A DNA stretch of 64,000 bases from Hyphomicrobiales bacterium (GTDB lineage Bacteria; Pseudomonadota; Alphaproteobacteria; Rhizobiales; Methylopilaceae). Shown here piece by piece: positions 1 through 64,000 of this stretch (positions within the stretch are counted from its first letter, which is position 1; the number at the start of each line of letters is the position of its first letter). The stretch lies in assembly GCA_022842205.1 (NCBI GenBank), contig JALHQA010000009.1, positions 1 through 64,000 on the forward strand, in the 5' to 3' direction. Below the pieces are notes generated by a model that worked only from the letters and a program-made list of their open reading frames with translations, had not been told where the DNA came from and ran no database searches. A program made the position numbers and the translations under genes.

Positions 1-1436
1 TACCCCCGGTCCTGCATGTTCGAAACCGGATCCGGCGCGACGCGCTTTTTCGACTTGTGGCGCGAGACTTCCGCACCGGCATCCGGCGGCAGGCGGATAA
101 AAGCCAGCAGGGACAACGCGGACACCGCGGCGACGGTCAGGAAGGCCCAGGTGAAATCCTCCACGGCCAGGCCGCTGGCGCCGCGCAGGCGCATCGAGGA
201 TTCGAGCGTCAATGCGCCGATGGCGACGCCGACCGACAGCGACACCTGCTGCGCGACAGAGATGAAGCTCGTGGCGCGGCTCATGCGGCGCTGATCGACA
301 TCCGAATAGCCGAGCGCATTGACGCTGGTGAACTGCAACGAGCGGAAAAATCCGCCGAGCAGAAGGATCAGCAAGATGATGCCCTGCGGCGTGTCGGTGG
401 TGAACCAGGCCGGCATGAAGACGAAGGCGCCGCTGATGATGGCATTGACGAGAAGGACCGTGCGGAATCCGAACAGACGCAGGATCGGAGCCGCCGTCGC
501 TTTCATCGTGATGGCGCCGGCGGCCGCGACGAAAGTCAGCATGCCGGACTGGAACGCCGTGAGGCCGAAGCCGACCTGGAACAGCAGCGGCAGAAGGAAG
601 GGCTGCGCGCCGACGCCGACGCGGAACAGCGAGCCACCGATGACGCTGGCGCGGAACGTCGCGATCCGGAGCAGTTTAAGATCGAGGATCGGCGCCTTGG
701 TGCGCCGCGCATGCACGACATAGGCGATGAGGCTGGCGGCACCGGTTCCGAGGATGATGAGCGTCGCGCTGAGCGGCAGAATGTCGACGCCGATCAGGGT
801 CCCGCCCGTGACCAGGGCGGCAAGGCCGATCGCCGACAGCACGAAGCCGACCGCATCGAACTTCACATTCTTCTCGCCCCGGATGTCAGGTATGTACAAT
901 GTCGCGAGGATCAGGCCGATCATTCCGATCGGGATGTTGATCCAGAAGATCCAGCGCCAGTGATAATAGGTCGTCAGGAAGCCGCCGAGCGGCGGGCCGA
1001 GCACCGGGCCGATCAGCGCCGGCATGGTGAGCCAGGCGAGCGAGCCGACCATTTCGGATTTCGGCACCGTGCGCAGGATGACGAGCCGGCCGACCGGCAC
1101 CATCATGGCGCCCCCCATGCCCTGCACCACGCGGGCCATGACGATCTGCTCGATGTTCTGCGAAAGGCCGGACAGCACCGACCCCAGCATGAAGACGGCG
1201 ATCGCGGCCCGGAAGATCAGCCGCGCCCCGAACCTGTCGGCCATCCAGCCGGAGGCCGGGATAAACACGGCCAGGCTGAGGAGATAGGACGTCAGCGCCA
1301 GCTTCAGCCTGATGGGGTCCGTGCCGATATCGGCGGCGATGGCCGGCAGCGAGGTCGAGAGAACCGTCGAATCGAGGTTCTCCATGAACAGCGCGGCGGC
1401 GACAATGAGGGGGACGAGGGCGCGCTGTGGGAGCAT
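1..1436 (-). CDS. MFS multidrug-type transporter (DHA2/EmrB-like), cut by left edge
   Basis: A long leftward frame begins at an ATG at 1436 and gives 478 visible residues before the window edge. The protein starts MLPQRALVPLIVAAALFMEN, then LDSTVLSTSLPAIAADI, the usual helix-1 motif of 14-helix drug/H+ antiporters. GWMADRFGARLIFR follows helix 2, and ARVVQGMGGAMMVPVGR is the family helix-4 signature. Many hydrophobic segments follow. The last complete visible codon is followed by TA, so a stop may lie exactly at the edge; 478 residues would be a normal family length. It is divergent from guaB. Proton-driven drug export is inferred from family; the substrate is unknown. Confidence 0.88.
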   Translation of the reverse strand, partial: MLPQRALVPLIVAAALFMENLDSTVLSTSLPAIAADIGTDPIRLKLALTSYLLSLAVFIPASGWMADRFGARLIFRAAIAVFMLGSVLSGLSQNIEQIVMARVVQGMGGAMMVPVGRLVILRTVPKSEMVGSLAWLTMPALIGPVLGPPLGGFLTTYYHWRWIFWINIPIGMIGLILATLYIPDIRGEKNVKFDAVGFVLSAIGLAALVTGGTLIGVDILPLSATLIILGTGAASLIAYVVHARRTKAPILDLKLLRIATFRASVIGGSLFRVGVGAQPFLLPLLFQVGFGLTAFQSGMLTFVAAAGAITMKATAAPILRLFGFRTVLLVNAIISGAFVFMPAWFTTDTPQGIILLILLLGGFFRSLQFTSVNALGYSDVDQRRMSRATSFISVAQQVSLSVGVAIGALTLESSMRLRGASGLAVEDFTWAFLTVAAVSALSLLAFIRLPPDAGAEVSRHKSKKRVAPDPVSNMQDRG

Positions 1437-1477
1437 GGGCGAAGGGTTATAGGGCGGATTCGCCCCCGCTCCCATAG

Positions 1478-3106
<1,629 letters not shown>

Positions 3107-3109
3107 GCG

Positions 3110-3532
3110 ATGAGCGCACAGGCTATCCTGCTTCCCGTTTTCGCGCAGGTGGCGCTGACGTTTTTCCTGATGTTGTGGATGGCGCGGGCGCGGTTTGGCG
3201 CGGTGCGGGCGGGCCATGTGACAGCGGCCGAACTGAAACGCGACTGGACGAGCTGGCCGGAACGGCCGACGCAGATCGCGGCCGCCTACCACAACCAGTT
3301 CCAGCTCCCGGTTCTGTTTTATGTACTGGTGCTGATCGCGCTCATCACGACGCAGGCGGATTTCCTGTTCGTCGTATTGTCGTGGCTGTTTGTGGTCCTG
3401 CGCGTCGTCCACGCCTATGTGCATACCGGCAAGAATGAGATACGGGCACGTTTTCGGGTGTTCGCGCTCAGCGCGACCATCCTTGTCGTGATGTGGCTAT
3501 ATGTATTTCTGAAACTTATGTTCGCGTTCTGA
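3110..3532 (+). CDS. MAPEG family membrane protein
   Basis: A 140-residue integral membrane protein with four hydrophobic helices, starting three bases after the guaB stop. The conserved MAPEG pattern is visible: an N-terminal helix, then AAAYHNQFQLPVLFYVLV, where the N-Q-F-E/Q-LP motif is the family hallmark, and LRVVHAYVHTGKN in the third helix. Eukaryotic relatives act on eicosanoids and glutathione. Bacterial members of this short type are mostly uncharacterised, so no substrate is proposed. Likely co-transcribed with guaB. Confidence 0.85.
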   Translation: MSAQAILLPVFAQVALTFFLMLWMARARFGAVRAGHVTAAELKRDWTSWPERPTQIAAAYHNQFQLPVLFYVLVLIALITTQADFLFVVLSWLFVVLRVVHAYVHTGKNEIRARFRVFALSATILVVMWLYVFLKLMFAF

Positions 3533-3535
3533 CGC

Positions 3536-3913
3536 ATGCAGGCCGATCTTCAATCCATGCTCATTCTCGCCGCGACCGTAATCGCCGGCAGCGCGTTTCT
3601 TGTCACCGGCATGCGCATGCACGCCAATATCGACACGGTAACCGGCATACTTGCGGCAAAAGGCATTCCCTATCCGCGTTTCGTGGCGATGTCCGGCGCA
3701 GCCATTGAAGTGTTTCTCGGCGGCCTCATGATCATCGGCGTCTGGCTTCCGATCATCTCCATCGCGCTCGCTGTGTTCGTGCTCGCGGCGACCGCGATGG
3801 TGCACGACTTCTGGCGGCAGACCGGAGTGCAGAGAGAGACCGACATGGGTATCGCGATCGCCAACCTCATCATGGTCGGCGGCCTTCTCGGACTCGCCGC
3901 GGCAACACTATGA
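3536..3913 (+). CDS. DoxX family membrane protein
   Basis: A 125-residue protein with four predicted membrane helices. The helix 1-2 region GSAFLVTGMRMHANIDTVTG and the pattern ILAAKGIPYPRFVAMSGAAI match DoxX-type proteins. It begins three bases after the MAPEG gene and overlaps the next gene by ATGA, so it sits in the same operon. Members have been linked to redox or thiol stress in other bacteria; the function here is not shown by sequence. Confidence 0.8.
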   Translation: MQADLQSMLILAATVIAGSAFLVTGMRMHANIDTVTGILAAKGIPYPRFVAMSGAAIEVFLGGLMIIGVWLPIISIALAVFVLAATAMVHDFWRQTGVQRETDMGIAIANLIMVGGLLGLAAATL

Positions 3914-5202
3914 AACACGCCGCACACGCCGCCGCCGCCATCGAAATCCTTACAGACATCGAAGGGCGCAAAAGGCCCATATCCGACGCGTTGAAGGACT
4001 GGGGCCTGGCGCACCGTTTTGCCGGTTCCAAGGACCGCGCGCAGATCGCCAGCCTCGTCTACGACGTGCTGCGTTCGCGCGCCTCGCTCGCATGGCGCAT
4101 GAGCGCCGAGACCCCCCGCGCGCTGGTGATCGGCGCGCTGGCCTTTGTCCGGGGGATGAGTGCGCAGGAGATCGCGGCGAGTTTCGCGGACAGCCCGCAC
4201 GCGCCAGCCGTGCTGAACGATGCCGAACAAACTGCGCTGACCGCCGGCAAGCTCGACGGCGCGCCGGACTGGGTACGCGGCGACTACCCGGAATGGCTCG
4301 ATGCGCATTTCGCGCGCGCCTTCGGCGATGCGCGCGCGAACGAAGGCGCGGCACTGGCGCAGCGCGCGCCACTGGATATGCGCGTCAATACGCTGAAGGC
4401 ATCGCGCGACGAGGCGCTGAAAGAGCTTTCGCATCTTTCAGCGACGGCCACGCCTTTGTCGCCCTACGGAATCCGCATTCCCCTGCTCCCGGACGGCCGC
4501 GGGCCGCCCGTGCAGTCCGAACCCGCTTTCATCAAGGGGCTTGTTGAAGTGCAGGACGAAGGATCGCAACTCGCGGCGCTGATCGCCCATGCCGCGCCGG
4601 GCGGACAAACCATCGATTTCTGCGCGGGCGCGGGCGGCAAGACGCTCGCGCTGGCGGCGAGCATGGAGAACAAGGGCCAGATCTTCGCGCATGACAGCGA
4701 CATCCGCCGCCTGAAGCCGCTGCACGAGCGGGCGGAACGCGCCGGCGTGCGAAACCTGCAGATACGCTCACCGCGCGGGAAAGAGTATGTGCTGGCCGAC
4801 CTTGCCGGACGCGCAGACCTCGTTGTCGTTGACGCGCCGTGTACGGGCACCGGGACCTGGCGGCGCAACCCGGACGCCAAATGGCGCATGCGCCCCGGAG
4901 CGCTTGAGGTTCGACAGAAGGAACAGGACGAGGCGCTGAACGGCGCCGCACCGCTTGTGAAGCCGGGCGGACGGCTCGTCTACATTACCTGTTCGCTGCT
5001 GCCCGAAGAGAACGAGGACCGGCTTGCCGCTTTCGGCGCGAAGCATCCGGATTTCAAGCCTGTCGCCGCCCGGGACGCAGCTACGGCAGCCGGGCTCGGT
5101 GCGCTCGGCGAATATGCGAATGCGGATGGATCGGCTTTGCTGCTGACGCCGCGCCGGACCGGCACGGACGGTTTCTTCGTCGCCGTCATGCGGCGTGAGT
5201 GA
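3910..5202 (+). CDS. rsmB: 16S rRNA (cytosine-C5) methyltransferase, RsmB/NOL1-NOP2-Sun family
   Basis: Methylates a cytosine of 16S rRNA (position 967 in E. coli RsmB). The 430-residue protein has an N-terminal NusB-like RNA-binding region (about 1-140) and a C-terminal SAM-dependent domain. Motif I is FCAGAGGKTLALAASM. Motif IV is DAPCTGTGTWRRNPDAKWR with Cys311. Motif VI is YITCSLLPEEN with Cys361, the presumed nucleophile. The gene overlaps the DoxX stop (ATGA), and its 3' end overlaps the convergent Aat-like gene by 17 bases. Assignment to RsmB rather than another m5C enzyme rests on the NusB-like N-terminus. Confidence 0.88.
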   Translation: MKHAAHAAAAIEILTDIEGRKRPISDALKDWGLAHRFAGSKDRAQIASLVYDVLRSRASLAWRMSAETPRALVIGALAFVRGMSAQEIAASFADSPHAPAVLNDAEQTALTAGKLDGAPDWVRGDYPEWLDAHFARAFGDARANEGAALAQRAPLDMRVNTLKASRDEALKELSHLSATATPLSPYGIRIPLLPDGRGPPVQSEPAFIKGLVEVQDEGSQLAALIAHAAPGGQTIDFCAGAGGKTLALAASMENKGQIFAHDSDIRRLKPLHERAERAGVRNLQIRSPRGKEYVLADLAGRADLVVVDAPCTGTGTWRRNPDAKWRMRPGALEVRQKEQDEALNGAAPLVKPGGRLVYITCSLLPEENEDRLAAFGAKHPDFKPVAARDAATAAGLGALGEYANADGSALLLTPRRTGTDGFFVAVMRRE

Positions 5203-6082
5203 TTTCCGCTGCGCCGGCAGGCTGCCAATCGGCCGTCTGTACGGTTGAGAATTCGACCATCCACGGACCGGGTATCGCGCCTGCAGGAGGCGCCGGCAGT
5301 TCGAGCAGTGCCCTGTAATCTTCATGCGGCATCAGCCGCGCGCCAAGCTGTTCGACCCATCCGCCGAGCGTCTGATGGTCCACGGCTGTGACGCCCCAGC
5401 TTTCGAGATGCTGGTAGAGGCTGAGGATCGCGAGCTTCGAGGAATCGTTCGCGGTGTGGAACATGCTCAGCGCCGAAAACACAGGGCCGAGCGAAACACC
5501 GAACAGACCGCCGACGAGATTGCCCTCGCCGTCCCATACCTCGACCGAATGCGCGTGGCCGGCCTCGTGCAAATCCTGCATTTTCTTCCGCATGACGGGA
5601 TGCAGCCAGGTGACATGAAGCGTGCGGCGCGGCGCGGCGCAGGCGAGCGTGACCTCGGCAAAAGCCTGATCCATCGTGACGCTGAACGGCGACTGCTTCA
5701 TCGTGCGGCGGAAGCGGCGCGGAACATGCACGTCCTTCAGCAACATCACGGCGCGCTGCGGCGGAGCCCACCATTTGAAGGGGCCGAAATGCGACATCTG
5801 GTAGAAGCCGGCCTTCATGCCGGCGAGAATGCCGTCGACCGAAGCATCGTGAACCGGGCCGCCATAGCCGGCGGGGCGCTTCCAGATAGAGGTTGGCCCG
5901 GGGATTTTCGGGCCCGGAACGGCCAGCCGCCAAAGGGTTTCGCCCAGCAGAAACGGCATTTCGGGCAGGCGCTTCGGCCGCAACCAGAAGATAATGCCCG
6001 TCGCATAGCGGCGAAGGCGGTCCGTCAGAGGCTCGGAAAAGCTCTCGGCGGCCGAAAGATCGAGGTTACCCAAAGGCTTCAT
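5186..6082 (-). CDS. Divergent leucyl/phenylalanyl-tRNA-protein transferase family protein
   Basis: Aat adds Leu or Phe from aminoacyl-tRNA to proteins with N-terminal Lys or Arg, marking them for ClpAP. Family features are clear: FKWWAPPQRAVML, SPFSVTMDQAFAEVTLACA, HEAGHAHSVEVW and the DHQ triad, where Asp and Gln match Asp186 and Gln188 of E. coli Aat. Two things are odd. The E. coli GESMF motif with active-site Glu156 reads ALSMF here, and there are about 60 extra N-terminal residues (298 total, against about 234). I use the ATG at 6082; a GTG at 6100 is also open. It may be a paralogue with altered activity. Convergent with rsmB and divergent from guaA. Confidence 0.75.
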   Translation of the reverse strand: MKPLGNLDLSAAESFSEPLTDRLRRYATGIIFWLRPKRLPEMPFLLGETLWRLAVPGPKIPGPTSIWKRPAGYGGPVHDASVDGILAGMKAGFYQMSHFGPFKWWAPPQRAVMLLKDVHVPRRFRRTMKQSPFSVTMDQAFAEVTLACAAPRRTLHVTWLHPVMRKKMQDLHEAGHAHSVEVWDGEGNLVGGLFGVSLGPVFSALSMFHTANDSSKLAILSLYQHLESWGVTAVDHQTLGGWVEQLGARLMPHEDYRALLELPAPPAGAIPGPWMVEFSTVQTADWQPAGAAEITHAA

Positions 6083-6268
6083 GAAACACGCAACGCACAC
6101 ACAACGATCAGGCGTAGAATACCCCGATTGCGGCCCGCTTCTCTATGCCATTGGAAAGTTAATCCTTATTGGCTTAACGGCGCTAACGAAGGCGTAATTT
6201 CCGGGGAATCCGGCCCTTGCGGCACCGAAGCCGTTGCGGCGCGACGGGCTTTGACTTAACCCCTTGCC

Positions 6269-7831
6269 ATGACAGCCGCTCCTTCGCACGACCGCATCCT
6301 CATCATCGATTTCGGGTCCCAGGTGACCCAGCTGATCGCCCGCCGGGTGCGCGAGATCGGCGTCTATTGCGAAATCGCGCCGTTCCAATCCGCCTCCGAG
6401 GCCTTCCAGAAACTCGCCCCAAAGGGCGTGATCTTTTCCGGCGGCCCGGCCTCCGTCCCCGAGGCTGGCTCGCCGCGCGCCCCGCAAGAGGTGTTTTCGG
6501 CAGGCGTGCCGATCCTCGGCATCTGCTACGGCCAGCAGACGATGGCGCACCAGCTCGGCGGGCATGTCGAGGGCGGCCATGCAGCGGAGTTCGGCCGCGC
6601 CGATGTCGAGATCGTCCAGCCCTCGGCCCTGTTCGCCGGCGTTTGGGAGCAAGGCAGCCGTCATCCGGTCTGGATGAGCCACGGCGATCGCGTGACGCAG
6701 CTGCCCACCGGGTTCTCGGTCAAGGCGACGTCCGAGAACGCGCCTTATGCAGTGGCCACCGACGAGGGCCGCCGCTTCTACTCCACGATGTTCCATCCCG
6801 AAGTCGTGCATACACCGGACGGCGCGAAGCTTCTTCGAAACTTCGTCGTCGATATCTGCGGCTGCACGCCGGACTGGTCGATGGCGGCCTATCGGGAGGA
6901 AGCGATCGCGAAGATCCGCGCGCAGGTCGGCAAGGGCCGCGTGATCTGCGGGCTTTCTGGCGGCGTCGACTCCTCGGTCGCGGCGATCCTGATCCACGAA
7001 GCCATTGGCGACCAGCTCACCTGCGTCTTCGTGGACCACGGGCTTCTGCGCAAGGACGAGGCCGAACAGGTCGTGACGCTGTTCCGCAATCACTACAACA
7101 TCCCGCTGGTGCATGCGGACGCTTCGGATGTGTTCCTGAAGGAACTGGAAGGCGTCACGGACCCGGAACTGAAGCGCAAGACGATCGGCCGCCTGTTCAT
7201 CGACGTGTTCGACGAAGAGGCGCGCAAGGCGGGCGGCGCAGACTTCCTGGCGCAGGGCACGCTCTATCCGGACGTCATCGAAAGCGTGTCGTTCCACGGC
7301 GGGCCGAGCGTAACGATCAAATCGCACCACAATGTCGGCGGCCTGCCCGAGCGCATGAACATGAAGCTCGTGGAGCCGCTGCGCGAGCTGTTCAAGGACG
7401 AGGTGCGCGCGCTCGGCCGCGAACTCGGCCTGCCCGATGCATTTGTCGGCAGGCACCCCTTCCCCGGCCCCGGCCTCGCCATCCGCATTCCCGGCGAGAT
7501 CACCCGCGAGAAGATCGGCATCCTCCAGCAGGCGGACGCGATCTATCTCGATGAGATCCGCAAGGCGGGACTCTACGACACGATCTGGCAGGCATTCGCC
7601 GTGCTGCTGCCGGTCAAGACCGTCGGCGTGATGGGCGACGGGCGTACCTACGACCATGTCCTTGCGCTGCGCGCCGTGACCTCGACCGACGGCATGACGG
7701 CGGATTTCTATCCGTTCGACATGAATTTCCTCGGCCGGACGGCGACGCGCATCATCAACGAAGTGCGCGGCATCAACCGCGTGGTCTACGACGTGACGTC
7801 GAAGCCGCCCGGCACGATCGAATGGGAGTAA
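6269..7831 (+). CDS. guaA: GMP synthase (glutamine-hydrolysing)
   Basis: Aminates XMP to GMP using glutamine and ATP. The 520-residue protein has a class I glutamine amidotransferase domain with [16 protein letters not shown] (nucleophile Cys86) and [12 protein letters not shown]. An ATP-pyrophosphatase domain follows, with P-loop [12 protein letters not shown] near residue 230. The C-terminal dimerisation domain ends in [10 protein letters not shown], the universal GuaA tail. Length is normal. The 186 bases upstream, shared with the Aat-like gene, probably carry its promoter; no operator was recognised there. Confidence 0.98.
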
Positions 7832-7853
7832 CCGGGCGCGCGACCGGGAGACT

Positions 7854-8093
7854 TCATACCCGAGGACGGAATGGCCGGCTGAAGAGCGTCAGCCACGGCG
7901 ACGCGTGAAAGACACTCATCAGCGCATACATCGTCGCCATGCCGCCAAGAACATGGCCGCTGGAAGAGCAGATCACATCCGGCTCTTCCAGCATCGCCGA
8001 AAACAGCGCCATTGCCGCGAAGCATGGCGAGGCCGCAAGACACAGAAGGCCGCCCGGGATTCGCCCCCGTTCAGGCCGCGCTGTATTCGTCAT
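7854..8093 (-). CDS. Small two-helix membrane protein downstream of DUF899 gene
   Basis: A 79-residue frame starting MTNTARPERGRIPGG, with hydrophobic stretches GLLCLAASPCFAAMALFSAM and GHVLGGMATMYALMSVFHAS that look like two membrane helices. Its ATG lies inside the last 23 bases of the DUF899 gene, so translational coupling is likely and the two probably share the operator-controlled promoter upstream of 8850. I do not recognise the family. Coding status is supported by the overlap and the helices only. Confidence 0.55.
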   Translation of the reverse strand: MTNTARPERGRIPGGLLCLAASPCFAAMALFSAMLEEPDVICSSSGHVLGGMATMYALMSVFHASPWLTLFSRPFRPRV

Positions 8094-8850
8094 GACGCCG
8101 CCACCAGACGCCGGTCTCGTTACGCCCCTTCGGCGCACGGTCGAGCCATTGGTACATGCCCCACAGGCCGTCGACTCCACGCGAGTAGCTGGAATAGGTG
8201 TGATAGACCACGCCGTCCTCCATTGCGAACGCGCTGACGCCGGGCCGCTCGCGGATATAGGTCGCGCGGTCCGTGCCCGACATGCGCGCGAACTGGGTGG
8301 CGCCATCCGGCGTGGCGCGCGACGCGATGTCGGCCTCTTCGGGCGACGCCGCGGGTTCGCGGCGGTAGTTGTACTCCGCGCCGCCATTTCGTTGCTGTTC
8401 TTCGGGGATGAAGACGGCGAAATCGAAGTTGAAATCGCTGCCGAACGAGGACGCCCACGGAAAGTTCCAGCCCATCCGCTGCTTGTAGGCCTGCAGTTTC
8501 GGCAACGGCGCGCGGGAGATCGCCGTAAAGGCGACATCGTGGTTCTCGAGATGCACGAAAATACCGTTGAAACCGTCGGCAATGGACGAACAGGAAGGAC
8601 AGCCCGCCGTGTAGTCCGGCCCGAACATGAAGTGATAGACGAGCAGTTGCGAGCGCCCGCGGAAAAGGTCCGCAAGCGAGGCCGCCCCCTCGCCGGTTTC
8701 AAACCTGTAGTCCCTGTCGATCCGCACCCAAGGAAGCTCCTGCCTTTTCCGGGCGAGCTCGTCGCTGCGGCGCGTGAGTTCCTTTTCTTCACTGAGCAGC
8801 GCAATCCGCGCTTTCAGCCATTCATCCCGCGAAGCCACATGATGTTGCAT
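8071..8850 (-). CDS. DUF899 family protein (thioredoxin-like fold)
   Basis: A 259-residue cytosolic protein with the DUF899 pattern: HVASRDEWLKARIALLSEEK at the start, then ELPWVRIDRDYRF, LVYHFMFGPDYTAGCPSCSS, AVFIPEE, and VSAFAMEDGVVYHTYSSYSRG near the end. The GCPSCSS segment is the redox-motif-like position of these thioredoxin-fold proteins. The start at 8850 is set by a GAGAGGAG ribosome site; frames opening further upstream lack one. The promoter carries two operator repeats typical of ArsR-type repressors, but no repressor gene is adjacent. Catalytic role unknown. Confidence 0.85.
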   Translation of the reverse strand: MQHHVASRDEWLKARIALLSEEKELTRRSDELARKRQELPWVRIDRDYRFETGEGAASLADLFRGRSQLLVYHFMFGPDYTAGCPSCSSIADGFNGIFVHLENHDVAFTAISRAPLPKLQAYKQRMGWNFPWASSFGSDFNFDFAVFIPEEQQRNGGAEYNYRREPAASPEEADIASRATPDGATQFARMSGTDRATYIRERPGVSAFAMEDGVVYHTYSSYSRGVDGLWGMYQWLDRAPKGRNETGVWWRRHDEYSAA

Positions 8851-8882
8851 GATCCGGTCTCCTCTCATCGACTGACCCCTAT

Positions 8883-8941
8883 ATTCAACTACAAGGTTTA
8901 ATATAGGGGCAGCCGCCAATTAGTCAACCATTCGGTTTAAT
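8883..8941 (-). promoter_or_regulatory. DUF899 promoter framed by two 20-bp operator-like repeats
   Basis: On the minus strand TTGACT (8927-8922) and TATATT (8905-8900) are separated by 16 bases, a good housekeeping promoter 50 bases before the DUF899 start. Two copies of a 20-bp partly palindromic element overlap it: ATTCAACTACAAGGTTTAAT at 8883-8902 and AGTCAACCATTCGGTTTAAT at 8922-8941 (plus strand), 15 of 20 positions identical, start to start 39 bases. One covers the -10, the other the -35. The layout fits a repressor of ArsR/SmtB type. Confidence 0.7.
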
Positions 8942-8963
8942 ATGGAAGACCGTGGGAAACGCG

Positions 8964-10040
8964 TCAGAGACGCGCCTCCAGGATCAGGTTGAACGGCGTC
9001 GCCAGCGCGCGGCGGAAGCGGGTGAACCCCGCCTTGCGGAACACCCGCGCCAGTCGCGCCTCGCCGGCCTGGGCGCCGAGCACCATGCGGCCGCCTTCGG
9101 AGATCGCGTGCGCGCAGCAGATCGTCGTCGATGCGGCGTAGTACAGACGCGCGACCGGCGAGATGTTGTCCTCGACCTTGTCGTTCGCGAACGGCTCGAC
9201 CAACATCACCGTGCCGTCCGGCGCAATGGTCTTCGCGGCGTGCTCGGCAGCCGCGAGCGGATCGCCCATATCGTGCAGACAATCGAAGAAGCAGATGAGA
9301 TCGTAGCCGGCACCGGGGAAATTTTCGGCGCGGGCGGTTTCGAAACTCACGCGGCCGGAAACCCCCGCCTTCTCGGCGAGTTCCCGAGCCGTCGTTACGG
9401 AGTTCGGATGTGTGTCGAAGCCGTGGAACGCCGATGCGGGGAACGCCTCAGCCATCAGCACAGTCGAATGGCCGTGACCACAGCCGATATCGGCAACACG
9501 CGCGCCAGCCTTGAGCTTGGCGACAACACCGTCGAGCGCCGGTAGCCATTCCGGGACGAGGCTGCTGCGATAGGCGTTGCGGTAGAACGCGGCGACGCCG
9601 CAGGCGAGCCGCCCGTCGTGATCGCCCCACGGAATGCCGTTGCCGGTGCGGAACGCTTCCACGGCCTTGTCCTCGTCCGCCCACATGGAGGCCGGAACGG
9701 CCCAGGCATTGGGGATGAAGGCCGGACTGTCCTCGTCGGCGAGCACCAGCGCCTGTTCCGACGTCAGTTCGTATGTTTCGCTCGATGCATGATAGGTGGC
9801 ATATCCCCCCGCGACCTGCGAATTCAGCCATTCGCGCACATAGCGCTCGGCGCAGCCCGCTCGACGGGCGACTTCGCGCGAGCTTAGCGGCCCCGCGCCT
9901 GCCATCGCCTTGTACAGGCCGAGCCGGTTGCCGAGGCTGATCATGATGCCGCCATAGCCGGACGAAAGATCGCCGATGGCGCGCGTGACCAGGGCATCGA
10001 GCTTCGCCTGGTCGACCTGTTTGGGATTTACATGTTCCAT
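8964..10040 (-). CDS. Class I SAM-dependent methyltransferase with N-terminal winged helix
   Basis: A 358-residue protein. The N-terminal part contains a winged-helix-like segment (SSREVARRAGCAERYVREWL) typical of dimeric small-molecule methyltransferases of the Rv2258c kind. The C-terminal part has SAM motif I VADIGCGHGHSTVLM, the acidic strand-2 end HGFDTHP, and ICFFDCLHDMGDP. The start at 10040 is chosen because AGGGAG lies just upstream and the family N-terminus begins there, although the frame is open further 5'. Divergent from the GlxA-type regulator at 10186, which is a plausible controller. Substrate unknown. Confidence 0.85.
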   Translation of the reverse strand: MEHVNPKQVDQAKLDALVTRAIGDLSSGYGGIMISLGNRLGLYKAMAGAGPLSSREVARRAGCAERYVREWLNSQVAGGYATYHASSETYELTSEQALVLADEDSPAFIPNAWAVPASMWADEDKAVEAFRTGNGIPWGDHDGRLACGVAAFYRNAYRSSLVPEWLPALDGVVAKLKAGARVADIGCGHGHSTVLMAEAFPASAFHGFDTHPNSVTTARELAEKAGVSGRVSFETARAENFPGAGYDLICFFDCLHDMGDPLAAAEHAAKTIAPDGTVMLVEPFANDKVEDNISPVARLYYAASTTICCAHAISEGGRMVLGAQAGEARLARVFRKAGFTRFRRALATPFNLILEARL

Positions 10041-10042
10041 GA

Positions 10043-10071
10043 CCGCACTCCCTGAGCTGGATTGAGTGCGG
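10043..10071. promoter_or_regulatory. 8-bp perfect inverted repeat in methyltransferase 5' region
   Basis: CCGCACTC (10043-10050) and GAGTGCGG (10064-10071) form a perfect inverted repeat with 13 bases between. It lies 3 to 31 bases upstream of the methyltransferase start. It could be a regulator site for the divergent AraC-family gene or an RNA hairpin covering the ribosome site (AGGGAG lies in the loop region). Confidence 0.4.
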
Positions 10072-10115
10072 CAAAACTCGCAGGCCGGGGCGACGGGCGG
10101 CAGAGGCGGACGGTC

Positions 10116-10134
10116 CACAAACGGGCCATTTGTG
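10116..10134. promoter_or_regulatory. Inverted repeat CACAAA-N7-TTTGTG in divergent promoter region
   Basis: CACAAA at 10116-10121 and TTTGTG at 10129-10134 flank seven bases. It sits midway between the methyltransferase and the GlxA-type regulator, about 50 bases before the latter's start. Position and symmetry suggest an operator for one or both genes; the binding protein is not known. Confidence 0.35.
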
Positions 10135-10185
10135 CCACTGCCCCGCCCGGCGCTAGTCTTCGGCGACACACCGGAAACATCACCC

Positions 10186-11211
10186 ATGTCTGCCCAAACC
10201 AGCGCGGCCGGTTCCGGACCGCTGCATGTGAGCCTTCTGGCGATCCCCGAGGCGGTGGTCTCCACCCTCACAGGCATTTTCGACGTGATGAACGCGTTTT
10301 CGATGATGCCGGGAATGGGCGACGCGCCGTTCCATGTCGAGATCGCCGGCACGCGGACCGGCCCGCTCGAACTCGCCAGCCGGGTGCCGATCACCGTGCA
10401 GCGCGCCATCGGCACCATCGAGCGCACAGACATCGTGATCGTTCCCTCGGTCCTCCTCGCCGCCGAAGGCTGGAAGACCGGGCGCTATCCCGAGCTCGTC
10501 GACTGGCTCAGCGCGATGCACCGCAAGGGCGCCCTGCTCTGCTCGGCCTGTTCCGGCATTTTCCTGCTGGCGGAGACCGGGCTGTTCGACCGCGTGCCTG
10601 CGACCGTGCATTTCGGTTATGCGAGAACTTTCGCGGCAACCTACCCGCAAATCCCGCTCCATCCGGAGCGGGTGCTCGTCATTGGCGGCGAGCGCGAGGA
10701 ACTGATTACCTCCGGCGCGTCGATGACGTGGCACGACCTCGTTCTCTACCTGATCGCCCGCCACGCTGGCGCCACCGCGGCCCAGAGCGTGGCGCACATG
10801 TTCGCGCTGCAATGGCACCAGGACGGCCTTGCCCCCTACATCATCTTTGAAGGCCGCACCGACCACGGCGACCTGCCTGTCCAGACGGCGCAGGACTGGA
10901 TCGCGACCCACTTCTCCGTCGCCAATCCCGTCGAGGAGATGATCCGCCGCAGTGGGCTTGCCGAGCGCACCTTCAAGCGGCGGTTCACCGGTGCGACGGG
11001 ATTGAGTCCTGTCTCATATGTACAGAGGATCAGGATCGAGGAAGCCAAGCGCCGGCTGGAGCGCACCGAGGCCTCCACCGACGAGATTAGTTGGCAGGTC
11101 GGCTATGAAGACGCCGCCTTCTTCCGGCGGTTGTTCAAACGCACGACCGGGCTGACTCCGGGGGCTTATCGGAAGCGTTTCCAGGTGCCGAGATATGAGG
11201 CAGTGCGTTAA
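10186..11211 (+). CDS. GlxA-type transcriptional regulator (DJ-1/PfpI + AraC HTH)
   Basis: A 341-residue regulator. Residues about 10-180 form a DJ-1/PfpI-like domain with GALLCSACSGIFLLAETGL, the nucleophile-elbow region of that fold. Residues about 230-335 form an AraC double helix-turn-helix, with RSGLAERTFKRRFTGATGLSPVSYVQRIRIEEAKRRLE followed by ISWQVGYEDAAFFRRLFKR. The ATG at 10186 follows GGAAA. Such proteins usually activate amine or choline-type catabolic genes, but here the divergent neighbour is a methyltransferase, so the effector and target remain open. Confidence 0.88.
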   Translation: MSAQTSAAGSGPLHVSLLAIPEAVVSTLTGIFDVMNAFSMMPGMGDAPFHVEIAGTRTGPLELASRVPITVQRAIGTIERTDIVIVPSVLLAAEGWKTGRYPELVDWLSAMHRKGALLCSACSGIFLLAETGLFDRVPATVHFGYARTFAATYPQIPLHPERVLVIGGEREELITSGASMTWHDLVLYLIARHAGATAAQSVAHMFALQWHQDGLAPYIIFEGRTDHGDLPVQTAQDWIATHFSVANPVEEMIRRSGLAERTFKRRFTGATGLSPVSYVQRIRIEEAKRRLERTEASTDEISWQVGYEDAAFFRRLFKRTTGLTPGAYRKRFQVPRYEAVR

Positions 11212-11271
11212 CGCGAATATTGTTTCGAGTTGCACACACCTGCTATCGAGACGCTCCCGCAAGGAAAAAGC

Positions 11272-11622
11272 ATGACCACCACCCTCTACGGCATTCCGAA
11301 CTGCGACACCGTCAAGAAGGCGCGGACCTGGCTCGACAAGGCCGGCGTGAAATACGTCTTTCACGACTTCAAGAAGGACGGCGTCGACAAGAAGCAGCTG
11401 AAGGACTGGGCCGACGCGGCAGGCTGGGAAATCCTGCTCAACAAGGCCGGCACGACGTTTCGCAAGCTGCCGGACGACGACAAGGAAAACCTGACGGAGG
11501 CGAAGGCACGCCGTCTGATGCTGGAAAATCCGTCCGTCATCAAGCGCCCGGTTCTGGACAAGGACGGCAGGCTGTTCGTCGGCTTCAAGCCGGACGAATA
11601 CGCCGTGATCTTCGGCAAATGA
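11272..11622 (+). CDS. ArsC/Spx-family reductase (YffB-like)
   Basis: A 116-residue thioredoxin-fold protein starting MTTTLYGIPNCDTVKKARTW, where the single Cys in GIPNCDTVKKA is the ArsC-family nucleophile position. FHDFKKDGVD, the KAGTTFRKL segment and IKRPVLDKDGRLFVGFKPDEY complete the family pattern. The short length and missing second ArsC motif favour YffB-like glutathione-dependent reductases over a true arsenate reductase. AAGGAAAAAG precedes the ATG. It ends directly against the convergent EamA gene with no bases between. Confidence 0.85.
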   Translation: MTTTLYGIPNCDTVKKARTWLDKAGVKYVFHDFKKDGVDKKQLKDWADAAGWEILLNKAGTTFRKLPDDDKENLTEAKARRLMLENPSVIKRPVLDKDGRLFVGFKPDEYAVIFGK

Positions 11623-12546
11623 TCAGCGGCGCGGGATGAGGCCGTTCAGGCGGCCGTCGACCGCCGCAAGACCCAGCCCGATCATCGCCATGCCCGCGAA
11701 GTGCCGCGGCAGCAGAACCTCATTGAGGAAGGCCCAGCCGAGGAAAATCGCGGTGACCGGAATGAGAAAGGTGACGAGCGCGAGCCGCGTCGCGCCCGCC
11801 GTTTCGAGCAGGCGATAGAAAACGACATAGGCCAGCGCCGTGGAGAATGCGGCGAGCGCCAGTATGCTCGCGATCGACGGCGCTGACGGCCACGGCAAAT
11901 CCCACGGCCGGTCATGGACCAGCGCCACAGGCAACAGCAGCAGCGACGATCCGATCACCTGCCCCGTCGCGGACACGATGGGCTTTATTCCGAGCCGCTT
12001 GAAGCGGCGGCCGAACACGGCCGCGAAGCCATAGGAAATCGACGCGCCAAGACAGGCGAGCTGCGCCAGCACGTTGACGCCAAGATCGTGCAGAACGTCG
12101 GGGCCCATCATCACCGCAACGCCGACGATGCCGAGAATGACGGCCGCAAGCCGGCCTCCCGTGAGCCGCTCGTCCGTCGTGAAGACATGCGCAACGACAA
12201 TGGTCGCAAGCGGCGTCGTCGCATTCAGGATGGAAGCCAGCCCGCTGGCGATATGGGTTTGTCCCCACACGAGAAGGCTGAACGGAATCGCGTTGCCGAT
12301 GAGACCCATGATGACGAAGGCCAGCCAGGCTTCGCGGGAGGCCGGCATGCGCTGGCCCATTGCATGTACAATCACAAGCAGAAGAAGTGCCGCGAGCCCG
12401 ACCCGCAGGCAGACGAGCGTGAAGGGCGGCACTTCCGCAACGGCAACGCCGACGAAGAAGAACGATCCGCCCCACAGCACCGAGAGGAACAGAAGGAGCG
12501 CCCATTCCATGAGGGTCATGGAGCGGGCGGAAGCCGGTTGCGTCAC
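11623..12546 (-). CDS. EamA/DMT family transporter
   Basis: A 307-residue protein with ten hydrophobic helices in two EamA repeats. The first repeat has LSVLWGGSFFFVGVAV and LRVGLAALLLL; the second has GASISYGFAAVFGRRFKR and FSTALAYVVFYRLLETAGATRLALVTFLIPV, which are characteristic family segments. Such proteins export metabolites or amino acids from the cytoplasm; nothing here identifies the substrate. Downstream of the CheY-like gene on the same strand. Confidence 0.9.
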   Translation of the reverse strand: MTQPASARSMTLMEWALLLFLSVLWGGSFFFVGVAVAEVPPFTLVCLRVGLAALLLLVIVHAMGQRMPASREAWLAFVIMGLIGNAIPFSLLVWGQTHIASGLASILNATTPLATIVVAHVFTTDERLTGGRLAAVILGIVGVAVMMGPDVLHDLGVNVLAQLACLGASISYGFAAVFGRRFKRLGIKPIVSATGQVIGSSLLLLPVALVHDRPWDLPWPSAPSIASILALAAFSTALAYVVFYRLLETAGATRLALVTFLIPVTAIFLGWAFLNEVLLPRHFAGMAMIGLGLAAVDGRLNGLIPRR

Positions 12547-12622
12547 GGGGAGTTATCCGAATGAAGCGCCGCTATAGCCCGTAGAGCGGGCGCCGCCCAT
12601 CCCGTTTCTTGCGGTCAAACGA

Positions 12623-13123
12623 TCAGGACGCTTCCGCGATCTCCTGCGACAGACCGAAGCCCGACGCATTGCGCGCCGGACGCGGCATCGGCCCGAAGTA
12701 ATTGCCGAGCTGCATGAAGGGACGCGGGTGGTTCACCACGAGATCGAGCCGCTGCAGGAGCGACTTCGCCGAAAACGGCTTCACCAGCATTTCGTTGACG
12801 CCCATCTGCATCGCCTGCTCGATGCGATGGCGTTCGGTGTGCGCGGTCATCAGAATGATCGGCACGGTGGCCTGCGGCGAGGTTTCGGGGTTGCGGACGA
12901 GGCGGATCATCTCCGCGCCGTTGAGCATCGGCATTTCCCAATCGACCAGCAGCACGTCCGGCTTGAACTGCTGCATGACCTCGAGGCCCTGCGCGCCGTC
13001 GCCGGCCTCATAGACCCGCTGCACGCCGAAGCCGATGAGAAGGCTGCGGACGATCTTGCGCAGATAGGCGTCATCGTCGACGACGAGGACCGCAATCTGG
13101 CTGAACGGCGATGGTGTGGACAC
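12623..13123 (-). CDS. Single-domain response regulator (CheY-like)
   Basis: A 166-residue receiver domain: acidic pocket VLVVDDDAYLRK, phosphorylation site Asp61 in VLLVDWEMPMLNG, LMTAH, and Lys115 in MLVKPF. There is no DNA-binding or enzymatic output domain; about 40 extra C-terminal residues (NHPRPFMQLGNYFGPMPR) follow the receiver. The start is GTG at 13123 with a GGGGGA ribosome site. No histidine kinase is nearby, so it is an orphan regulator, probably working through protein contacts. Confidence 0.9.
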   Translation of the reverse strand: MSTPSPFSQIAVLVVDDDAYLRKIVRSLLIGFGVQRVYEAGDGAQGLEVMQQFKPDVLLVDWEMPMLNGAEMIRLVRNPETSPQATVPIILMTAHTERHRIEQAMQMGVNEMLVKPFSAKSLLQRLDLVVNHPRPFMQLGNYFGPMPRPARNASGFGLSQEIAEAS

Positions 13124-13231
13124 AGAGATTCCCCCAACGGTCTTTTATCGCCGCAGGCCCCTTAGCGATGGGTGAATCCGGGCACTCAAAAGCCGCCGAG
13201 AGCGTTCCTATCTGGGGGCGACGGAGGAACC

Positions 13232-13546
13232 ATGAAGAAGCCGGTTGTCGTCACCCTGCCCCACCAGCACACGAAAGCCGAGGCAACGAAGCGAATTCGT
13301 GAGGGATTAGAGAAGGTTAAGCCGCAGATTGCGGGTTACGTCTCGACGATGGAAGAACGTTGGGACGGCGACGACCTGAACTTTCGCATCGTCACCATGG
13401 CCCAGGAGGTGACGGGCCGAATCGCGATCATGGACCAGTCGGTCCGGATCGAGGTCGATCTGCCGTGGATTCTCGCGGCCATCGCCGAGAAGGTTCGGGG
13501 CCAGATCGAGAAAAAGGGCGGCCAGATACTGCTGGAGAAGAAATAG
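13232..13546 (+). CDS. Polyhydroxyalkanoic acid system family protein
   Basis: A 104-residue protein starting MKKPVVVTLPHQHTKAEATK, with GYVSTMEERWDGDDLNFRI, IAIMDQSVRIEVDLPWIL, and the C-terminal EKKGGQILLEKK. This matches the small PHA granule/system family found in Proteobacteria. GGAGG five bases before the ATG fixes the start; an upstream in-frame ATG at 13172 lacks such a site. Other PHA genes are not in the window, so a link to storage granules is family-based only. Confidence 0.8.
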   Translation: MKKPVVVTLPHQHTKAEATKRIREGLEKVKPQIAGYVSTMEERWDGDDLNFRIVTMAQEVTGRIAIMDQSVRIEVDLPWILAAIAEKVRGQIEKKGGQILLEKK

Positions 13547-13547
13547 T

Positions 13548-14000
13548 TCAGTCGCCGATGATCTCGTGGCGGATTTTCGTGCCGCGCTTCATGCCAATGC
13601 GCGCGGCGGTGCCGGCCGGGACCTCAAGCACATAACGGACATTGACTCCCGCATCGATGGCGCGAGTGGACAGCGGCGTCGTGCGCTCCTCGACCCGGTG
13701 GACCGTGCCGTCGGCGCGGATGAAGGCCATGTCGAGCGAAACGTAGGTATTCTGCATCCACATCGAGACCGGCTGTTCGCCCCCGAAATCGAACAGCATG
13801 CCGTGGTCGGCCGCGAGTTCGCGCCGGAACATGAGCCCCCTCGCCCGTTCGGGATCGGTATCGGCGACTTCAACCTGGAATGTATGGCTGCCGCCCGCCG
13901 TCTCGACGACAAGCGGCGTGAGATCGGCCGCGCCCGCCGACGCCGCAGACAAAAATGCCGCGGCGAGCGCCGCGGCAAGAATGCGTATCAGCGATGTCAG
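13548..14000 (-). CDS. DUF192 family exported protein
   Basis: A 150-residue protein with a signal peptide (TSLIRILAAALAAAFLSAASAGA) and the DUF192 fold: FQVEVADTDPERARGLMFRR, MLFDF, MWMQNTYVSLDMAFI, and YVLEVPAGTAARIGMKRGT. No ATG, GTG or TTG fits between the signal peptide and the upstream stop. The only well-placed start is a CTG at 14000 that overlaps the cspA stop as CTGA, implying translational coupling to cspA. Biochemical function of DUF192 is unknown. Confidence 0.78.
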   Translation of the reverse strand: MTSLIRILAAALAAAFLSAASAGAADLTPLVVETAGGSHTFQVEVADTDPERARGLMFRRELAADHGMLFDFGGEQPVSMWMQNTYVSLDMAFIRADGTVHRVEERTTPLSTRAIDAGVNVRYVLEVPAGTAARIGMKRGTKIRHEIIGD

Positions 14001-14584
14001 TGCGAAACCGGCAACTGATTCGGACCGTCGGGCAGAACTTCCGCCGCCATCAGACCCTTCGACCCGTCGCCGTAGCGCACAAGCACGGTCTGGCCGGGCT
14101 TCAGTTCGGTGAGTCCGTACCGGCGCAGCGTTTCCATGTGCACGAAGATGTCCGGCGTGCCGGGACCGCGAGTCAGGAAGCCGAAGCCGCGTAGACGATT
14201 GAACCACTTCACCTCCGCCCGCTCGAGCCCGCTGGTCGGAGTGACCGTGACATGAGTGCGGGGCGGAAGCTGGGCAGGATGCACCGCCGTCGACGAGTCC
14301 ATGGAGATGATGCGGAAGGCCTGAAGACCTTTCGAACGCTCCTGGGCCTCGCAGACGATGCGCGCGCCTTCGCTCGCCGTCTGGAAACCTCCCGCACGCA
14401 AGCAGGTGACGTGCAACAGCACATCGGGCCCGCCGTTGTCGGGGATTATAAAGCCGTAGCCTTTGGCGACGTCGAACCATTTGATAACGCCAGAAACCTC
14501 GACGAGGCCAAGCGGCTGTTCGCCACCTGTATCGTCAGTCTCCAACGGTCCCAGCCCCGCCTGGCCGTGTAACCCGTCTCTCAT
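13997..14584 (-). CDS. Cold-shock protein with two cold-shock domains
   Basis: A 195-residue nucleic-acid-binding protein with two cold-shock domains. The first (about 30-95) has VIKWFDVAKGYGFIIPD and DVLLHVTCLRAGG; the second (about 123-188) has EVKWFNRLRGFGFLTRG and DIFVHMETLRRYG. RNP1-like (KGYGFI, RGFGFL) and RNP2-like (DVLLHV, DIFVHM) motifs are present in both. Double-CSD proteins are common in Alphaproteobacteria. The start at 14584 is the ATG closest to the conserved region. The untranslated leader before it (about 110 bases to the sirtuin stop) may carry temperature control, but I saw no defined element. Confidence 0.88.
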   Translation of the reverse strand: MRDGLHGQAGLGPLETDDTGGEQPLGLVEVSGVIKWFDVAKGYGFIIPDNGGPDVLLHVTCLRAGGFQTASEGARIVCEAQERSKGLQAFRIISMDSSTAVHPAQLPPRTHVTVTPTSGLERAEVKWFNRLRGFGFLTRGPGTPDIFVHMETLRRYGLTELKPGQTVLVRYGDGSKGLMAAEVLPDGPNQLPVSH

Positions 14585-14693
14585 ATTTTTGCCGCTACTC
14601 GCTAATTGCCTCAAACACGCGAGTCTTGAATTCACGTTAATGCACCCGGGCGATCTGTCCAAAGCCAAATGCACCTCTCGCGTTGCATTCCAA

Positions 14694-15458
14694 TCACTGT
14701 TGTCGAAATGCATCAAATACCACGCCGAGCGATGCGGGAATCACGAGGTCGGCAATCGAGTCGATCTCCGTCGGTTCGCGATTCACGACGATGAGAATCG
14801 CGCCATTACGCTTTGCAATCAAAGGCAAAGAAGCCGCCGGATAAACGACGAGCGAAGATCCGAGCGCAAGAAATACATCGGCCTCCGAGGCGAGCTCTTC
14901 CGCACGCTGCATCTCGTCGTGCGGCATCGCCTGGCCGAACGAAACCGTTGCCGATTTCACATAACCGCCGCAACTTTCGCAGAGAGGGGATTGTCCAGAC
15001 TCCTCAAAGCGTTCGCGTACCCAGTTCAATTCGAATCGGCGGCTGCATGACAGGCATTTCGCGTATGTGCCATTGCCATGCAGTTCGATGAGCTTTTCCA
15101 CAGGTGTGCCCGCCGCGAGATGCAAACCGTCGATGTTCTGCGTCACCACAGCCGAGAAACGGCCATCGCGCACGAGATCGGCGAGGACGTAATGGCCGAT
15201 ATTGGGCTTCACGCCGTGCGTTGCGTCGTCGAGAACGAATTTTCGCCGCCACGCTTCGGCACGCATCTCCCCGGACGAAATGAAGTCGCCGAAGTGAATC
15301 GGCATGTTCTTCGACCACAAGCCGCCGGGCGAGCGGAAATCCGGGATGCCCGATTCGGTGGATATGCCGGCTCCTGTAAGTGCCACCCCTCGCCCCGCGC
15401 CGGCCACGAGACGGCAAAACTCGTCTATCAGGGGCTTGAGATCGGCCTGCGAACTCAT
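14694..15458 (-). CDS. Sir2-family NAD-dependent protein deacylase (sirtuin)
   Basis: A 254-residue sirtuin that removes acyl groups from lysines using NAD+. Motifs: [20 protein letters not shown] (from residue 29), [18 protein letters not shown] with the catalytic His, and a zinc site from CLSC and [17 protein letters not shown] and VNREPT complete the NAD fold. The ATG at 15458 is preferred; a TTG three codons upstream is also open. Only 33 bases separate it from divergent gloA, so the promoters must overlap or the transcripts be nearly leaderless. Confidence 0.93.
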
Positions 15459-15491
15459 AGCTTCCAAACCGGGTCAACCATCGGATTTCTC

Positions 15492-15932
15492 ATGCGCTAT
15501 CTACACACAATGGTCCGCGTCTCGGACATCGACGCCTCGCTCGACTTCTACTGCAACAAGCTCGGCATGGTGGAGACCCGCCGCACCGAGGTGCCGGCCG
15601 GGCGCTTCACGCTGATCTTCCTGGCGGCTCCCGAGGACAAGGACGGCGCGGTTTCCAGGCGCGCGCCGGAACTCGAGCTGACCTACAACTGGGACCCGGA
15701 AGAATACGGAGAGGGTCGCAATTTCGGCCATCTCGCCTTCGAGGTCGACGATATCTACGCAACCTGCGCCAGGCTGCAGGAAGAAGGCGTGACCATCAAC
15801 CGCCCGCCACGCGACGGCCGCATGGCATTCGTGCGCTCGCCGGACAACATCTCCATCGAGTTCCTGCAGAAGGGCAAGGCACTGGAGCCGCAAGAGCCGT
15901 GGTTGTCGATGCCGAACACGGGGAAATGGTGA
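15492..15932 (+). CDS. gloA: Lactoylglutathione lyase (glyoxalase I)
   Basis: Converts the methylglyoxal-glutathione adduct to S-lactoylglutathione. The 146-residue protein has [19 protein letters not shown] (first metal ligand His), [25 protein letters not shown] (second His) and [11 protein letters not shown] (Glu ligand). Length and motifs match the short nickel-type bacterial enzyme. It overlaps the following sulfurtransferase gene by one base (TGATG), so the two are probably one transcript. Confidence 0.95.
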
Positions 15933-16768
15933 TGAGCAAGACGCTGGTTTCCACCGAATGGCTGGCGGAGCGGCTGGGCGATCCGAATGTCGCGATCGTC
16001 GATGCGAGCTGGTACATGCCGAAAAGCGGCCGCGACGCGGACGCCGATTATCTCGAAGGGCATATTCCCGGCGCGGTACGGTTCAACATGGACGAGGTCG
16101 CCGACCATACGGCCGACCTGCCTCATACAATCGCCTCTCCCGGCTTCTTTGCCTCCGCCGCCGGCGCGCTCGGGATCACGGACGAGATGACCGTCGTCGT
16201 CTACGACGGCGCGGGCCTGTTCGCCGCACCGCGTGTCTGGTGGAACTTCCACGTCATGGGCGCGAAAGATGTGCGCGTGCTCGACGGCGGCTTTCCGAAA
16301 TGGAAGGCGGAAGGACGCCCGGTCGAAAGCGGCAAGCAGAAGCCGAGGCTGAAAAAGACCTTCGACGTGAATTTCAATTCCGACGCCGTCGCGCGTTTCG
16401 ACGATGTGAAGGAAGCGCTGGCGCAGGGGACACAGGTGGTCGACGCGCGTTCGCCCGGCCGTTTCCGCGGCGAGGAAGAAGAGCCCCGCCCCGGTGTCGA
16501 GCCCGGCCACATGCCGGGCGCGCGCAACGTACATTACGCGAGCATCATCGAGGACGGACGGCTGAAGGCCCCGGACGAACTCAGGGCGGCGTTTGAAAAG
16601 GCGGGCGTCGATCCGGCAAAACCGATGGTGACGACCTGCGGTTCGGGCGTTTCCGCCGCCATTCTGGCGCTCGCCGTCGAGACGATGGGCAACGGCGTGC
16701 CGCGTCTGTACGACGGCTCGTGGACGGAATGGGGCAGCAACCCGGACGCGCCCAAAGAGCGGGGATAG
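15932..16768 (+). CDS. sseA: 3-mercaptopyruvate/thiosulfate sulfurtransferase
   Basis: A 278-residue protein with two rhodanese domains. The N-terminal inactive one has ADYLEGHIPGAVRFNMDEV; the C-terminal one has the active loop CGSGVSA with Cys236 and ends near YDGSWTEWGSNP. The CGSGV-type loop favours 3-mercaptopyruvate over thiosulfate as sulfur donor. The ATG at 15932 overlaps the gloA stop; an ATG two codons earlier is equally open. Confidence 0.9.
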   Translation: MSKTLVSTEWLAERLGDPNVAIVDASWYMPKSGRDADADYLEGHIPGAVRFNMDEVADHTADLPHTIASPGFFASAAGALGITDEMTVVVYDGAGLFAAPRVWWNFHVMGAKDVRVLDGGFPKWKAEGRPVESGKQKPRLKKTFDVNFNSDAVARFDDVKEALAQGTQVVDARSPGRFRGEEEEPRPGVEPGHMPGARNVHYASIIEDGRLKAPDELRAAFEKAGVDPAKPMVTTCGSGVSAAILALAVETMGNGVPRLYDGSWTEWGSNPDAPKERG

Positions 16769-16825
16769 GTTCGCCGGCCATCCCGGACGCGCACGGCTCG
16801 GTGCGCGATTTCCGGGGTGACGCGC

Positions 16826-17986
16826 TCAGACGGCCGCCGCCTTCTCCGCCTCCTCCGTCGGATAAATTTCGCGGGCCGCGAGGAAGCGGCCGACCGGTTC
16901 GAGCCCTTCGACCCGGTCCGCAACGACCTTCAGCATCACCAGCATCGGCACGGCAATCAACGCGCCGATGACTCCCCAGAGCCAGCCCCAGAACGCGACA
17001 GCAATGAGGATCGCAACCGGATTCATCTCAAGCCGGCGGCCGACAATCATCGGCGTGAAGAACTGGCCCTCGAGCACGGCGACACCGAAATAGATGGCCG
17101 GCGCCAGCATCGCATAGGCAAGACTCTCGAAGCTGACGAGTGCCACGGCGCCGACAAGGCATATGCCGATCAATGCGCCGAGATAGGGTATGTATGTCAG
17201 CAGCGCCGCGAGCACGCCCCACAGCAGCGGATTCGGCATGCCGATAAGCCAGAGGCCGACGCCCACGGCGGCGCCCGTCAATATATTGATGCCGGTGATG
17301 GTGAGCAGATAACGCGATACGTCACGCTCGATGTCGCGCGATATCTGTACGGCGCGCTTCTTGTCGCTGAGCGTCGGCAGGACTCGCACGAGTTTTTCGC
17401 GAAACAGATCTCCTGACGCGAGAAGGAACAGCAGAAGCACAAGCGCAAGACCTGTCTTGGCGACGACCTGCGGCACACCGGTTGCCGCGCTTTTCAAGAG
17501 GCCTGGCTCTTTCAGGATGACCTGCGTGACCCGCGGATCGTCGCTGCTCGCCATTTCATCGACCTGTTGGGACATCTGTTCGACGAAACCGAACCAGCCG
17601 CGGAAGAGAGCAATCTTCTCGCGGACCTCCGCCGCTATCCTCGGAGCATCGTCGATCAGTTCGCCGAACGGACCCGACAGCGACCAGCCGCCCACGGCCA
17701 TCAGGCCGATCAGGCTGAGAACGATGACGACCGCGCTGGCGCCTTCCGGGATGCCAAGGCGCAGCAGGCCGCGAACGATCGGGCTGAGCAGGACGGACAG
17801 CATGAAGGCGAGCGCAAGGGGAATAATGAGGTCCTGCGCGAAATAGAGGGCGCCCACCAGCATGATGAGAAAAATACCGATGATGGCGATGCGAAGGACG
17901 CCCTTCGCCGATATGGCGATGGGCTCGGGAGGCGACGGTTTCCGGGCCGGAGCGCGTGGCTCTTTCTTCTTGGGTTTCGCGGGCAT
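16826..17986 (-). CDS. AI-2E family (PerM-like) transporter
   Basis: A 386-residue membrane protein with a basic cytoplasmic N-terminus (MPAKPKKKEPRAPARKPS) and about eight helices. The conserved AI-2E segments are LWGVLAALLTYIPYLGALIG and VAVLEGQFFTPMIVGRRLEMNPVA. Members export autoinducer-2 or act as Na+(Li+)/H+ antiporters; the name says little about this one. A GGAAGG site supports the ATG at 17986 rather than a more upstream start. Convergent with sseA, divergent from the cystathionine beta-lyase gene. Confidence 0.88.
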   Translation of the reverse strand: MPAKPKKKEPRAPARKPSPPEPIAISAKGVLRIAIIGIFLIMLVGALYFAQDLIIPLALAFMLSVLLSPIVRGLLRLGIPEGASAVVIVLSLIGLMAVGGWSLSGPFGELIDDAPRIAAEVREKIALFRGWFGFVEQMSQQVDEMASSDDPRVTQVILKEPGLLKSAATGVPQVVAKTGLALVLLLFLLASGDLFREKLVRVLPTLSDKKRAVQISRDIERDVSRYLLTITGINILTGAAVGVGLWLIGMPNPLLWGVLAALLTYIPYLGALIGICLVGAVALVSFESLAYAMLAPAIYFGVAVLEGQFFTPMIVGRRLEMNPVAILIAVAFWGWLWGVIGALIAVPMLVMLKVVADRVEGLEPVGRFLAAREIYPTEEAEKAAAV

Positions 17987-18060
17987 GAACGGCCTTCCAG
18001 CGCGGGGAAATGCCACCAGAAACGCCTGCCGACCGGCCAGCGTTCCACATGACCGGGTGT

Positions 18061-18113
18061 CGGGCTTGCGCCCGTGGGGCAAAACCCGCGAAATGGGTCG
18101 ATCAGACCCCGGG
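18061..18113 (+). promoter_or_regulatory. Structured leader with competing hairpins before cystathionine beta-lyase
   Basis: CGGGC-TTGC-GCCCG (18061-18074) is a perfect five-pair hairpin. Then GGGT at 18095-18098 can pair either with ACCC at 18084-18087 or, as GGGTC (18095-18099), with GACCC at 18105-18109. These two helices exclude each other and end just before the GGG at 18111-18113 that serves as ribosome site. This is the geometry of a translational switch. No known riboswitch consensus was matched. Confidence 0.35.
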
Positions 18114-18119
18114 TATCAC

Positions 18120-19286
18120 ATGACAAAATCAGAAAAAAACAAGCCGCGCGGCCCCGGCACCAAGCTGGTGTCGGCAGGGCGAGGCCCCGCGGATCAGCAC
18201 GGCTTCGTCAACACGCCAGTCTATCACGGTTCGACCGTTCTCTATGCGAATGCCGACGACCTGTTCGCCAACCGCATCAAATACTCCTACGGGCGGCGGA
18301 GCTCTCCGACAATCGACGCGCTGACCGGCGCAATGAACGAACTTGAAGGTGCGCACGGCACGGTCATCACGCCGTCCGGTCTCTCCGCGACAACGACCGC
18401 CCTGCTCTCGGTGGCGCGCACCGGGTGCCACATCCTCGTGACCGACAGCGTCTATCATCCGACACGGCATTTCTGCGACACCGTGCTGAAGCGCATGGGC
18501 GTGGAGACAAGCTATTACGACCCGCTGATCGGCGCGGACATCCGTGGCCTCATCCAGGACAACACGGTGGCGGTGTTCACCGAGAGCCCCGGTTCGCTGA
18601 CATTCGAAATGCAGGATATCCCAGCCATCGCAAAAGCCGCGCATGCCGGCGGAGCGCTGGTGCTGGTGGACAATACGTGGGCGACGCCGCATTTCTTCAA
18701 GCCGCTCGAACACGGCGCCGATATGTCCATACAGGCCGGAACAAAATATGTTTCCGGCCATGCCGATGTGCTGATCGGCACGATTTCGGCCAACGAGGCG
18801 GCCTGGCCGCGCCTGCGCGAAACGCACGGCGCAATGGGCCTGGTTGCCGGCCCTGACGATATTTTTCTCGCGCTGCGCGGACTGCGCACGATGGGCGTGC
18901 GGCTGAAGCAGCATGAGGAATCCGGGCTTGCCGTGGCACGCTGGCTGCAAAGCCGCCCCGAAGTCGAACGCGTGGCGCACCCTGCGCTGGAAAGCGATGC
19001 GGGGCATGCGATCTGGAAACGCGATTTCTCCGGCGCGAGCGGACTTTTCGGCGTCGAGCTGAAGCCGGTGCCGGATGCGAAATTGCGCGCATTCCTCGAC
19101 GCGCTGGAGCTGTTCGGGATGGGCTACTCCTGGGGCGGGTTCGAAAGCCTCGTCGTTCCGGCCGATATGCGCTATCGGCTCCTGCCCTCTTCCTTCAAAG
19201 GCCCGCTGCTGCGTCTGCACATCGGGCTTGAAGACATCGACGACCTGATTTCGGATCTCGAAGGGGGCTTCGCCGCGATGGCCTGA
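18120..19286 (+). CDS. metC: Cystathionine beta-lyase (Cys/Met metabolism PLP enzyme)
   Basis: Cleaves cystathionine to homocysteine, pyruvate and ammonia in methionine synthesis. The 388-residue protein has the PLP-binding motif QAGTKYVSGHADV with Lys209, the upstream YSYGRRSSPT and GTVITPSGLSATTTALLSV segments, DNTWATPHFF, and the C-terminal YSWGGFESLV, which is typical of MetC-type rather than MetB/MetZ enzymes. The ATG at 18120 begins the family N-terminus. A possible regulatory leader precedes it. MarC follows three bases after the stop. Confidence 0.92.
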   Translation: MTKSEKNKPRGPGTKLVSAGRGPADQHGFVNTPVYHGSTVLYANADDLFANRIKYSYGRRSSPTIDALTGAMNELEGAHGTVITPSGLSATTTALLSVARTGCHILVTDSVYHPTRHFCDTVLKRMGVETSYYDPLIGADIRGLIQDNTVAVFTESPGSLTFEMQDIPAIAKAAHAGGALVLVDNTWATPHFFKPLEHGADMSIQAGTKYVSGHADVLIGTISANEAAWPRLRETHGAMGLVAGPDDIFLALRGLRTMGVRLKQHEESGLAVARWLQSRPEVERVAHPALESDAGHAIWKRDFSGASGLFGVELKPVPDAKLRAFLDALELFGMGYSWGGFESLVVPADMRYRLLPSSFKGPLLRLHIGLEDIDDLISDLEGGFAAMA

Positions 19287-19288
19287 CC

Positions 19289-19915
19289 ATGATCGACTAC
19301 TTCGTTTCGGCTGCCGTCACTCTTTTCGTCGTCATCGACCCGCTGGGGCTGGCGCCGATATTCCTGGCGGTGACATCGGGTTTCACGCCTTCCGAACGTC
19401 GCTGGGTCGCGTGGCGGTCGTCGCTCATCGCGCTCTGCATTCTCGCCGTGTTCGGCGCCATCGGACATCTCTTGTTGCAGGCGCTTGGCATCAGCCTGCC
19501 CGCGTTCCGCATCGGCGGCGGCCTGCTACTTTTCTATATCTCGTTCGAAATGGTTTTCGGAAACCGCGCCGAGCGCAGTGCCGGCAACAGCGAAACGCGC
19601 GAACAGCAACTGCACTATCTTTCGGTGTTTCCACTCGCCATTCCGCTGATGGCGGGACCTGGTGCGATCACCGCGATCATCCTTCTTTCCGGCGAAGCGC
19701 ACGGAAATCCGCTCTGGCTCGCGGGGTTATCCGCCATCGTTCTGGTGGTCGTCGGAAGCAGCCTTGCGGTTTATCTCGCCGCCGAACGCATGAACGATCT
19801 TCTCGGCATCACCGGCAACGCTGTGCTGTCGCGCTTGCTTGGCGTCCTGCTCGCCGCCCTCGCCGTGCAGTTCGTGATCGACGGCGTCCGTACAGCCTTC
19901 ATGCCCCCTTCCTGA
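19289..19915 (+). CDS. MarC family integral membrane protein
   Basis: A 208-residue inner-membrane protein with six helices. The first, FVVIDPLGLAPIFLAVTSG, carries the family IDPxGxxPIF motif, and FPLAIPLMAGPGAITAIILL holds the second conserved motif. Once tied to multiple antibiotic resistance, MarC proteins have no settled function. It follows metC by two bases and is probably co-transcribed. Confidence 0.9.
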   Translation: MIDYFVSAAVTLFVVIDPLGLAPIFLAVTSGFTPSERRWVAWRSSLIALCILAVFGAIGHLLLQALGISLPAFRIGGGLLLFYISFEMVFGNRAERSAGNSETREQQLHYLSVFPLAIPLMAGPGAITAIILLSGEAHGNPLWLAGLSAIVLVVVGSSLAVYLAAERMNDLLGITGNAVLSRLLGVLLAALAVQFVIDGVRTAFMPPS

Positions 19916-19931
19916 ACGCGATTTCAGACGT

Positions 19932-19962
19932 AGAAAAACCGGCCGCGGGGGAGGCGGCCGGT
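19932..19962 (-). terminator. Intrinsic terminator of the 19985 gene
   Basis: ACCGGCCGC (19938-19946) and GCGGCCGGT (19954-19962) form a perfect nine-pair stem with a seven-base loop. On the minus strand the stem is followed by TTTTT (19937-19933), so the signal works for the leftward gene ending at 19985; it may also slow rightward transcription leaving marC. Confidence 0.85.
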
Positions 19963-19984
19963 CCTTCCACAACAACAGACCGCG

Positions 19985-20359
19985 TTACTTCGGCAGCCTG
20001 TTCTCATCCGCACCCTCGGAACCGGTGTCCTTCGCCTTGTTTGGCTGCTCGGTCACACCGCCGGACGAAGGCGCAACGCTCGAGGCGCGGCCCTGATCCA
20101 TCGCGGCGCCCTCGCGCAGATTGTTCTGGTCACCCTGGGCGCTGCTCGGCGCCGTCACGCTGGGCTTCGTCGTTTCGCCGGAAGCGGAACCCGGAGCGGC
20201 CATGCCCGGCTCGCTCGATTCCTTGGCCCCCTCAATGACGTTTTCGTGGCGCGAGGCTTCATTCCCGGTCGGTTCCTTCGCAGGGCTCATTTCGGTCTGG
20301 GCCAGTGCCGGTGTAACGGCAAAGGCGGCGACGGCAGACATAAGTAGATATTTCTTCAT
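19985..20359 (-). CDS. Small secreted protein, Ser/Gly/Glu-rich, unknown function
   Basis: A 124-residue protein with a clear signal peptide (MKKYLLMSAVAAFAVTPALA, cleavage before Q) and a low-complexity, hydrophilic mature part rich in S, G, E, P and N with no recognisable domain. GGGAG supports the ATG at 20359. It has its own EcfG-like promoter at 20414-20438 and its own terminator. The signal peptide is strikingly similar to that of the DUF4142 protein two genes upstream. Probably a periplasmic stress protein; function unknown. Confidence 0.75.
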   Translation of the reverse strand: MKKYLLMSAVAAFAVTPALAQTEMSPAKEPTGNEASRHENVIEGAKESSEPGMAAPGSASGETTKPSVTAPSSAQGDQNNLREGAAMDQGRASSVAPSSGGVTEQPNKAKDTGSEGADENRLPK

Positions 20360-20413
20360 GAGTAATCTCCCTTGCGCGGTGGTGTGGAGCCTCGGCACCG
20401 CGTTCATAGTGTC

Positions 20414-20438
20414 AACACACCGGAGAGACTCTTGTTCC
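20414..20438 (-). promoter_or_regulatory. EcfG-like (general stress response) promoter
   Basis: On the minus strand GGAAC (20438-20434) is followed after 16 bases by TGTT (20417-20414), one mismatch from the EcfG consensus GGAAC-N16-CGTT. It lies about 55 bases before the start of the secreted protein gene at 20359. The -35 is also half of a palindrome, TGTTCC-TC-GGAACA at 20433-20446. Confidence 0.6.
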
Positions 20439-20512
20439 TCGGAACAGCATAGACAAATTACTGAGCGAAACCTTCCAGCTTGAGGTATAATGCCGGTACA
20501 ATGTCAAATGTT

Positions 20513-20538
20513 AAGGCCGGCGCTTTCGCGCCGGCCTT
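20513..20538 (-). terminator. Strong hairpin after the 20546 gene
   Basis: AAGGCCGGCGC (20513-20523) and GCGCCGGCCTT (20528-20538) form an 11-pair stem closed on the minus strand by a GAAA tetraloop, eight bases downstream of the stop at 20546. The trailing sequence on the minus strand is only mildly T-rich. It insulates the two secreted-protein genes. Confidence 0.75.
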
Positions 20539-20545
20539 TGCAACA

Positions 20546-20887
20546 TCAATAGACGTCGACGCCCGCGCCGATGCCTTCGTCACCAATGCCGACGCCAACA
20601 CCGATCGCGGGACCGCGGCTATAGGGGTCCGCATAGGGATCTGCATAAAGCGGAGCGGCAGGCGGCGGTCCCACCACCGCGGCGCGGCCGGTGTACAACT
20701 CGCCCGCAGGCAAAGCCGGACGCGACGAATTGATGGCGCCCTGCCACACATTGTCATCACGCTGCTCGGTCTGCGTGCCCGGCATGTTGCGGCTCGGGAA
20801 CGGCGTTTCGGGACTCATCTGGGCCAAAGCGGGACCAGCAGCAAATGTCGCGGCCAGAAATGGCAATACAAAGATCTTCCTGTTCAT
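20546..20887 (-). CDS. Small secreted protein, Pro/Gly-rich, unknown function
   Basis: A 113-residue protein with signal peptide MNRKIFVLPFLAATFAAGPALA (cleavage before Q) and a short mature region containing PPPAAPLYADPYADPYSRGP and a glycine-rich tail (VGVGIGDEGIGAGVDVY). No domain recognised. It begins 33 bases after the DUF4142 stop, so it is probably read from that gene's EcfG-like promoter. The tyrosine/proline/glycine composition suggests a surface or periplasmic structural role, but this is inference. Confidence 0.7.
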   Translation of the reverse strand: MNRKIFVLPFLAATFAAGPALAQMSPETPFPSRNMPGTQTEQRDDNVWQGAINSSRPALPAGELYTGRAAVVGPPPAAPLYADPYADPYSRGPAIGVGVGIGDEGIGAGVDVY

Positions 20888-20920
20888 AGGTACACCTCTC
20901 TTTTTCGCTGTTGTGCGGCG

Positions 20921-21529
20921 TCAGCGCGCCGCGGGTTCGGCCGCTGAGCGGCCGGTGCCGGACGGTTCGGCGCCCTGAGCCGTGGCCTGCTGCATCACGC
21001 GATCGAGATGCTGCTTATGCTCGCGCAAGGTCGGGAGAGTTTCCGAGGCCCAGGACTTCAACTGCTCGTTTCCGCCAGACTTGCTGTAGCCGGAGAAGAG
21101 AGTGATTGCCTGCTGATGGGCTTCGCTCTGGGCCTTAAGGTAGGCCTGATCGAACCGAGCCTCCGGCACCGCCTTCAGATCCTGCAGCTTCTTGATGTGC
21201 TGCGCGTCGAGCGCGTTGGGGGCAGCCGTTCCGAGCTTGTCCGCGAGATCGACGAGTTGCTTGGACGCCTTGCCATGATCCTCGATCATCTGCTCGGCGA
21301 ATTCCTTCAACTCATCATTCTGTGCCTTGTCTTGCGCAACTTCGCTCGACTGAATCTCGAAAAGATTCCCGACCTGTGCCTTCTTGACGAAACTTTGATC
21401 CTTCGGCGCCAGCTCGACATGTCGAGACGGCGGTCCGGGATCCCTGCTGCCCGGCGGATCCTGCTGTGCGTACGCCAACGGAACCGTGGCGAGGGATGCC
21501 GCCGCAGCCAAAAGCATGTACTTCTTCAT
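20921..21529 (-). CDS. DUF4142 family periplasmic protein
   Basis: A 202-residue protein with signal peptide MKKYMLLAAAASLATVPLAYA and the DUF4142 helical domain: DQSFVKKAQVGNLFEIQSSEVA, KEFAEQMIEDHGKASKQLVDLA, ARFDQAYLKAQSEAHQQAITLF and TLPTLREHKQHLDRV. This family has a ferritin-like four-helix layout. GGAG before the ATG at 21529 fixes the start. A perfect EcfG promoter lies 71 bases upstream, in agreement with DUF4142 genes often belonging to the alphaproteobacterial general stress response. Confidence 0.85.
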   Translation of the reverse strand: MKKYMLLAAAASLATVPLAYAQQDPPGSRDPGPPSRHVELAPKDQSFVKKAQVGNLFEIQSSEVAQDKAQNDELKEFAEQMIEDHGKASKQLVDLADKLGTAAPNALDAQHIKKLQDLKAVPEARFDQAYLKAQSEAHQQAITLFSGYSKSGGNEQLKSWASETLPTLREHKQHLDRVMQQATAQGAEPSGTGRSAAEPAAR

Positions 21530-21580
21530 TAAGCGCTCCTCAATCTGGATTTCAGGATTGAGCGGCGCGTTGTAAAGAAA

Positions 21581-21609
21581 CGCCGCCGTTCTATTTGCCA
21601 ACGGCGGCG
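21581..21609 (-). terminator. Intrinsic terminator of ssb
   Basis: CGCCGCCGTT (21581-21590) and AACGGCGGCG (21600-21609) form a ten-pair stem with a nine-base loop. The minus strand continues TTTCTTT, so this ends leftward transcription of ssb 78 bases after its stop. The same bases overlap the -10 of the EcfG promoter for the DUF4142 gene. Confidence 0.82.
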
Positions 21610-21624
21610 CTCCCCGGATGTTCC
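21600..21624 (-). promoter_or_regulatory. EcfG consensus promoter for the DUF4142 gene
   Basis: On the minus strand GGAAC (21624-21620), 16 bases, then CGTT (21603-21600): an exact match to the alphaproteobacterial sigma-EcfG consensus. The predicted transcript starts inside the ssb terminator hairpin and reaches the DUF4142 start at 21529. Confidence 0.7.
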
Positions 21625-21686
21625 GGGAGATCCAGTTTGAGGATATGAAACTTTTGAACGTTCGGGAGAACGTCTGCCTTAGGCCC

Positions 21687-22169
21687 TCAGAACGGAATTT
21701 CGTCGTCCATCACATCGCGCATGGAGCCGCCACCGCCCGCCATCGCCGGCTGCCGGCGCGAAGACGACGCGAAGCTGTCGCCACCGCCGCCGTAATCGTC
21801 GCCGGAGGCTCCGCCGCCCTTGCCGTCGAGCATGGTCAGAACCGAATTGAAGCCCTGGAGCACGACCTCGGTCGAGTACTTCTCGGCGCCATCCTTGTCG
21901 GTCCATTTGCGGGTCTGAAGCGCGCCCTCGATGTAAACCTTCGAGCCCTTCTTCAGGTACTGCTCCACGACCTTGCAGAGCGGTTCGCTGAAAATCACGA
22001 CGCGATGCCACTCGGTCTTTTCCTTGCGCTCGCCCGTGCTCTTGTCGCGCCATGTCTCCGACGTGGCGAGGCTCAGATTGGCTATCGGCCTACCGTCCTG
22101 TGTGCGGCGGATTTCGGGGTCGCGTCCCAGATTTCCAACCAGAATGACCTTGTTGACGCTGCCGGCCAT
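21687..22169 (-). CDS. ssb: Single-stranded DNA-binding protein
   Basis: A 160-residue SSB: OB fold at 1-110 ([63 protein letters not shown]), a glycine-rich linker, and the acidic protein-interaction tail DDEIPF. AGGAGATGG before the ATG at 22169 sets the start. Divergent from uvrA with an SOS box between, so ssb is probably induced by DNA damage. Confidence 0.97.
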
Positions 22170-22283
22170 GACCATCTCCTGTCGCGGGCAATAAATAGTG
22201 TGCTGAGCACTCGGGGCCACCCTACGTCCCGGCCCATCCGCCTCACAACACGCGGCGGGAACGGCGCTGTAGACAACTCTTAT

Positions 22284-22298
22284 GTTCTCTATATGTTC
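22284..22298. promoter_or_regulatory. SOS box (LexA site) between ssb and uvrA
   Basis: GTTC-TCTATAT-GTTC, an exact match to the alphaproteobacterial LexA site GTTC-N7-GTTC. It lies 115 bases before ssb and 96 before uvrA in their divergent promoter region, as seen in related bacteria, so one site may control both. Confidence 0.88.
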
Positions 22299-22393
22299 CT
22301 AGCATCCGCGACTCGCTGGCGCAAGGCGATCCGTGCTGTATCTGAGTTATCCTCAACATGATCGCGGCGTGCGGCCGCACTACCTGGTCTTCT

Positions 22394-25279
<2,886 letters not shown>

Positions 25280-25301
25280 AGGCCGAATCCGTATCCGCAA
25301 A

Positions 25302-25343
25302 GTCACAGCCGGCCGGGGAGTTAACCCAATCCCCGGCTGTGAC
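25302..25343 (+). other. Hairpin downstream of uvrA
   Basis: GTCACAGCCGG (25302-25312) and CCGGCTGTGAC (25333-25343) make an 11-pair stem 22 bases after the uvrA stop, with further G/C pairing possible inside the 20-base loop. There is no T-tract, so it may protect the mRNA 3' end or act as a Rho-linked pause rather than an intrinsic terminator. Confidence 0.5.
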
Positions 25344-25389
25344 ACACGGATGAATGGCAACCGCCGCAAAACGGGTCTAGCACCGGTTC

Positions 25390-25890
25390 ATGACGTCCCT
25401 GGCGATCCAGCTGCTCAACCGCTCGGACTGGCGCGGCTTCCTGGCGGGCATGACCTTTCCGCTGCTCGGAGCCATGCTGATCTACGCCACCATGCTGGCG
25501 ACCGGCGCCGGCCTACATAGCCCCGCCTTCTATCCGCTGCCGTTCGAGCCGACCGGCCGCCTCTCGGCGGCGATCTGGATCGTGCTGTTCAGCTTCTACG
25601 GCATCACGCGCTGGGCAGCGCTGAGGCATGGCGAACGGGCACGGACGCCGGTGCGGCTGGTCGAGGCGCTGATGCTGTGGGCCGTGATCTATACCTTCAT
25701 CGCCGGCTCGATGAACGAGTTCTGGTTCGACGTCCTGAACGTGGGGTCGCTGTGCTTCGGCCTCTATGTCGCGTTCCGGCTCGCGCGGCTGTCGCGCTTG
25801 GTGGCGGTGTGGCTGGCGCCGACCTTCTTCTGGAAGGTGTTTGCCGTCGCGATCAGCCTCGGCCCGGTCATTGGCATCAGCTTCTTCTGA
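25390..25890 (+). CDS. Five-helix integral membrane protein, unknown
   Basis: A 166-residue protein with five predicted membrane helices and short loops (LAGMTFPLLGAMLIYATML; LSAAIWIVLFSFYGITRW; VEALMLWAVIYTFIAG; LNVGSLCFGLYVAFRLA; WLAPTFFWKVFAVAISLGP). The helix count, length and several Trp/Pro residues recall TspO/MBR proteins, but I do not see their signature motifs, so this is only a structural suggestion. It precedes the flavoprotein gene by 16 bases and may be co-transcribed with it. Confidence 0.65.
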   Translation: MTSLAIQLLNRSDWRGFLAGMTFPLLGAMLIYATMLATGAGLHSPAFYPLPFEPTGRLSAAIWIVLFSFYGITRWAALRHGERARTPVRLVEALMLWAVIYTFIAGSMNEFWFDVLNVGSLCFGLYVAFRLARLSRLVAVWLAPTFFWKVFAVAISLGPVIGISFF

Positions 25891-25906
25891 CACCACAACT
25901 GCATTC

Positions 25907-27094
25907 ATGACGGATGTCGCGATCATCGGCGGCGGGCCGGCCGGTCTGTTCGCGGCCGAACGGCTGGCGAAAGCGGGCCTGAAGGTCGACGTCTTCGACC
26001 GCATGCCGACGCTTGGCCGCAAATTCCTGATGGCCGGACGCGGCGGGCTGAACCTCACCCATTCCGAAAACCTCGAAACCTTCCTGACTCGCTACGGCGC
26101 GGGGCAGCCGCATCTCGAAGCCGCGCTGCGCGCGTTTCCGCCGGATGCCCTGCGGGACTGGGCGGCGGGACTTGGCGAAGAGACCTTCGCCGGCTCCTCC
26201 GGACGCGTCTTTCCGAAAAGCTTCAAGGCTTCGCCGCTGCTGCGCGCCTGGCTGAGACGACTCGGAGAGCTGGGCGTTGCGATACATACGCGGCATGACT
26301 GGAGTGGCTGGAACGCCGAAGGCGCGCTCCAGTTCGAAACACCGGAGGGCCAAGTTGCCATTACGCCCGCGAAAGCCACCCTGCTCGCGCTCGGTGGCGC
26401 GAGCTGGCCGCGGCTCGGCGCGGACGGCGGATGGACGGATATTCTGGCCGCCCGCCATGTCGAGATTGCGCCACTGCAGCCGTCGAACAGCGGCGTTCTG
26501 GTCGCATGGTCCGATATTTTCCGCGACCGCTTCGCGGGACAGCCGCTGAAGCGTGTGAAAGTGTCGGCTGGAGGCGCCGAGAGTTTCGGCGAAGCTATGG
26601 TGACACGGCACGGACTCGAGGGCGGCGCGGTTTACGCGCTTTCGGCTTCCCTACGCCAAGCGGCTGAGCTGACCGTTGATCTGAAGCCCGGTCTCACAGT
26701 GGACGATATCGCGGAACGGCTCGCGCGCGCCTCTCGCAAGGGCGAAACGCTGACAAACATACTGCGCAAGACGCTGGCATTGTCTCCTGTACAGACGGGT
26801 CTTCTCCGCGAAGCAGTGGGCAAGGATCTGCCGCGCGATCCCGCGGCGCTGGCCAAGCTCGTGAAAACCGCGACCCTGAAGCTCGGGGGCATGGCCGGCC
26901 TCGAACGCGCGATCTCGACGGCGGGCGGCGTCGCCTTCCGCGCGTTGACGCGGGATTTCGAGATGAAGGCCCTGCCCGGCGTGTTCGCGGCCGGCGAAAT
27001 GCTGGATTGGGAAGCGCCGACCGGCGGCTATCTGCTGCAGGCGTGCTTTGCCACGGGCGCCGCGGCCGCCGAAGGCATTCTCGCGCGTCGATAA
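25907..27094 (+). CDS. NAD(P)/FAD-dependent oxidoreductase, HI0933/YhiN family
   Basis: A 395-residue flavoprotein starting MTDVAIIGGGPAGLFAAERL, a Rossmann FAD motif (GGGPAG). The family hallmark GRKFLMAGRGGLNLTHSE follows, then LALGGASWPRLGADG and the C-terminal FAD segment GVFAAGEMLDWEAPTGGYLLQACFATG. Cytosolic; substrate unknown for this family. Length is normal. It ends exactly where the convergent radical SAM gene ends. Confidence 0.9.
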   Translation: MTDVAIIGGGPAGLFAAERLAKAGLKVDVFDRMPTLGRKFLMAGRGGLNLTHSENLETFLTRYGAGQPHLEAALRAFPPDALRDWAAGLGEETFAGSSGRVFPKSFKASPLLRAWLRRLGELGVAIHTRHDWSGWNAEGALQFETPEGQVAITPAKATLLALGGASWPRLGADGGWTDILAARHVEIAPLQPSNSGVLVAWSDIFRDRFAGQPLKRVKVSAGGAESFGEAMVTRHGLEGGAVYALSASLRQAAELTVDLKPGLTVDDIAERLARASRKGETLTNILRKTLALSPVQTGLLREAVGKDLPRDPAALAKLVKTATLKLGGMAGLERAISTAGGVAFRALTRDFEMKALPGVFAAGEMLDWEAPTGGYLLQACFATGAAAAEGILARR

Positions 27095-27958
27095 CTATTC
27101 GGCAGCCGTGGCCGGCCGGACATTGCGTAACGGCAGCGGAAGCTCGAAGTATTGCGGCTCTGCGGAACACATCGAACAGACGGCCTCATCTTCCAGCGCC
27201 ACAAAAGCGCGAAGCTCTTCGTTCGAACACTCCGGCGCCAGCGGCTGATAGGCGAGATACGGCTTCCAGCGCTCGCTGAGGCCGTACTTCGCATCCTGCA
27301 TTCCGAGATAGGCCAGCGGCCCGCATTTCCATATCTTGCCTTCGAACAACTGCTTGCAGTCGCGGGCCCGACAGACGCTCCAGCTTTGACGAGGGTTGGC
27401 GTCCGAAAACGGCTTCATTTCCTTGCCGGAGCCCAGGTAACGCCGCGTCCAGACCTTCTCCGACGGAAAGACCCTCAGGTTAAACGGGTGCCGCGAATGC
27501 CAGTCCTTGAGCAAAGCCTGTATCGGCTTCAGCTTCTCGATGTACTGCGGCGCGGCGTGATGTATGGACAATGAAAGTTCGGTGGGGCCGTGTTTCGCCA
27601 ACTCCGCAGGCAATGTCGGATGGCGATGAAGAAAGAAGCCATTTGTCGTTATGCGAATGAGCGCCTTTGGCCAGTGCGACCGAACCAGCCCGACAAAAGC
27701 CGGAAGCTTCGGGTGAATCGTGGGTTCGCCGCCAAGAAGATTGAAGACCTTCACGTCAAGCCGCTGGCTCCAGGCCGACATCCATTGATCGGCAACTTCC
27801 AACGGCAAATTTCCGTTGTGGTTGTGATCAGAGTAATGCGAGCAACTTTCGCACGCGAGGTTGCACGCATGCGTCACATGCAGCTCAAGGCGGAGAAGTT
27901 CCGGCTTCCGCTGAAACTGTACGGGATCGTTGTAGATCGCGGAACCAGGTACAGGCAC
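27095..27958 (-). CDS. Radical SAM protein with C-terminal extra cysteines (SPASM-like)
   Basis: A 287-residue radical SAM enzyme. The [4Fe-4S] motif is CNLACESC (Cys32, Cys36, Cys39), followed by LLGGEPTIHP (the GGE motif) and ITTNGFFL. A C-terminal set of cysteines (CRARDC, IWKCGPL, C-x-M-C near 265) suggests an auxiliary cluster as in SPASM-type enzymes. The start is GTG at 27958, directly after an in-frame stop. Base composition is poorer in GC than flanking genes. Substrate unknown; a 35-codon frame lies nine bases upstream. Confidence 0.85.
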   Translation of the reverse strand: MPVPGSAIYNDPVQFQRKPELLRLELHVTHACNLACESCSHYSDHNHNGNLPLEVADQWMSAWSQRLDVKVFNLLGGEPTIHPKLPAFVGLVRSHWPKALIRITTNGFFLHRHPTLPAELAKHGPTELSLSIHHAAPQYIEKLKPIQALLKDWHSRHPFNLRVFPSEKVWTRRYLGSGKEMKPFSDANPRQSWSVCRARDCKQLFEGKIWKCGPLAYLGMQDAKYGLSERWKPYLAYQPLAPECSNEELRAFVALEDEAVCSMCSAEPQYFELPLPLRNVRPATAAE

Positions 27959-27967
27959 GCAAAGTCT

Positions 27968-28075
27968 CTAGTCGTGAGGAACCCGGTTGTGCCTGAGTTC
28001 CAAGCCGAGTGCAACCAACCCGAAATCGAATGGGCGACGAAACTTTGTTTCATCAAAGAACGTTGGGGAGGACAT
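27968..28075 (-). CDS. Possible 35-residue peptide upstream of radical SAM gene
   Basis: An ATG at 28075 opens a 35-codon frame starting MSSPTFFDETKFRRPFDFG and ending in TAG nine bases before the radical SAM start. The peptide is charged and aromatic with no membrane helix. The ribosome site is weak. Its position is that of a precursor peptide for a radical SAM modifying enzyme, or a leader peptide, or chance; the coding status is unproven. Confidence 0.3.
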   Translation of the reverse strand: MSSPTFFDETKFRRPFDFGLVALGLELRHNRVPHD

Positions 28076-28138
28076 CGCCAGGAAATACGGCGGGCCTAAA
28101 ACCGAGCCAACAACAAGATGTGACAGAGGCGTACCCCG

Positions 28139-28231
28139 ATGACCAACACTTCCGACGAGATCGCTCTTTTCGCCTTTCTGGCCGTTATCCTGATCGGCGG
28201 CGGCGCCGCCTTCATCAGCTACGTTGCCTGA
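28139..28231 (+). CDS. 30-residue single-helix membrane peptide with its own terminator
   Basis: ATG at 28139, AGAGG about ten bases upstream, stop TGA at 28229-28231. The peptide starts MTNTSDEIALFAFLAV, has one hydrophobic helix (residues about 9-29) with GGGAA in the middle, and a near-acidic N-terminus. A strong rightward terminator begins 28 bases after the stop, which makes a one-gene transcript likely. I do not recognise the family. Such short peptides are missed by standard gene callers. Confidence 0.5.
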   Translation: MTNTSDEIALFAFLAVILIGGGAAFISYVA

Positions 28232-28258
28232 TCCCACGGGACTCGAGACCCCGTTCAG

Positions 28259-28285
28259 AAAGCCCGCCGTCAGGCGGGCTTTTTC
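28259..28285 (+). terminator. Intrinsic terminator after the 30-residue peptide gene
   Basis: AAAGCCCGCC (28259-28268), loop GTCA, GGCGGGCTTT (28273-28282), then TTT. Strong rightward terminator; the minus strand also has a short T-tract, so it could end leftward transcription of the GST remnant, whose stop codon lies inside the hairpin. Confidence 0.88.
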
Positions 28286-28600
28286 TGTATCGACGCCATG
28301 GCTTTCGGCCATGCGGGACGCTGCTGCGGACCGCCGGTAATCGACGAATTCCTGCCGCTTCGGATTGGTGCCCCAGCCGAACTGGGAGCCGATGACCACA
28401 TCAGCCGCCGTGAACGGTTGCCGAGGATATACGGGCCGTCGCGAACGGCATCCGCAAACGACATCATCACGGTGGCGAAATCGCCATAGCCGGCAGCGCC
28501 GCGTGGGGCCGCCTCCTTGCGCGGGAATGCGACATCCAGCACCGCGGGCTCCGAACAAAGCCATTTCAGGAATTCGCCGCGCAATGGATCGCGGTGGGCG
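28270..28600 (-). pseudogene. Glutathione S-transferase, C-terminal fragment (frameshifted)
   Basis: The leftward sequence from about 28600 encodes DPLRGEFLKWLCSEPAVLD, then YGDFATVMMSFADAVRDGPY ILGNR, the typical start of a GST C-terminal domain. Near 28430 a base is missing: FTAADVVIGSQFGWG continues in the next frame. Near 28350 the frame returns, giving RPAWPKAMASIQKKPA and a stop at 28270. The N-terminal domain of the same gene is 1.9 kb away at 30524-30737. About 20 residues between the two parts are absent. Confidence 0.82.
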
Positions 28601-28819
28601 ACATGGAGTGCAGGGCAATGTTGCCAAGATGAAGTGAACGCTGCGACGGACGAGGTATTTTCACGGTTCGACGACGACCAACAAGCACGGGATCGAGCGT
28701 GGCGAGATCATGCAATACTGGCGTCTGGGGGAACATCGTCATCGGGAACCGCAAGCGACGGCGTGGTACTGACCGGCGGCACGGGCAGCGTCTTCGCTAG
28801 AAACATCACGGCTTGACGG
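28601..28819. other. Stretch with no recognisable gene
   Basis: Between the GST C-terminal fragment and the methyltransferase stop. Frames on both strands are short and carry no motif I recognise. It may be debris from the insertion event that split the GST gene. Confidence 0.5.
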
Positions 28820-29476
28820 TCAGCGCTTCAAGCCACATATCCAGACAATCTTCGTACCAATAAAGGGGTCCCTACCGTAGAATGTCCGCGGCAGAAAATG
28901 CCGCGAAACATCTTCGATCAAATCGCTGTCGCCGAACGAACGAAAGGAGCCGACGCGGTAGGTATCGAGGGCTTCCTGTCCGTACCATTTTCCCATCTGT
29001 TCCCGATCGGAATTCTCGCGGGTGGGCTTGCCGAACTGGATTGGGTCGTGGCTGAATAGCCGACCGCCCGGTCGGAGGACACGGGCGAATTCCCGAAGCG
29101 CGGCATTGTGGTCGTAATTCAAGCAAAGGACATAGCTTGCGACGACGCAATCAAAGCTCTCGCCGGGCACTTCCGGCATGTCACAGATGTTCGCCACAAT
29201 GTCGGGTTTGATGTCGGGCCTGATGTCGATGCTGACCGTCTCGGCGCCCCATTTCTTGAAGAGACGCTTTTCGCCCACGCTCGGCGCCACGACGAGGACG
29301 CGTTTACCGGAAAGGTCGAACTCCTCGGAAATGTAATCCTGATAGAGCATCGCCAACACTCGTTGCCGTTCGAACGAGTGACATCCGGAACATTTACGCT
29401 CTTCCGAGGACCTTGCGCCGCAGATTGGACAGCAGACTTGGCTTGCCGTCGTTACTTCGCTCTGGCTCGTCGGCAA
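28820..29476 (-). CDS. SAM-dependent methyltransferase with N-terminal zinc-ribbon-like cysteines
   Basis: About 218 residues from a proposed TTG at 29476. The N-terminus has CCPICG and CSGC pairs (zinc-knuckle-like), then a class I methyltransferase fold: VLVVAPSVGEKRLF (motif I position), ETVSIDIRPD, CDMPEVPGESFDCVVASYVL and REFARVLRPGGRLFSHDP. Such proteins occur in surface-polysaccharide loci. The start is uncertain: the frame is open to 29638, inside the deacetylase gene, and no good ribosome site is visible. Coupled to the upstream deacetylase by overlap. Lower GC than flanking DNA. Confidence 0.75.
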   Translation of the reverse strand: MPTSQSEVTTASQVCCPICGARSSEERKCSGCHSFERQRVLAMLYQDYISEEFDLSGKRVLVVAPSVGEKRLFKKWGAETVSIDIRPDIKPDIVANICDMPEVPGESFDCVVASYVLCLNYDHNAALREFARVLRPGGRLFSHDPIQFGKPTRENSDREQMGKWYGQEALDTYRVGSFRSFGDSDLIEDVSRHFLPRTFYGRDPFIGTKIVWICGLKR

Positions 29477-30395
29477 AGAGGAGGACTTCGTCGATAGCAA
29501 GTTTGCCGCTGTCGAAGAGATCCACTGCCCTCGCCGCCGTAATGATCTCGAAATCTTTTGCAAGCGCATTGATAAGTTCTCCGAATGCTTCGACTGCCGC
29601 CGGGTCCGGTTGGGAGAAATACTGCTTGTTCTCATCAAGTTTCAGAAACGACCATGAATGCAATACGAGCACAGCGATGGCTTGGGTTCCGTGTGCTTCA
29701 TAGAAGGATTTGAGAAATTGGCGATGAAGCTGAATGCGCTCGGCCAGCTTCGGTTTAAAGAGCGCATAGGCGTTGAAGTTATAGTCTGATGTGCGGCCTA
29801 GCCCTCTGAAGTCAGATACGCACGATACCGGAATCTCCAGCACGACGCGGTCTTCCAATGACCATAGGAACTGACCACGTGGCCGCGTTCGAATCGGCTG
29901 CGTGGCTCGCGAAGCATTGCAGCTCAGGTCAGCAATACCGTGCCTACCGAGTGCTGATAGGAATGGCGCGCTGAAACGATAGCCGCCCCCTCGAAACGCC
30001 TTTGGCGAGGCCGAAATTCTGCTGTGCTGATCGAGCAGATAATCGAGCATCGCATCGCTTTCGGCGGTACCCGAAACGTTCAAATCATTGACCGGAGTGA
30101 GGTCTTCCCAGAACGATTTCGACAGGAATGTCTGATGCAAGTGAAGTTGGAGATCGTGGCCTCGTCGCTCAATTTCCCGGCCAACGTCGAGAAGTCCATC
30201 GCCGTAAAGCTCAACCTCCGCGTAGTCCAACATCATGGTCATCGTGACGCCGGCTTTTTCGGCAATGGACATCATTTTTTGAATGCCAAACTCGCCCTCC
30301 GGAAACCGGCCCCAGATCAGCCTATCGAGAGGGGATGCCGCGGAGCGGCGTGGCATCGCTTCAACATCTACGGTGATCATGATCCGAGGCTTCAT
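29394..30395 (-). CDS. Polysaccharide deacetylase-like protein
   Basis: A 333-residue protein with the NodB-homology layout: MITVDVEAMPRR with the catalytic Asp region, GVTMTMMLDYAEVELYGDG, then HDLQLHLHQTF, which supplies metal-binding histidines, a RGGGYRFSAPF arginine motif, and LVLHSWSF near the end with the last His. The family removes acetyl groups from sugars of cell-surface polymers. ATG at 30395 is used; a TTG at 30431 is in frame. It is the first gene of the insert that splits the GST gene and is visibly AT-richer than its neighbours. Confidence 0.72.
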   Translation of the reverse strand: MKPRIMITVDVEAMPRRSAASPLDRLIWGRFPEGEFGIQKMMSIAEKAGVTMTMMLDYAEVELYGDGLLDVGREIERRGHDLQLHLHQTFLSKSFWEDLTPVNDLNVSGTAESDAMLDYLLDQHSRISASPKAFRGGGYRFSAPFLSALGRHGIADLSCNASRATQPIRTRPRGQFLWSLEDRVVLEIPVSCVSDFRGLGRTSDYNFNAYALFKPKLAERIQLHRQFLKSFYEAHGTQAIAVLVLHSWSFLKLDENKQYFSQPDPAAVEAFGELINALAKDFEIITAARAVDLFDSGKLAIDEVLLFADEPERSNDGKPSLLSNLRRKVLGRA

Positions 30396-30449
30396 GCAGC
30401 GATAGCAGCGGTCAAATTGGTCGCCCGTCAATAGCTCACTAAACCAAAG

Positions 30450-30462
30450 CCCGCTGTGCGGG
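30450..30462 (-). terminator. Small hairpin with T-rich tail, leftward
   Basis: CCCGC-TGT-GCGGG; on the minus strand it is followed by CTTTGGTTTAG. Positioned to stop leftward transcription from the GST promoter before the deacetylase gene. Confidence 0.5.
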
Positions 30463-30471
30463 AATCGCGCC

Positions 30472-30493
30472 GCCCTCCGGGGGGCTTTTTCTT
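30472..30493 (+). terminator. Hairpin with TTTTTCTTT tail, rightward
   Basis: GCCC(T) pairs with (G)GGGC around CCGG, then TTTTTCTTT. A good rightward terminator, although no rightward gene precedes it. It shares GGGGCTTTTTCT-like sequence with the terminator at 28259-28285; both sit beside the GST halves. Confidence 0.55.
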
Positions 30494-30523
30494 TGGAGAC
30501 TTGAGATCGATAGAAGCGCGTTG

Positions 30524-30737
30524 GCAGATCGCCGACGCCTCGGTTACCACGACATCGCCATGGCGCAGGGCCGGCACCTTGCCCATCGGATTGATTTTCA
30601 GGTAGTCGGGCTGGCGGTGCTCGCCGGTTTCGCGATCGAGCGCGAGCACATCGTAGGCCCGCCCACCTCCTCCAGCATCCAATGCGCGATCGAGCCGCGG
30701 GAGGGCCCGGTCAGCGTGAAGACGTAAGATTGGCCAT
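30524..30737 (-). pseudogene. Glutathione S-transferase, N-terminal fragment (frameshifted)
   Basis: From an ATG at 30737 the leftward sequence encodes a GST thioredoxin-like domain: SYVFTLTGPSRGSIAHWMLEE, then after a one-base shift YDVLALDRETGEHRQPDYLK and INPMGKVPALRHGDVVVTEASAIC. The NPMGKVPALRHGD segment is the glutathione-binding signature. A further base is missing just after the ATG. The similarity stops at about 30524, where the inserted DNA begins. With the fragment at 28270-28600 this reconstructs one degraded GST gene. Confidence 0.85.
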
Positions 30738-30784
30738 GACGGTCTCCGCATATGGGTTGGCGGGGATCAACGCACGCCGTGAAG

Positions 30785-31162
30785 TCAGACCGCAAGCCGG
30801 TCGATCACGGCCGCACCCCATATGAGCGCGACCAGGACGAGCGCAAAGAAGACGGCGGCCGAGCCGAGGTCTTTCACCACTTTGATCTGCTCGTGATATT
30901 CGGGCATGACGTGGTCCGCGAGCTTTTCGACCGCCGTGTTGAGCAATTCGACCGCCGGCAGCACCAGCAGCACAGCCACCATCGCGGCGAACCAGCCGAG
31001 GCCGGGCGCCAGCCAGGCGGCCAGCGGAATGCCCGCGACGAGCAGATACAGCTCCTGGCGGACCGCGGCCTCGTTCCGGACGGCATAGTCCAAGCCGCGG
31101 AACGAATTCAGGGTCGCGAGATAAAGCCGTTTCAGGCCTTTCTCATTCATGCCGGCGATCAT
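30785..31162 (-). CDS. dgkA: Diacylglycerol kinase (prokaryotic DgkA type)
   Basis: Phosphorylates diacylglycerol to phosphatidic acid in the inner membrane. From the ATG at 31162 (preceded by GAAAGGA) the protein is 125 residues, near E. coli DgkA (122). Motifs: SFRGLDYAVRNEAAVRQELY, AVELLNTAVEKLADHV with catalytic Glu, and KDLGSAAVFFALV. Three helices. An earlier ATG at 31189 is in frame but lacks a ribosome site. Divergent from trmFO. Confidence 0.93.
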   Translation of the reverse strand: MIAGMNEKGLKRLYLATLNSFRGLDYAVRNEAAVRQELYLLVAGIPLAAWLAPGLGWFAAMVAVLLVLPAVELLNTAVEKLADHVMPEYHEQIKVVKDLGSAAVFFALVLVALIWGAAVIDRLAV

Positions 31163-31258
31163 CGGGGAAATCCTTTCGCGGGGCGTCATAAATCCTATGC
31201 CGCGTTGTCACACGCAAGGGCGATTGAACACCCCGGCCGCCTCCCCTAGGTTCCGGCC

Positions 31259-32677
31259 ATGAAACCGGTTCATGTTATCGGCGGCGGCCTCGCCGGCTCG
31301 GAAGCCGCCTGGCAGATCGCCCAGGCGGGCGTGCCCGTCATCCTCCACGAGATGCGCCCCGTACGCGGCACCGACGCCCACAAGACGGACGGGCTTGCCG
31401 AACTCGTGTGCTCCAATTCCTTCCGCAGCGACGACAGCGACGCAAATGCCGTCGGTCTGCTGCACTGGGAGATGCGCCAGCTCAATTCGCTGATCATGCG
31501 CAGCGGCGACGCCCATCAGGTTCCGGCCGGCGGCGCGCTGGCCGTGGACCGCGACGGCTTTTCGGCCGCGGTGACGAAGGCCCTGGAAGATCACCCGTTG
31601 ATTGCCATCGAGCGCGGAGAGATCGATGGCCTGCCCCCGAAGGACTGGGACAATGTCATCATCGCCACCGGACCGCTGACTTCCACCGCACTGGCGGAGG
31701 CCATCCGTGAGCTCACCGGCCGCGACGCGCTGGCCTTCTTCGACGCCATCGCACCCATCGTGCATTTCGACTCCATCGACATGGGTGTCTGCTGGTTCCA
31801 GTCGCGCTACGACAAGGCGGGCCCCGGCGGCACCGGCGCGGACTACATCAACTGTCCGATGAACAAGGAACAGTACGACGATTTCGTACGCACGCTCGTG
31901 GAGAGCGAGAAGATCGACTTCAAGGACTGGGAGGCGAACACCCCGTATTTCGACGGCTGCCTGCCGATCGAAGTGATGGCGGAGCGCGGGCCGGAAACGC
32001 TGCGTCACGGGCCGATGAAGCCGGTCGGACTGACCAATCCGCACAAGCCGGACGAGAAGCCCCATGCGGTGGTGCAGCTTCGTCAGGACAATGCGCTGGC
32101 CACGCTTTTCAACATGGTTGGTTTCCAGACCAAGATGCGGCACGGCGCGCAGGCGGAAGCCTTCCGTAAAATTCCCGGCCTGGAGAATGCCGAGTTCGCG
32201 CGGCTCGGCGGCCTGCACCGCAACACGTTCCTCGACTCGCCACGTCTTCTGGATCCGACGCTACGGCTCAAGGCCGATCCTCGTTTGCGCTTCGCCGGCC
32301 AGATCACCGGCTGCGAAGGCTATGTCGAAAGCGCGGCGATGGGACTGATAGCCGGCCGGTTCGCGGCGGCGGAGAGGCTTGGCCGCGAGATGTCCATACC
32401 GCCCGCGACGACGGCGTTCGGCGCCCTGCTCGGCCACATCACCGGCGGACACATCGCCGTCGAAGGGGACGAGAACACCAAGCGCAGCTTCCAGCCGATG
32501 AACGTCAATTTCGGGCTGTTTCCGCCCGTGGAGAAGCCGAAGCGCGAGCCCGGCTCACCGCGCCTGCGAGGGCCGCAGAAAGCAGCCCTGAAGAAAAACG
32601 CGATCACCGCGCGGGCGAAGACCGATCTCCAGGAGTGGGCTGAAATCGTGAAGCTCGGCACGTTCGAGACGGCCTGA
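31259..32677 (+). CDS. trmFO: Methylenetetrahydrofolate-tRNA-(uracil-5-)-methyltransferase
   Basis: Folate- and FAD-dependent enzyme that makes m5U54 in tRNA. The 472-residue protein has [16 protein letters not shown] (FAD), [11 protein letters not shown] with conserved Cys51, [14 protein letters not shown], and [16 protein letters not shown] with the second catalytic Cys. The C-terminal [20 protein letters not shown] binds FAD, and GHITGG and [13 protein letters not shown] are family-specific. Length is normal. Confidence 0.97.
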
Positions 32678-32687
32678 CGACGCGGAC

Positions 32688-33467
32688 TTAGCCGATCCAG
32701 ATCCAGATCGGGTGATCGGACTCCATCAGCAGTTTCACCGCCATGGCGCAGCAAGCGATAACAAGCACCGGGCGGATGACCTTCGCGCCGTTTGCGATCG
32801 CAAGCCGCGACCCTATCCGCGCGCCGAGAATGCTGCCGACCGCCATTGTCAGGCCGACCAGCCAGACCGGCGCACCGGCGATGATGAACAGGCCCAGCGA
32901 GCCGATATTGCTGGCGAAGTTGAGCAGCTTGGTGTTGCCCGTCGCGCGCAGGATCGACTGCCCTCGCAGGGTGACGAAGGACAGCGCGAAGAACGATCCC
33001 GTCCCCGGACCGACAAGCCCGTCGTAAAAGCCGATGGCCGGCACGGCCGTTGCCGTGAAGACCGGTTGCGACAGGCGCGGCTCGGCATCGACGTCACCGA
33101 GCCTCGGAGACAACAGGAAGTACAAGGCGAGTGCGATCAGCACGACCGGCAGTGCCGCCTTGAGATGGGCCACCGGAAGCAGCGAGACGCAAAGCGAGCC
33201 AAGCACGGCGGCTGAGCCGGAAACGATCATCATGCCCCGCGCGGCGCGCCAGTCCGTCGAGCCGTGCCGCACATATTGCAGCGACGCCGTACCCGAGCCG
33301 AACGTGCCCTGGAGCTTGTTGGTGGCGAGGGCCGAGAGCGGGTCCATCCCCGCCAGAAGCATGGCCGGAAGCGTGAGCAGCCCGCCCCCGCCGGCGATGG
33401 AATCAACGAAACCCGCAAGCGCCGCGACGGCGGCGAGGACCAGCAAAATGTCGGGAGTGATCTCCAT
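32688..33467 (-). CDS. TSUP family permease (TauE/SafE-like)
   Basis: A 259-residue membrane protein of about eight helices. Family motifs: LAGFVDSIAGGGGLLTLPAMLLAG near the N-terminus with LSALATNKLQGTFGSG, and the matching repeat GFYDGLVGPGTGSFFALSFV with ATGNTKLLNFASNIGSL. TSUP proteins move sulfite, organosulfonates or related anions. No regulator or sulfur genes adjoin, so the substrate is open. Convergent with trmFO, divergent from lexA. Confidence 0.9.
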   Translation of the reverse strand: MEITPDILLVLAAVAALAGFVDSIAGGGGLLTLPAMLLAGMDPLSALATNKLQGTFGSGTASLQYVRHGSTDWRAARGMMIVSGSAAVLGSLCVSLLPVAHLKAALPVVLIALALYFLLSPRLGDVDAEPRLSQPVFTATAVPAIGFYDGLVGPGTGSFFALSFVTLRGQSILRATGNTKLLNFASNIGSLGLFIIAGAPVWLVGLTMAVGSILGARIGSRLAIANGAKVIRPVLVIACCAMAVKLLMESDHPIWIWIG

Positions 33468-33537
33468 CGGCGCGGAATTAACACCGATTTCAGGGTGCCG
33501 CGACCAATCCCTTCGTCTTTCAACCTGATCTTAACCG

Positions 33538-33573
33538 TTGCGGAACAATCAAGGAACAGTTAGGGTCTGTTCC
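33538..33573 (+). promoter_or_regulatory. lexA promoter with SOS box and overlapping palindrome
   Basis: TTGCGG (33538-33543) and TAGGGT (33561-33566) are 17 bases apart. GAAC-AATCAAG-GAAC (33543-33557) is the SOS box GTTC-N7-GTTC read on the other strand and fills the spacer. The second GAAC also starts a palindrome GGAACAG-N7-CTGTTCC (33553-33573). LexA binding here would block its own promoter. Confidence 0.85.
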
Positions 33574-33613
33574 TGATTTGTTTCGGCCGATTCCGGCCAG
33601 TTTTGAGGCGAGC

Positions 33614-34324
33614 ATGCTGACGCGCAAGCAACATGAGCTTCTCCGCTACATCCATGAGCGGTTGAAGGAATCCGGCGTCCCGCCGAGCTTCGACGAGATG
33701 AAGGAAGCGCTGAACCTGCGCTCCAAATCCGGCATTCACCGCCTCATCACGGCGCTTGAGGAACGCGGCTTCATCCGCCGCCTGCCGAACCGCGCCCGCG
33801 CGCTCGAAGTCGTGCGCCTGCCGGAGTCGGTTGCGCCAAATATGCGCCCCGCTCCCGGCAAGTTCTCCCCCGGCGTGATCGAGGGCGGACTGGGGCGCGC
33901 GCGGCCGAAGCCCGTCGAGACGGAGGATCTGGATGCCTATTCCTCCATCGCGGTGCCGGTCATGGGCCGCATCGCGGCGGGCGTGCCGATCGAGGCCATC
34001 CAGACCCGCAGCCACACCATCGCGGTGCCGCCGGAAATGCTCGGCGGCGGCGATCACTTCGCGCTCGAGGTCCGCGGCGACTCGATGATCGAGGCGGGTA
34101 TTCTGGAAGGCGATGTCGTCGTCATCCGGAAATCGGACTCGGCGGAGACGGGCGACATCGTGGTGGCGCTGGTCGACGACGAGGAAGCGACGCTGAAGCG
34201 GCTGCGCAAACGTGGCGCCTCCATCGCGCTCGAGGCGGCCAACCCGGCCTATGAGACGCGCATCTTCGGACCCGACCGGGTCCGCGTGCAGGGCAAGCTT
34301 GTCGGCCTCATCCGCCGCTACTGA
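33614..34324 (+). CDS. lexA: SOS repressor LexA
   Basis: A 236-residue repressor and self-cleaving protease. N-terminal winged helix ([38 protein letters not shown]), then the cleavage site Ala122-Gly123 in RIAAGVP, nucleophile Ser157 in RGDSM and general base Lys195 in ATLKRL. Length fits alphaproteobacterial LexA. The ATG at 33614 is the family N-terminus. Its own SOS box shows autoregulation, and matching boxes at ssb/uvrA and before dnaE are its likely targets. Overlaps convergent comEC by seven bases. Confidence 0.98.
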
Positions 34325-36612
34325 ACGTCCATATCGGGCGTATCGTCGTCCTCAATTTCGGTTTGATCGAACCCGCCGCCGGCGGGTTCTTTCGCTTCGG
34401 ATACTCGCCTTGCGAAGAGCGGGCCTTCCGGCGGCGCCGTTGCGCCATGCCAGATGCGATCGTCGTCCCCGCGCGCGACGCGCGGCGCGAACGAGCCGTC
34501 GGCATTCCGAAATAGCGCGACGGCGCCCCCTCCGGCCAGATCGGCGGCGTCGATCACATAGGCCGTATCCCGGCATGAAGGCGGCGCAACGAGGCGTGTC
34601 ACGACAATCGCCGCGCGGCTGCAATCCTCGGCGAGCCCGGCATAGGTCCAGGTCAGCGCGAGGCTACGCCCGTCCGGCAGAGGCGCGGTGCAGCCCGAGC
34701 TGTCGCACAGCACACCTTCCGTGACACTCTTGTCGCGAACGCCGCGCGTGTCGCCGTCGGCGGCAAGCCAGGTGCCGGCGGCGAAGCTTGCGAAGCGCAC
34801 GCCAATGACATGAAGCCTTCCATCCGGCCCGCGCACTGCCGCGGCGCGGCCTCCGGGCTCGACATAGACATCCGCGCGCTCCGGCATGGATGCGAGCATC
34901 ACGCCCGCAGCCAGCGGAAGCGCAGCAAGCCAGCGCAGCCGCGTCGTCCACACCGCCACCCAGATCAGTCCGAGACTGAGCAGCAGCACGCCGGAGACGG
35001 GAAAGGCCGGGATGGATATCGTCGCAAACGGCCATGTTGCGATCCATGACGCAACCGCAAGCATCAATTCGATGCCGAAACCCATGATACGCCATGCGAA
35101 GCCGTCGAGCCCGAGCGGCATCAGCAGCAGCCCCACAAGCGCCCACGGCATTACGAGAAGGCCGACGACGGGTAGAGCGACGAGATTGCTCGGAAGCGAG
35201 TGAACGGCAAAGCGCTGGAAATGAAAGGTCGAGAACGGCGCGGTCGCGAAAGTCGCGGCGATGGTGGTGGCGATAATGCCGCCGAAGTACAGACGCAAAA
35301 ACCGAATGAGACCACCGTCCGCCGCGCCGCGGATTTCGTCGGGCGCGCGCCTGCCGGCGGCCTCATACCACGCGACGATCGCCATGACGGCGCAGAACGA
35401 CATCTGGAAGCTCGGACCGAGCACAGCTTCCGGAAAGAGGAGAACCGCCACGAGCGCGGCGACGCCGAGATTGCGCATGGTGATGCCCTGGCGGTCGCAC
35501 AGTACCGCGAGGAAAACGATCGCGATCATGACAAAGCTGCGCTGCGTCGCGATCTCGGCGCCCGACAGCGCCAGATAGCCCGCGGCGCCGAGGAGCGCGG
35601 CCATGGCCGACCATTTCTTGATCGGATAGCGCAAGCCTATGCCGGGAATGAGCGCAAGCCCGAACCGGAGAATGCCGAACAGGGCGCCGCCGAACAGCGC
35701 CATATGCAGACCGGAAATCGAAATGACGTGAAACAGGCCCGCGACGCGCAGCGCTTCGTTCGCGCCGTTCGATATTTCGCCGCGCTGGCCGGTGACGAGC
35801 GCGGCCGCGATGGCGCCCGGATCGCCGTCGACCACGGAAACGATGCGGGATGTAACGACATTACGCAGCCGGTCGATATGAGCCGCCGCGCGTTGCCCGA
35901 AGGTCAGCGGCCCGGGCGGAAGGACAACGGGCTTTTCCGCACGGCTGCCGACGGCGCCGATGCCCATGAAGAAAGCCTCGCGCGCAAAGTCGTAGCCGCC
36001 CGGACGGGCAGGACCTGGCGGCGGACGCCAGAGCGCTTCGACCGAGACGCGATCACCCGCCGAAATTCCTGAAACCTTCGCAACGGTGACACGCACACGC
36101 TCCGGCAGTTGCGCAGGCGAGAGATCGCCGAGCTTTTCGGGCGCAATAACAAGCCGCATGCCGCGCGGGCGCGGCTCGATCCGCTCGACAGATCCCACCA
36201 CCGGGGCTCGCAACGGCTTTTCGAGGATCGGCGCCGCGACCAGCTCGACACGCGCGGCCGCCGACAGGAAACCGGCCGCGACAGCCGCCAGCAGAACAGC
36301 GGCTGGGAAGCCTGCCGGGCGGGCGCGGCTGGCCCACGCAGCCAGCGCGAGGGCCACGAAGACCGCAGCCGCGGCCCAGAGCGAAGGATCGCGACCGGCT
36401 GAAAAGAACAGGAGAACCCCGACAATGGCCGCGACGGGCAACCAGAGAAAGAATCGCCCTGCCTCACGCTCTTCGTTCAGAGCGGCCGCCAGTCTTTCCC
36501 GGACCGCCTCGGCCCTGTCCGACAGGCCGAAGCCTATCCACGCGCGGGCACCCGGCCGCGCGGCGACAACGGCCCGTGTTCTGGCGTCAGGTTTTCCCCC
36601 CGGCTCGGACAC
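34318..36612 (-). CDS. comEC: ComEC/Rec2-type competence channel protein
   Basis: A 764-residue inner-membrane protein: an N-terminal DUF4131-like OB region (about 60-230), then the competence domain with [53 protein letters not shown] and [19 protein letters not shown]-type segments. ComEC moves single-stranded DNA into the cytoplasm in competent bacteria. The C-terminal metallo-hydrolase domain found in long forms is not recognisable here; only a short hydrophilic tail follows the helices. Start is GTG at 36612. Divergent from gltX. Confidence 0.9.
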
Positions 36613-36698
36613 CCCGTGTTCCCCTCACCGTCCACCCCATGCTACACGGGCGCGCGCCGTTGCCTATCCGGTGTTTCTCCCGAGAACCGACTTTGCCC

Positions 36699-38123
36699 AT
36701 GACCGAACCCGTCATTGCCCGTTTTGCACCCTCGCCCACCGGCTTCCTCCATATCGGCGGAGCCCGCACCGCGCTGTTCAACTGGCTGTACGCCCGGAAC
36801 AAGGGCGGAAAGATGCTGCTCCGGATCGAGGACACGGACCGCGCACGCTCCACACAGGAGGCGATCGACGCGATCCTTGACGGGATGCGATGGCTGGGCC
36901 TCGACTGGGACGGCGAGCCCGTCTTCCAGTTCTCGCGCGCCGACCGTCACCGCGCGGTGGTCGAGGAACTGCTGGCCAAGGGCAAGGCCTATCGCGCCTA
37001 TGACACGGTCGAGGAACTGGAGGCGATGCGCGCCAACGCGCTCGCAGCCGGCAAGCCGCCCCGTTATGACGGCGGCTGGCGCCACCGCGATCCATCCGAA
37101 GCGCCGGCGGGCGTGAAGCCCGTCATCCGCCTCCTGACGGAAGATGCGGGCGAGACCGTTGTCGAGGACGCCGTGCAGGGCACGGTGACATTCCCGAACG
37201 CCGATCTCGACGACCTTGTATTGCTGCGTTCGGACGGCACGCCGACCTATATGCTGGCCGTCGTCGTCGACGACCACGACATGGGCATCACCGACATCAT
37301 CCGCGGCGTCGACCATCTGACCAACGCGGCGCGACAAATCCAGATCTACCGGGCGCTGGGCTGGGACGTGCCGCGCATGGCGCACATTCCGCTGATCCAC
37401 GGACCGGACGGCGCGAAACTCTCGAAACGCCACGGCGCGCTCGGCGTCGAAGCCTATCGCGAGATGGGCTACATGCCCGCGGCACTTCGCAACTACCTCG
37501 TCCGGCTCGGCTGGAGCCACAAGGACCAGGAAATCTTCTCGACCGACGAGATGATCGCGGCGTTCGGGTTGGACTCGGTCGGCCGTTCCGCCGCCCGTTT
37601 CGACTACGACAAGCTCGAGAACCTCAACGGTCATTACATGCGGGCGACGCCTGACGACGATCTCATAGCCGTGTTCAAGCAGTCGCTGCCCTATCTGAAG
37701 GGCGGGCCCGAGGCACAGAAGAAGCTCGACGCGGGACTGTGGGACGCGTTCCGCATCATGCTGCCGGCGATGAAGGAGCGGTCGAAGAACTTCCTTGAGC
37801 TGCTGGACAATGCCAGCTTCCTGCTCGATGAACGGCCGCTGAAACCGGACCCCAAGGCCGCGCAAACCCTCGATATGGCCGGTACGCGCGATCTTCTCGG
37901 CCGGCTCACGCCGCGGCTCGCGGCGCTTGCGGACTGGACGGGCGAAGCAATCGAAGCCGAAGTGCGGGCATTTGCGGAGACCGAAGGAGCCAAGCTCGGA
38001 CAGGTTGCGCAGCCGCTGCGCGCCGCGCTGACCGGAAAAATGGTCTCGCCGCCCATCTTTGAGGTTCTTGCGGTGCTGGGACGCAACGAAAGTCTCGCGC
38101 GCCTCGGCGATCAGGCCGGCTGA
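36699..38123 (+). CDS. gltX: Glutamyl-tRNA synthetase
   Basis: A 474-residue class I synthetase: [20 protein letters not shown] (HIGH-like motif), [12 protein letters not shown], the anticodon-discriminating C-terminal helix bundle, and [21 protein letters not shown] (KMSKS-like motif). The ATG at 36699 begins the conserved start [15 protein letters not shown]. Immediately upstream of gltA, a conserved alphaproteobacterial neighbour order. Confidence 0.97.
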
Positions 38124-38250
38124 CGCAACCCCCGCCACGACCTAGGGTTCTCTTGCGGGAAGCGCCCGTTTTCCTTATGGAAAAAGAGGCGATACGGTGG
38201 CGGGTGGCGGCCGATTGCTCCCTTCGGCTGCGGACAAAAAGGATGGTTGC

Positions 38251-39537
38251 ATGAGCGGGAAATCGGCCACGTTGATCGTGGACAACAAGTCTTTTGAGTT
38301 TCCCGTCCTCGACGGATCGACCGGTCCAGAAGTCATCGACATCTCGAAGCTTTATGCTCAGACCGGGATGTTCACCTACGATCCCGGCTTCACCTCGACG
38401 GCGAGCTGTCAGTCGACCATCACCTATATCGACGGCGACGAAGGCATCCTGCGCTATCGCGGCTATCCGATCGACCAGGTCGCCGAAGGCGGCGACTTCA
38501 TCGAGTGCTGCTATCTGCTGCTTTACGGCGAACTGCCGACGCGCGCGCAGTATGAGGAATTCGAGAACCGCGTGACGCGCCACACGATGGTGCACGAGCA
38601 GATGTCGCGTTTCTTCACCGGCTTCCGCCGCGACGCGCATCCGATGTCCATCATGGTGGCCAGCGTCGGCGCGATGGCGGCCTTCTATCACGACTCGACC
38701 GACATCAATGATCCAGTGGCTCGCGAGATCGCTTCCGTCCGCATGATCGCGAAAGTGCCGACCCTGGCGGCGATGGCCTATAAATATCACATCGGCCAGC
38801 CGTTCATTTATCCGAAGAACGACCTCGATTACGCGTCGAACTTCCTGCACATGTGCTTCGCGGTGCCGTGCGAGGAATACAAGGTGAACCCGGTGTTCGC
38901 CCGCGCCCTCGACCGTATCTTCACCCTGCATGCGGACCATGAGCAGAACGCCTCGACCTCGACGGTACGTCTCGCCGGCTCATCCGGCGCCAATCCGTTC
39001 GCGTGCATCGCGGCCGGCATCGCCTGCCTGTGGGGTCCGGCGCATGGTGGCGCCAACGAAGCCGCGCTCAAGATGCTGGAAGAGATCGGCACGCCCGACC
39101 GCATCCCGGAGTTCGTCGAGCGCGCAAAGGACAAGAACGACCCGTTCCGCCTGATGGGCTTCGGGCATCGCGTCTACAAGAACTACGATCCGCGCGCCAA
39201 GATCATGCAGCAGACATCGCGCGAGGTGCTGGGGGAACTCGGTATCAAGGATCCGCTGCTCGAGGTTGCCGTCGAGCTGGAGAAGGTCGCGCTCCACGAC
39301 GAGTATTTCGTCGAGCGCAAGCTCTACCCGAACATCGACTTCTATTCAGGCATCACGCTGCGCGCGATGGGCTTCCCGACATCCATGTTCACTGTGCTGT
39401 TCTCCGTCGCCCGCACGGTCGGCTGGATCGCGCAGTGGAAGGAAATGATCGAGGATCCGGAGCAGCGGATCGGCCGTCCGCGCCAGCTTTACAGAGGCGA
39501 AGTCGAGCGTTCGTACACCTCGCTCGACAAGCGCTAG
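38251..39537 (+). CDS. gltA: Citrate synthase
   Basis: Condenses acetyl-CoA and oxaloacetate at the entry of the TCA cycle. The 428-residue hexameric-type enzyme has [20 protein letters not shown], catalytic-His segments [20 protein letters not shown] and [10 protein letters not shown], then [13 protein letters not shown] and the Asp-bearing [16 protein letters not shown] precedes the ATG at 38251. Its TAG stop shares three bases (CTAG) with the stop of the convergent hydrolase. Confidence 0.97.
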
Positions 39538-40064
39538 GCGCGCCGTACGAGCTCCTGCAGCAGCGCGCGGCCCTTCGGCCAGCTTCCGAGCGCGCTGTCG
39601 GCATTGATATGGCCGAGCGGCCCCAGATTGACCAGGCGCGCGCCCCAGGCGCGCGCAAATGCTTCCGAACGGTCGATGTCCGCATAAGGATCGTTGGTGC
39701 TGGCGACGACTGTCGCCGCGAACGGGAGGCGCTCCATCGGCATGGGCGCGAAGCGCCGCGCCGGCGGCGGAACATGGGCCTCGGAATCGACATCGGCCGG
39801 AGCCACAAGAAGCGCGGCACGCACCGGCCGCGCCCCGCCATTCGCCCAACGTACCACAGTCGCGCAACCAAGGCTGTGCGCGACCAGCACGACATCCGGT
39901 CCGGCAACGGCGATCGCGGCATCGAGATTGGCAATCCAGTCTTGCGGATAGGGATCATCCCAATCGCCAAGATCGGCGCGCGGCGCGGGCAGCGCCCTTT
40001 CCCAATGACTCAGCCAATGATCCGGCCCCGAATTACCGAGACCCGGCACCAGAAGCACGTTCAT
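39534..40064 (-). CDS. RBBP9/YdeN-type serine hydrolase
   Basis: A 176-residue alpha/beta hydrolase. [19 protein letters not shown] is the family N-terminus, [12 protein letters not shown] holds nucleophile Ser64, [11 protein letters not shown] the Asp region and [16 protein letters not shown] the His. The ATG overlaps the lpxB stop (ATGA), so it is the last gene of the leftward lipid A operon. Natural substrate unknown. Confidence 0.9.
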
Positions 40065-41221
40065 GACGATTTTCTTTTTGCTTGCGACAACACGATGCGC
40101 GCCGCGCGGCGGCTCGGCGGCTCCTTCACCTTCATTTTGACGTCGAGCTGCTTCAACGCGCTTTCCTGGGTGCGGCGCTGAGGCGTCACCCGCAGCAGAG
40201 GTTTCAGCGCCGCGGCGATGGCGTCCGCCGTTGCATCGTCCGCGACGAATTCGGGTATGGCCCGTTTGCCGAGAACAAGATTGGGCAGGAGTATGTGCGC
40301 CGCCGTAATCCGCACGAAGCGGCGTATCATCCGGGCCGCCGGCTCGACGAGATAGACACCCACCATCGGAATGCCGGACACGGCGAGCTCCAGCGTGGCG
40401 GTGCCGGACGCGGCGAGCGCGGCATTGGCACCGCGCATGGCGGCCAGCTTCTTCGCTTCTCCTTCCACGATGCGAGGCTTGACGGGCCAACTGCTCGCCA
40501 AGGACCCGATCTCGTCTTTCAGGCCGGGGGCCGCCGGGATCGTTACCTTGAGCTTCGGAACATCGGCCACGATCTCGCGCAGCACATCGCCAAACAGCGG
40601 CATGTGACGGCGCACAACCGAGGCGCGGCTGCCAGGGAGAACCATCAGATCCACGCTTCTGGTTATCGGCGGCCGTTCGCCGCGCTCTGGACGGAATTCA
40701 TCGAGCCGTTCAACCAGTGGATGACCGACATATGTACAGGCGGGGCCGCCAAGCCGCTTATGCGCAGCAGGCTCGAACGGCAGCAGCGCCAGGACATGAT
40801 CGACATAGGCGCGCATTTTCCGCGCGCGTTCGGGACGCCAGGCCCAGACCGACGGCGACACATAATCGACCACCGGAAGGTCCGGCAGCTCGCGGCGCAC
40901 GGCGCGCGCGACGCGATGGGTGAAATCGGGACTGTCGATGATGACCAGAACATCCGGCGGCTGCGCAAGAATGGCGTCGATCGTCTCGCGAATCCGGCGG
41001 CGCAGCAGAGGCAGACGCTTGAGGACGGCCGTCAGGCCCATGACGGCGATGTCTTCCATAGGAAAGAGGCTCCGAAGCCCCTCTTTCTCCATGCTCGGAC
41101 CGCCGACGCCGCGTATCGATATTCCCGGCGACTGCTCGCGCAGTTCGCGCATGAGCTTGAAACCGAGCTGATCGCCGGAATGCTCGCCGGCCACGACGAA
41201 GACATCACGACCGTCCTTCAT
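40061..41221 (-). CDS. lpxB: Lipid-A-disaccharide synthase
   Basis: Joins UDP-diacylglucosamine and lipid X to make the lipid A disaccharide. The 386-residue GT19 enzyme shows VVAGEHSGDQLGFKLMREL, GVGGPSMEKEGLRSLFPME, the DSPDFTHRVA motif, VSPSVWAWRPERARKM, and the C-terminal AASGTATLELAVSGIPMVGVY. It overlaps lpxI at its start by four bases. Confidence 0.97.
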   Translation of the reverse strand: MKDGRDVFVVAGEHSGDQLGFKLMRELREQSPGISIRGVGGPSMEKEGLRSLFPMEDIAVMGLTAVLKRLPLLRRRIRETIDAILAQPPDVLVIIDSPDFTHRVARAVRRELPDLPVVDYVSPSVWAWRPERARKMRAYVDHVLALLPFEPAAHKRLGGPACTYVGHPLVERLDEFRPERGERPPITRSVDLMVLPGSRASVVRRHMPLFGDVLREIVADVPKLKVTIPAAPGLKDEIGSLASSWPVKPRIVEGEAKKLAAMRGANAALAASGTATLELAVSGIPMVGVYLVEPAARMIRRFVRITAAHILLPNLVLGKRAIPEFVADDATADAIAAALKPLLRVTPQRRTQESALKQLDVKMKVKEPPSRRAARIVLSQAKRKSS

Positions 41222-42051
41222 CGGGCCGTGTCCATGCCGAGGATGAAAAGGCCCTCGCGGTCTGCGGCAGCGATGAGCGCAGCCAGATCCGGCGTCATGA
41301 CCTGACCGGCGGCGACCGCAATTCCGGACAAACCGGCCGCCTTGGTTCTGGCGACGGTTTCCACACCAATAGCCGGCGTATCGAGCCGAAGATCCTGCCC
41401 GCGTCGCGCCGCCTTGACGAACACGCAGCGTGACGACGGCACCTTGATCAGGCCCGCGGCGCGCATTTCGCCGGCGCGCGCGAGCATGCGGTCCGTGCCT
41501 TCCGCGGCCTCGATGGCGACGACACGCTTGTCGGCAACAACGGCGCCCTGCCCGATGTCGAAGGGCCCGAGCGCGTCGAGCACGTCGAATCCGAGCTTCG
41601 CCGCACGGACGGCTTCGGCCGACGGCTGATGCCGCCCGAGCGGCCCAGCGGGCAATATGAGACCGGGCGCAACTTCATGCACGCCGCGCAGGACCAGCCC
41701 TTCACGCTCCAGCTCTCGCGTAAGGACGCGCAGCATCCCGTCGTCACCGGCGCCGAGCACACTGATCATGGTGCGGATGAAGCGCAGATCGGGAACGAAA
41801 TCGAGGCTGAAGGACGGACGCGGCACAGCGCCGACAAACACGACCTCGCGCGCGCCCGACTCGCGGAACAGACGGAACATGCGCGACACCCGGCCCATTC
41901 CGGCCCAGGCGTGCGGATACTTCGCGATGGCCGGATCGGCCGCGCCACGAATACCGATGAGAAAGAGAGAACGGCCATCCGCCGCGGCAGCATCGGCGAC
42001 CGCCAGAGGAAAAGCCCCGGCCCCGCAGACGAGCGCAAGCGGAGCCGCCAT
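41218..42051 (-). CDS. lpxI: UDP-2,3-diacylglucosamine pyrophosphatase LpxI
   Basis: Hydrolyses UDP-diacylglucosamine to lipid X; the alphaproteobacterial replacement for LpxH. The 277-residue protein (DUF1009 family) has APLALVCGAGAFPLAVADAA, GMGRVSRMFRLFRESGAREV, VLGAGDDGMLRVLTRELE and DIGQGAVVADKRVVAIEAAEGTDRML. The ATG at 42051 overlaps the lpxA stop as TAATG. Confidence 0.95.
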   Translation of the reverse strand: MAAPLALVCGAGAFPLAVADAAAADGRSLFLIGIRGAADPAIAKYPHAWAGMGRVSRMFRLFRESGAREVVFVGAVPRPSFSLDFVPDLRFIRTMISVLGAGDDGMLRVLTRELEREGLVLRGVHEVAPGLILPAGPLGRHQPSAEAVRAAKLGFDVLDALGPFDIGQGAVVADKRVVAIEAAEGTDRMLARAGEMRAAGLIKVPSSRCVFVKAARRGQDLRLDTPAIGVETVARTKAAGLSGIAVAAGQVMTPDLAALIAAADREGLFILGMDTAR

Positions 42052-42851
42052 TACACGCCGCCGGTTCCGCGCGGCAGGCACAGGGCGCGGTCGCCCGCCC
42101 CGCGCAAGAACTCGATAACGTCCTGGACCGCCGGGTTCGACGCGAACTCCCCGGCCACCTCGTCGACCCGCTCCTTGAGCGTGCCCTCTTCCGCGAACAG
42201 AAGCCTGTACGCACGGCGCAGCGCGTTGATGTCGTCGCGCTCGAAATTGCGGCGGCGAAGCCCGACGAGATTGAGACCCGCGAGATGGGCGCGGTTTCCG
42301 GTCGCCGTTCCGAACGGAATAAGGTCGCCTTCGAGACCGGTCAGGCCGCCAACGAAGGCATGCGCCCCGACGCGCGCGAACTGGATGACGGCCGAACCGC
42401 CGCCCATGATGACGAAATCGCCTACAGCAACATGGCCCGCCAGCATGACATTGTTGGACAGGATGACATTGCTGCCAACCTTGCAGTCATGGCCGACATG
42501 CGAATTCGCAAGAAACGCGCACCGGCTCCCGATGACGGTCTGCATGCCGCCGCCTTCAGTGCCGGGGTTCATGGTGACGCCTTCGCGGATCAGGCAGTCA
42601 TCGCCGATCGTAAGCGTCGAAGGCTCGCCCTTGTATTTGAGGTCCTGCGGCTCATGGCCGAGGGAGGCGAACGGAAAGATGCGGGCACGCGCCCCGATCT
42701 TCGTGCGTCCGGCGACGACGACATGGCTTTTCAGGGCCGAGCCATCACCGATCTCGACATCGGGACCGATATGACAGTAAGGGCCGACCATGACATCGGC
42801 GCCAAGACGGGCGCCGTCTTCCACAATCGCGGTCGGGTGAATGCGCGTCAT
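42051..42851 (-). CDS. lpxA: UDP-N-acetylglucosamine acyltransferase
   Basis: First step of lipid A synthesis. The 266-residue protein is a left-handed beta helix of hexapeptide repeats (VGPYCHIGPDVEIGDGSALK and so on), with the catalytic-His region FLANSHVGHDCKVG and the C-terminal helical part RRRNFERDDINALRRAYRLLF. It starts two bases before the fabZ stop. Confidence 0.97.
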   Translation of the reverse strand: MTRIHPTAIVEDGARLGADVMVGPYCHIGPDVEIGDGSALKSHVVVAGRTKIGARARIFPFASLGHEPQDLKYKGEPSTLTIGDDCLIREGVTMNPGTEGGGMQTVIGSRCAFLANSHVGHDCKVGSNVILSNNVMLAGHVAVGDFVIMGGGSAVIQFARVGAHAFVGGLTGLEGDLIPFGTATGNRAHLAGLNLVGLRRRNFERDDINALRRAYRLLFAEEGTLKERVDEVAGEFASNPAVQDVIEFLRGAGDRALCLPRGTGGV

Positions 42852-42853
42852 GT

Positions 42854-43318
42854 TCAGCGTTCGACCAGCATGGCGGAAACTTCGGCTTCGGCGACGATCT
42901 GACCGTCAACCTTCGCTTCGCCCCAATACCACCAGATGCCGCGGCGGGCTTTCAGCTTCTTCAGATGATAATGAATCTGGTCGCCCGGAATGACCGGCTT
43001 GCGGAACTTGCACTTCTCGATGGTCGTGAAATAGACGATCTGCGGCTTGTCGGCCTGAAGGTTCTGTATGCACAGAGCGCCCGCCGTCTGCGTCATGCCC
43101 TCGATGATGAGCACGCCCGGCATGACCGGACGGCCGGGGAAATGCCCCTGGAACTGCGGCTCGTTGAACGTGACGTTCTTGATGCCGATGCAGCTGTCGT
43201 CGCCGTCCATCTCGATGATGCGATCGACCATGAGGAACGGATAGCGATGCGGGAGGAGCTGCAGAATGCGCTCGATGTCCACACTTCCGAGTTCGCTTTT
43301 CGCTGTCGTTGCGTCCAT
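42854..43318 (-). CDS. fabZ: 3-hydroxyacyl-ACP dehydratase
   Basis: Dehydrates beta-hydroxyacyl-ACP in fatty acid elongation and balances 3-hydroxyacyl chains for lipid A. The 154-residue hot-dog protein has [33 protein letters not shown] with catalytic His, then [10 protein letters not shown] with catalytic Glu. The ATG at 43318 is four bases after the lpxD stop. Confidence 0.97.
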
Positions 43319-43322
43319 CACC

Positions 43323-44375
43323 TCAGCTCTCCCTGCCCTTGTCTGCGCCGCCCTTCTTCGCCAGCCGGCGTATGAACGCGGTTTCACGCAACCAGTCGCG
43401 TACCGGCTGCGCCGGACTGCCGCCATAGCGCGCACCGGCTGGCACATTGTTCATCACGCCCGCCTGCGCCCCGACCTGCGCGCCGTCTCCGATCTCGATA
43501 TGGCCGACCACCCCGGCCTGGCCGGCGATCACGACAAAATCGCCGAGCTTCGTGCTGCCGGAAATGCCGACATGAGAGACAATCACGCAGTGACGGCCAA
43601 TGACGACGTTGTGGGCGATCTGTACGAGATTGTCGATCTTGGTGCCCTCGCCGATGATCGTATCGCGCGTCGATCCGCGATCGATGCAGGTCGATGCGCC
43701 GATCTCGACATCGTCCTGGACAATGACGCGCCCGGTCTGCGGCACCTTGAGATGGCCGCGCGGGCTCATCGCGAAACCGAAGCCGTCCTGGCCGATGCGC
43801 GCGCCAGTGTGAACGATGACGCGGTTTCCGATCAGCGCATGAACGACCGTGGCATTGGGCCCGATGGCGCATTCGCGACCGATGCGGACATCCGGCCCGA
43901 TGACGGCATTGGCGGAAACGACCGTGCCGGAACCGATCTCGGCGCGGGCGCCGATGACCGCGCCGGGATCGACATGGACACCGGCCTCAAGGCGCGCGTC
44001 CGGATGGATATAGGCGCCGGGAACGATGCCCTCGTCCTCGAAGATGACGCCGGGCCGCATGGCGGCGGGATAGAGCTTGCCGGCGGCTGTCGCGAACGCG
44101 CGATACGGATCCTTCGACACCAGCAGGGCAAGGCCCTCCGGCGCGCCGGCTGTGAACTCCGGCGTCACGAAACAGGCGGCCGCCCGCGTTTGCCGGAAAG
44201 CGTCGGCATAGGTTTTGTTGTCGAGGAACGTCAGATCGCCCGGCCCGGCCCGCTCAAGCGGCGCCGTTCCGGACACCGTGCGCGCGCCGTCGCCGCGCAG
44301 TTCCGCACCGGTCAGAGCCGCGATGTCGGCAATGGCCAGCGGCGCGGGAGGCGCGAAAAAACGAGGATCGCTCAT
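43323..44375 (-). CDS. lpxD: UDP-3-O-(3-hydroxyacyl)glucosamine N-acyltransferase
   Basis: Third step of lipid A synthesis. The 350-residue protein has an N-terminal uridine-binding domain ([20 protein letters not shown]) and a long hexapeptide beta helix, with the catalytic-His motif [20 protein letters not shown]. The 63 bases to the upstream bamA stop hold no gene, so skp/ompH, which lies here in many Proteobacteria, is absent. Confidence 0.96.
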
Positions 44376-44438
44376 GGGGTGGCTTAAAGCAGAGAACCGG
44401 CTGCATGAACAGCCGGTCCCCGAAACGTGGCTAAACCC

Positions 44439-46823
44439 TTAGAACCGGCCGCCGCCCGAGAAGCGGAAGGCCTGCTCCTCGTCCGCGTCGTCCTTGGTGA
44501 TGGCCCAGGCATAATCAAAGCGCAGCGGGCCCATCGGCGAGTTCCAGAGCAGCGAGACGCCGACCGAGGAGCGAATGTCGCCGCCGTCGCCGACTACCGT
44601 CAAGTCGCCCTCGTCACATGCCGTGCAACCCTCGTAGTTCATCAGTGTACCCGCGTCGGCGAAGACCGCGCCCTTCAGGCCGAGGTCCTTCGGGATTCCG
44701 GGCAACGGGAACTGCACCTCCGCGGTGCCACCGAAATAGAGGGTGCCACCCAGCGCATCGCCTGTCAGTTCATCGCGCGGGCCGATGCCCGACGATTCGA
44801 AACCACGGACGAGGTCCGGGCCCTTTCGGAAGTGATCGAGAATATTCAGCTCGTTGTCGTTCCAGCCCCAGACATGACCGGCCTGACCGCGCAGCATGCC
44901 GACCATGTCGGCGGGCAGCTCATGATAGTAGCGGACATCGGCCGTGGTGCGGAGGAACTCGGAGTCGCCGCCAAGACCGGCGAAGTCCTGACGGAACTCG
45001 GCGCGGATGCCGTCCTTCGGGTTCAGGATATTGTCGAGCGAGTTGTAGACGAAGGAGTAACCGGCCTGCGAGGTGATGGTTTCGCCCTCCGCCTGCTTCA
45101 GCGCCACTGAGGCTTCCTGTCCATTGAGATCACCCAGGTCATCGCAGACAGGATCGACTGAAGCATCACAACCGTCTTTGAGCCCGTCATCCAGCTCGAT
45201 ATCACGGCGATAGATCTGATAATTGACGCCGAAGGTCAGCGGATCGGTGATCGGGAAGCCGAGACGGAGCGCGCCGCCGACCGTTTCCATGTCGTAGCTG
45301 GTGGTGGAGTCGGAATCCCGCTCCTTCTGATACAGATCGAAGCCAGCCGCGATGCGACGGCCCATGAAATAGGGATCGGTGAAGGAGAAGTCGTAGCCGC
45401 GGGTTTTCTGACCCAGCGTGGCGCCGACCTTCACATAGTAGCCGCGACCCAAAAGGTTCTTTTCGGACAGCGAAACTTCGCCGATCAGGCCATCGCCCGA
45501 GGCGTAGCCGGCGGCGATGGAGAATTCGCCGGTCGGCTGATCTTCAACATCGACGTTGACGATGATGCGATCCGGCGCCGAACCCGGTTCCGACGTGATG
45601 CGTACGGACTTGAAGAAGCCGAGGCGGTTCAGGCGCCGCTCGGCACGATTGATGAGCGCGTGATTGTAGGCATCGCCTTCCGCAATGTCGAATTCGCGGC
45701 GGACGACATAGTCGCGCGTACGGGTGTTGCCGCGCACATTGATGCGCTCGACATAGACGCGGGAGCCTTCCTCGACCGAATAGACGACATCGACCGTGTG
45801 ATTTTCGTAGTCGCGCGAGCCGCGCGGACGAACCTGCGCGAAGGCGTAACCGCGCGTCGCAAGCTCGAGCGACATGTTCTCGACGGTCTTCTCGACCTCG
45901 GTGGCGCTGTACACATCGCCGTCGTCGCCCTCGATCTTGCCGCGCAGCGATTCCGCCGGAACGTCAACCATCGAGGACTCCACATCGACCTTGCCGTAGC
46001 GGTAGACCGGGCCTTCCTCGACGGTAACGGTGATGATGAAGTTGTTGCCCGCGGCGTTGTAGTTCACCTCGGAGGACACCACGCGGAAGTCCGCATAGCC
46101 CTTGGAGAGATAAAAGCGCCGGACGAGTTCGAGATCCGCGGTCATGCGATCCGGATCGTAGACGTCGGATGTCTTCAGCCAGCTCAGGAAGTTCGACTCG
46201 GTCGTCGTCATCTCGTCGCGCAGGCGCGAGTCGGAGAATGCCTCGTTGCCGACGAACTCGATCTCGGAGATTTCGCTCTTCGAATCTTCGTTGATGACGA
46301 AGACGAGATCGACGCGTCCGTTGGGGCGGGAAATGATCTGCGGTTCGACGGTCGCGTTGTAGCGGCCGGAGCGGCGATAAAGCTCAAGGATGCGCTGGAC
46401 GTCGTTCTGCACGAGCGCGCGGCTGAACGGCCCGCGCGACTTCGACTGCACTTCCTGCGCAAGAACCTGGTCCTTGATCTTGCGATTGCCTTCGAAATTG
46501 ACGCGATTGATGACCGAGTTTTCGACCACGGTGACGATCAGGCCGCCGCCCGTGCGGGTGACGGTGACGTCCTCGAACAGGCCGGTCGCGTAAAGCGCCT
46601 TCACAGCCTCGTCGATCTTCTCGCTGTTCAGGGATTCACCCGGCCCGACAAGGAAATGCGCGCGAACGGCATCGGCCTCGACGCGGCTATTGCCCCGAAC
46701 CTGAATGTTTTGAGCGTGAGCAGGCGTGGCGGACAACACGACAACGCCGCTGAGCAGGGCAAGCCCAGCTGCAACGAACAGTGCCGCGGTCAGTTTTGCA
46801 AACGCGCGGTACGCAAAAGCCAT
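44439..46823 (-). CDS. bamA: Outer membrane protein assembly factor BamA
   Basis: Central pore of the BAM complex. The 794-residue protein has a signal peptide ending ATPAHAQ, five POTRA domains (about 40-430; for example IQVRGNSRVEADAVRAHF, VERINVRGNTRTRDYVVRRE), and a 16-strand barrel containing the family motif ERDSDSTTSY... and the lid-type VRGFESSGIGPRDE. It ends FRFSGGGRF with the C-terminal Phe. The start at 46823 follows GGTGGGG; an ATG at 46883 is also open but gives an odd leader. Confidence 0.95.
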   Translation of the reverse strand: MAFAYRAFAKLTAALFVAAGLALLSGVVVLSATPAHAQNIQVRGNSRVEADAVRAHFLVGPGESLNSEKIDEAVKALYATGLFEDVTVTRTGGGLIVTVVENSVINRVNFEGNRKIKDQVLAQEVQSKSRGPFSRALVQNDVQRILELYRRSGRYNATVEPQIISRPNGRVDLVFVINEDSKSEISEIEFVGNEAFSDSRLRDEMTTTESNFLSWLKTSDVYDPDRMTADLELVRRFYLSKGYADFRVVSSEVNYNAAGNNFIITVTVEEGPVYRYGKVDVESSMVDVPAESLRGKIEGDDGDVYSATEVEKTVENMSLELATRGYAFAQVRPRGSRDYENHTVDVVYSVEEGSRVYVERINVRGNTRTRDYVVRREFDIAEGDAYNHALINRAERRLNRLGFFKSVRITSEPGSAPDRIIVNVDVEDQPTGEFSIAAGYASGDGLIGEVSLSEKNLLGRGYYVKVGATLGQKTRGYDFSFTDPYFMGRRIAAGFDLYQKERDSDSTTSYDMETVGGALRLGFPITDPLTFGVNYQIYRRDIELDDGLKDGCDASVDPVCDDLGDLNGQEASVALKQAEGETITSQAGYSFVYNSLDNILNPKDGIRAEFRQDFAGLGGDSEFLRTTADVRYYHELPADMVGMLRGQAGHVWGWNDNELNILDHFRKGPDLVRGFESSGIGPRDELTGDALGGTLYFGGTAEVQFPLPGIPKDLGLKGAVFADAGTLMNYEGCTACDEGDLTVVGDGGDIRSSVGVSLLWNSPMGPLRFDYAWAITKDDADEEQAFRFSGGGRF

Positions 46824-46995
46824 GGGGTCCCCACCCTGGAAGGCCTGCCAAAAGTCCCCGCCCTGGCAGACGCAGAATCTCACTCTTTAACCAGCATCCG
46901 GTTTACCCGGATTCCCGTGAGCCGCAACGCCTTTTTGCTCTTGACGGGCAGCTTTCACCAAAGCCGTTGCCCGCCTGCCACGGCTTACGAATCGA

Positions 46996-48138
46996 TCAGG
47001 ACATTCCCCTACCGAAGAGGTCGTTCCAGGTTGCGAAAATCATCAAAGTCAAGATCAAAGCAATGCCGATCCTGAACCCGAATTCCTGAGCTTTTTCGCT
47101 AAGCGGACGGCCTCTGACCGCCTCGACGGCGTAGTACATGAGGTGACCGCCGTCGAGCAGCGGAATCGGGAACAGGTTCAGCAGACCGATCGAGACCGAC
47201 AGGACCGCGATCAGGTGGACGACATACTGCACGCCCATCTGGGCGGCCTGCCCCGACACCTTGGCGATGCCGATGGGGCCGGTGAGCTGATCCGGCGACT
47301 CGGTGCCGGCAATGAGGCCTCCGATGAAGGCGAAGGTGCGGTCGACGACAAACCAGGTTTCCTTGACGCCGCCGACAAATGCCTCGATGGGCCCGTAGGC
47401 CTTGTGGCGGATATCGCCCGGGCTCGTTTCCGAGCGGCTGACGCCGAGCATGCCAATCCGGTGCGTCTGGCCGAAATTGTCCTTGACCTCCTGACGCTGC
47501 GGAGTCGCGACCAGCCCGACCTCCTGCCCGTCACGGCGAACGGTGATGTTCAGCGGCGTGTCCGGGCTGATGCGCACGGTCCGCTGCATGTCGGAAAAAC
47601 TTTCGACCTCGGACCCGTCGATGGACAGAACCACGTCACCGACGCGGAACCCCGCCGCCTCGGCGGCGCTGCCGGCCACGATCGTATCCACGCGCGCCTC
47701 GGTGACAGGGCGGCCGAGGAAATAGAAACTCGCCGTGAAGATCGCGATGGTGAGCAAGAAATTGGCGATGGGGCCGGCGGCAACGATCGCCGCCCGCTTA
47801 TGGACCGGTTGGCCGAAGAAGCTGACCTTGCGTTCGCCCGCACGCATCTTGTCGAGCTTGTCGCGATCCGGCGCGCTGGCGGCATTCTCGTCGCCAAAGA
47901 ATTTCACATAGCCGCCGAGCGGCACCGCGGCGATGCGCCAGCGCGTGCCATGCTTGTCGATCCGGTGCCAAAGCTCCGGTCCGAAGCCCATCGAAAAGGT
48001 CAGGATGCGAACCCCACACCAGCGCGCCACGAGAAAGTGGCCGAGCTCGTGAATGAAGATCACGACCGACAGAACGATAATGAAGGTCGGCAGAATGATG
48101 AGCGCCGACGATCCGAGATCTTGAAGAGTGCTGAGCAT
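46996..48138 (-). CDS. rseP: Site-2 intramembrane metalloprotease RseP
   Basis: Cleaves membrane-bound anti-sigma factors and signal-peptide remnants. The 380-residue protein has FIHELGHFLVARW with the zinc motif HELGH at 30-34, FSMGFGPELW, a PDZ domain (about 150-250, VDTIVAGSAAEAAGFRVGDVV), and FPIPLLDGGHLMYYAVEAVRG with the third ligand Asp. Between dxr and bamA, the usual place. Confidence 0.97.
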   Translation of the reverse strand: MLSTLQDLGSSALIILPTFIIVLSVVIFIHELGHFLVARWCGVRILTFSMGFGPELWHRIDKHGTRWRIAAVPLGGYVKFFGDENAASAPDRDKLDKMRAGERKVSFFGQPVHKRAAIVAAGPIANFLLTIAIFTASFYFLGRPVTEARVDTIVAGSAAEAAGFRVGDVVLSIDGSEVESFSDMQRTVRISPDTPLNITVRRDGQEVGLVATPQRQEVKDNFGQTHRIGMLGVSRSETSPGDIRHKAYGPIEAFVGGVKETWFVVDRTFAFIGGLIAGTESPDQLTGPIGIAKVSGQAAQMGVQYVVHLIAVLSVSIGLLNLFPIPLLDGGHLMYYAVEAVRGRPLSEKAQEFGFRIGIALILTLMIFATWNDLFGRGMS

Positions 48139-48158
48139 AAGATATTCCAGACTTCGGC

Positions 48159-49355
48159 TTACGCAGCAAAAACGGAATGCCTGGGCAATTCCTCCGCCGC
48201 GATGCTGCGCGCCTCACGATCCAAGTTGAGCGCATCCTCTACGCTTTGCGGTGTTCTGGCGAGTCCTCGGGACTTCGACTTTTCAATCACGGTTTCCACG
48301 AGCGCCGGAATTCCGGGGAAGCCGAGCTTACGATCCAAAAATGCCGCCACGGCAATCTCGTTTGCCGCATTGAGGACAGTTGGAATGCCGCCGCCCTCGT
48401 CCAGCGCCGCCAGAGCCAGCCTCAGCGCCGGAAAGCGGGCATGATCGACCGGCTCGAACGTCAGGGAGCCGACCTTGGCCAGGTCCAGCGCCTGGATATT
48501 CGTCACCAGCCGATCCGGCCAGCCCAGACAGTGGGCGATCGGCACACGCATATCCGCCGGCGCGAGCCCCGCGACCACCGATCCGTCGGTGTAGTTGACC
48601 AGGCCATGAACCACGGACTGCGGGTGGACGAGAACATCCAGCTGGTCGCTGCCGACATTGAAAAGATGATGCGCCTCAATCAGTTCGAGGCCCTTGTTCA
48701 TAAGGCTCGCGGAATCGATCGTAACCTTGCGGCCCATGCTCCATGTGGGGTGCTTCAGGGCGTTTTCAGGAGTGGCTGCGGCAATCTGCTCCCGGCTCCA
48801 GGTGCGGAAAGGCCCTCCCGAAGCGGTCAGGATGATCTTCGAGACCTCCTTCGGCTTCCCGGCCATGAGGGCCTGGGCAATCGCGTTGTGCTCGCTATCG
48901 ACCGGCAATATCTCGGCGCCGGCCTCCGCCGCATCACGCATGAAAGCCTCGCCGGCGCAGACAAGGCATTCCTTGTTGGCGAGACCAATCATCCCGCCGC
49001 GACGCACGGCGGCAATGGTCGGCCGCAGCCCGGCGGCGCCGGCGATGGCGCCGAGCGTCCAATCCACGGGACGGCTTGCTGCCTCGCACATGGCCTCCTC
49101 GCCCGCCGCGGCCTCAATGCCAGAGCCCGCCAGAGCTTCCTGCAAGTCCTTGTAGGATTTGGGATTCGCGACAATCGCGATCTTCGCGCCAAGAGTGCGG
49201 GCGACATCGGCCAGCGCCCCGGCATCATTGCCGGAGGCCACGGCCTCGACCCGGTAGCGATCCGGCTGCTGGAGCAGAAGATCGATCGTCGAACGGCCGA
49301 TGGAGCCGGTCGCACCCAGTAGCGTGACCGTCCGCGGCCCTGAATTGTTCACCAC
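48159..49355 (-). CDS. dxr: 1-deoxy-D-xylulose 5-phosphate reductoisomerase
   Basis: Second enzyme of the MEP isoprenoid pathway, making MEP with NADPH. The 398-residue protein has TVTLLGATGSIGRSTIDLLL (NADPH), NKECLVCAGEAF, LPVDSEHNAIAQAL (metal/substrate), SMGRKVTIDSASLMNKGLELIEAHHLF and the C-terminal LNAANEIAV. Start is one of two adjacent GTG codons (49355 or 49352); the latter overlaps the cdsA stop as GTGA. A GGAG site precedes. Confidence 0.96.
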   Translation of the reverse strand: MVNNSGPRTVTLLGATGSIGRSTIDLLLQQPDRYRVEAVASGNDAGALADVARTLGAKIAIVANPKSYKDLQEALAGSGIEAAAGEEAMCEAASRPVDWTLGAIAGAAGLRPTIAAVRRGGMIGLANKECLVCAGEAFMRDAAEAGAEILPVDSEHNAIAQALMAGKPKEVSKIILTASGGPFRTWSREQIAAATPENALKHPTWSMGRKVTIDSASLMNKGLELIEAHHLFNVGSDQLDVLVHPQSVVHGLVNYTDGSVVAGLAPADMRVPIAHCLGWPDRLVTNIQALDLAKVGSLTFEPVDHARFPALRLALAALDEGGGIPTVLNAANEIAVAAFLDRKLGFPGIPALVETVIEKSKSRGLARTPQSVEDALNLDREARSIAAEELPRHSVFAA

Positions 49356-50032
49356 AGCAAAACTCCGCGCCCCGCCGCATCCAAACCGCCACGCGATACA
49401 CCGAGTACCAGCGCGAACAGCCCCGCCAGCACAAAGCCGTCGAGTCTGTCCATCAGCCCGCCATGGCCGGGGATCAGCGAGCCGCTATCCTTTACCCCAA
49501 AACGGCGCTTGAGAGAGGACTCAAAAAGATCCCCGCCCTGGCTGAGGACGGCCGCCAGGGCGCTGACCAGCGCCACGGGCACAAGGGCCGAAGCACCGAA
49601 CCAGGCCGCGATTCCGGTCGCGGCTGCGACCGCAAACAGCGTGCCCCCGATAAAGCCGGCCCATGTCTTCTTCGGCGAAATCCTTGGCCAAAGCTTCGGG
49701 CCGCCGATCAGGCGTCCGCAGAAATAGGCCGCGGTGTCGCTGCCCCAGACCACCGCGAACAGCCACAGAACGGCCGCGAGGCCCATCTCGTTGTCCATAC
49801 GCAAAACAATCGGAGCCGCGAGCGCCACACCGGCGTAAAGAAGGCCCGGGAATTTCCAGCCGACGCTGGCGCCGGTGAGCTTCCACCACTCGTAGAAAAT
49901 CCCTGTTGCGGCCAGAAGCCAGAACAGAAAAAACGCAACGCCCCCGGCCCATGCCGCGCCGAGGGCAACCGTCGCCATGACGATTCCCGATGCTACGCGG
50001 GTCTTGAGTTCGGAGGATTTGCGCGGCGCCAA
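49349..50032 (-). CDS. cdsA: Phosphatidate cytidylyltransferase
   Basis: Makes CDP-diacylglycerol for phospholipid synthesis. The 227-residue membrane protein ends with the family signature SSLKRRFGVKDSGSLIPGHG followed by GLMDRLDGF; GSDTAAYFCGRLIGGPKLWPRISPKKTW is the other conserved stretch. Start is TTG at 50032, six bases after the uppS stop; the protein is shorter than E. coli CdsA (285), as is usual in this group. Confidence 0.93.
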   Translation of the reverse strand: MAPRKSSELKTRVASGIVMATVALGAAWAGGVAFFLFWLLAATGIFYEWWKLTGASVGWKFPGLLYAGVALAAPIVLRMDNEMGLAAVLWLFAVVWGSDTAAYFCGRLIGGPKLWPRISPKKTWAGFIGGTLFAVAAATGIAAWFGASALVPVALVSALAAVLSQGGDLFESSLKRRFGVKDSGSLIPGHGGLMDRLDGFVLAGLFALVLGVSRGGLDAAGRGVLLW

Positions 50033-50038
50033 GTGGCG

Positions 50039-50800
50039 TTACCGCCGCGCCGCTTCGAGGCCGCCGAAACGGCGCTCGCGCCCGCGGAACTCCGCCAGCG
50101 CAGTCTCAAGCGCCTCGCGGGTGAAGTCGGGCCAATGCATGGGGAGGAACACGAATTCCGAATAGGCAGCCTGCCACAGCAGGAAATTCGACAGACGCTG
50201 TTCGCCAGACGTACGTATGACGAGGTCCGGATCTGGAATCCCGGAGGTATCGAGCCCCTGCCCGATCATATCCGGCGTGATGTCCTCTGCCGCGACCCGG
50301 CCTTCGGCCACATCGCGGGCGATGCGGCGGACGGCGGCCGCGATCTCCTGCCGGGCGCCATAGTTGAAGGCGACGACGAGCGTGAGCGCGGTGTTGCCGC
50401 GCGTGAGGTTTTCGCATTCGTCGATCAGCGCGCGAATATCCGGTTCGAGACCTTCACGCTCGCCGATGATGCGTACGCACACATTCGACTTGTGAAGTTC
50501 GGCAAGATCCTCGCGCACGAACCTGCGCAGCAAATTCATGAGATCGAGAATCTCGCTCTTCGGCCGCGACCAGTTTTCAGACGAGAAGCTGTAGAGCGTG
50601 AGATATTTCACACCGAGTTCGCCGGCCGCCCTGACCGCGCGCCGAACCGCTTCAACGCCGCGCCGATGACCTTCGACGCGCGGCAGGCCGCGCGCCGCGG
50701 CCCAGCGTCCATTGCCGTCCATGATGATGGCGATGTGTTCGGGCACGGGGGCTTCCCCGCCCTGCGCGGCCTCTATGGCCTTGCGTTCGATCGCGCTCAT
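50039..50800 (-). CDS. uppS: Isoprenyl transferase (undecaprenyl diphosphate synthase)
   Basis: Builds the C55 carrier lipid for peptidoglycan and O-antigen. The 253-residue cis-prenyltransferase has [20 protein letters not shown] with catalytic Asp, [27 protein letters not shown], and the product-end motif [20 protein letters not shown]. The ATG at 50800 starts [13 protein letters not shown]; it lies 19 bases after the frr stop. Confidence 0.97.
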
Positions 50801-50819
50801 CAGTTCGGCAAGACCTCTC

Positions 50820-51383
50820 TCAAACCTGTGTGATCTCTTTTTCCTTGGTAGCGAGCAGCTGATCGATCTCGGCGATCGCCGCATCCGTCGCCTTCTGAAC
50901 GGCGTCGGAATCCCGCCGCTCGTCGTCCTCGGTGATGTCGCCGTCCTTCTGCAGCTTCTTGAGAAGGTCGAGACCGTCACGCCGGACGTGGCGGACAGCA
51001 ATACGCGCCTGCTCGGCATATTTGTGGCCGACCTTGACCAGTTCCTGTCGGCGCTCCGCGTTCAGTTCCGGAATCGGAATGCGCAGAAGCGTGCCTTCGG
51101 TGATCGGGTTGAGACCGAGATTGGCCTCGCGAATGCCGCGCTCGACCGCCCCGACCATCGACTTGTCCCAGACCTGAACCGACAGCATGCGCGGTTCCGG
51201 CACCGACACCGACGCCACCTGGTTGAGCGGCATATGGGAGCCATAGGCCTCCACGTTGACCGGCTCCAGCATCGTGGCGGAGGCGCGGCCGGTTCTGAGG
51301 CCGCCCAGTTCGGTCTTCAGCACGGAGACCGCACCCGCCATGCGGCGCTTGATCTCGGCGATGTCGAAAGAAGCGGCTGCCAT
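50820..51383 (-). CDS. frr: Ribosome recycling factor
   Basis: Splits post-termination ribosomes with EF-G. The 187-residue protein has the family features [60 protein letters not shown] and the coiled C-terminal KEKEITQV. Length matches E. coli (185). Confidence 0.98.
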
Positions 51384-51436
51384 ATCTGTCGTCCCCCTTG
51401 TCCCGTGATGTCCGGGCGAAGTTTCCTGGGCGGGGG

Positions 51437-52153
51437 TCAGGCGCCGACGAGCGTACCGCGCCCTGTGCCCATGACCGCAGCCTGGATCGACCCCGGTTCG
51501 TGAATTGAGAACACGATTACAGGAATGCGGTTCTCGCGGGCAAGGGCGAACGCCGCCGCGTCCATGACCTTGAGATCGCGGGCCAGAGCCTCGTCGAAAC
51601 TGAGCTTGTCATAGCGCTTGGCCGTCTTGTCGAGCTTCGGATCGGCCGTGTAGACGCCATCGACATTGGTGGCCTTCAGCAGCACTTCGCAGCTCATCTC
51701 GGCCGCACGCAGGGCCGCGGCCGTATCCGTGGTGAAGAACGGGTTGCCGGTGCCGGCGGCGAAGATCATCACATGGCCGCGCTCGAAATGGCGCAGCGCC
51801 GACTGCCGTGTGAAGGTTTCGCAGATGGCCGGCATGTCCAGCGCCGACATGACCCGGGCGGTGGCGCCCTGACGCTCGATAGAGGCGCCGAGCGCCAGCG
51901 CATTCATGACTGTCGCCAGCATGCCCATGTAATCGCCGGTCGCGCGGTCGATACCGCTGGCCGCGACCTGGACACCGCGGAAGATATTGCCGCCGCCGAC
52001 GACCAGCGCGACTTCGACGTTCTGCGAGCGAAGGGAAACGATGTCGGCCGCGATGCGATCGACCGTGGCGGGGTCGAGGCCGAAACCGGCCTCGCCCATC
52101 AGTGCCTCACCGGAAATCTTCACGAGCACGCGCTTGTAAAGCGGTCTTGCCAT
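51437..52153 (-). CDS. pyrH: UMP kinase
   Basis: Phosphorylates UMP to UDP; hexameric amino-acid-kinase fold. The 238-residue protein has [62 protein letters not shown] and KMDAAAF-type [20 protein letters not shown]. Downstream of tsf as usual. Confidence 0.98.
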
Positions 52154-52180
52154 GCTCGCTTCTCCCGGCCGGAGTTCGGT

Positions 52181-53104
52181 TCAGCGGGTTCCGGCGGCCG
52201 CCGCGACTTCGGCTGCGAAGTCGCTTTCCTCTTTCTCGACACCCTCGCCGAGCGCGTAGCGTACAATGGCCGCGATCTTGATCGGCGCACCGATGCCGCC
52301 CTCGGCCTCCTTCACCGCCTGCGCGACGGTCTTGGAACCATCGTGCACGTAGGCCTGATCCAGAAGGGTGACTTCCTTGTAGTAGCTCTTGAGGCCCGAT
52401 TCGACGATCTTCTCTTGCACGTTGGCAGGCTTGCCCTGGTGCTTTTCCAGAAGGATCGCCTTCTCGCGCTCGACGGTCGCCGGATCGATGCCGGACGCGT
52501 CGACGGCCAGCGGGTTCATGGCGGCGACATGCATCGCGATGCCGCGGCCAAGCGCCGACAGCTTCTCGACATCGCCCTTGGATTCCAGCGCGACCAGCAC
52601 GCCGATGCGGCCGAGGCCTTCGGTGACCGCGCCGTGCACGTAGGAAGCGATGACGCCATCATTGACCGTGAGCTTGGCGGCGCGGCGGAACGTCATGTTT
52701 TCGCCGATGGTGGCGATGAGCTCGTTGAGCTTGTCCTTGAGCGCAACCGTGCCGCCGGGGAAATGCGCCGCCTCGATGGCCGCGACCGTGCCGTCGGTGT
52801 TCAGCGCGACTTTCGCGACTTCGCGCACGAAAGCCTGGAAATCCGGGTTACGGGAGACGAAGTCGGTCTCGGAATTGATCTCGATCGCCGTGGCGGTCTT
52901 GCCCGAGGATTCGACGGCGACGAGGCCTTCGGCCGCGACCCGGCCGGCCTTCTTGGCCGCCTTGGCGAGGCCCTTCTTGCGCAGCCAATCGACCGCCGCC
53001 TCAATGTCGCCGTTCGTTTCCTGCAGCGCGGCTTTGCAATCCATCATGCCGGCGCCGGTTTTCTCGCGCAGCTCTTTCACCAGCGCGGCAGTGATCTCGG
53101 CCAT
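52181..53104 (-). CDS. tsf: Elongation factor Ts
   Basis: Nucleotide exchange factor for EF-Tu. The 307-residue protein opens with the family N-terminal domain ([39 protein letters not shown]) with the TDFV motif in [10 protein letters not shown], and a dimerisation region with [11 protein letters not shown]. Length is normal. Confidence 0.98.
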
Positions 53105-53132
53105 CTCGTCCTCGTATGTCGGTAGTGTAATG

Positions 53133-53158
53133 ACGCGCGGGCATTGTCGCCCGCGCGT
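53133..53158 (-). terminator. Attenuator-type hairpin between rpsB and tsf
   Basis: ACGCGCGGGC (53133-53142) and GCCCGCGCGT (53149-53158) form a ten-pair stem with loop ATTGTC. No T-tract follows on the minus strand, so it probably gives partial termination or an RNA processing/stability boundary between rpsB and tsf, as described for this gene pair in other bacteria. Confidence 0.6.
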
Positions 53159-53172
53159 ATGTCAATACAATG

Positions 53173-54177
53173 TCAGGCGGGCAGAAGCTCGCGCGCCTGC
53201 GCGGCCCAGCCGGCGATCTTGCCGCCGGTCTTGAGATCGGCTTCGACCGCAGCCGTATCGGCCTCGTTGAGCGCCGAGAGCTGCCAGTAGTGGAAGATGC
53301 CGTAGTCGTTCAGCTTCTTCTCGAGCTGCGGGCCGACGCCCGGGAGCTTGGTGAGATCGTCCGGAGCGCCACGCGGAGCGGCGAGCTTTTCGAACGCCTC
53401 GCCTGCGGCGGGGCTTTCCGCCGGGAGTTCCTCGACGATAACCGGCTCTTCGGCAGCGCCGAGATCCTGGCCCGCGCGGCCCTGCGCACGGCCGATACCG
53501 TCGACCGCGGCGCGCGCGACGAGATCGCAGATCAGCGCGATGGCGCGGCCGGCGTCGTCGTTGCCCGGGATCGGATAGGTGATGCCATCCGGATCGCAAT
53601 TCGAGTCCACCACGGCGGCAACCGGGATGCCGAGGCGACGAGCCTCCTGAATCGCGATCTGCTCCTTGTTGGTGTCGATGACGAACAGGAGATCCGGCAG
53701 ACCGCCCATATCGCGGATGCCACCAAGGGCGCGGTCCAGCTTTTCCTTCTCGCGCGAGAGCGTCAGACGCTCTTTCTTGGTGAAGCCCTTGCCCTCGCCT
53801 TCGCCGGACAGAACTTCTTCAAGCTTGCGCAGGCGCGCGATCGAATTGGAGATCGTCTTCCAGTTGGTCAGCATGCCGCCGAGCCAGCGGGAATTGACGT
53901 AGTATTGCGCGGAGCGCTTCGCGGCCTCCGCGACCTGTTCCTGCGCCTGGCGCTTCGTACCGACAAAGAGCACGCGGCCGCCCTTGGCCACGGTGTCGGA
54001 CACTTGGACCAGCGCGGCGTTGAGCAGCGGCACGGTCTGCGACAGATCGAGGATGTGGATGTTGTTGCGGGTTCCGAAAATGAACGGAGCCATTTTCGGG
54101 TTCCAGCGGTGGGCCTGGTGGCCGAAATGCACGCCAGCTTCCAGCAGCGCGCGCAGGTTTACATCAGGAAGAGCCAT
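53173..54177 (-). CDS. rpsB: 30S ribosomal protein S2 with C-terminal HhH-like extension
   Basis: S2 proper covers about residues 1-225 ([71 protein letters not shown]). About 100 extra residues follow: an acidic linker, then [19 protein letters not shown] and [18 protein letters not shown], a helix-hairpin-helix-like domain. This extension is common in Alphaproteobacteria. The ATG at 54177 follows CGGAG. First gene of the long leftward cluster. Confidence 0.97.
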
Positions 54178-54276
54178 CTTGTATTCTCCGGTTAGCCGCC
54201 GCGGACGTGACCTCGTTCCCGGATGGGCCGAGGCACCGGATCGCAAAAGCGAAAGTCCGCGTGTGGAATGTGGCGG

Positions 54277-54305
54277 CTTATAGGGGAAGCGGCCGAAGGA
54301 CGCAA
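54277..54305 (-). promoter_or_regulatory. Predicted housekeeping promoter of rpsB
   Basis: On the minus strand TTGCGT (54305-54300) and TATAAG (54282-54277) with a 17-base spacer, about 93 bases before the rpsB start, leaving a long untranslated leader that could bind S2 for autoregulation. The rest of the 303-base gap to the TerC gene holds no recognised element. Confidence 0.6.
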
Positions 54306-54480
54306 GGCGAACTCACGGCCCGTAAAGCGACGATTCCGCGACTTCCGCTCGAATAATACGTTTTTGCTATGTTTTTTCTGTGGCGTGCTCGAGTCCGCCC
54401 GAGGCGCCGTATCTTCACGGTTGAGACGCTCGTCCATGGGCGCATAATACAGCCATGACACCACCCCACGGCCGCAGGCG

Positions 54481-55179
54481 ATGGACGACCTCCTGAGCCC
54501 CGGATTTCTTCTGGCCCTTGGTCAGATCATCTGGATCAATGCGCTCCTGTCCGGCGACAACGCGGTCGTCATTGCTCTCGCCTGCCGGGGCCTGCCCGAC
54601 AACCAGAAGAAAATCGGCATTCTTGCCGGCGCGGCGGCGGCGGTGCTGCTGCGCATAATTTTCACCGCGCTCATCGTGGTCCTGCTGGGCGTTCCCTACC
54701 TGAAGGTGATCGGCGCCGCCGCGCTGCTGTGGATCGCGGTCGACCTTCTGAAGCCCAAGAGTGAAGACAATGCCGAGATCGCCGAAAGCAGCTCGCTTCT
54801 GAAGGCTGTCGGCACCATCGCGCTCGCCGACATCATCATGAGCCTCGACAATGTCATCGCCATCGCGGGCGCGGCCCATGGCGACTGGAGGCTCATCATC
54901 CTCGGCCTTCTGATCTCCGTTCCGCTGATCGTCGCCGGCAGCGCGCTGATCCTGAAGATCATCGAACGCTTTCCGGCGGTCGTCTGGCTGGGCGCGGCGC
55001 TGCTCGGTTTCGTGGCCGGCGAGATGCTGATGTCAGATGCCGCCGTCCTTGAGCGGCTCGGCGAGCCGTTCGTCCATCACTGGGAACGGCCGGTCGCGAT
55101 CCTTGCCGCCATCGCGGTCGTCGGGATCGGTTTTTTCCTCGTCCGCCGCCACCGCAGGAAAGACAGCGCCGGCACCTGA
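54481..55179 (+). CDS. TerC family membrane protein (YjbE type)
   Basis: A 232-residue protein with seven helices. The two acidic helix motifs INALLSGDNAVVIALACRGL and LADIIMSLDNVIAIAGAAHG are the metal-ion-binding hallmark of TerC/LysE-like exporters; a central cytoplasmic loop carries charged residues. Relatives export Mn2+ or load exoenzymes with metal. No manganese riboswitch was recognised upstream. Confidence 0.88.
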   Translation: MDDLLSPGFLLALGQIIWINALLSGDNAVVIALACRGLPDNQKKIGILAGAAAAVLLRIIFTALIVVLLGVPYLKVIGAAALLWIAVDLLKPKSEDNAEIAESSSLLKAVGTIALADIIMSLDNVIAIAGAAHGDWRLIILGLLISVPLIVAGSALILKIIERFPAVVWLGAALLGFVAGEMLMSDAAVLERLGEPFVHHWERPVAILAAIAVVGIGFFLVRRHRRKDSAGT

Positions 55180-55183
55180 CGGC

Positions 55184-55744
55184 TCACCAGCTCTTTGCCG
55201 GCCTTGGCAACACCCGCATCAGCGACCAGGCCAACCCCAGGACGGCCAGGCCAAGAATGACGGACACCGGCAGCCCCTGGTACCACACCATCACCAGCGC
55301 CGCCGCGCACAGCGCGATAACGCCCGGACCCGTGACATAGCGGCTGACTGGTGATGGAGGAGCAGGATTTTCCGTCACGACATAGCTCGCCAGTGCGTTC
55401 AGCAGCGTCGCAATCAGAACCAGCGTGGCAGCGATGGGCAGGATGAAACGCTCCAGCGGCAGCCAGACCTCGGCCGTGACGGTCGAAACGATGCCGTAGG
55501 CAATGATGATGACGCCGAGCCATGCAATCGTATGCGCAACGATCTCGAAAATCGCCAGCGTTTCGCGCGGCAGCTGACGTATGGACGGGCGAACCTTGAC
55601 CGCGGCCGCTGGCGTGGTTTCGGATTTCGGTGTTTCGCTCCGGGCCGGCCGTTCGAGCTTTTCCGGCTTTTCGGCCTTCTCCGGCTTCTTGAGGGCTTCC
55701 TCGGCCTTGAGGAGTACGTCGGTGCCTTGCATCTCGTTTGTCAT
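55184..55744 (-). CDS. Membrane protein with Lys/Glu/Pro-rich cytoplasmic tail, unknown
   Basis: A 186-residue protein. Residues 1-50 are a charged, proline-rich segment (ALKKPEKAEKPEKLERPARS); four helices follow from about residue 65. No known domain. It starts with ATG overlapping the dnaE stop (ATGA), so it is translated with dnaE, yet its nature is unrelated to replication. Function unknown. Confidence 0.72.
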   Translation of the reverse strand: MTNEMQGTDVLLKAEEALKKPEKAEKPEKLERPARSETPKSETTPAAAVKVRPSIRQLPRETLAIFEIVAHTIAWLGVIIIAYGIVSTVTAEVWLPLERFILPIAATLVLIATLLNALASYVVTENPAPPSPVSRYVTGPGVIALCAAALVMVWYQGLPVSVILGLAVLGLAWSLMRVLPRPAKSW

Positions 55745-58700
55745 TCGCTCACCACCTCCACGACACCCGGCACAGCCTTGAGCGCCGCCGCGATCTGCGG
55801 CGACACCCGGTAGCGGCCCGGCAGCCTGATATCGACTTCGGTCGCGCCATCGACCATCAGCACGAGATTGACCTCGCCCTCCCCGCGCTGAAGCTGGGCG
55901 GCGAGATGCTCGACCGGCGCCGCATCGCGCAGAAATATCTGCAGCGACTGAGCCAGTTTCGCGGCGGCATCCTCCAGCCGCTCGACCGCAACGATGCGCG
56001 CGCGCACCTCATCACCGTCGACCGAGGCCTGCAGCGACACGACGACGGATGTGTTGGGCTCCAGAAGATCGCGATATTCGCTGAGCCCCTCGGAAAACAT
56101 GATCGCTTCGTAATGACCGGACGGATCCGACAATTTAACGATGCCCATACGGTTTCCGGACTTCGTGCGCTTCTCCTGCCGCGAGAGAACGGTCGCCGCC
56201 AGACGGCCAGCCGTCGCGCCCTGGCGCACGGCCGCGGCAAAATCAGTCCAGCGCGAGATCTTCATACGCGCGAGCAGAGGCGCATAGGCATCGAGAGGAT
56301 GGCCGGTGAGAAAGAAGCCGATGGCTTCATATTCCTTGGTCAGCCGATCGCCCGGCAGCCACGCCTGCACATTGCGCGCGCGCAGCGGCGCGGGCCCCGT
56401 ATTGGCAAACAGACCGCCCTGCCCGCTGGCGGCATCTTCCTGCGCGTTTGACGCGATGGCGAGAATTTCTTCAAGCGACGCCACGACGGCGGCGCGGTTC
56501 GGCTCCAGCTCGTCGAAAGCACCGGCCTGCGCCAGGCTTTCGAGCGTGCGCTTGTTGACCTGTTTCGGATCGAGACGGCGCGCGAAGTCGGACAGATCCT
56601 TGAACGGCCTGTCGCCGCGCATGGCGACAATCGCAGCGGCGGCTTGCGCGCCGACGCCTTTTACAGCGGCGAGCGCATACCGGATCGCGCCTTCGTGCAC
56701 GGCGAATTCGACACCCGAGCGATTGATCGACGGCGGCTCGACGCGAATGCCAAGCCGCTCGCACTCGGTGCGGAACTCCGCGAGCTTGTCGGTCGAACCC
56801 ATGTCGAGCGTCATGGACGCAGCCATGAACTCGACCGGATAATTCGCTTTCAGATAGGCCGTGTGATAGGCGACAAGTGCGTACGCGGCGGCATGGCTCT
56901 TGTTGAAGCCGTAATCGGCGAATTTCTGCAGAAGATCGAAGATCGAATCCGCTTCGCCCTTCTTCACCTCCCGCTCGGTAGCGCCCTGGACGAAAATCGT
57001 GCGCTGCGCATCCATTTCCTTGCGGATTTTCTTGCCCATGGCGCGGCGCAGAAGATCGGCCTGGCCGAGCGAATACCCGGCCAGCACCTGCGCGATCTGC
57101 ATCACCTGTTCCTGGTAGATGATGACGCCGTAGGTTTCCTCGAGGATCGATTTGATCTTCGGATGAGGATAGTCCGGCTCCTCGCGTCCCTGCTTTCGGG
57201 CGCAATAGGTCGGGATATTGGCCATCGGACCAGGGCGGTACAACGCGACGAGCGCCACGATGTCCTCGAACCGGTCGGGCTTCATTTCCAGCAGGGCGCG
57301 CCGCATGCCCGCACTTTCCACCTGGAACACACCGACCGTCTCGCCCTTGGCCATCAGCATATATGCCTTGGCATCGTCGAGCGGGATCGTGGAAATATCG
57401 AGAGCGATGTTCCGCGCTTTCAGATGCGCGACGGTTTTCTCGATGGTCGTGAGCGTTTTCAGGCCGAGGAAGTCGAACTTCACAAGGCCCGCCTGCTCCA
57501 CCCATTTCATGTTGAACTGGGTGACCGGCATGTCGGAGCGCGGATCGCGATAGAGCGGCGTGAACTCCGCGAGCGGCCGGTCTCCGATGACGATGCCGGC
57601 CGCATGGGTCGATGCGTGACGGTACAGACCTTCGAGTTTCAGGGCGATGTCGATCATGCGGCCGACGCGCGGATCGGCCTCACGCTCCGCCGCGAATTTC
57701 GGCTCGTCCTTGATGGCCTGCGCCAGCGTGACGGGATTGGCCGGATTCTGCGGCACGAGCTTGCAGAGCTTGTCGACCTGTCCATACGGCATTTCCAGCA
57801 CGCGGCCGACATCGCGCATGACGCCGCGCGCCTGAAGCGTGCCGAAGGTGATGATCTGCGCCACACGGTTGAACCCGTACTTCTCCTGCACGTAGCGGAT
57901 GACTTCCTCGCGACGGTCCTGACAGAAATCGATGTCGAAGTCCGGCATCGAGACGCGGTCAGGATTGAGGAAACGCTCGAACAGAAGGCCGAAGCGCATG
58001 GGATCGAGATCGGTGATCGTCAGCGACCACGCAACCAGAGAGCCCGCGCCGGAGCCGCGGCCCGGGCCAACAGGAATCCCCTGCACTTTCGCCCATTTGA
58101 TGAAGTCGGCGACGATCAGGAAGTAGCCGGGAAACTTCATGCTCTCGATGACATTGAGCTCGAAGTCCAGACGCGCGGCGTAATCCTGCTCGGTGAAGCC
58201 TTCGGCGCGTCCATGCACCGATAGCCGCGCTTTCAGCCCCGCCTCCGCCTGCCGGCGCAGTTCCGCAGCCTCGTCGCCATCCTGCGTGAAGCGGGGGAGC
58301 ATCGGCTTGGTCGACTGCGGGCGGAACGCGCAGCGGCGCGCGATCTCGACCGTGTTCTCGATGGCTTCCGGCAAGTCCCTGAACAGCGCAATCATGTCCG
58401 CGCGCGACTTGAAGTAATGCTCCGGCGTGACCTGACGCCGGTCGCCGTCCGACACGAACCTGCCCTCGGCGATGGCGAGCAGCGCATCATGCGCCTCATA
58501 GTCCGCGGGCGTCGCGAAATAGCATTCGTTGGTGGCGACGAGCGGCAGTGCGTGCTCATAGGCCAGCGCAACCAGCCGTTTCTCGGCATAGCGCTCCGAA
58601 TCGAGGCCGTGACGCTGCAGCTCGACGTAAAGCCGGTCGCCGAACACATCCTTGAGCCGTTGCAGACGCCCGGCGGCGAGATCGTCCCGCGCGTCGGCGA

Positions 58701-59151
58701 TGGCCTCGTTCAGCGGCCCGCCGGGGCCGCCGGTAAGACAGATGAGGCCCTCGGCGTGAGCCGCGATCGCCGCGAAGCTGACAAACGGGTCGGACGGATC
58801 GTTTTCAAGGAAGCCGGCCGAGGTGAGCGCCAGAAGATTGGTGTAGCCCTGCTCCGAACGCGCCAGCAGAACCACCCTCGGCCGCTTGACCGAGCCCGGG
58901 CGGGCGCCCGGCGCCGACTCGCGATCGGCAAAATCGACGGCGATGGTGGCGCCGACGATGGGCTGCAGACCGCTCTCCGCGAACTTCTCCGAAAACTCCA
59001 GCGCACCGAACAGATTGCTGGTGTCGGTCAGAGCCAACGCGGGCTGCTTGTCGGCCTTCGCAAGGTCCGCGAGCTTCTTGATCGGCAGTGCGCCCTCAAG
59101 CAGCGAGAAAGCCGAATGGACATGCAGATGAACGAAACCGACATCCTGCAT
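55741..59151 (-). CDS. dnaE: DNA polymerase III alpha subunit
   Basis: Replicative polymerase. The 1136-residue protein has an N-terminal PHP domain (VHLHVHSAFSLLEGALPIKK), palm-domain catalytic Asp motif PDFDIDFCQDRREEVIRYVQ, GRGSGAGSLVAWSL, YQEQVMQIAQVLAGYSLGQAD, a helix-hairpin-helix region (IRYALAAVKGVGAQAAAAIV) and a C-terminal OB fold (GRLAATVLSRQEKRTKSGNR). It begins 22 bases after a 36-residue peptide gene that has an SOS box, so it may be partly damage-inducible. Confidence 0.98.
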   Translation of the reverse strand: MQDVGFVHLHVHSAFSLLEGALPIKKLADLAKADKQPALALTDTSNLFGALEFSEKFAESGLQPIVGATIAVDFADRESAPGARPGSVKRPRVVLLARSEQGYTNLLALTSAGFLENDPSDPFVSFAAIAAHAEGLICLTGGPGGPLNEAIADARDDLAAGRLQRLKDVFGDRLYVELQRHGLDSERYAEKRLVALAYEHALPLVATNECYFATPADYEAHDALLAIAEGRFVSDGDRRQVTPEHYFKSRADMIALFRDLPEAIENTVEIARRCAFRPQSTKPMLPRFTQDGDEAAELRRQAEAGLKARLSVHGRAEGFTEQDYAARLDFELNVIESMKFPGYFLIVADFIKWAKVQGIPVGPGRGSGAGSLVAWSLTITDLDPMRFGLLFERFLNPDRVSMPDFDIDFCQDRREEVIRYVQEKYGFNRVAQIITFGTLQARGVMRDVGRVLEMPYGQVDKLCKLVPQNPANPVTLAQAIKDEPKFAAEREADPRVGRMIDIALKLEGLYRHASTHAAGIVIGDRPLAEFTPLYRDPRSDMPVTQFNMKWVEQAGLVKFDFLGLKTLTTIEKTVAHLKARNIALDISTIPLDDAKAYMLMAKGETVGVFQVESAGMRRALLEMKPDRFEDIVALVALYRPGPMANIPTYCARKQGREEPDYPHPKIKSILEETYGVIIYQEQVMQIAQVLAGYSLGQADLLRRAMGKKIRKEMDAQRTIFVQGATEREVKKGEADSIFDLLQKFADYGFNKSHAAAYALVAYHTAYLKANYPVEFMAASMTLDMGSTDKLAEFRTECERLGIRVEPPSINRSGVEFAVHEGAIRYALAAVKGVGAQAAAAIVAMRGDRPFKDLSDFARRLDPKQVNKRTLESLAQAGAFDELEPNRAAVVASLEEILAIASNAQEDAASGQGGLFANTGPAPLRARNVQAWLPGDRLTKEYEAIGFFLTGHPLDAYAPLLARMKISRWTDFAAAVRQGATAGRLAATVLSRQEKRTKSGNRMGIVKLSDPSGHYEAIMFSEGLSEYRDLLEPNTSVVVSLQASVDGDEVRARIVAVERLEDAAAKLAQSLQIFLRDAAPVEHLAAQLQRGEGEVNLVLMVDGATEVDIRLPGRYRVSPQIAAALKAVPGVVEVVSE

Positions 59152-59173
59152 GACCTCGTATACCTCCGGCCGG

Positions 59174-59284
59174 TCAAACCACCGGCAGTACGTCGGCCCA
59201 CATCAGGACCATGGCGATAAAGATTGCGACCGCGCCGAACTCAGCGACGTCTTCAAGAAACCGGCTGAACTTCCGAATGGCCAT
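59174..59284 (-). CDS. 36-residue SOS-controlled membrane peptide (SidA-like candidate)
   Basis: ATG at 59284, GGGAGG five bases upstream, TGA at 59176-59174. The peptide begins MAIRKFSRFLEDVAEFG (basic, amphipathic) and continues into a single hydrophobic helix ending ADVLPVV. An exact SOS box lies 32 bases before the ATG. Size, topology and control match SOS-induced membrane peptides; Caulobacter SidA (29 residues, inhibits the divisome at FtsW) is the closest precedent in this class of bacteria, though I cannot align the sequences. Expression, strong ribosome site and dnaE linkage make it a likely real gene. Confidence 0.72.
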   Translation of the reverse strand: MAIRKFSRFLEDVAEFGAVAIFIAMVLMWADVLPVV

Positions 59285-59316
59285 ACGCGCCTCCCGTTTT
59301 CCACTAGCCCTAATGT

Positions 59317-59331
59317 GTTCTTGTTTTGTTC
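59317..59331 (-). promoter_or_regulatory. SOS box upstream of the 36-residue peptide and dnaE
   Basis: GTTC-TTGTTTT-GTTC, exact match to the alphaproteobacterial LexA site and the same form as the boxes at ssb/uvrA and lexA. A minus-strand TTGACA at 59351-59346 could be the -35; the -10 would fall in the box, so LexA would block the promoter. No clear -10 hexamer was found. Confidence 0.85.
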
Positions 59332-59385
59332 TTTTTCAGTCAGTATGTCAAGCACGTTTTCAGCGGACGCCGCAAGCCATTGGCT

Positions 59386-59625
59386 TTACTTTATTTTTGG
59401 CGATTCAGGCCGCATCCGGGTCACTTTGTAGGCGTTCCCGGACGCGTCATAGGTCGTCCACTCGCCCACCTGTTCGCCGTTGTCGAAATGGCCGGAGCGC
59501 AGGCGCGTCCCATCCTTGCGGAAGAACTCCCAGTAGCCGGTCTGGACCTCGCCGGTCATCTCCCCGCGCGCCCATAGAGACCCATCCGTGTGGCGTTTCT
59601 CGAACGGCACCGGACGTGCACTCAT
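59386..59625 (-). CDS. MORN-repeat (YwqK-like) small protein
   Basis: A 79-residue protein made of MORN-variant strands: DGSLWARGEMTGEVQTGYWE, FFRKDGTRLRSGHFDNGEQV, GEWTTYDASGNAYK. These YwqK-type repeats form beta-hairpin stacks; some occur in toxin-antitoxin or adaptor proteins. No signal peptide, so cytoplasmic. It starts three bases after the lolD stop, at the end of the proS-lolCD operon. Role unknown. Confidence 0.75.
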   Translation of the reverse strand: MSARPVPFEKRHTDGSLWARGEMTGEVQTGYWEFFRKDGTRLRSGHFDNGEQVGEWTTYDASGNAYKVTRMRPESPKIK

Positions 59626-59628
59626 GGA

Positions 59629-60303
59629 CTAGACCTCGACGGCCAATCCGTCGCGGAGCGTGATGCGGCGATCCATACGCGCGGCAAGTTCGAGATTGTG
59701 GGTCGCCACAAGCGCGGCAAGGCCGGTTGCCTTGATGAGTTTGAAGAGGCTGTCGAACACCTCTTCCGCCGTGACGATGTCGAGATTGCCGGTCGGCTCG
59801 TCCGCGAACAGAACACGCGGCGCATTGGCCACGGCGCGGGCGATGGCGACACGCTGCTGCTCACCGCCCGACAGTTCGGACGGGCGATGCTCCGCGCGCT
59901 GCGGCAGGCCGAGCCAGGCCAGCAGTTCCTGCGCCCGCTTCTTCGCCTCGCGCTTGTCGAGCCCGCCGACGAGTTGCGGCAGCATCACGTTCTCAAGCGC
60001 CGAGAATTCCGGCAGCAGATGATGGAACTGATAGACGAAGCCGAGTTCCGCGCGGCGGATGCGCGTGCGTTCCGCGTCCGACAGGCCAGATGTGGCGCGG
60101 CCACCGATGATGACCTCGCCGCCGTCGGGATGTTCGAGCAGACCGGCGATGTGCAGCAGCGTGGATTTGCCGGCGCCCGACGGCGCCACAAGCGCGACCG
60201 CCTCGCCCGGATTAAGCGTGAAGTCGACGCCGCGCAGGATTTCGAGCGTTGTGTCGCCCTGCTTGTAGCGACGGTGGATGGCTTCCAGTCTCAGGCTTTC
60301 CAT
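59629..60303 (-). CDS. lolD: Lipoprotein-releasing system ATPase LolD
   Basis: ATPase of the LolCDE complex that releases outer-membrane lipoproteins. The 224-residue ABC protein has Walker [14 protein letters not shown]-loop [20 protein letters not shown] with the LolD-specific FHHLLPEF, signature [17 protein letters not shown], Walker [13 protein letters not shown] and H-loop VATHN. Ten bases after lolC. Confidence 0.96.
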
Positions 60304-60313
60304 CTCGCGCGCC

Positions 60314-61624
60314 TCACTCGTATCGCAGCGCTTCGACGGGATCGAGCCGCGAGGCGCGCCACGCCGGATAGATGGTCGCGAGCAGCGACAGCAGCAACGC
60401 CATCGTCACGACGGCGGCCGTCTCGCCCCAGTTCACGATCGCCGGAAGCCGCGAGAGGAAATAGAGCTCCGGCGAGAACAACTCGGTCGAGGTCAGCCAG
60501 GAAATGAACTGGCGAATTTCCTCAATGTAATGACAGACGAGAAGTCCGAGCAAAACGCCAAACAGCGTTCCGATAAAGCCGATCGATGCACCCACGATGA
60601 CGAAGATGCGCATGACGGCGCCGCTTGTCGCGCCCATGGTACGGAGGATGGCGATCGCCTGCCCCTTCTCCTTAACCAGCATTATGAGGCTCGAAATGAT
60701 GTTCAGATCCGCGATCAGAACGATGAGGATGAGGATCAGGAACATCACGTTGCGCTCGACCTCCAGCGCGGAGAAGAACGTCGTGTTGCGCTGCCGCCAA
60801 TCGACCAGCATGACCTGGCGCTCCGCCGCATCCGCGATCGGCTGGCGCATGGCGTCGGCATTGTCGGGATCGTCGATGAACACCTCGATGGCCGACACGT
60901 TACCGTCGCGGTTGAAATAGGCCTGCGCTTCCTCGAGCGGCAGGAACACAAAGACGGCGTCGTATTCCGACATGCCGACTTCGAATATGCCGCGCACGGG
61001 ATAGCCCTTGATGCGCGGCGTCGTGCCCATCGGCGTGATCGCGCCGCGGGGCGATACCAGCGTAAGTATGTCGCCGACGCGAAGGCCGAGCTGTTCGGCC
61101 AGACGGCGGCCGATAACGACACCCTGATTGGAGTCGAAGCCTTCGAGCGTGCCGTCCTTGACGTTCTTTCCGATCAGGCCGGACGTCTTGATGTCGCTCT
61201 CGCGCATGCCGCGCACGAGAACGCCGCCCGCATTTACAGGACTTGACGCGAGCGCCTGTCCTTCGACGAGCGGCGCCGCAAGGCGCACGCCCGGCACCTT
61301 GTTGATGCGCGCCGTAATCGCATCATAGTCCGTGAGTTCGGAGCCGATCGGCTGAACGACGATGTGGCCGTTGACGCCGAGGATCTTGGTCAGAAGTTCC
61401 TGCCGGAAGCCGTTCATCACCGCCATGACGATGATGAGAACGGCAACACCGAGCATGACGCCCAGGAAGGAAAAACCGGCGCTGACCGAAATGAAACCCT
61501 CGCGGCGGCGAGCGCGCAGATAGCGGCCCGCGATGAGCCATTCGAACGGCGCAAACGGCGCGGTGCCGCGCGCGGCCGGCGAAGCCTCCTGTTCCGTTTT
61601 CGCGTCGGCCGTGGTGTCGCTCAT
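60314..61624 (-). CDS. lolC: Lipoprotein-releasing system permease LolC/E
   Basis: A 436-residue permease with the LolC/E topology: first helix after [20 protein letters not shown], a large periplasmic domain (about 70-290), then three helices ending [18 protein letters not shown], the FtsX-type C-terminal motif. One permease gene serves as LolC and LolE (LolF-type) in this group, since only one is present here. ATG overlaps the proS stop (ATGA). Confidence 0.94.
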
Positions 61625-62943
61625 CCGGTCAGCCGTGCCAGCGCCGACTCGGGCGACAGCGAATGACGCTCGCCGGTCTTGCGGTTCTTGAGTTCCACCT
61701 CGCCGGCGGCGATGCCCTTCGGCCCGGCAACGACCTGCCAAGGCAGGCCGATCAGATCGAGCGTCGCGAATTTCGCGCCCGGCCGCTCCGCCGTGTCGTC
61801 ATAGAGAACGTCGATGCCGGCATTGCGGAGACCGCTGTACAGACCGTCGCACGCGGCGTCCACCGCCGCATCGCCCGGCTTGAGATTGGCAAGACCGACA
61901 TGGAACGGCGCGACCGCTTCCGGCCAGACAATGCCATTCTCGTCGTGGCTCGCCTCGATGATCGCGGCGACGAGACGGGACGGCCCGATGCCGTAGGAAC
62001 CCATGTGCACGGGCACCTCCTTGCCGTCGGAGCCGGCAACGACGGCTTTCAACGGTTCGGAATATTTGGTTCCGAAATAGAAGATGTGCCCGACCTCGAT
62101 ACCGCGCGCCGAAAGCTGCTTGTCCTTCGGCGCCTGTGTGAAGGCCGCCTCGTCGTGCTTTTCGGAGGTTGCGGCGTACAGGCTCGTCCAGTCGTCGACG
62201 ACGGACTGCAGCCCGGCGCGGTTGTCGAACGGCGCGTCCTCTCCTGGGATCGCCTTGTTCAGATAGTCCGCGTGACAGAACACCTCGCTCTCGCCGGTAT
62301 CGGCCAGAATGATGAATTCATGGCTGAGATTGCCGCCGATCGGGCCGGTGTCCGCGACCATCGGAATCGCGCGCAGGCCCAGCCGCGCGAACGTGCGCAG
62401 ATAGGCGACGAACATCTTGTTGTAGGAATGGACCGCGCCCGCCTGATCGACGTCGAACGAATAGGCGTCCTTCATCAGAAATTCGCGCGAACGCATCACG
62501 CCAAAGCGCGGACGCACCTCGTCGCGGAACTTCCACTGGATGTGATAGAGATTGAGCGGCAGATCGCGGTACGACCGTACATAACCGCGGAAAATCTCCG
62601 TGATCATTTCCTCATTGGTCGGGCCGTACAGCATGTCGCGCTCGTGCCGGTCCTTAATCCGCAGCATCTCCTTGCCATAGTCGTCGTAACGGCCCGATTC
62701 GCGCCACAGGTCCGCTGACTGAATTGTCGGCATCAGCAATTCGATGGCGCCGGAACGGTTCTGCTCCTCGCGGACAATGTTGCAGACTTTGTCCAGCACG
62801 CGCTTGCCGAGCGGCAGCCAGGCATAGATGCCGGCCGACTCCTGCCGCAGCATGCCGGCTCGCAGCATCAGCCGGTGCGAGACGATTTCCGCCTCCTTGG
62901 GATTTTCCTTGAGGATCGGCAAAAAATAGCGGGATAGACGCAT
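61621..62943 (-). CDS. proS: Prolyl-tRNA synthetase (short, editing-domain-less type)
   Basis: A 440-residue class II synthetase with motif 1 region [23 protein letters not shown], motif 2 [21 protein letters not shown] and motif 3 [20 protein letters not shown], then an anticodon-binding domain. The 180-residue editing insertion of the E. coli enzyme is absent, the usual alphaproteobacterial form; a separate YbaK-type editor would be expected elsewhere. ATG at 62943 begins [18 protein letters not shown]. Confidence 0.97.
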
Positions 62944-63095
62944 GACGGCCCGGCTGCGCGCGTGGAGGGAAAAATGCCGGACGACGAAAGCCGATGGCCC
63001 CCTAAAACACAAGACCGCACCTTAGCGGTCCACGGCGAGCTTCCCCTTGAACGGCTTGCACGCCCCACACGCATCCGATATCGCCGTCACGCGAC

Positions 63096-63878
63096 ATGAG
63101 AACGCTGATCTTCCAATCCCATGCACCTAGGCCGCCCTATTGGATCGAGCGGTGCACCGCGACTGTCCGGGACTGGACCGCCGCGAAGGGCTACGACTAT
63201 CGGCTGATCGGAGACGAATTGTTCGACGGCACGCCGCCGGACATCGCGCGCAAAGCCCCTTCCGTGCTGCCACTGACGGATCTCGGCCGCCTGCTCTGGA
63301 CGCGGCGCTACCTTGAGGAAGGGTATGAGCGGGTCGCCTGGATCGATTCCGACGTCGTCGTCTTCGACCCCGAAAATTTTTCTATCGACAGCGACAGCAA
63401 GCACCTCGTCTGCCGCGAGGTGATGGCAAAGCTCGACGCCGGCAAACTCGTCACGAGGACGGCCGTCAATCCGACGATCACGGTGTTTCAGAACGGCTCG
63501 CCGCTGCTCGAAAAGTGGATCGACAAGGCGCTTAAGCTGGGCCAGCAGGCCAAGACCCTGACGCCGACCGCGTTCGGCCGTGATTTGCTCGACTCATTTA
63601 CCGGCCGCGAGTTTCCCGCGATCAAGAATGTCGGGCATTTCAGCATCACGATTCTATACGAGATCGCCGGCGAGCCCCTGCCGATCGGGCTGCCGGGCGA
63701 ACGGGTCGCCCCGATGATGCGGGCGGCGGGTATTCCCTTCGCCGCAGCGAACCTGTGCGGCCATCACAAGACTTCGCCCGCGCTTTATCTGAAAGTGGTC
63801 GAGCGGCTCATCGAAACCGGCGGCGGAATCGTCAATGACCGGCTCCGGGAGGAGCCTGCTCAGTCCAGGTCGAACTGA
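63096..63878 (+). CDS. Glycosyltransferase-like protein with DxD motif
   Basis: A 260-residue cytosolic protein with a GT-A-type N-terminal fold. ERVAWIDSDVVVFDPENFSI carries an Asp84-Ser85-Asp86 metal-binding DxD motif, preceded by the nucleotide-binding strand RTLIFQSHAPRPPYW. The length and the DSD context resemble small family 8/32-like transferases, but I cannot assign donor or acceptor. It follows proS divergently and overlaps the next gene's end by 19 bases. Confidence 0.6.
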   Translation: MRTLIFQSHAPRPPYWIERCTATVRDWTAAKGYDYRLIGDELFDGTPPDIARKAPSVLPLTDLGRLLWTRRYLEEGYERVAWIDSDVVVFDPENFSIDSDSKHLVCREVMAKLDAGKLVTRTAVNPTITVFQNGSPLLEKWIDKALKLGQQAKTLTPTAFGRDLLDSFTGREFPAIKNVGHFSITILYEIAGEPLPIGLPGERVAPMMRAAGIPFAAANLCGHHKTSPALYLKVVERLIETGGGIVNDRLREEPAQSRSN

Positions 63879-64000
63879 ATCGATTCGAAGCTCTGCAGTT
63901 TCGGGAATTTCACGCCCGCGTGCAGGCCGTCCTGCCACGCCAGTTCGCAGACCCGGCGGACCACGATGTTTCCCGAAAGATCGAGCACAAACCGTTTGGG
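63860..64000 (-). CDS. PilZ-domain-like protein, C-terminal fragment cut by right edge
   Basis: Leftward frame entering from the right edge and ending at TGA 63862-63860; 46 residues visible. RFVLDLSGNIVVRRVCELAW and then QDGLHAGVKFPKL resemble the last strands of a PilZ (cyclic-di-GMP receptor) domain. The conserved RxxxR and D/NxSxxG motifs would lie beyond the window, so binding cannot be judged. Confidence 0.55.
   Translation of the reverse strand, partial: PKRFVLDLSGNIVVRRVCELAWQDGLHAGVKFPKLQSFESIQFDLD

Follow-up and report, generated by a model that had tools for sequence, protein, structure and literature searches.

SidA of Caulobacter crescentus (CCNA_02004 in excerpts of PMC10769358) is the closest described counterpart of the small gene analyzed here. 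In the portions of PMC4211646 drawn on, it is a 29-amino-acid inner-membrane protein acting on FtsW, and it blocks division after Z-ring assembly via FtsW (and FtsN). The literature excerpts drawn on here treat SidA as a Caulobacter protein. Among the literature matches listed, a set apart from the original description of SidA (PubMed 21685367) and a 2004 paper on the LexA regulon, no title or abstract opening dealt with SidA in rhizobia. Other known systems were compared by description. DidA, also of Caulobacter, is a small membrane division inhibitor on the FtsW/I/N complex and is in this respect like the function proposed below, but it is SOS-independent, driven by DriD and FtsN-binding (excerpts of PMC4211646). 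YneA, SosA, and ChiZ are likewise damage-induced membrane division inhibitors, of which YneA interacts with FtsW (excerpts of PMC13396833), whereas they originate from Bacillus, Staphylococcus, and Mycobacterium. DinQ of Escherichia coli is an SOS-controlled single-helix peptide, but it is a toxin with an antisense RNA (PMC3567139, in part).

The peptide encoded in the window (the whole stretch of DNA analyzed, 64,000 nucleotides) has in common with SidA an association with LexA-type boxes, a length of about 30 residues, one membrane helix, a gene directly 5' of dnaE, and a core sequence motif. It differs in having 36 rather than 29 residues, with extra residues at the N terminus, and in having no direct match to a profile built from Caulobacteraceae only. 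The features of the locus, and those elsewhere in the window that bear on its regulation, are as follows.

59174..59284, minus strand: 36-codon gene for a SidA-like single-helix membrane peptide (frame call, conservation, AlphaFold2 model)
59290..59295, minus strand: ribosome site GGGAGG (read from sequence)
59317..59331, minus strand: LexA-type (SOS) box, GAACAAAACAAGAAC on the coding strand (exact motif; recurs in relatives)
59346..59351, minus strand: TTGACA, possible -35 element, 14 bases 5' of the box (read from sequence)
55741..59151, minus strand: dnaE, DNA polymerase III alpha subunit (NF004226 match)
59629..60303, minus strand: lolD-like ABC ATPase, upstream of the box (best match TIGR02211, below cut-off)
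33543..33557, no strand assigned: LexA-type box directly 5' of lexA (exact motif)
33578..34324, plus strand: lexA, frame from TTG, whose true start may be further in (TIGR00498, 186 bits)
22284..22298, no strand assigned: LexA-type box between divergent ssb and uvrA (exact motif)

Read along the minus strand, the elements are lolD-like ATPase, a 79-aa open reading frame (ORF), TTGACA, LexA-type box, GGGAGG, peptide, and dnaE. The box reads GTTCTTGTTTTGTTC on the plus strand and lies 32 bases before the ATG of the peptide (59284-59282), whose 36-codon frame is MAIRKFSRFLEDVAEFGAVAIFIAMVLMWADVLPVV; the dnaE ATG, at 59151, follows the frame after 22 bases. The original prediction had given this same arrangement of exact box, 32-base spacing, GGGAGG, 36-codon frame, and dnaE, and its coordinates proved right on rereading. 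The identity of DnaE is secure (NF004226, 1493 bits versus a cut-off of 1002), and the lolD-like ATPase scores 266.5 bits versus a cut-off of 307.75 for TIGR02211. A purine-rich ribosome site resembling GGGAGG is present in the other three congeneric loci, and TTGAC is common to all four. No match to the full sigma-70 consensus was found. The 79-aa ORF between lolD and the box (59386-59625, minus strand) has a weak MORN_2 match (E value of 0.007, below cut-off). Outside the window, the same genome encodes a second DnaE-type polymerase (G000:C5:46248-49337; 529 bits, below the NF004226 cut-off), possibly DnaE2.

The presence of lexA and further boxes had been taken to make the SOS regulon real in this window. 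The boxes directly 5' of lexA and between ssb and uvrA bear this out, so a LexA regulon using this box type is likely here. The number of boxes does not: the window holds four exact boxes versus a mean of 2.06 expected, and 15 of 100 shuffles held four or more. Because this count is not above chance, the motif alone is no proof, and it is the one observation that would favor the reading in which the SOS box belongs to dnaE and the 36 codons next to it are open by chance. The fourth exact box (49757-49771), inside a 227-aa ORF, is probably a chance occurrence; that ORF, which we take to be CdsA-like, had no NCBIfam match at 1e-40.

Conservation already contradicts a chance frame. Each of the three congeneric genomes that were searched contains the 36 residues, at identities of 83, 66, and 57% (E values of 9e-16 to 3e-8), and every pairwise comparison among the four congeners (six in total) gave a pN/pS value between 0.24 and 0.46, with pN about equal to or greater than pS in the two shifted frames. 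Among 101 genomes there were 37 further matches at an E value of ≤10; by manual comparison of match and dnaE positions, 21 lie within 320 nucleotides (nt) 5' of dnaE on the same strand and 16 do not. Read by eye, about half of 95 dnaE upstream regions from the window's order have a box followed by a short membrane-helix frame. An alignment of 48 peptides from the order has the core D..AL.S...F, and F22 of the window peptide is kept in at least 90% of the rows. A search for conserved short frames between box and dnaE, proposed with the original prediction, recovered the frame across relatives; it is kept in the congeners and across the order. Since it is conserved between the LexA box and dnaE in relatives, we conclude on comparative sequence grounds that the 36-codon frame is a real gene. 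With pN/pS below 0.5, retention across the order, and the profile statistics given below all against it, the chance of an accidental frame is close to nil.

The predicted product resembles SidA in its small size and single membrane helix: it has 36 amino acids with one predicted helix, which spans residues 2 to 30 in a single-sequence AlphaFold2 model (mean pLDDT of 93.6). Its best 17-residue hydropathy is 2.32. Pfam and NCBIfam contain no family matching the peptide at an E value of ≤1.

Short hydrophobic helices can agree through composition. A profile of 33 peptides from the order, made without the window's own family, detected the window peptide at 8.5e-11 among 2,465 frames from both strands and, among the same frames, three loci of Caulobacter (L311, L314, and L322) with E values between 4e-5 and 1.4e-4; the best antisense frame over three profiles had an E value of 1.1. 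With this profile, none of 2,000 full and none of 2,000 segment shuffles of the window peptide came near the real score. Under the order profile, four of the five peptides from Caulobacteraceae outscored every one of their shuffles, the Asticcacaulis peptide (5.6 bits) falling within its own, and hhalign aligned the order and Caulobacteraceae profiles with a probability of 93 and an E value of 3.3e-7. The core D/E..AL.S...F is common to the order and Caulobacter peptides. In the reverse direction, the Caulobacteraceae-only profile gave no match to the window peptide (-0.8 bits, equaled or beaten by 1,186 of 2,000 full and 897 of 2,000 segment shuffles), and its scores for the peptides of Bradyrhizobium and Sinorhizobium were weak, bordering on those of the shuffled versions. 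Because that profile misses the window peptide, the kinship with the Caulobacter peptides, as seen in these profile comparisons, runs via intermediates. The suggestion that the frame is a SidA homologue is supported accordingly, with the link made through intermediates. The missing direct match and the longer N terminus could also mean that a SidA-family peptide has taken on a changed role or target in this lineage; the retained core speaks against this, and we think it unlikely.

The original prediction had tentatively placed sidA beside dnaE in Caulobacter, and in sequence the adjacency holds. Two genomes encode ParB proteins that match PDB chain 6t1f, which we take to be C. crescentus ParB, at 100% and 99% identity over 169 residues. 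Each has a single SidA-like frame at an E value of ≤5, of 29 aa and directly 5' of dnaE, the two frames being near twins; the first genome has 35 nt between the end of this frame and the presumed ATG of dnaE. Two additional weak matches (E values of 0.67 and 2.0) occur in a third Caulobacter genome, and in all four Caulobacter genomes the sole strong match sits 5' of dnaE. The 30 genomes in the dnaE search that included Caulobacter were hand-picked, and in 13 cases the choice was based on a ParB match. Among the named records, a 29-residue frame precedes dnaE in a Caulobacter metagenome-assembled genome (L322), three Brevundimonas, three of four Phenylobacterium, and one Asticcacaulis, and the frames at L330 and L334 are longer than 29 residues by first start. 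The Caulobacterales family designated f55 was considered as Caulobacteraceae, but its ParB identity of 51 to 61% argues against this. The 29-residue frame directly 5' of dnaE in the two ParB-matched genomes has the published length of SidA and so supports this adjacency. The locus numbers fit as well: with sidA as CCNA_02004, dnaE as CC1926, recN as CC1983 (excerpts of PMC1839093), and recN again as ccna_02062 (excerpts of PMC12700426), sidA would fall within one or two genes of dnaE. The window and the Caulobacter genomes thus agree in having the gene directly before dnaE, and they agree in the preceding LexA box as a motif.

The range of box and peptide was surveyed in dnaE upstream regions. 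A peptide was called from the best of three profiles at an E value of ≤0.01, a box was counted if exact and within 550 bases of a conserved dnaE motif, and the control for boxes was a plain base shuffle. In the order, 50 of 95 readable regions have a box (base shuffles of the same 95 stretches: mean of 1.1, maximum of 5) and 52 have the peptide; box and peptide, box only, peptide only, and neither occur in 45, 5, 7, and 38 (Fisher, 5e-14). As the order profile was partly built from this set, its peptide counts are partly so by construction. In the same sequence of categories, the named records (boxes in 32 of 80, peptides in 36) gave 31, 1, 5, and 43 (8e-16); the other class families (boxes in 13 of 79, peptides in 4) gave 4, 9, 0, and 66 (5e-4); and Caulobacterales family f55 (boxes in 22 of 29, peptides in 11) gave 11, 11, 0, and 7 (0.03). 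Box and peptide were not associated in the second Caulobacterales set (boxes in 17 of 28, peptides in 21; 14, 3, 7, and 4; P = 0.38), in which most peptide-only loci have one-mismatch boxes. Shuffle means for box counts over all sets were 0.3 to 1.1. Altogether, 19 peptide loci have no exact box; of these, 13 carry one or more boxes with a single mismatch and 6 have none in the stretch examined, which for some of them was set by an over-long start. By eye, a small membrane frame below the E cut-off is visible in most f55 box-only loci and in several loci of the class set. At nine loci (L013, L025, L367, L368, L371, L376, L377, L380, and L399), GTTCN7GTTC, in the opposite orientation, closely follows GAACN7GAAC 5' of the peptide.

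These sets are defined as follows. The order set comprised 101 genomes, one without a dnaE match, and 5 of its 100 regions were dropped when the start motif was not found (L009, L016, L031, L064, and L127). One of the 80 class regions (L211) was dropped on the same ground, its peptide nonetheless being visible. Regions were placed for 29 of 30 f55 genomes and 28 of 30 other Caulobacterales. Eight loci (class2) chosen by profile match were excluded from the counts; one genome (G152) is present in two sets (L230 and L312), and another (G336), of the window's order, sits in the class set. The named set is an uneven sample, made up of the best 80 records when at least 586 were ranked by how closely their DnaE resembles that of Caulobacter, and was grouped into families by title. 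Within it, the peptide occurs in Bradyrhizobium (4/4), Stappia (2/2), Phenylobacterium (4/4), Brevundimonas (3/3), and Sinorhizobium (1/1), and L025, a locus of the window's order, encodes a peptide that differs little from the Bradyrhizobium ones, so that the window is probably from the same order as Bradyrhizobium. None of the 22 named Rhodobacteraceae loci (among L343-L400) carries an exact LexA-type box or a SidA-like frame 5' of dnaE, and both named Azospirillum records lack box and peptide. A class-wide profile search gave a match at an E value of ≤1 in 82 of 241 genomes, with many matches away from dnaE; comparing part of the match list by eye, we found at least nine genomes outside the order with a match within 300 nt 5' of dnaE on the same strand (G102, G103, G108, G166, G204, G218, G222, G228, and G299).

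The box motif, the dnaE neighborhood, and the homology together support an SOS-induced, SidA-like division inhibitor, and we consider it highly probable, judging from sequence comparison, that the peptide is a SidA homologue that inhibits FtsW-dependent division upon SOS induction. LexA bound at 59317-59331 would repress the gene; DNA damage would lead to LexA cleavage and expression of the 36-residue peptide, which would enter the inner membrane as a single helix. There, as has been published for SidA in Caulobacter, it would most likely prevent activity of FtsW/FtsI/FtsN, the complex for septal wall synthesis, so that division would be delayed with the Z ring retained. Models from 2026 place SidA at TM7 of FtsW, on the opposite side from YneA; their authors call them not of high confidence, and by these excerpts of PMC13396833 the contact of SidA with FtsW may differ from that of YneA, a point we count against our explanation.

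Two other roles for the peptide gene deserve consideration. TisB of E. coli is an SOS-controlled single-helix toxin with an antisense RNA. A single hydrophobic helix behind a LexA-type box would also suit a toxin like TisB or DinQ, made in the SOS response and depolarizing the membrane, DinQ being a toxic single transmembrane peptide (PMC3567139, in part), but homology and neighborhood indicate SidA, and we hold a toxin to be very unlikely. The position directly 5' of dnaE, with a gap of 22 bases in the window, could instead mark a leader frame that regulates dnaE and makes no working peptide. Yet over 124 loci the peptide stop lies anywhere between 37 and 320 nt (median of 131) from the conserved dnaE motif, which speaks against a mere leader, and the amino acid sequence itself is kept; we give this reading hardly any weight.

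The same 22-base gap, together with the absence of any terminator-like site on the dnaE strand in the window, suggests that SOS transcripts continue into dnaE. It is conceivable, if somewhat doubtful, that sidA-dnaE is an ancestral SOS operon in a large part of the Alphaproteobacteria, in which one LexA-controlled transcript would both brake division and refill the replicative polymerase, and which lineages such as Rhodobacteraceae lost or never had. Should the family prove real in groups such as Bradyrhizobium, Sinorhizobium, Stappia, and Caulobacterales, a SidA-type peptide would be likely to have served as the ancestral checkpoint for DNA damage in much of the class. Were this true, many natural variants would be at hand for mapping the FtsW contact, and rhizobial division arrest after DNA damage would become directly testable.
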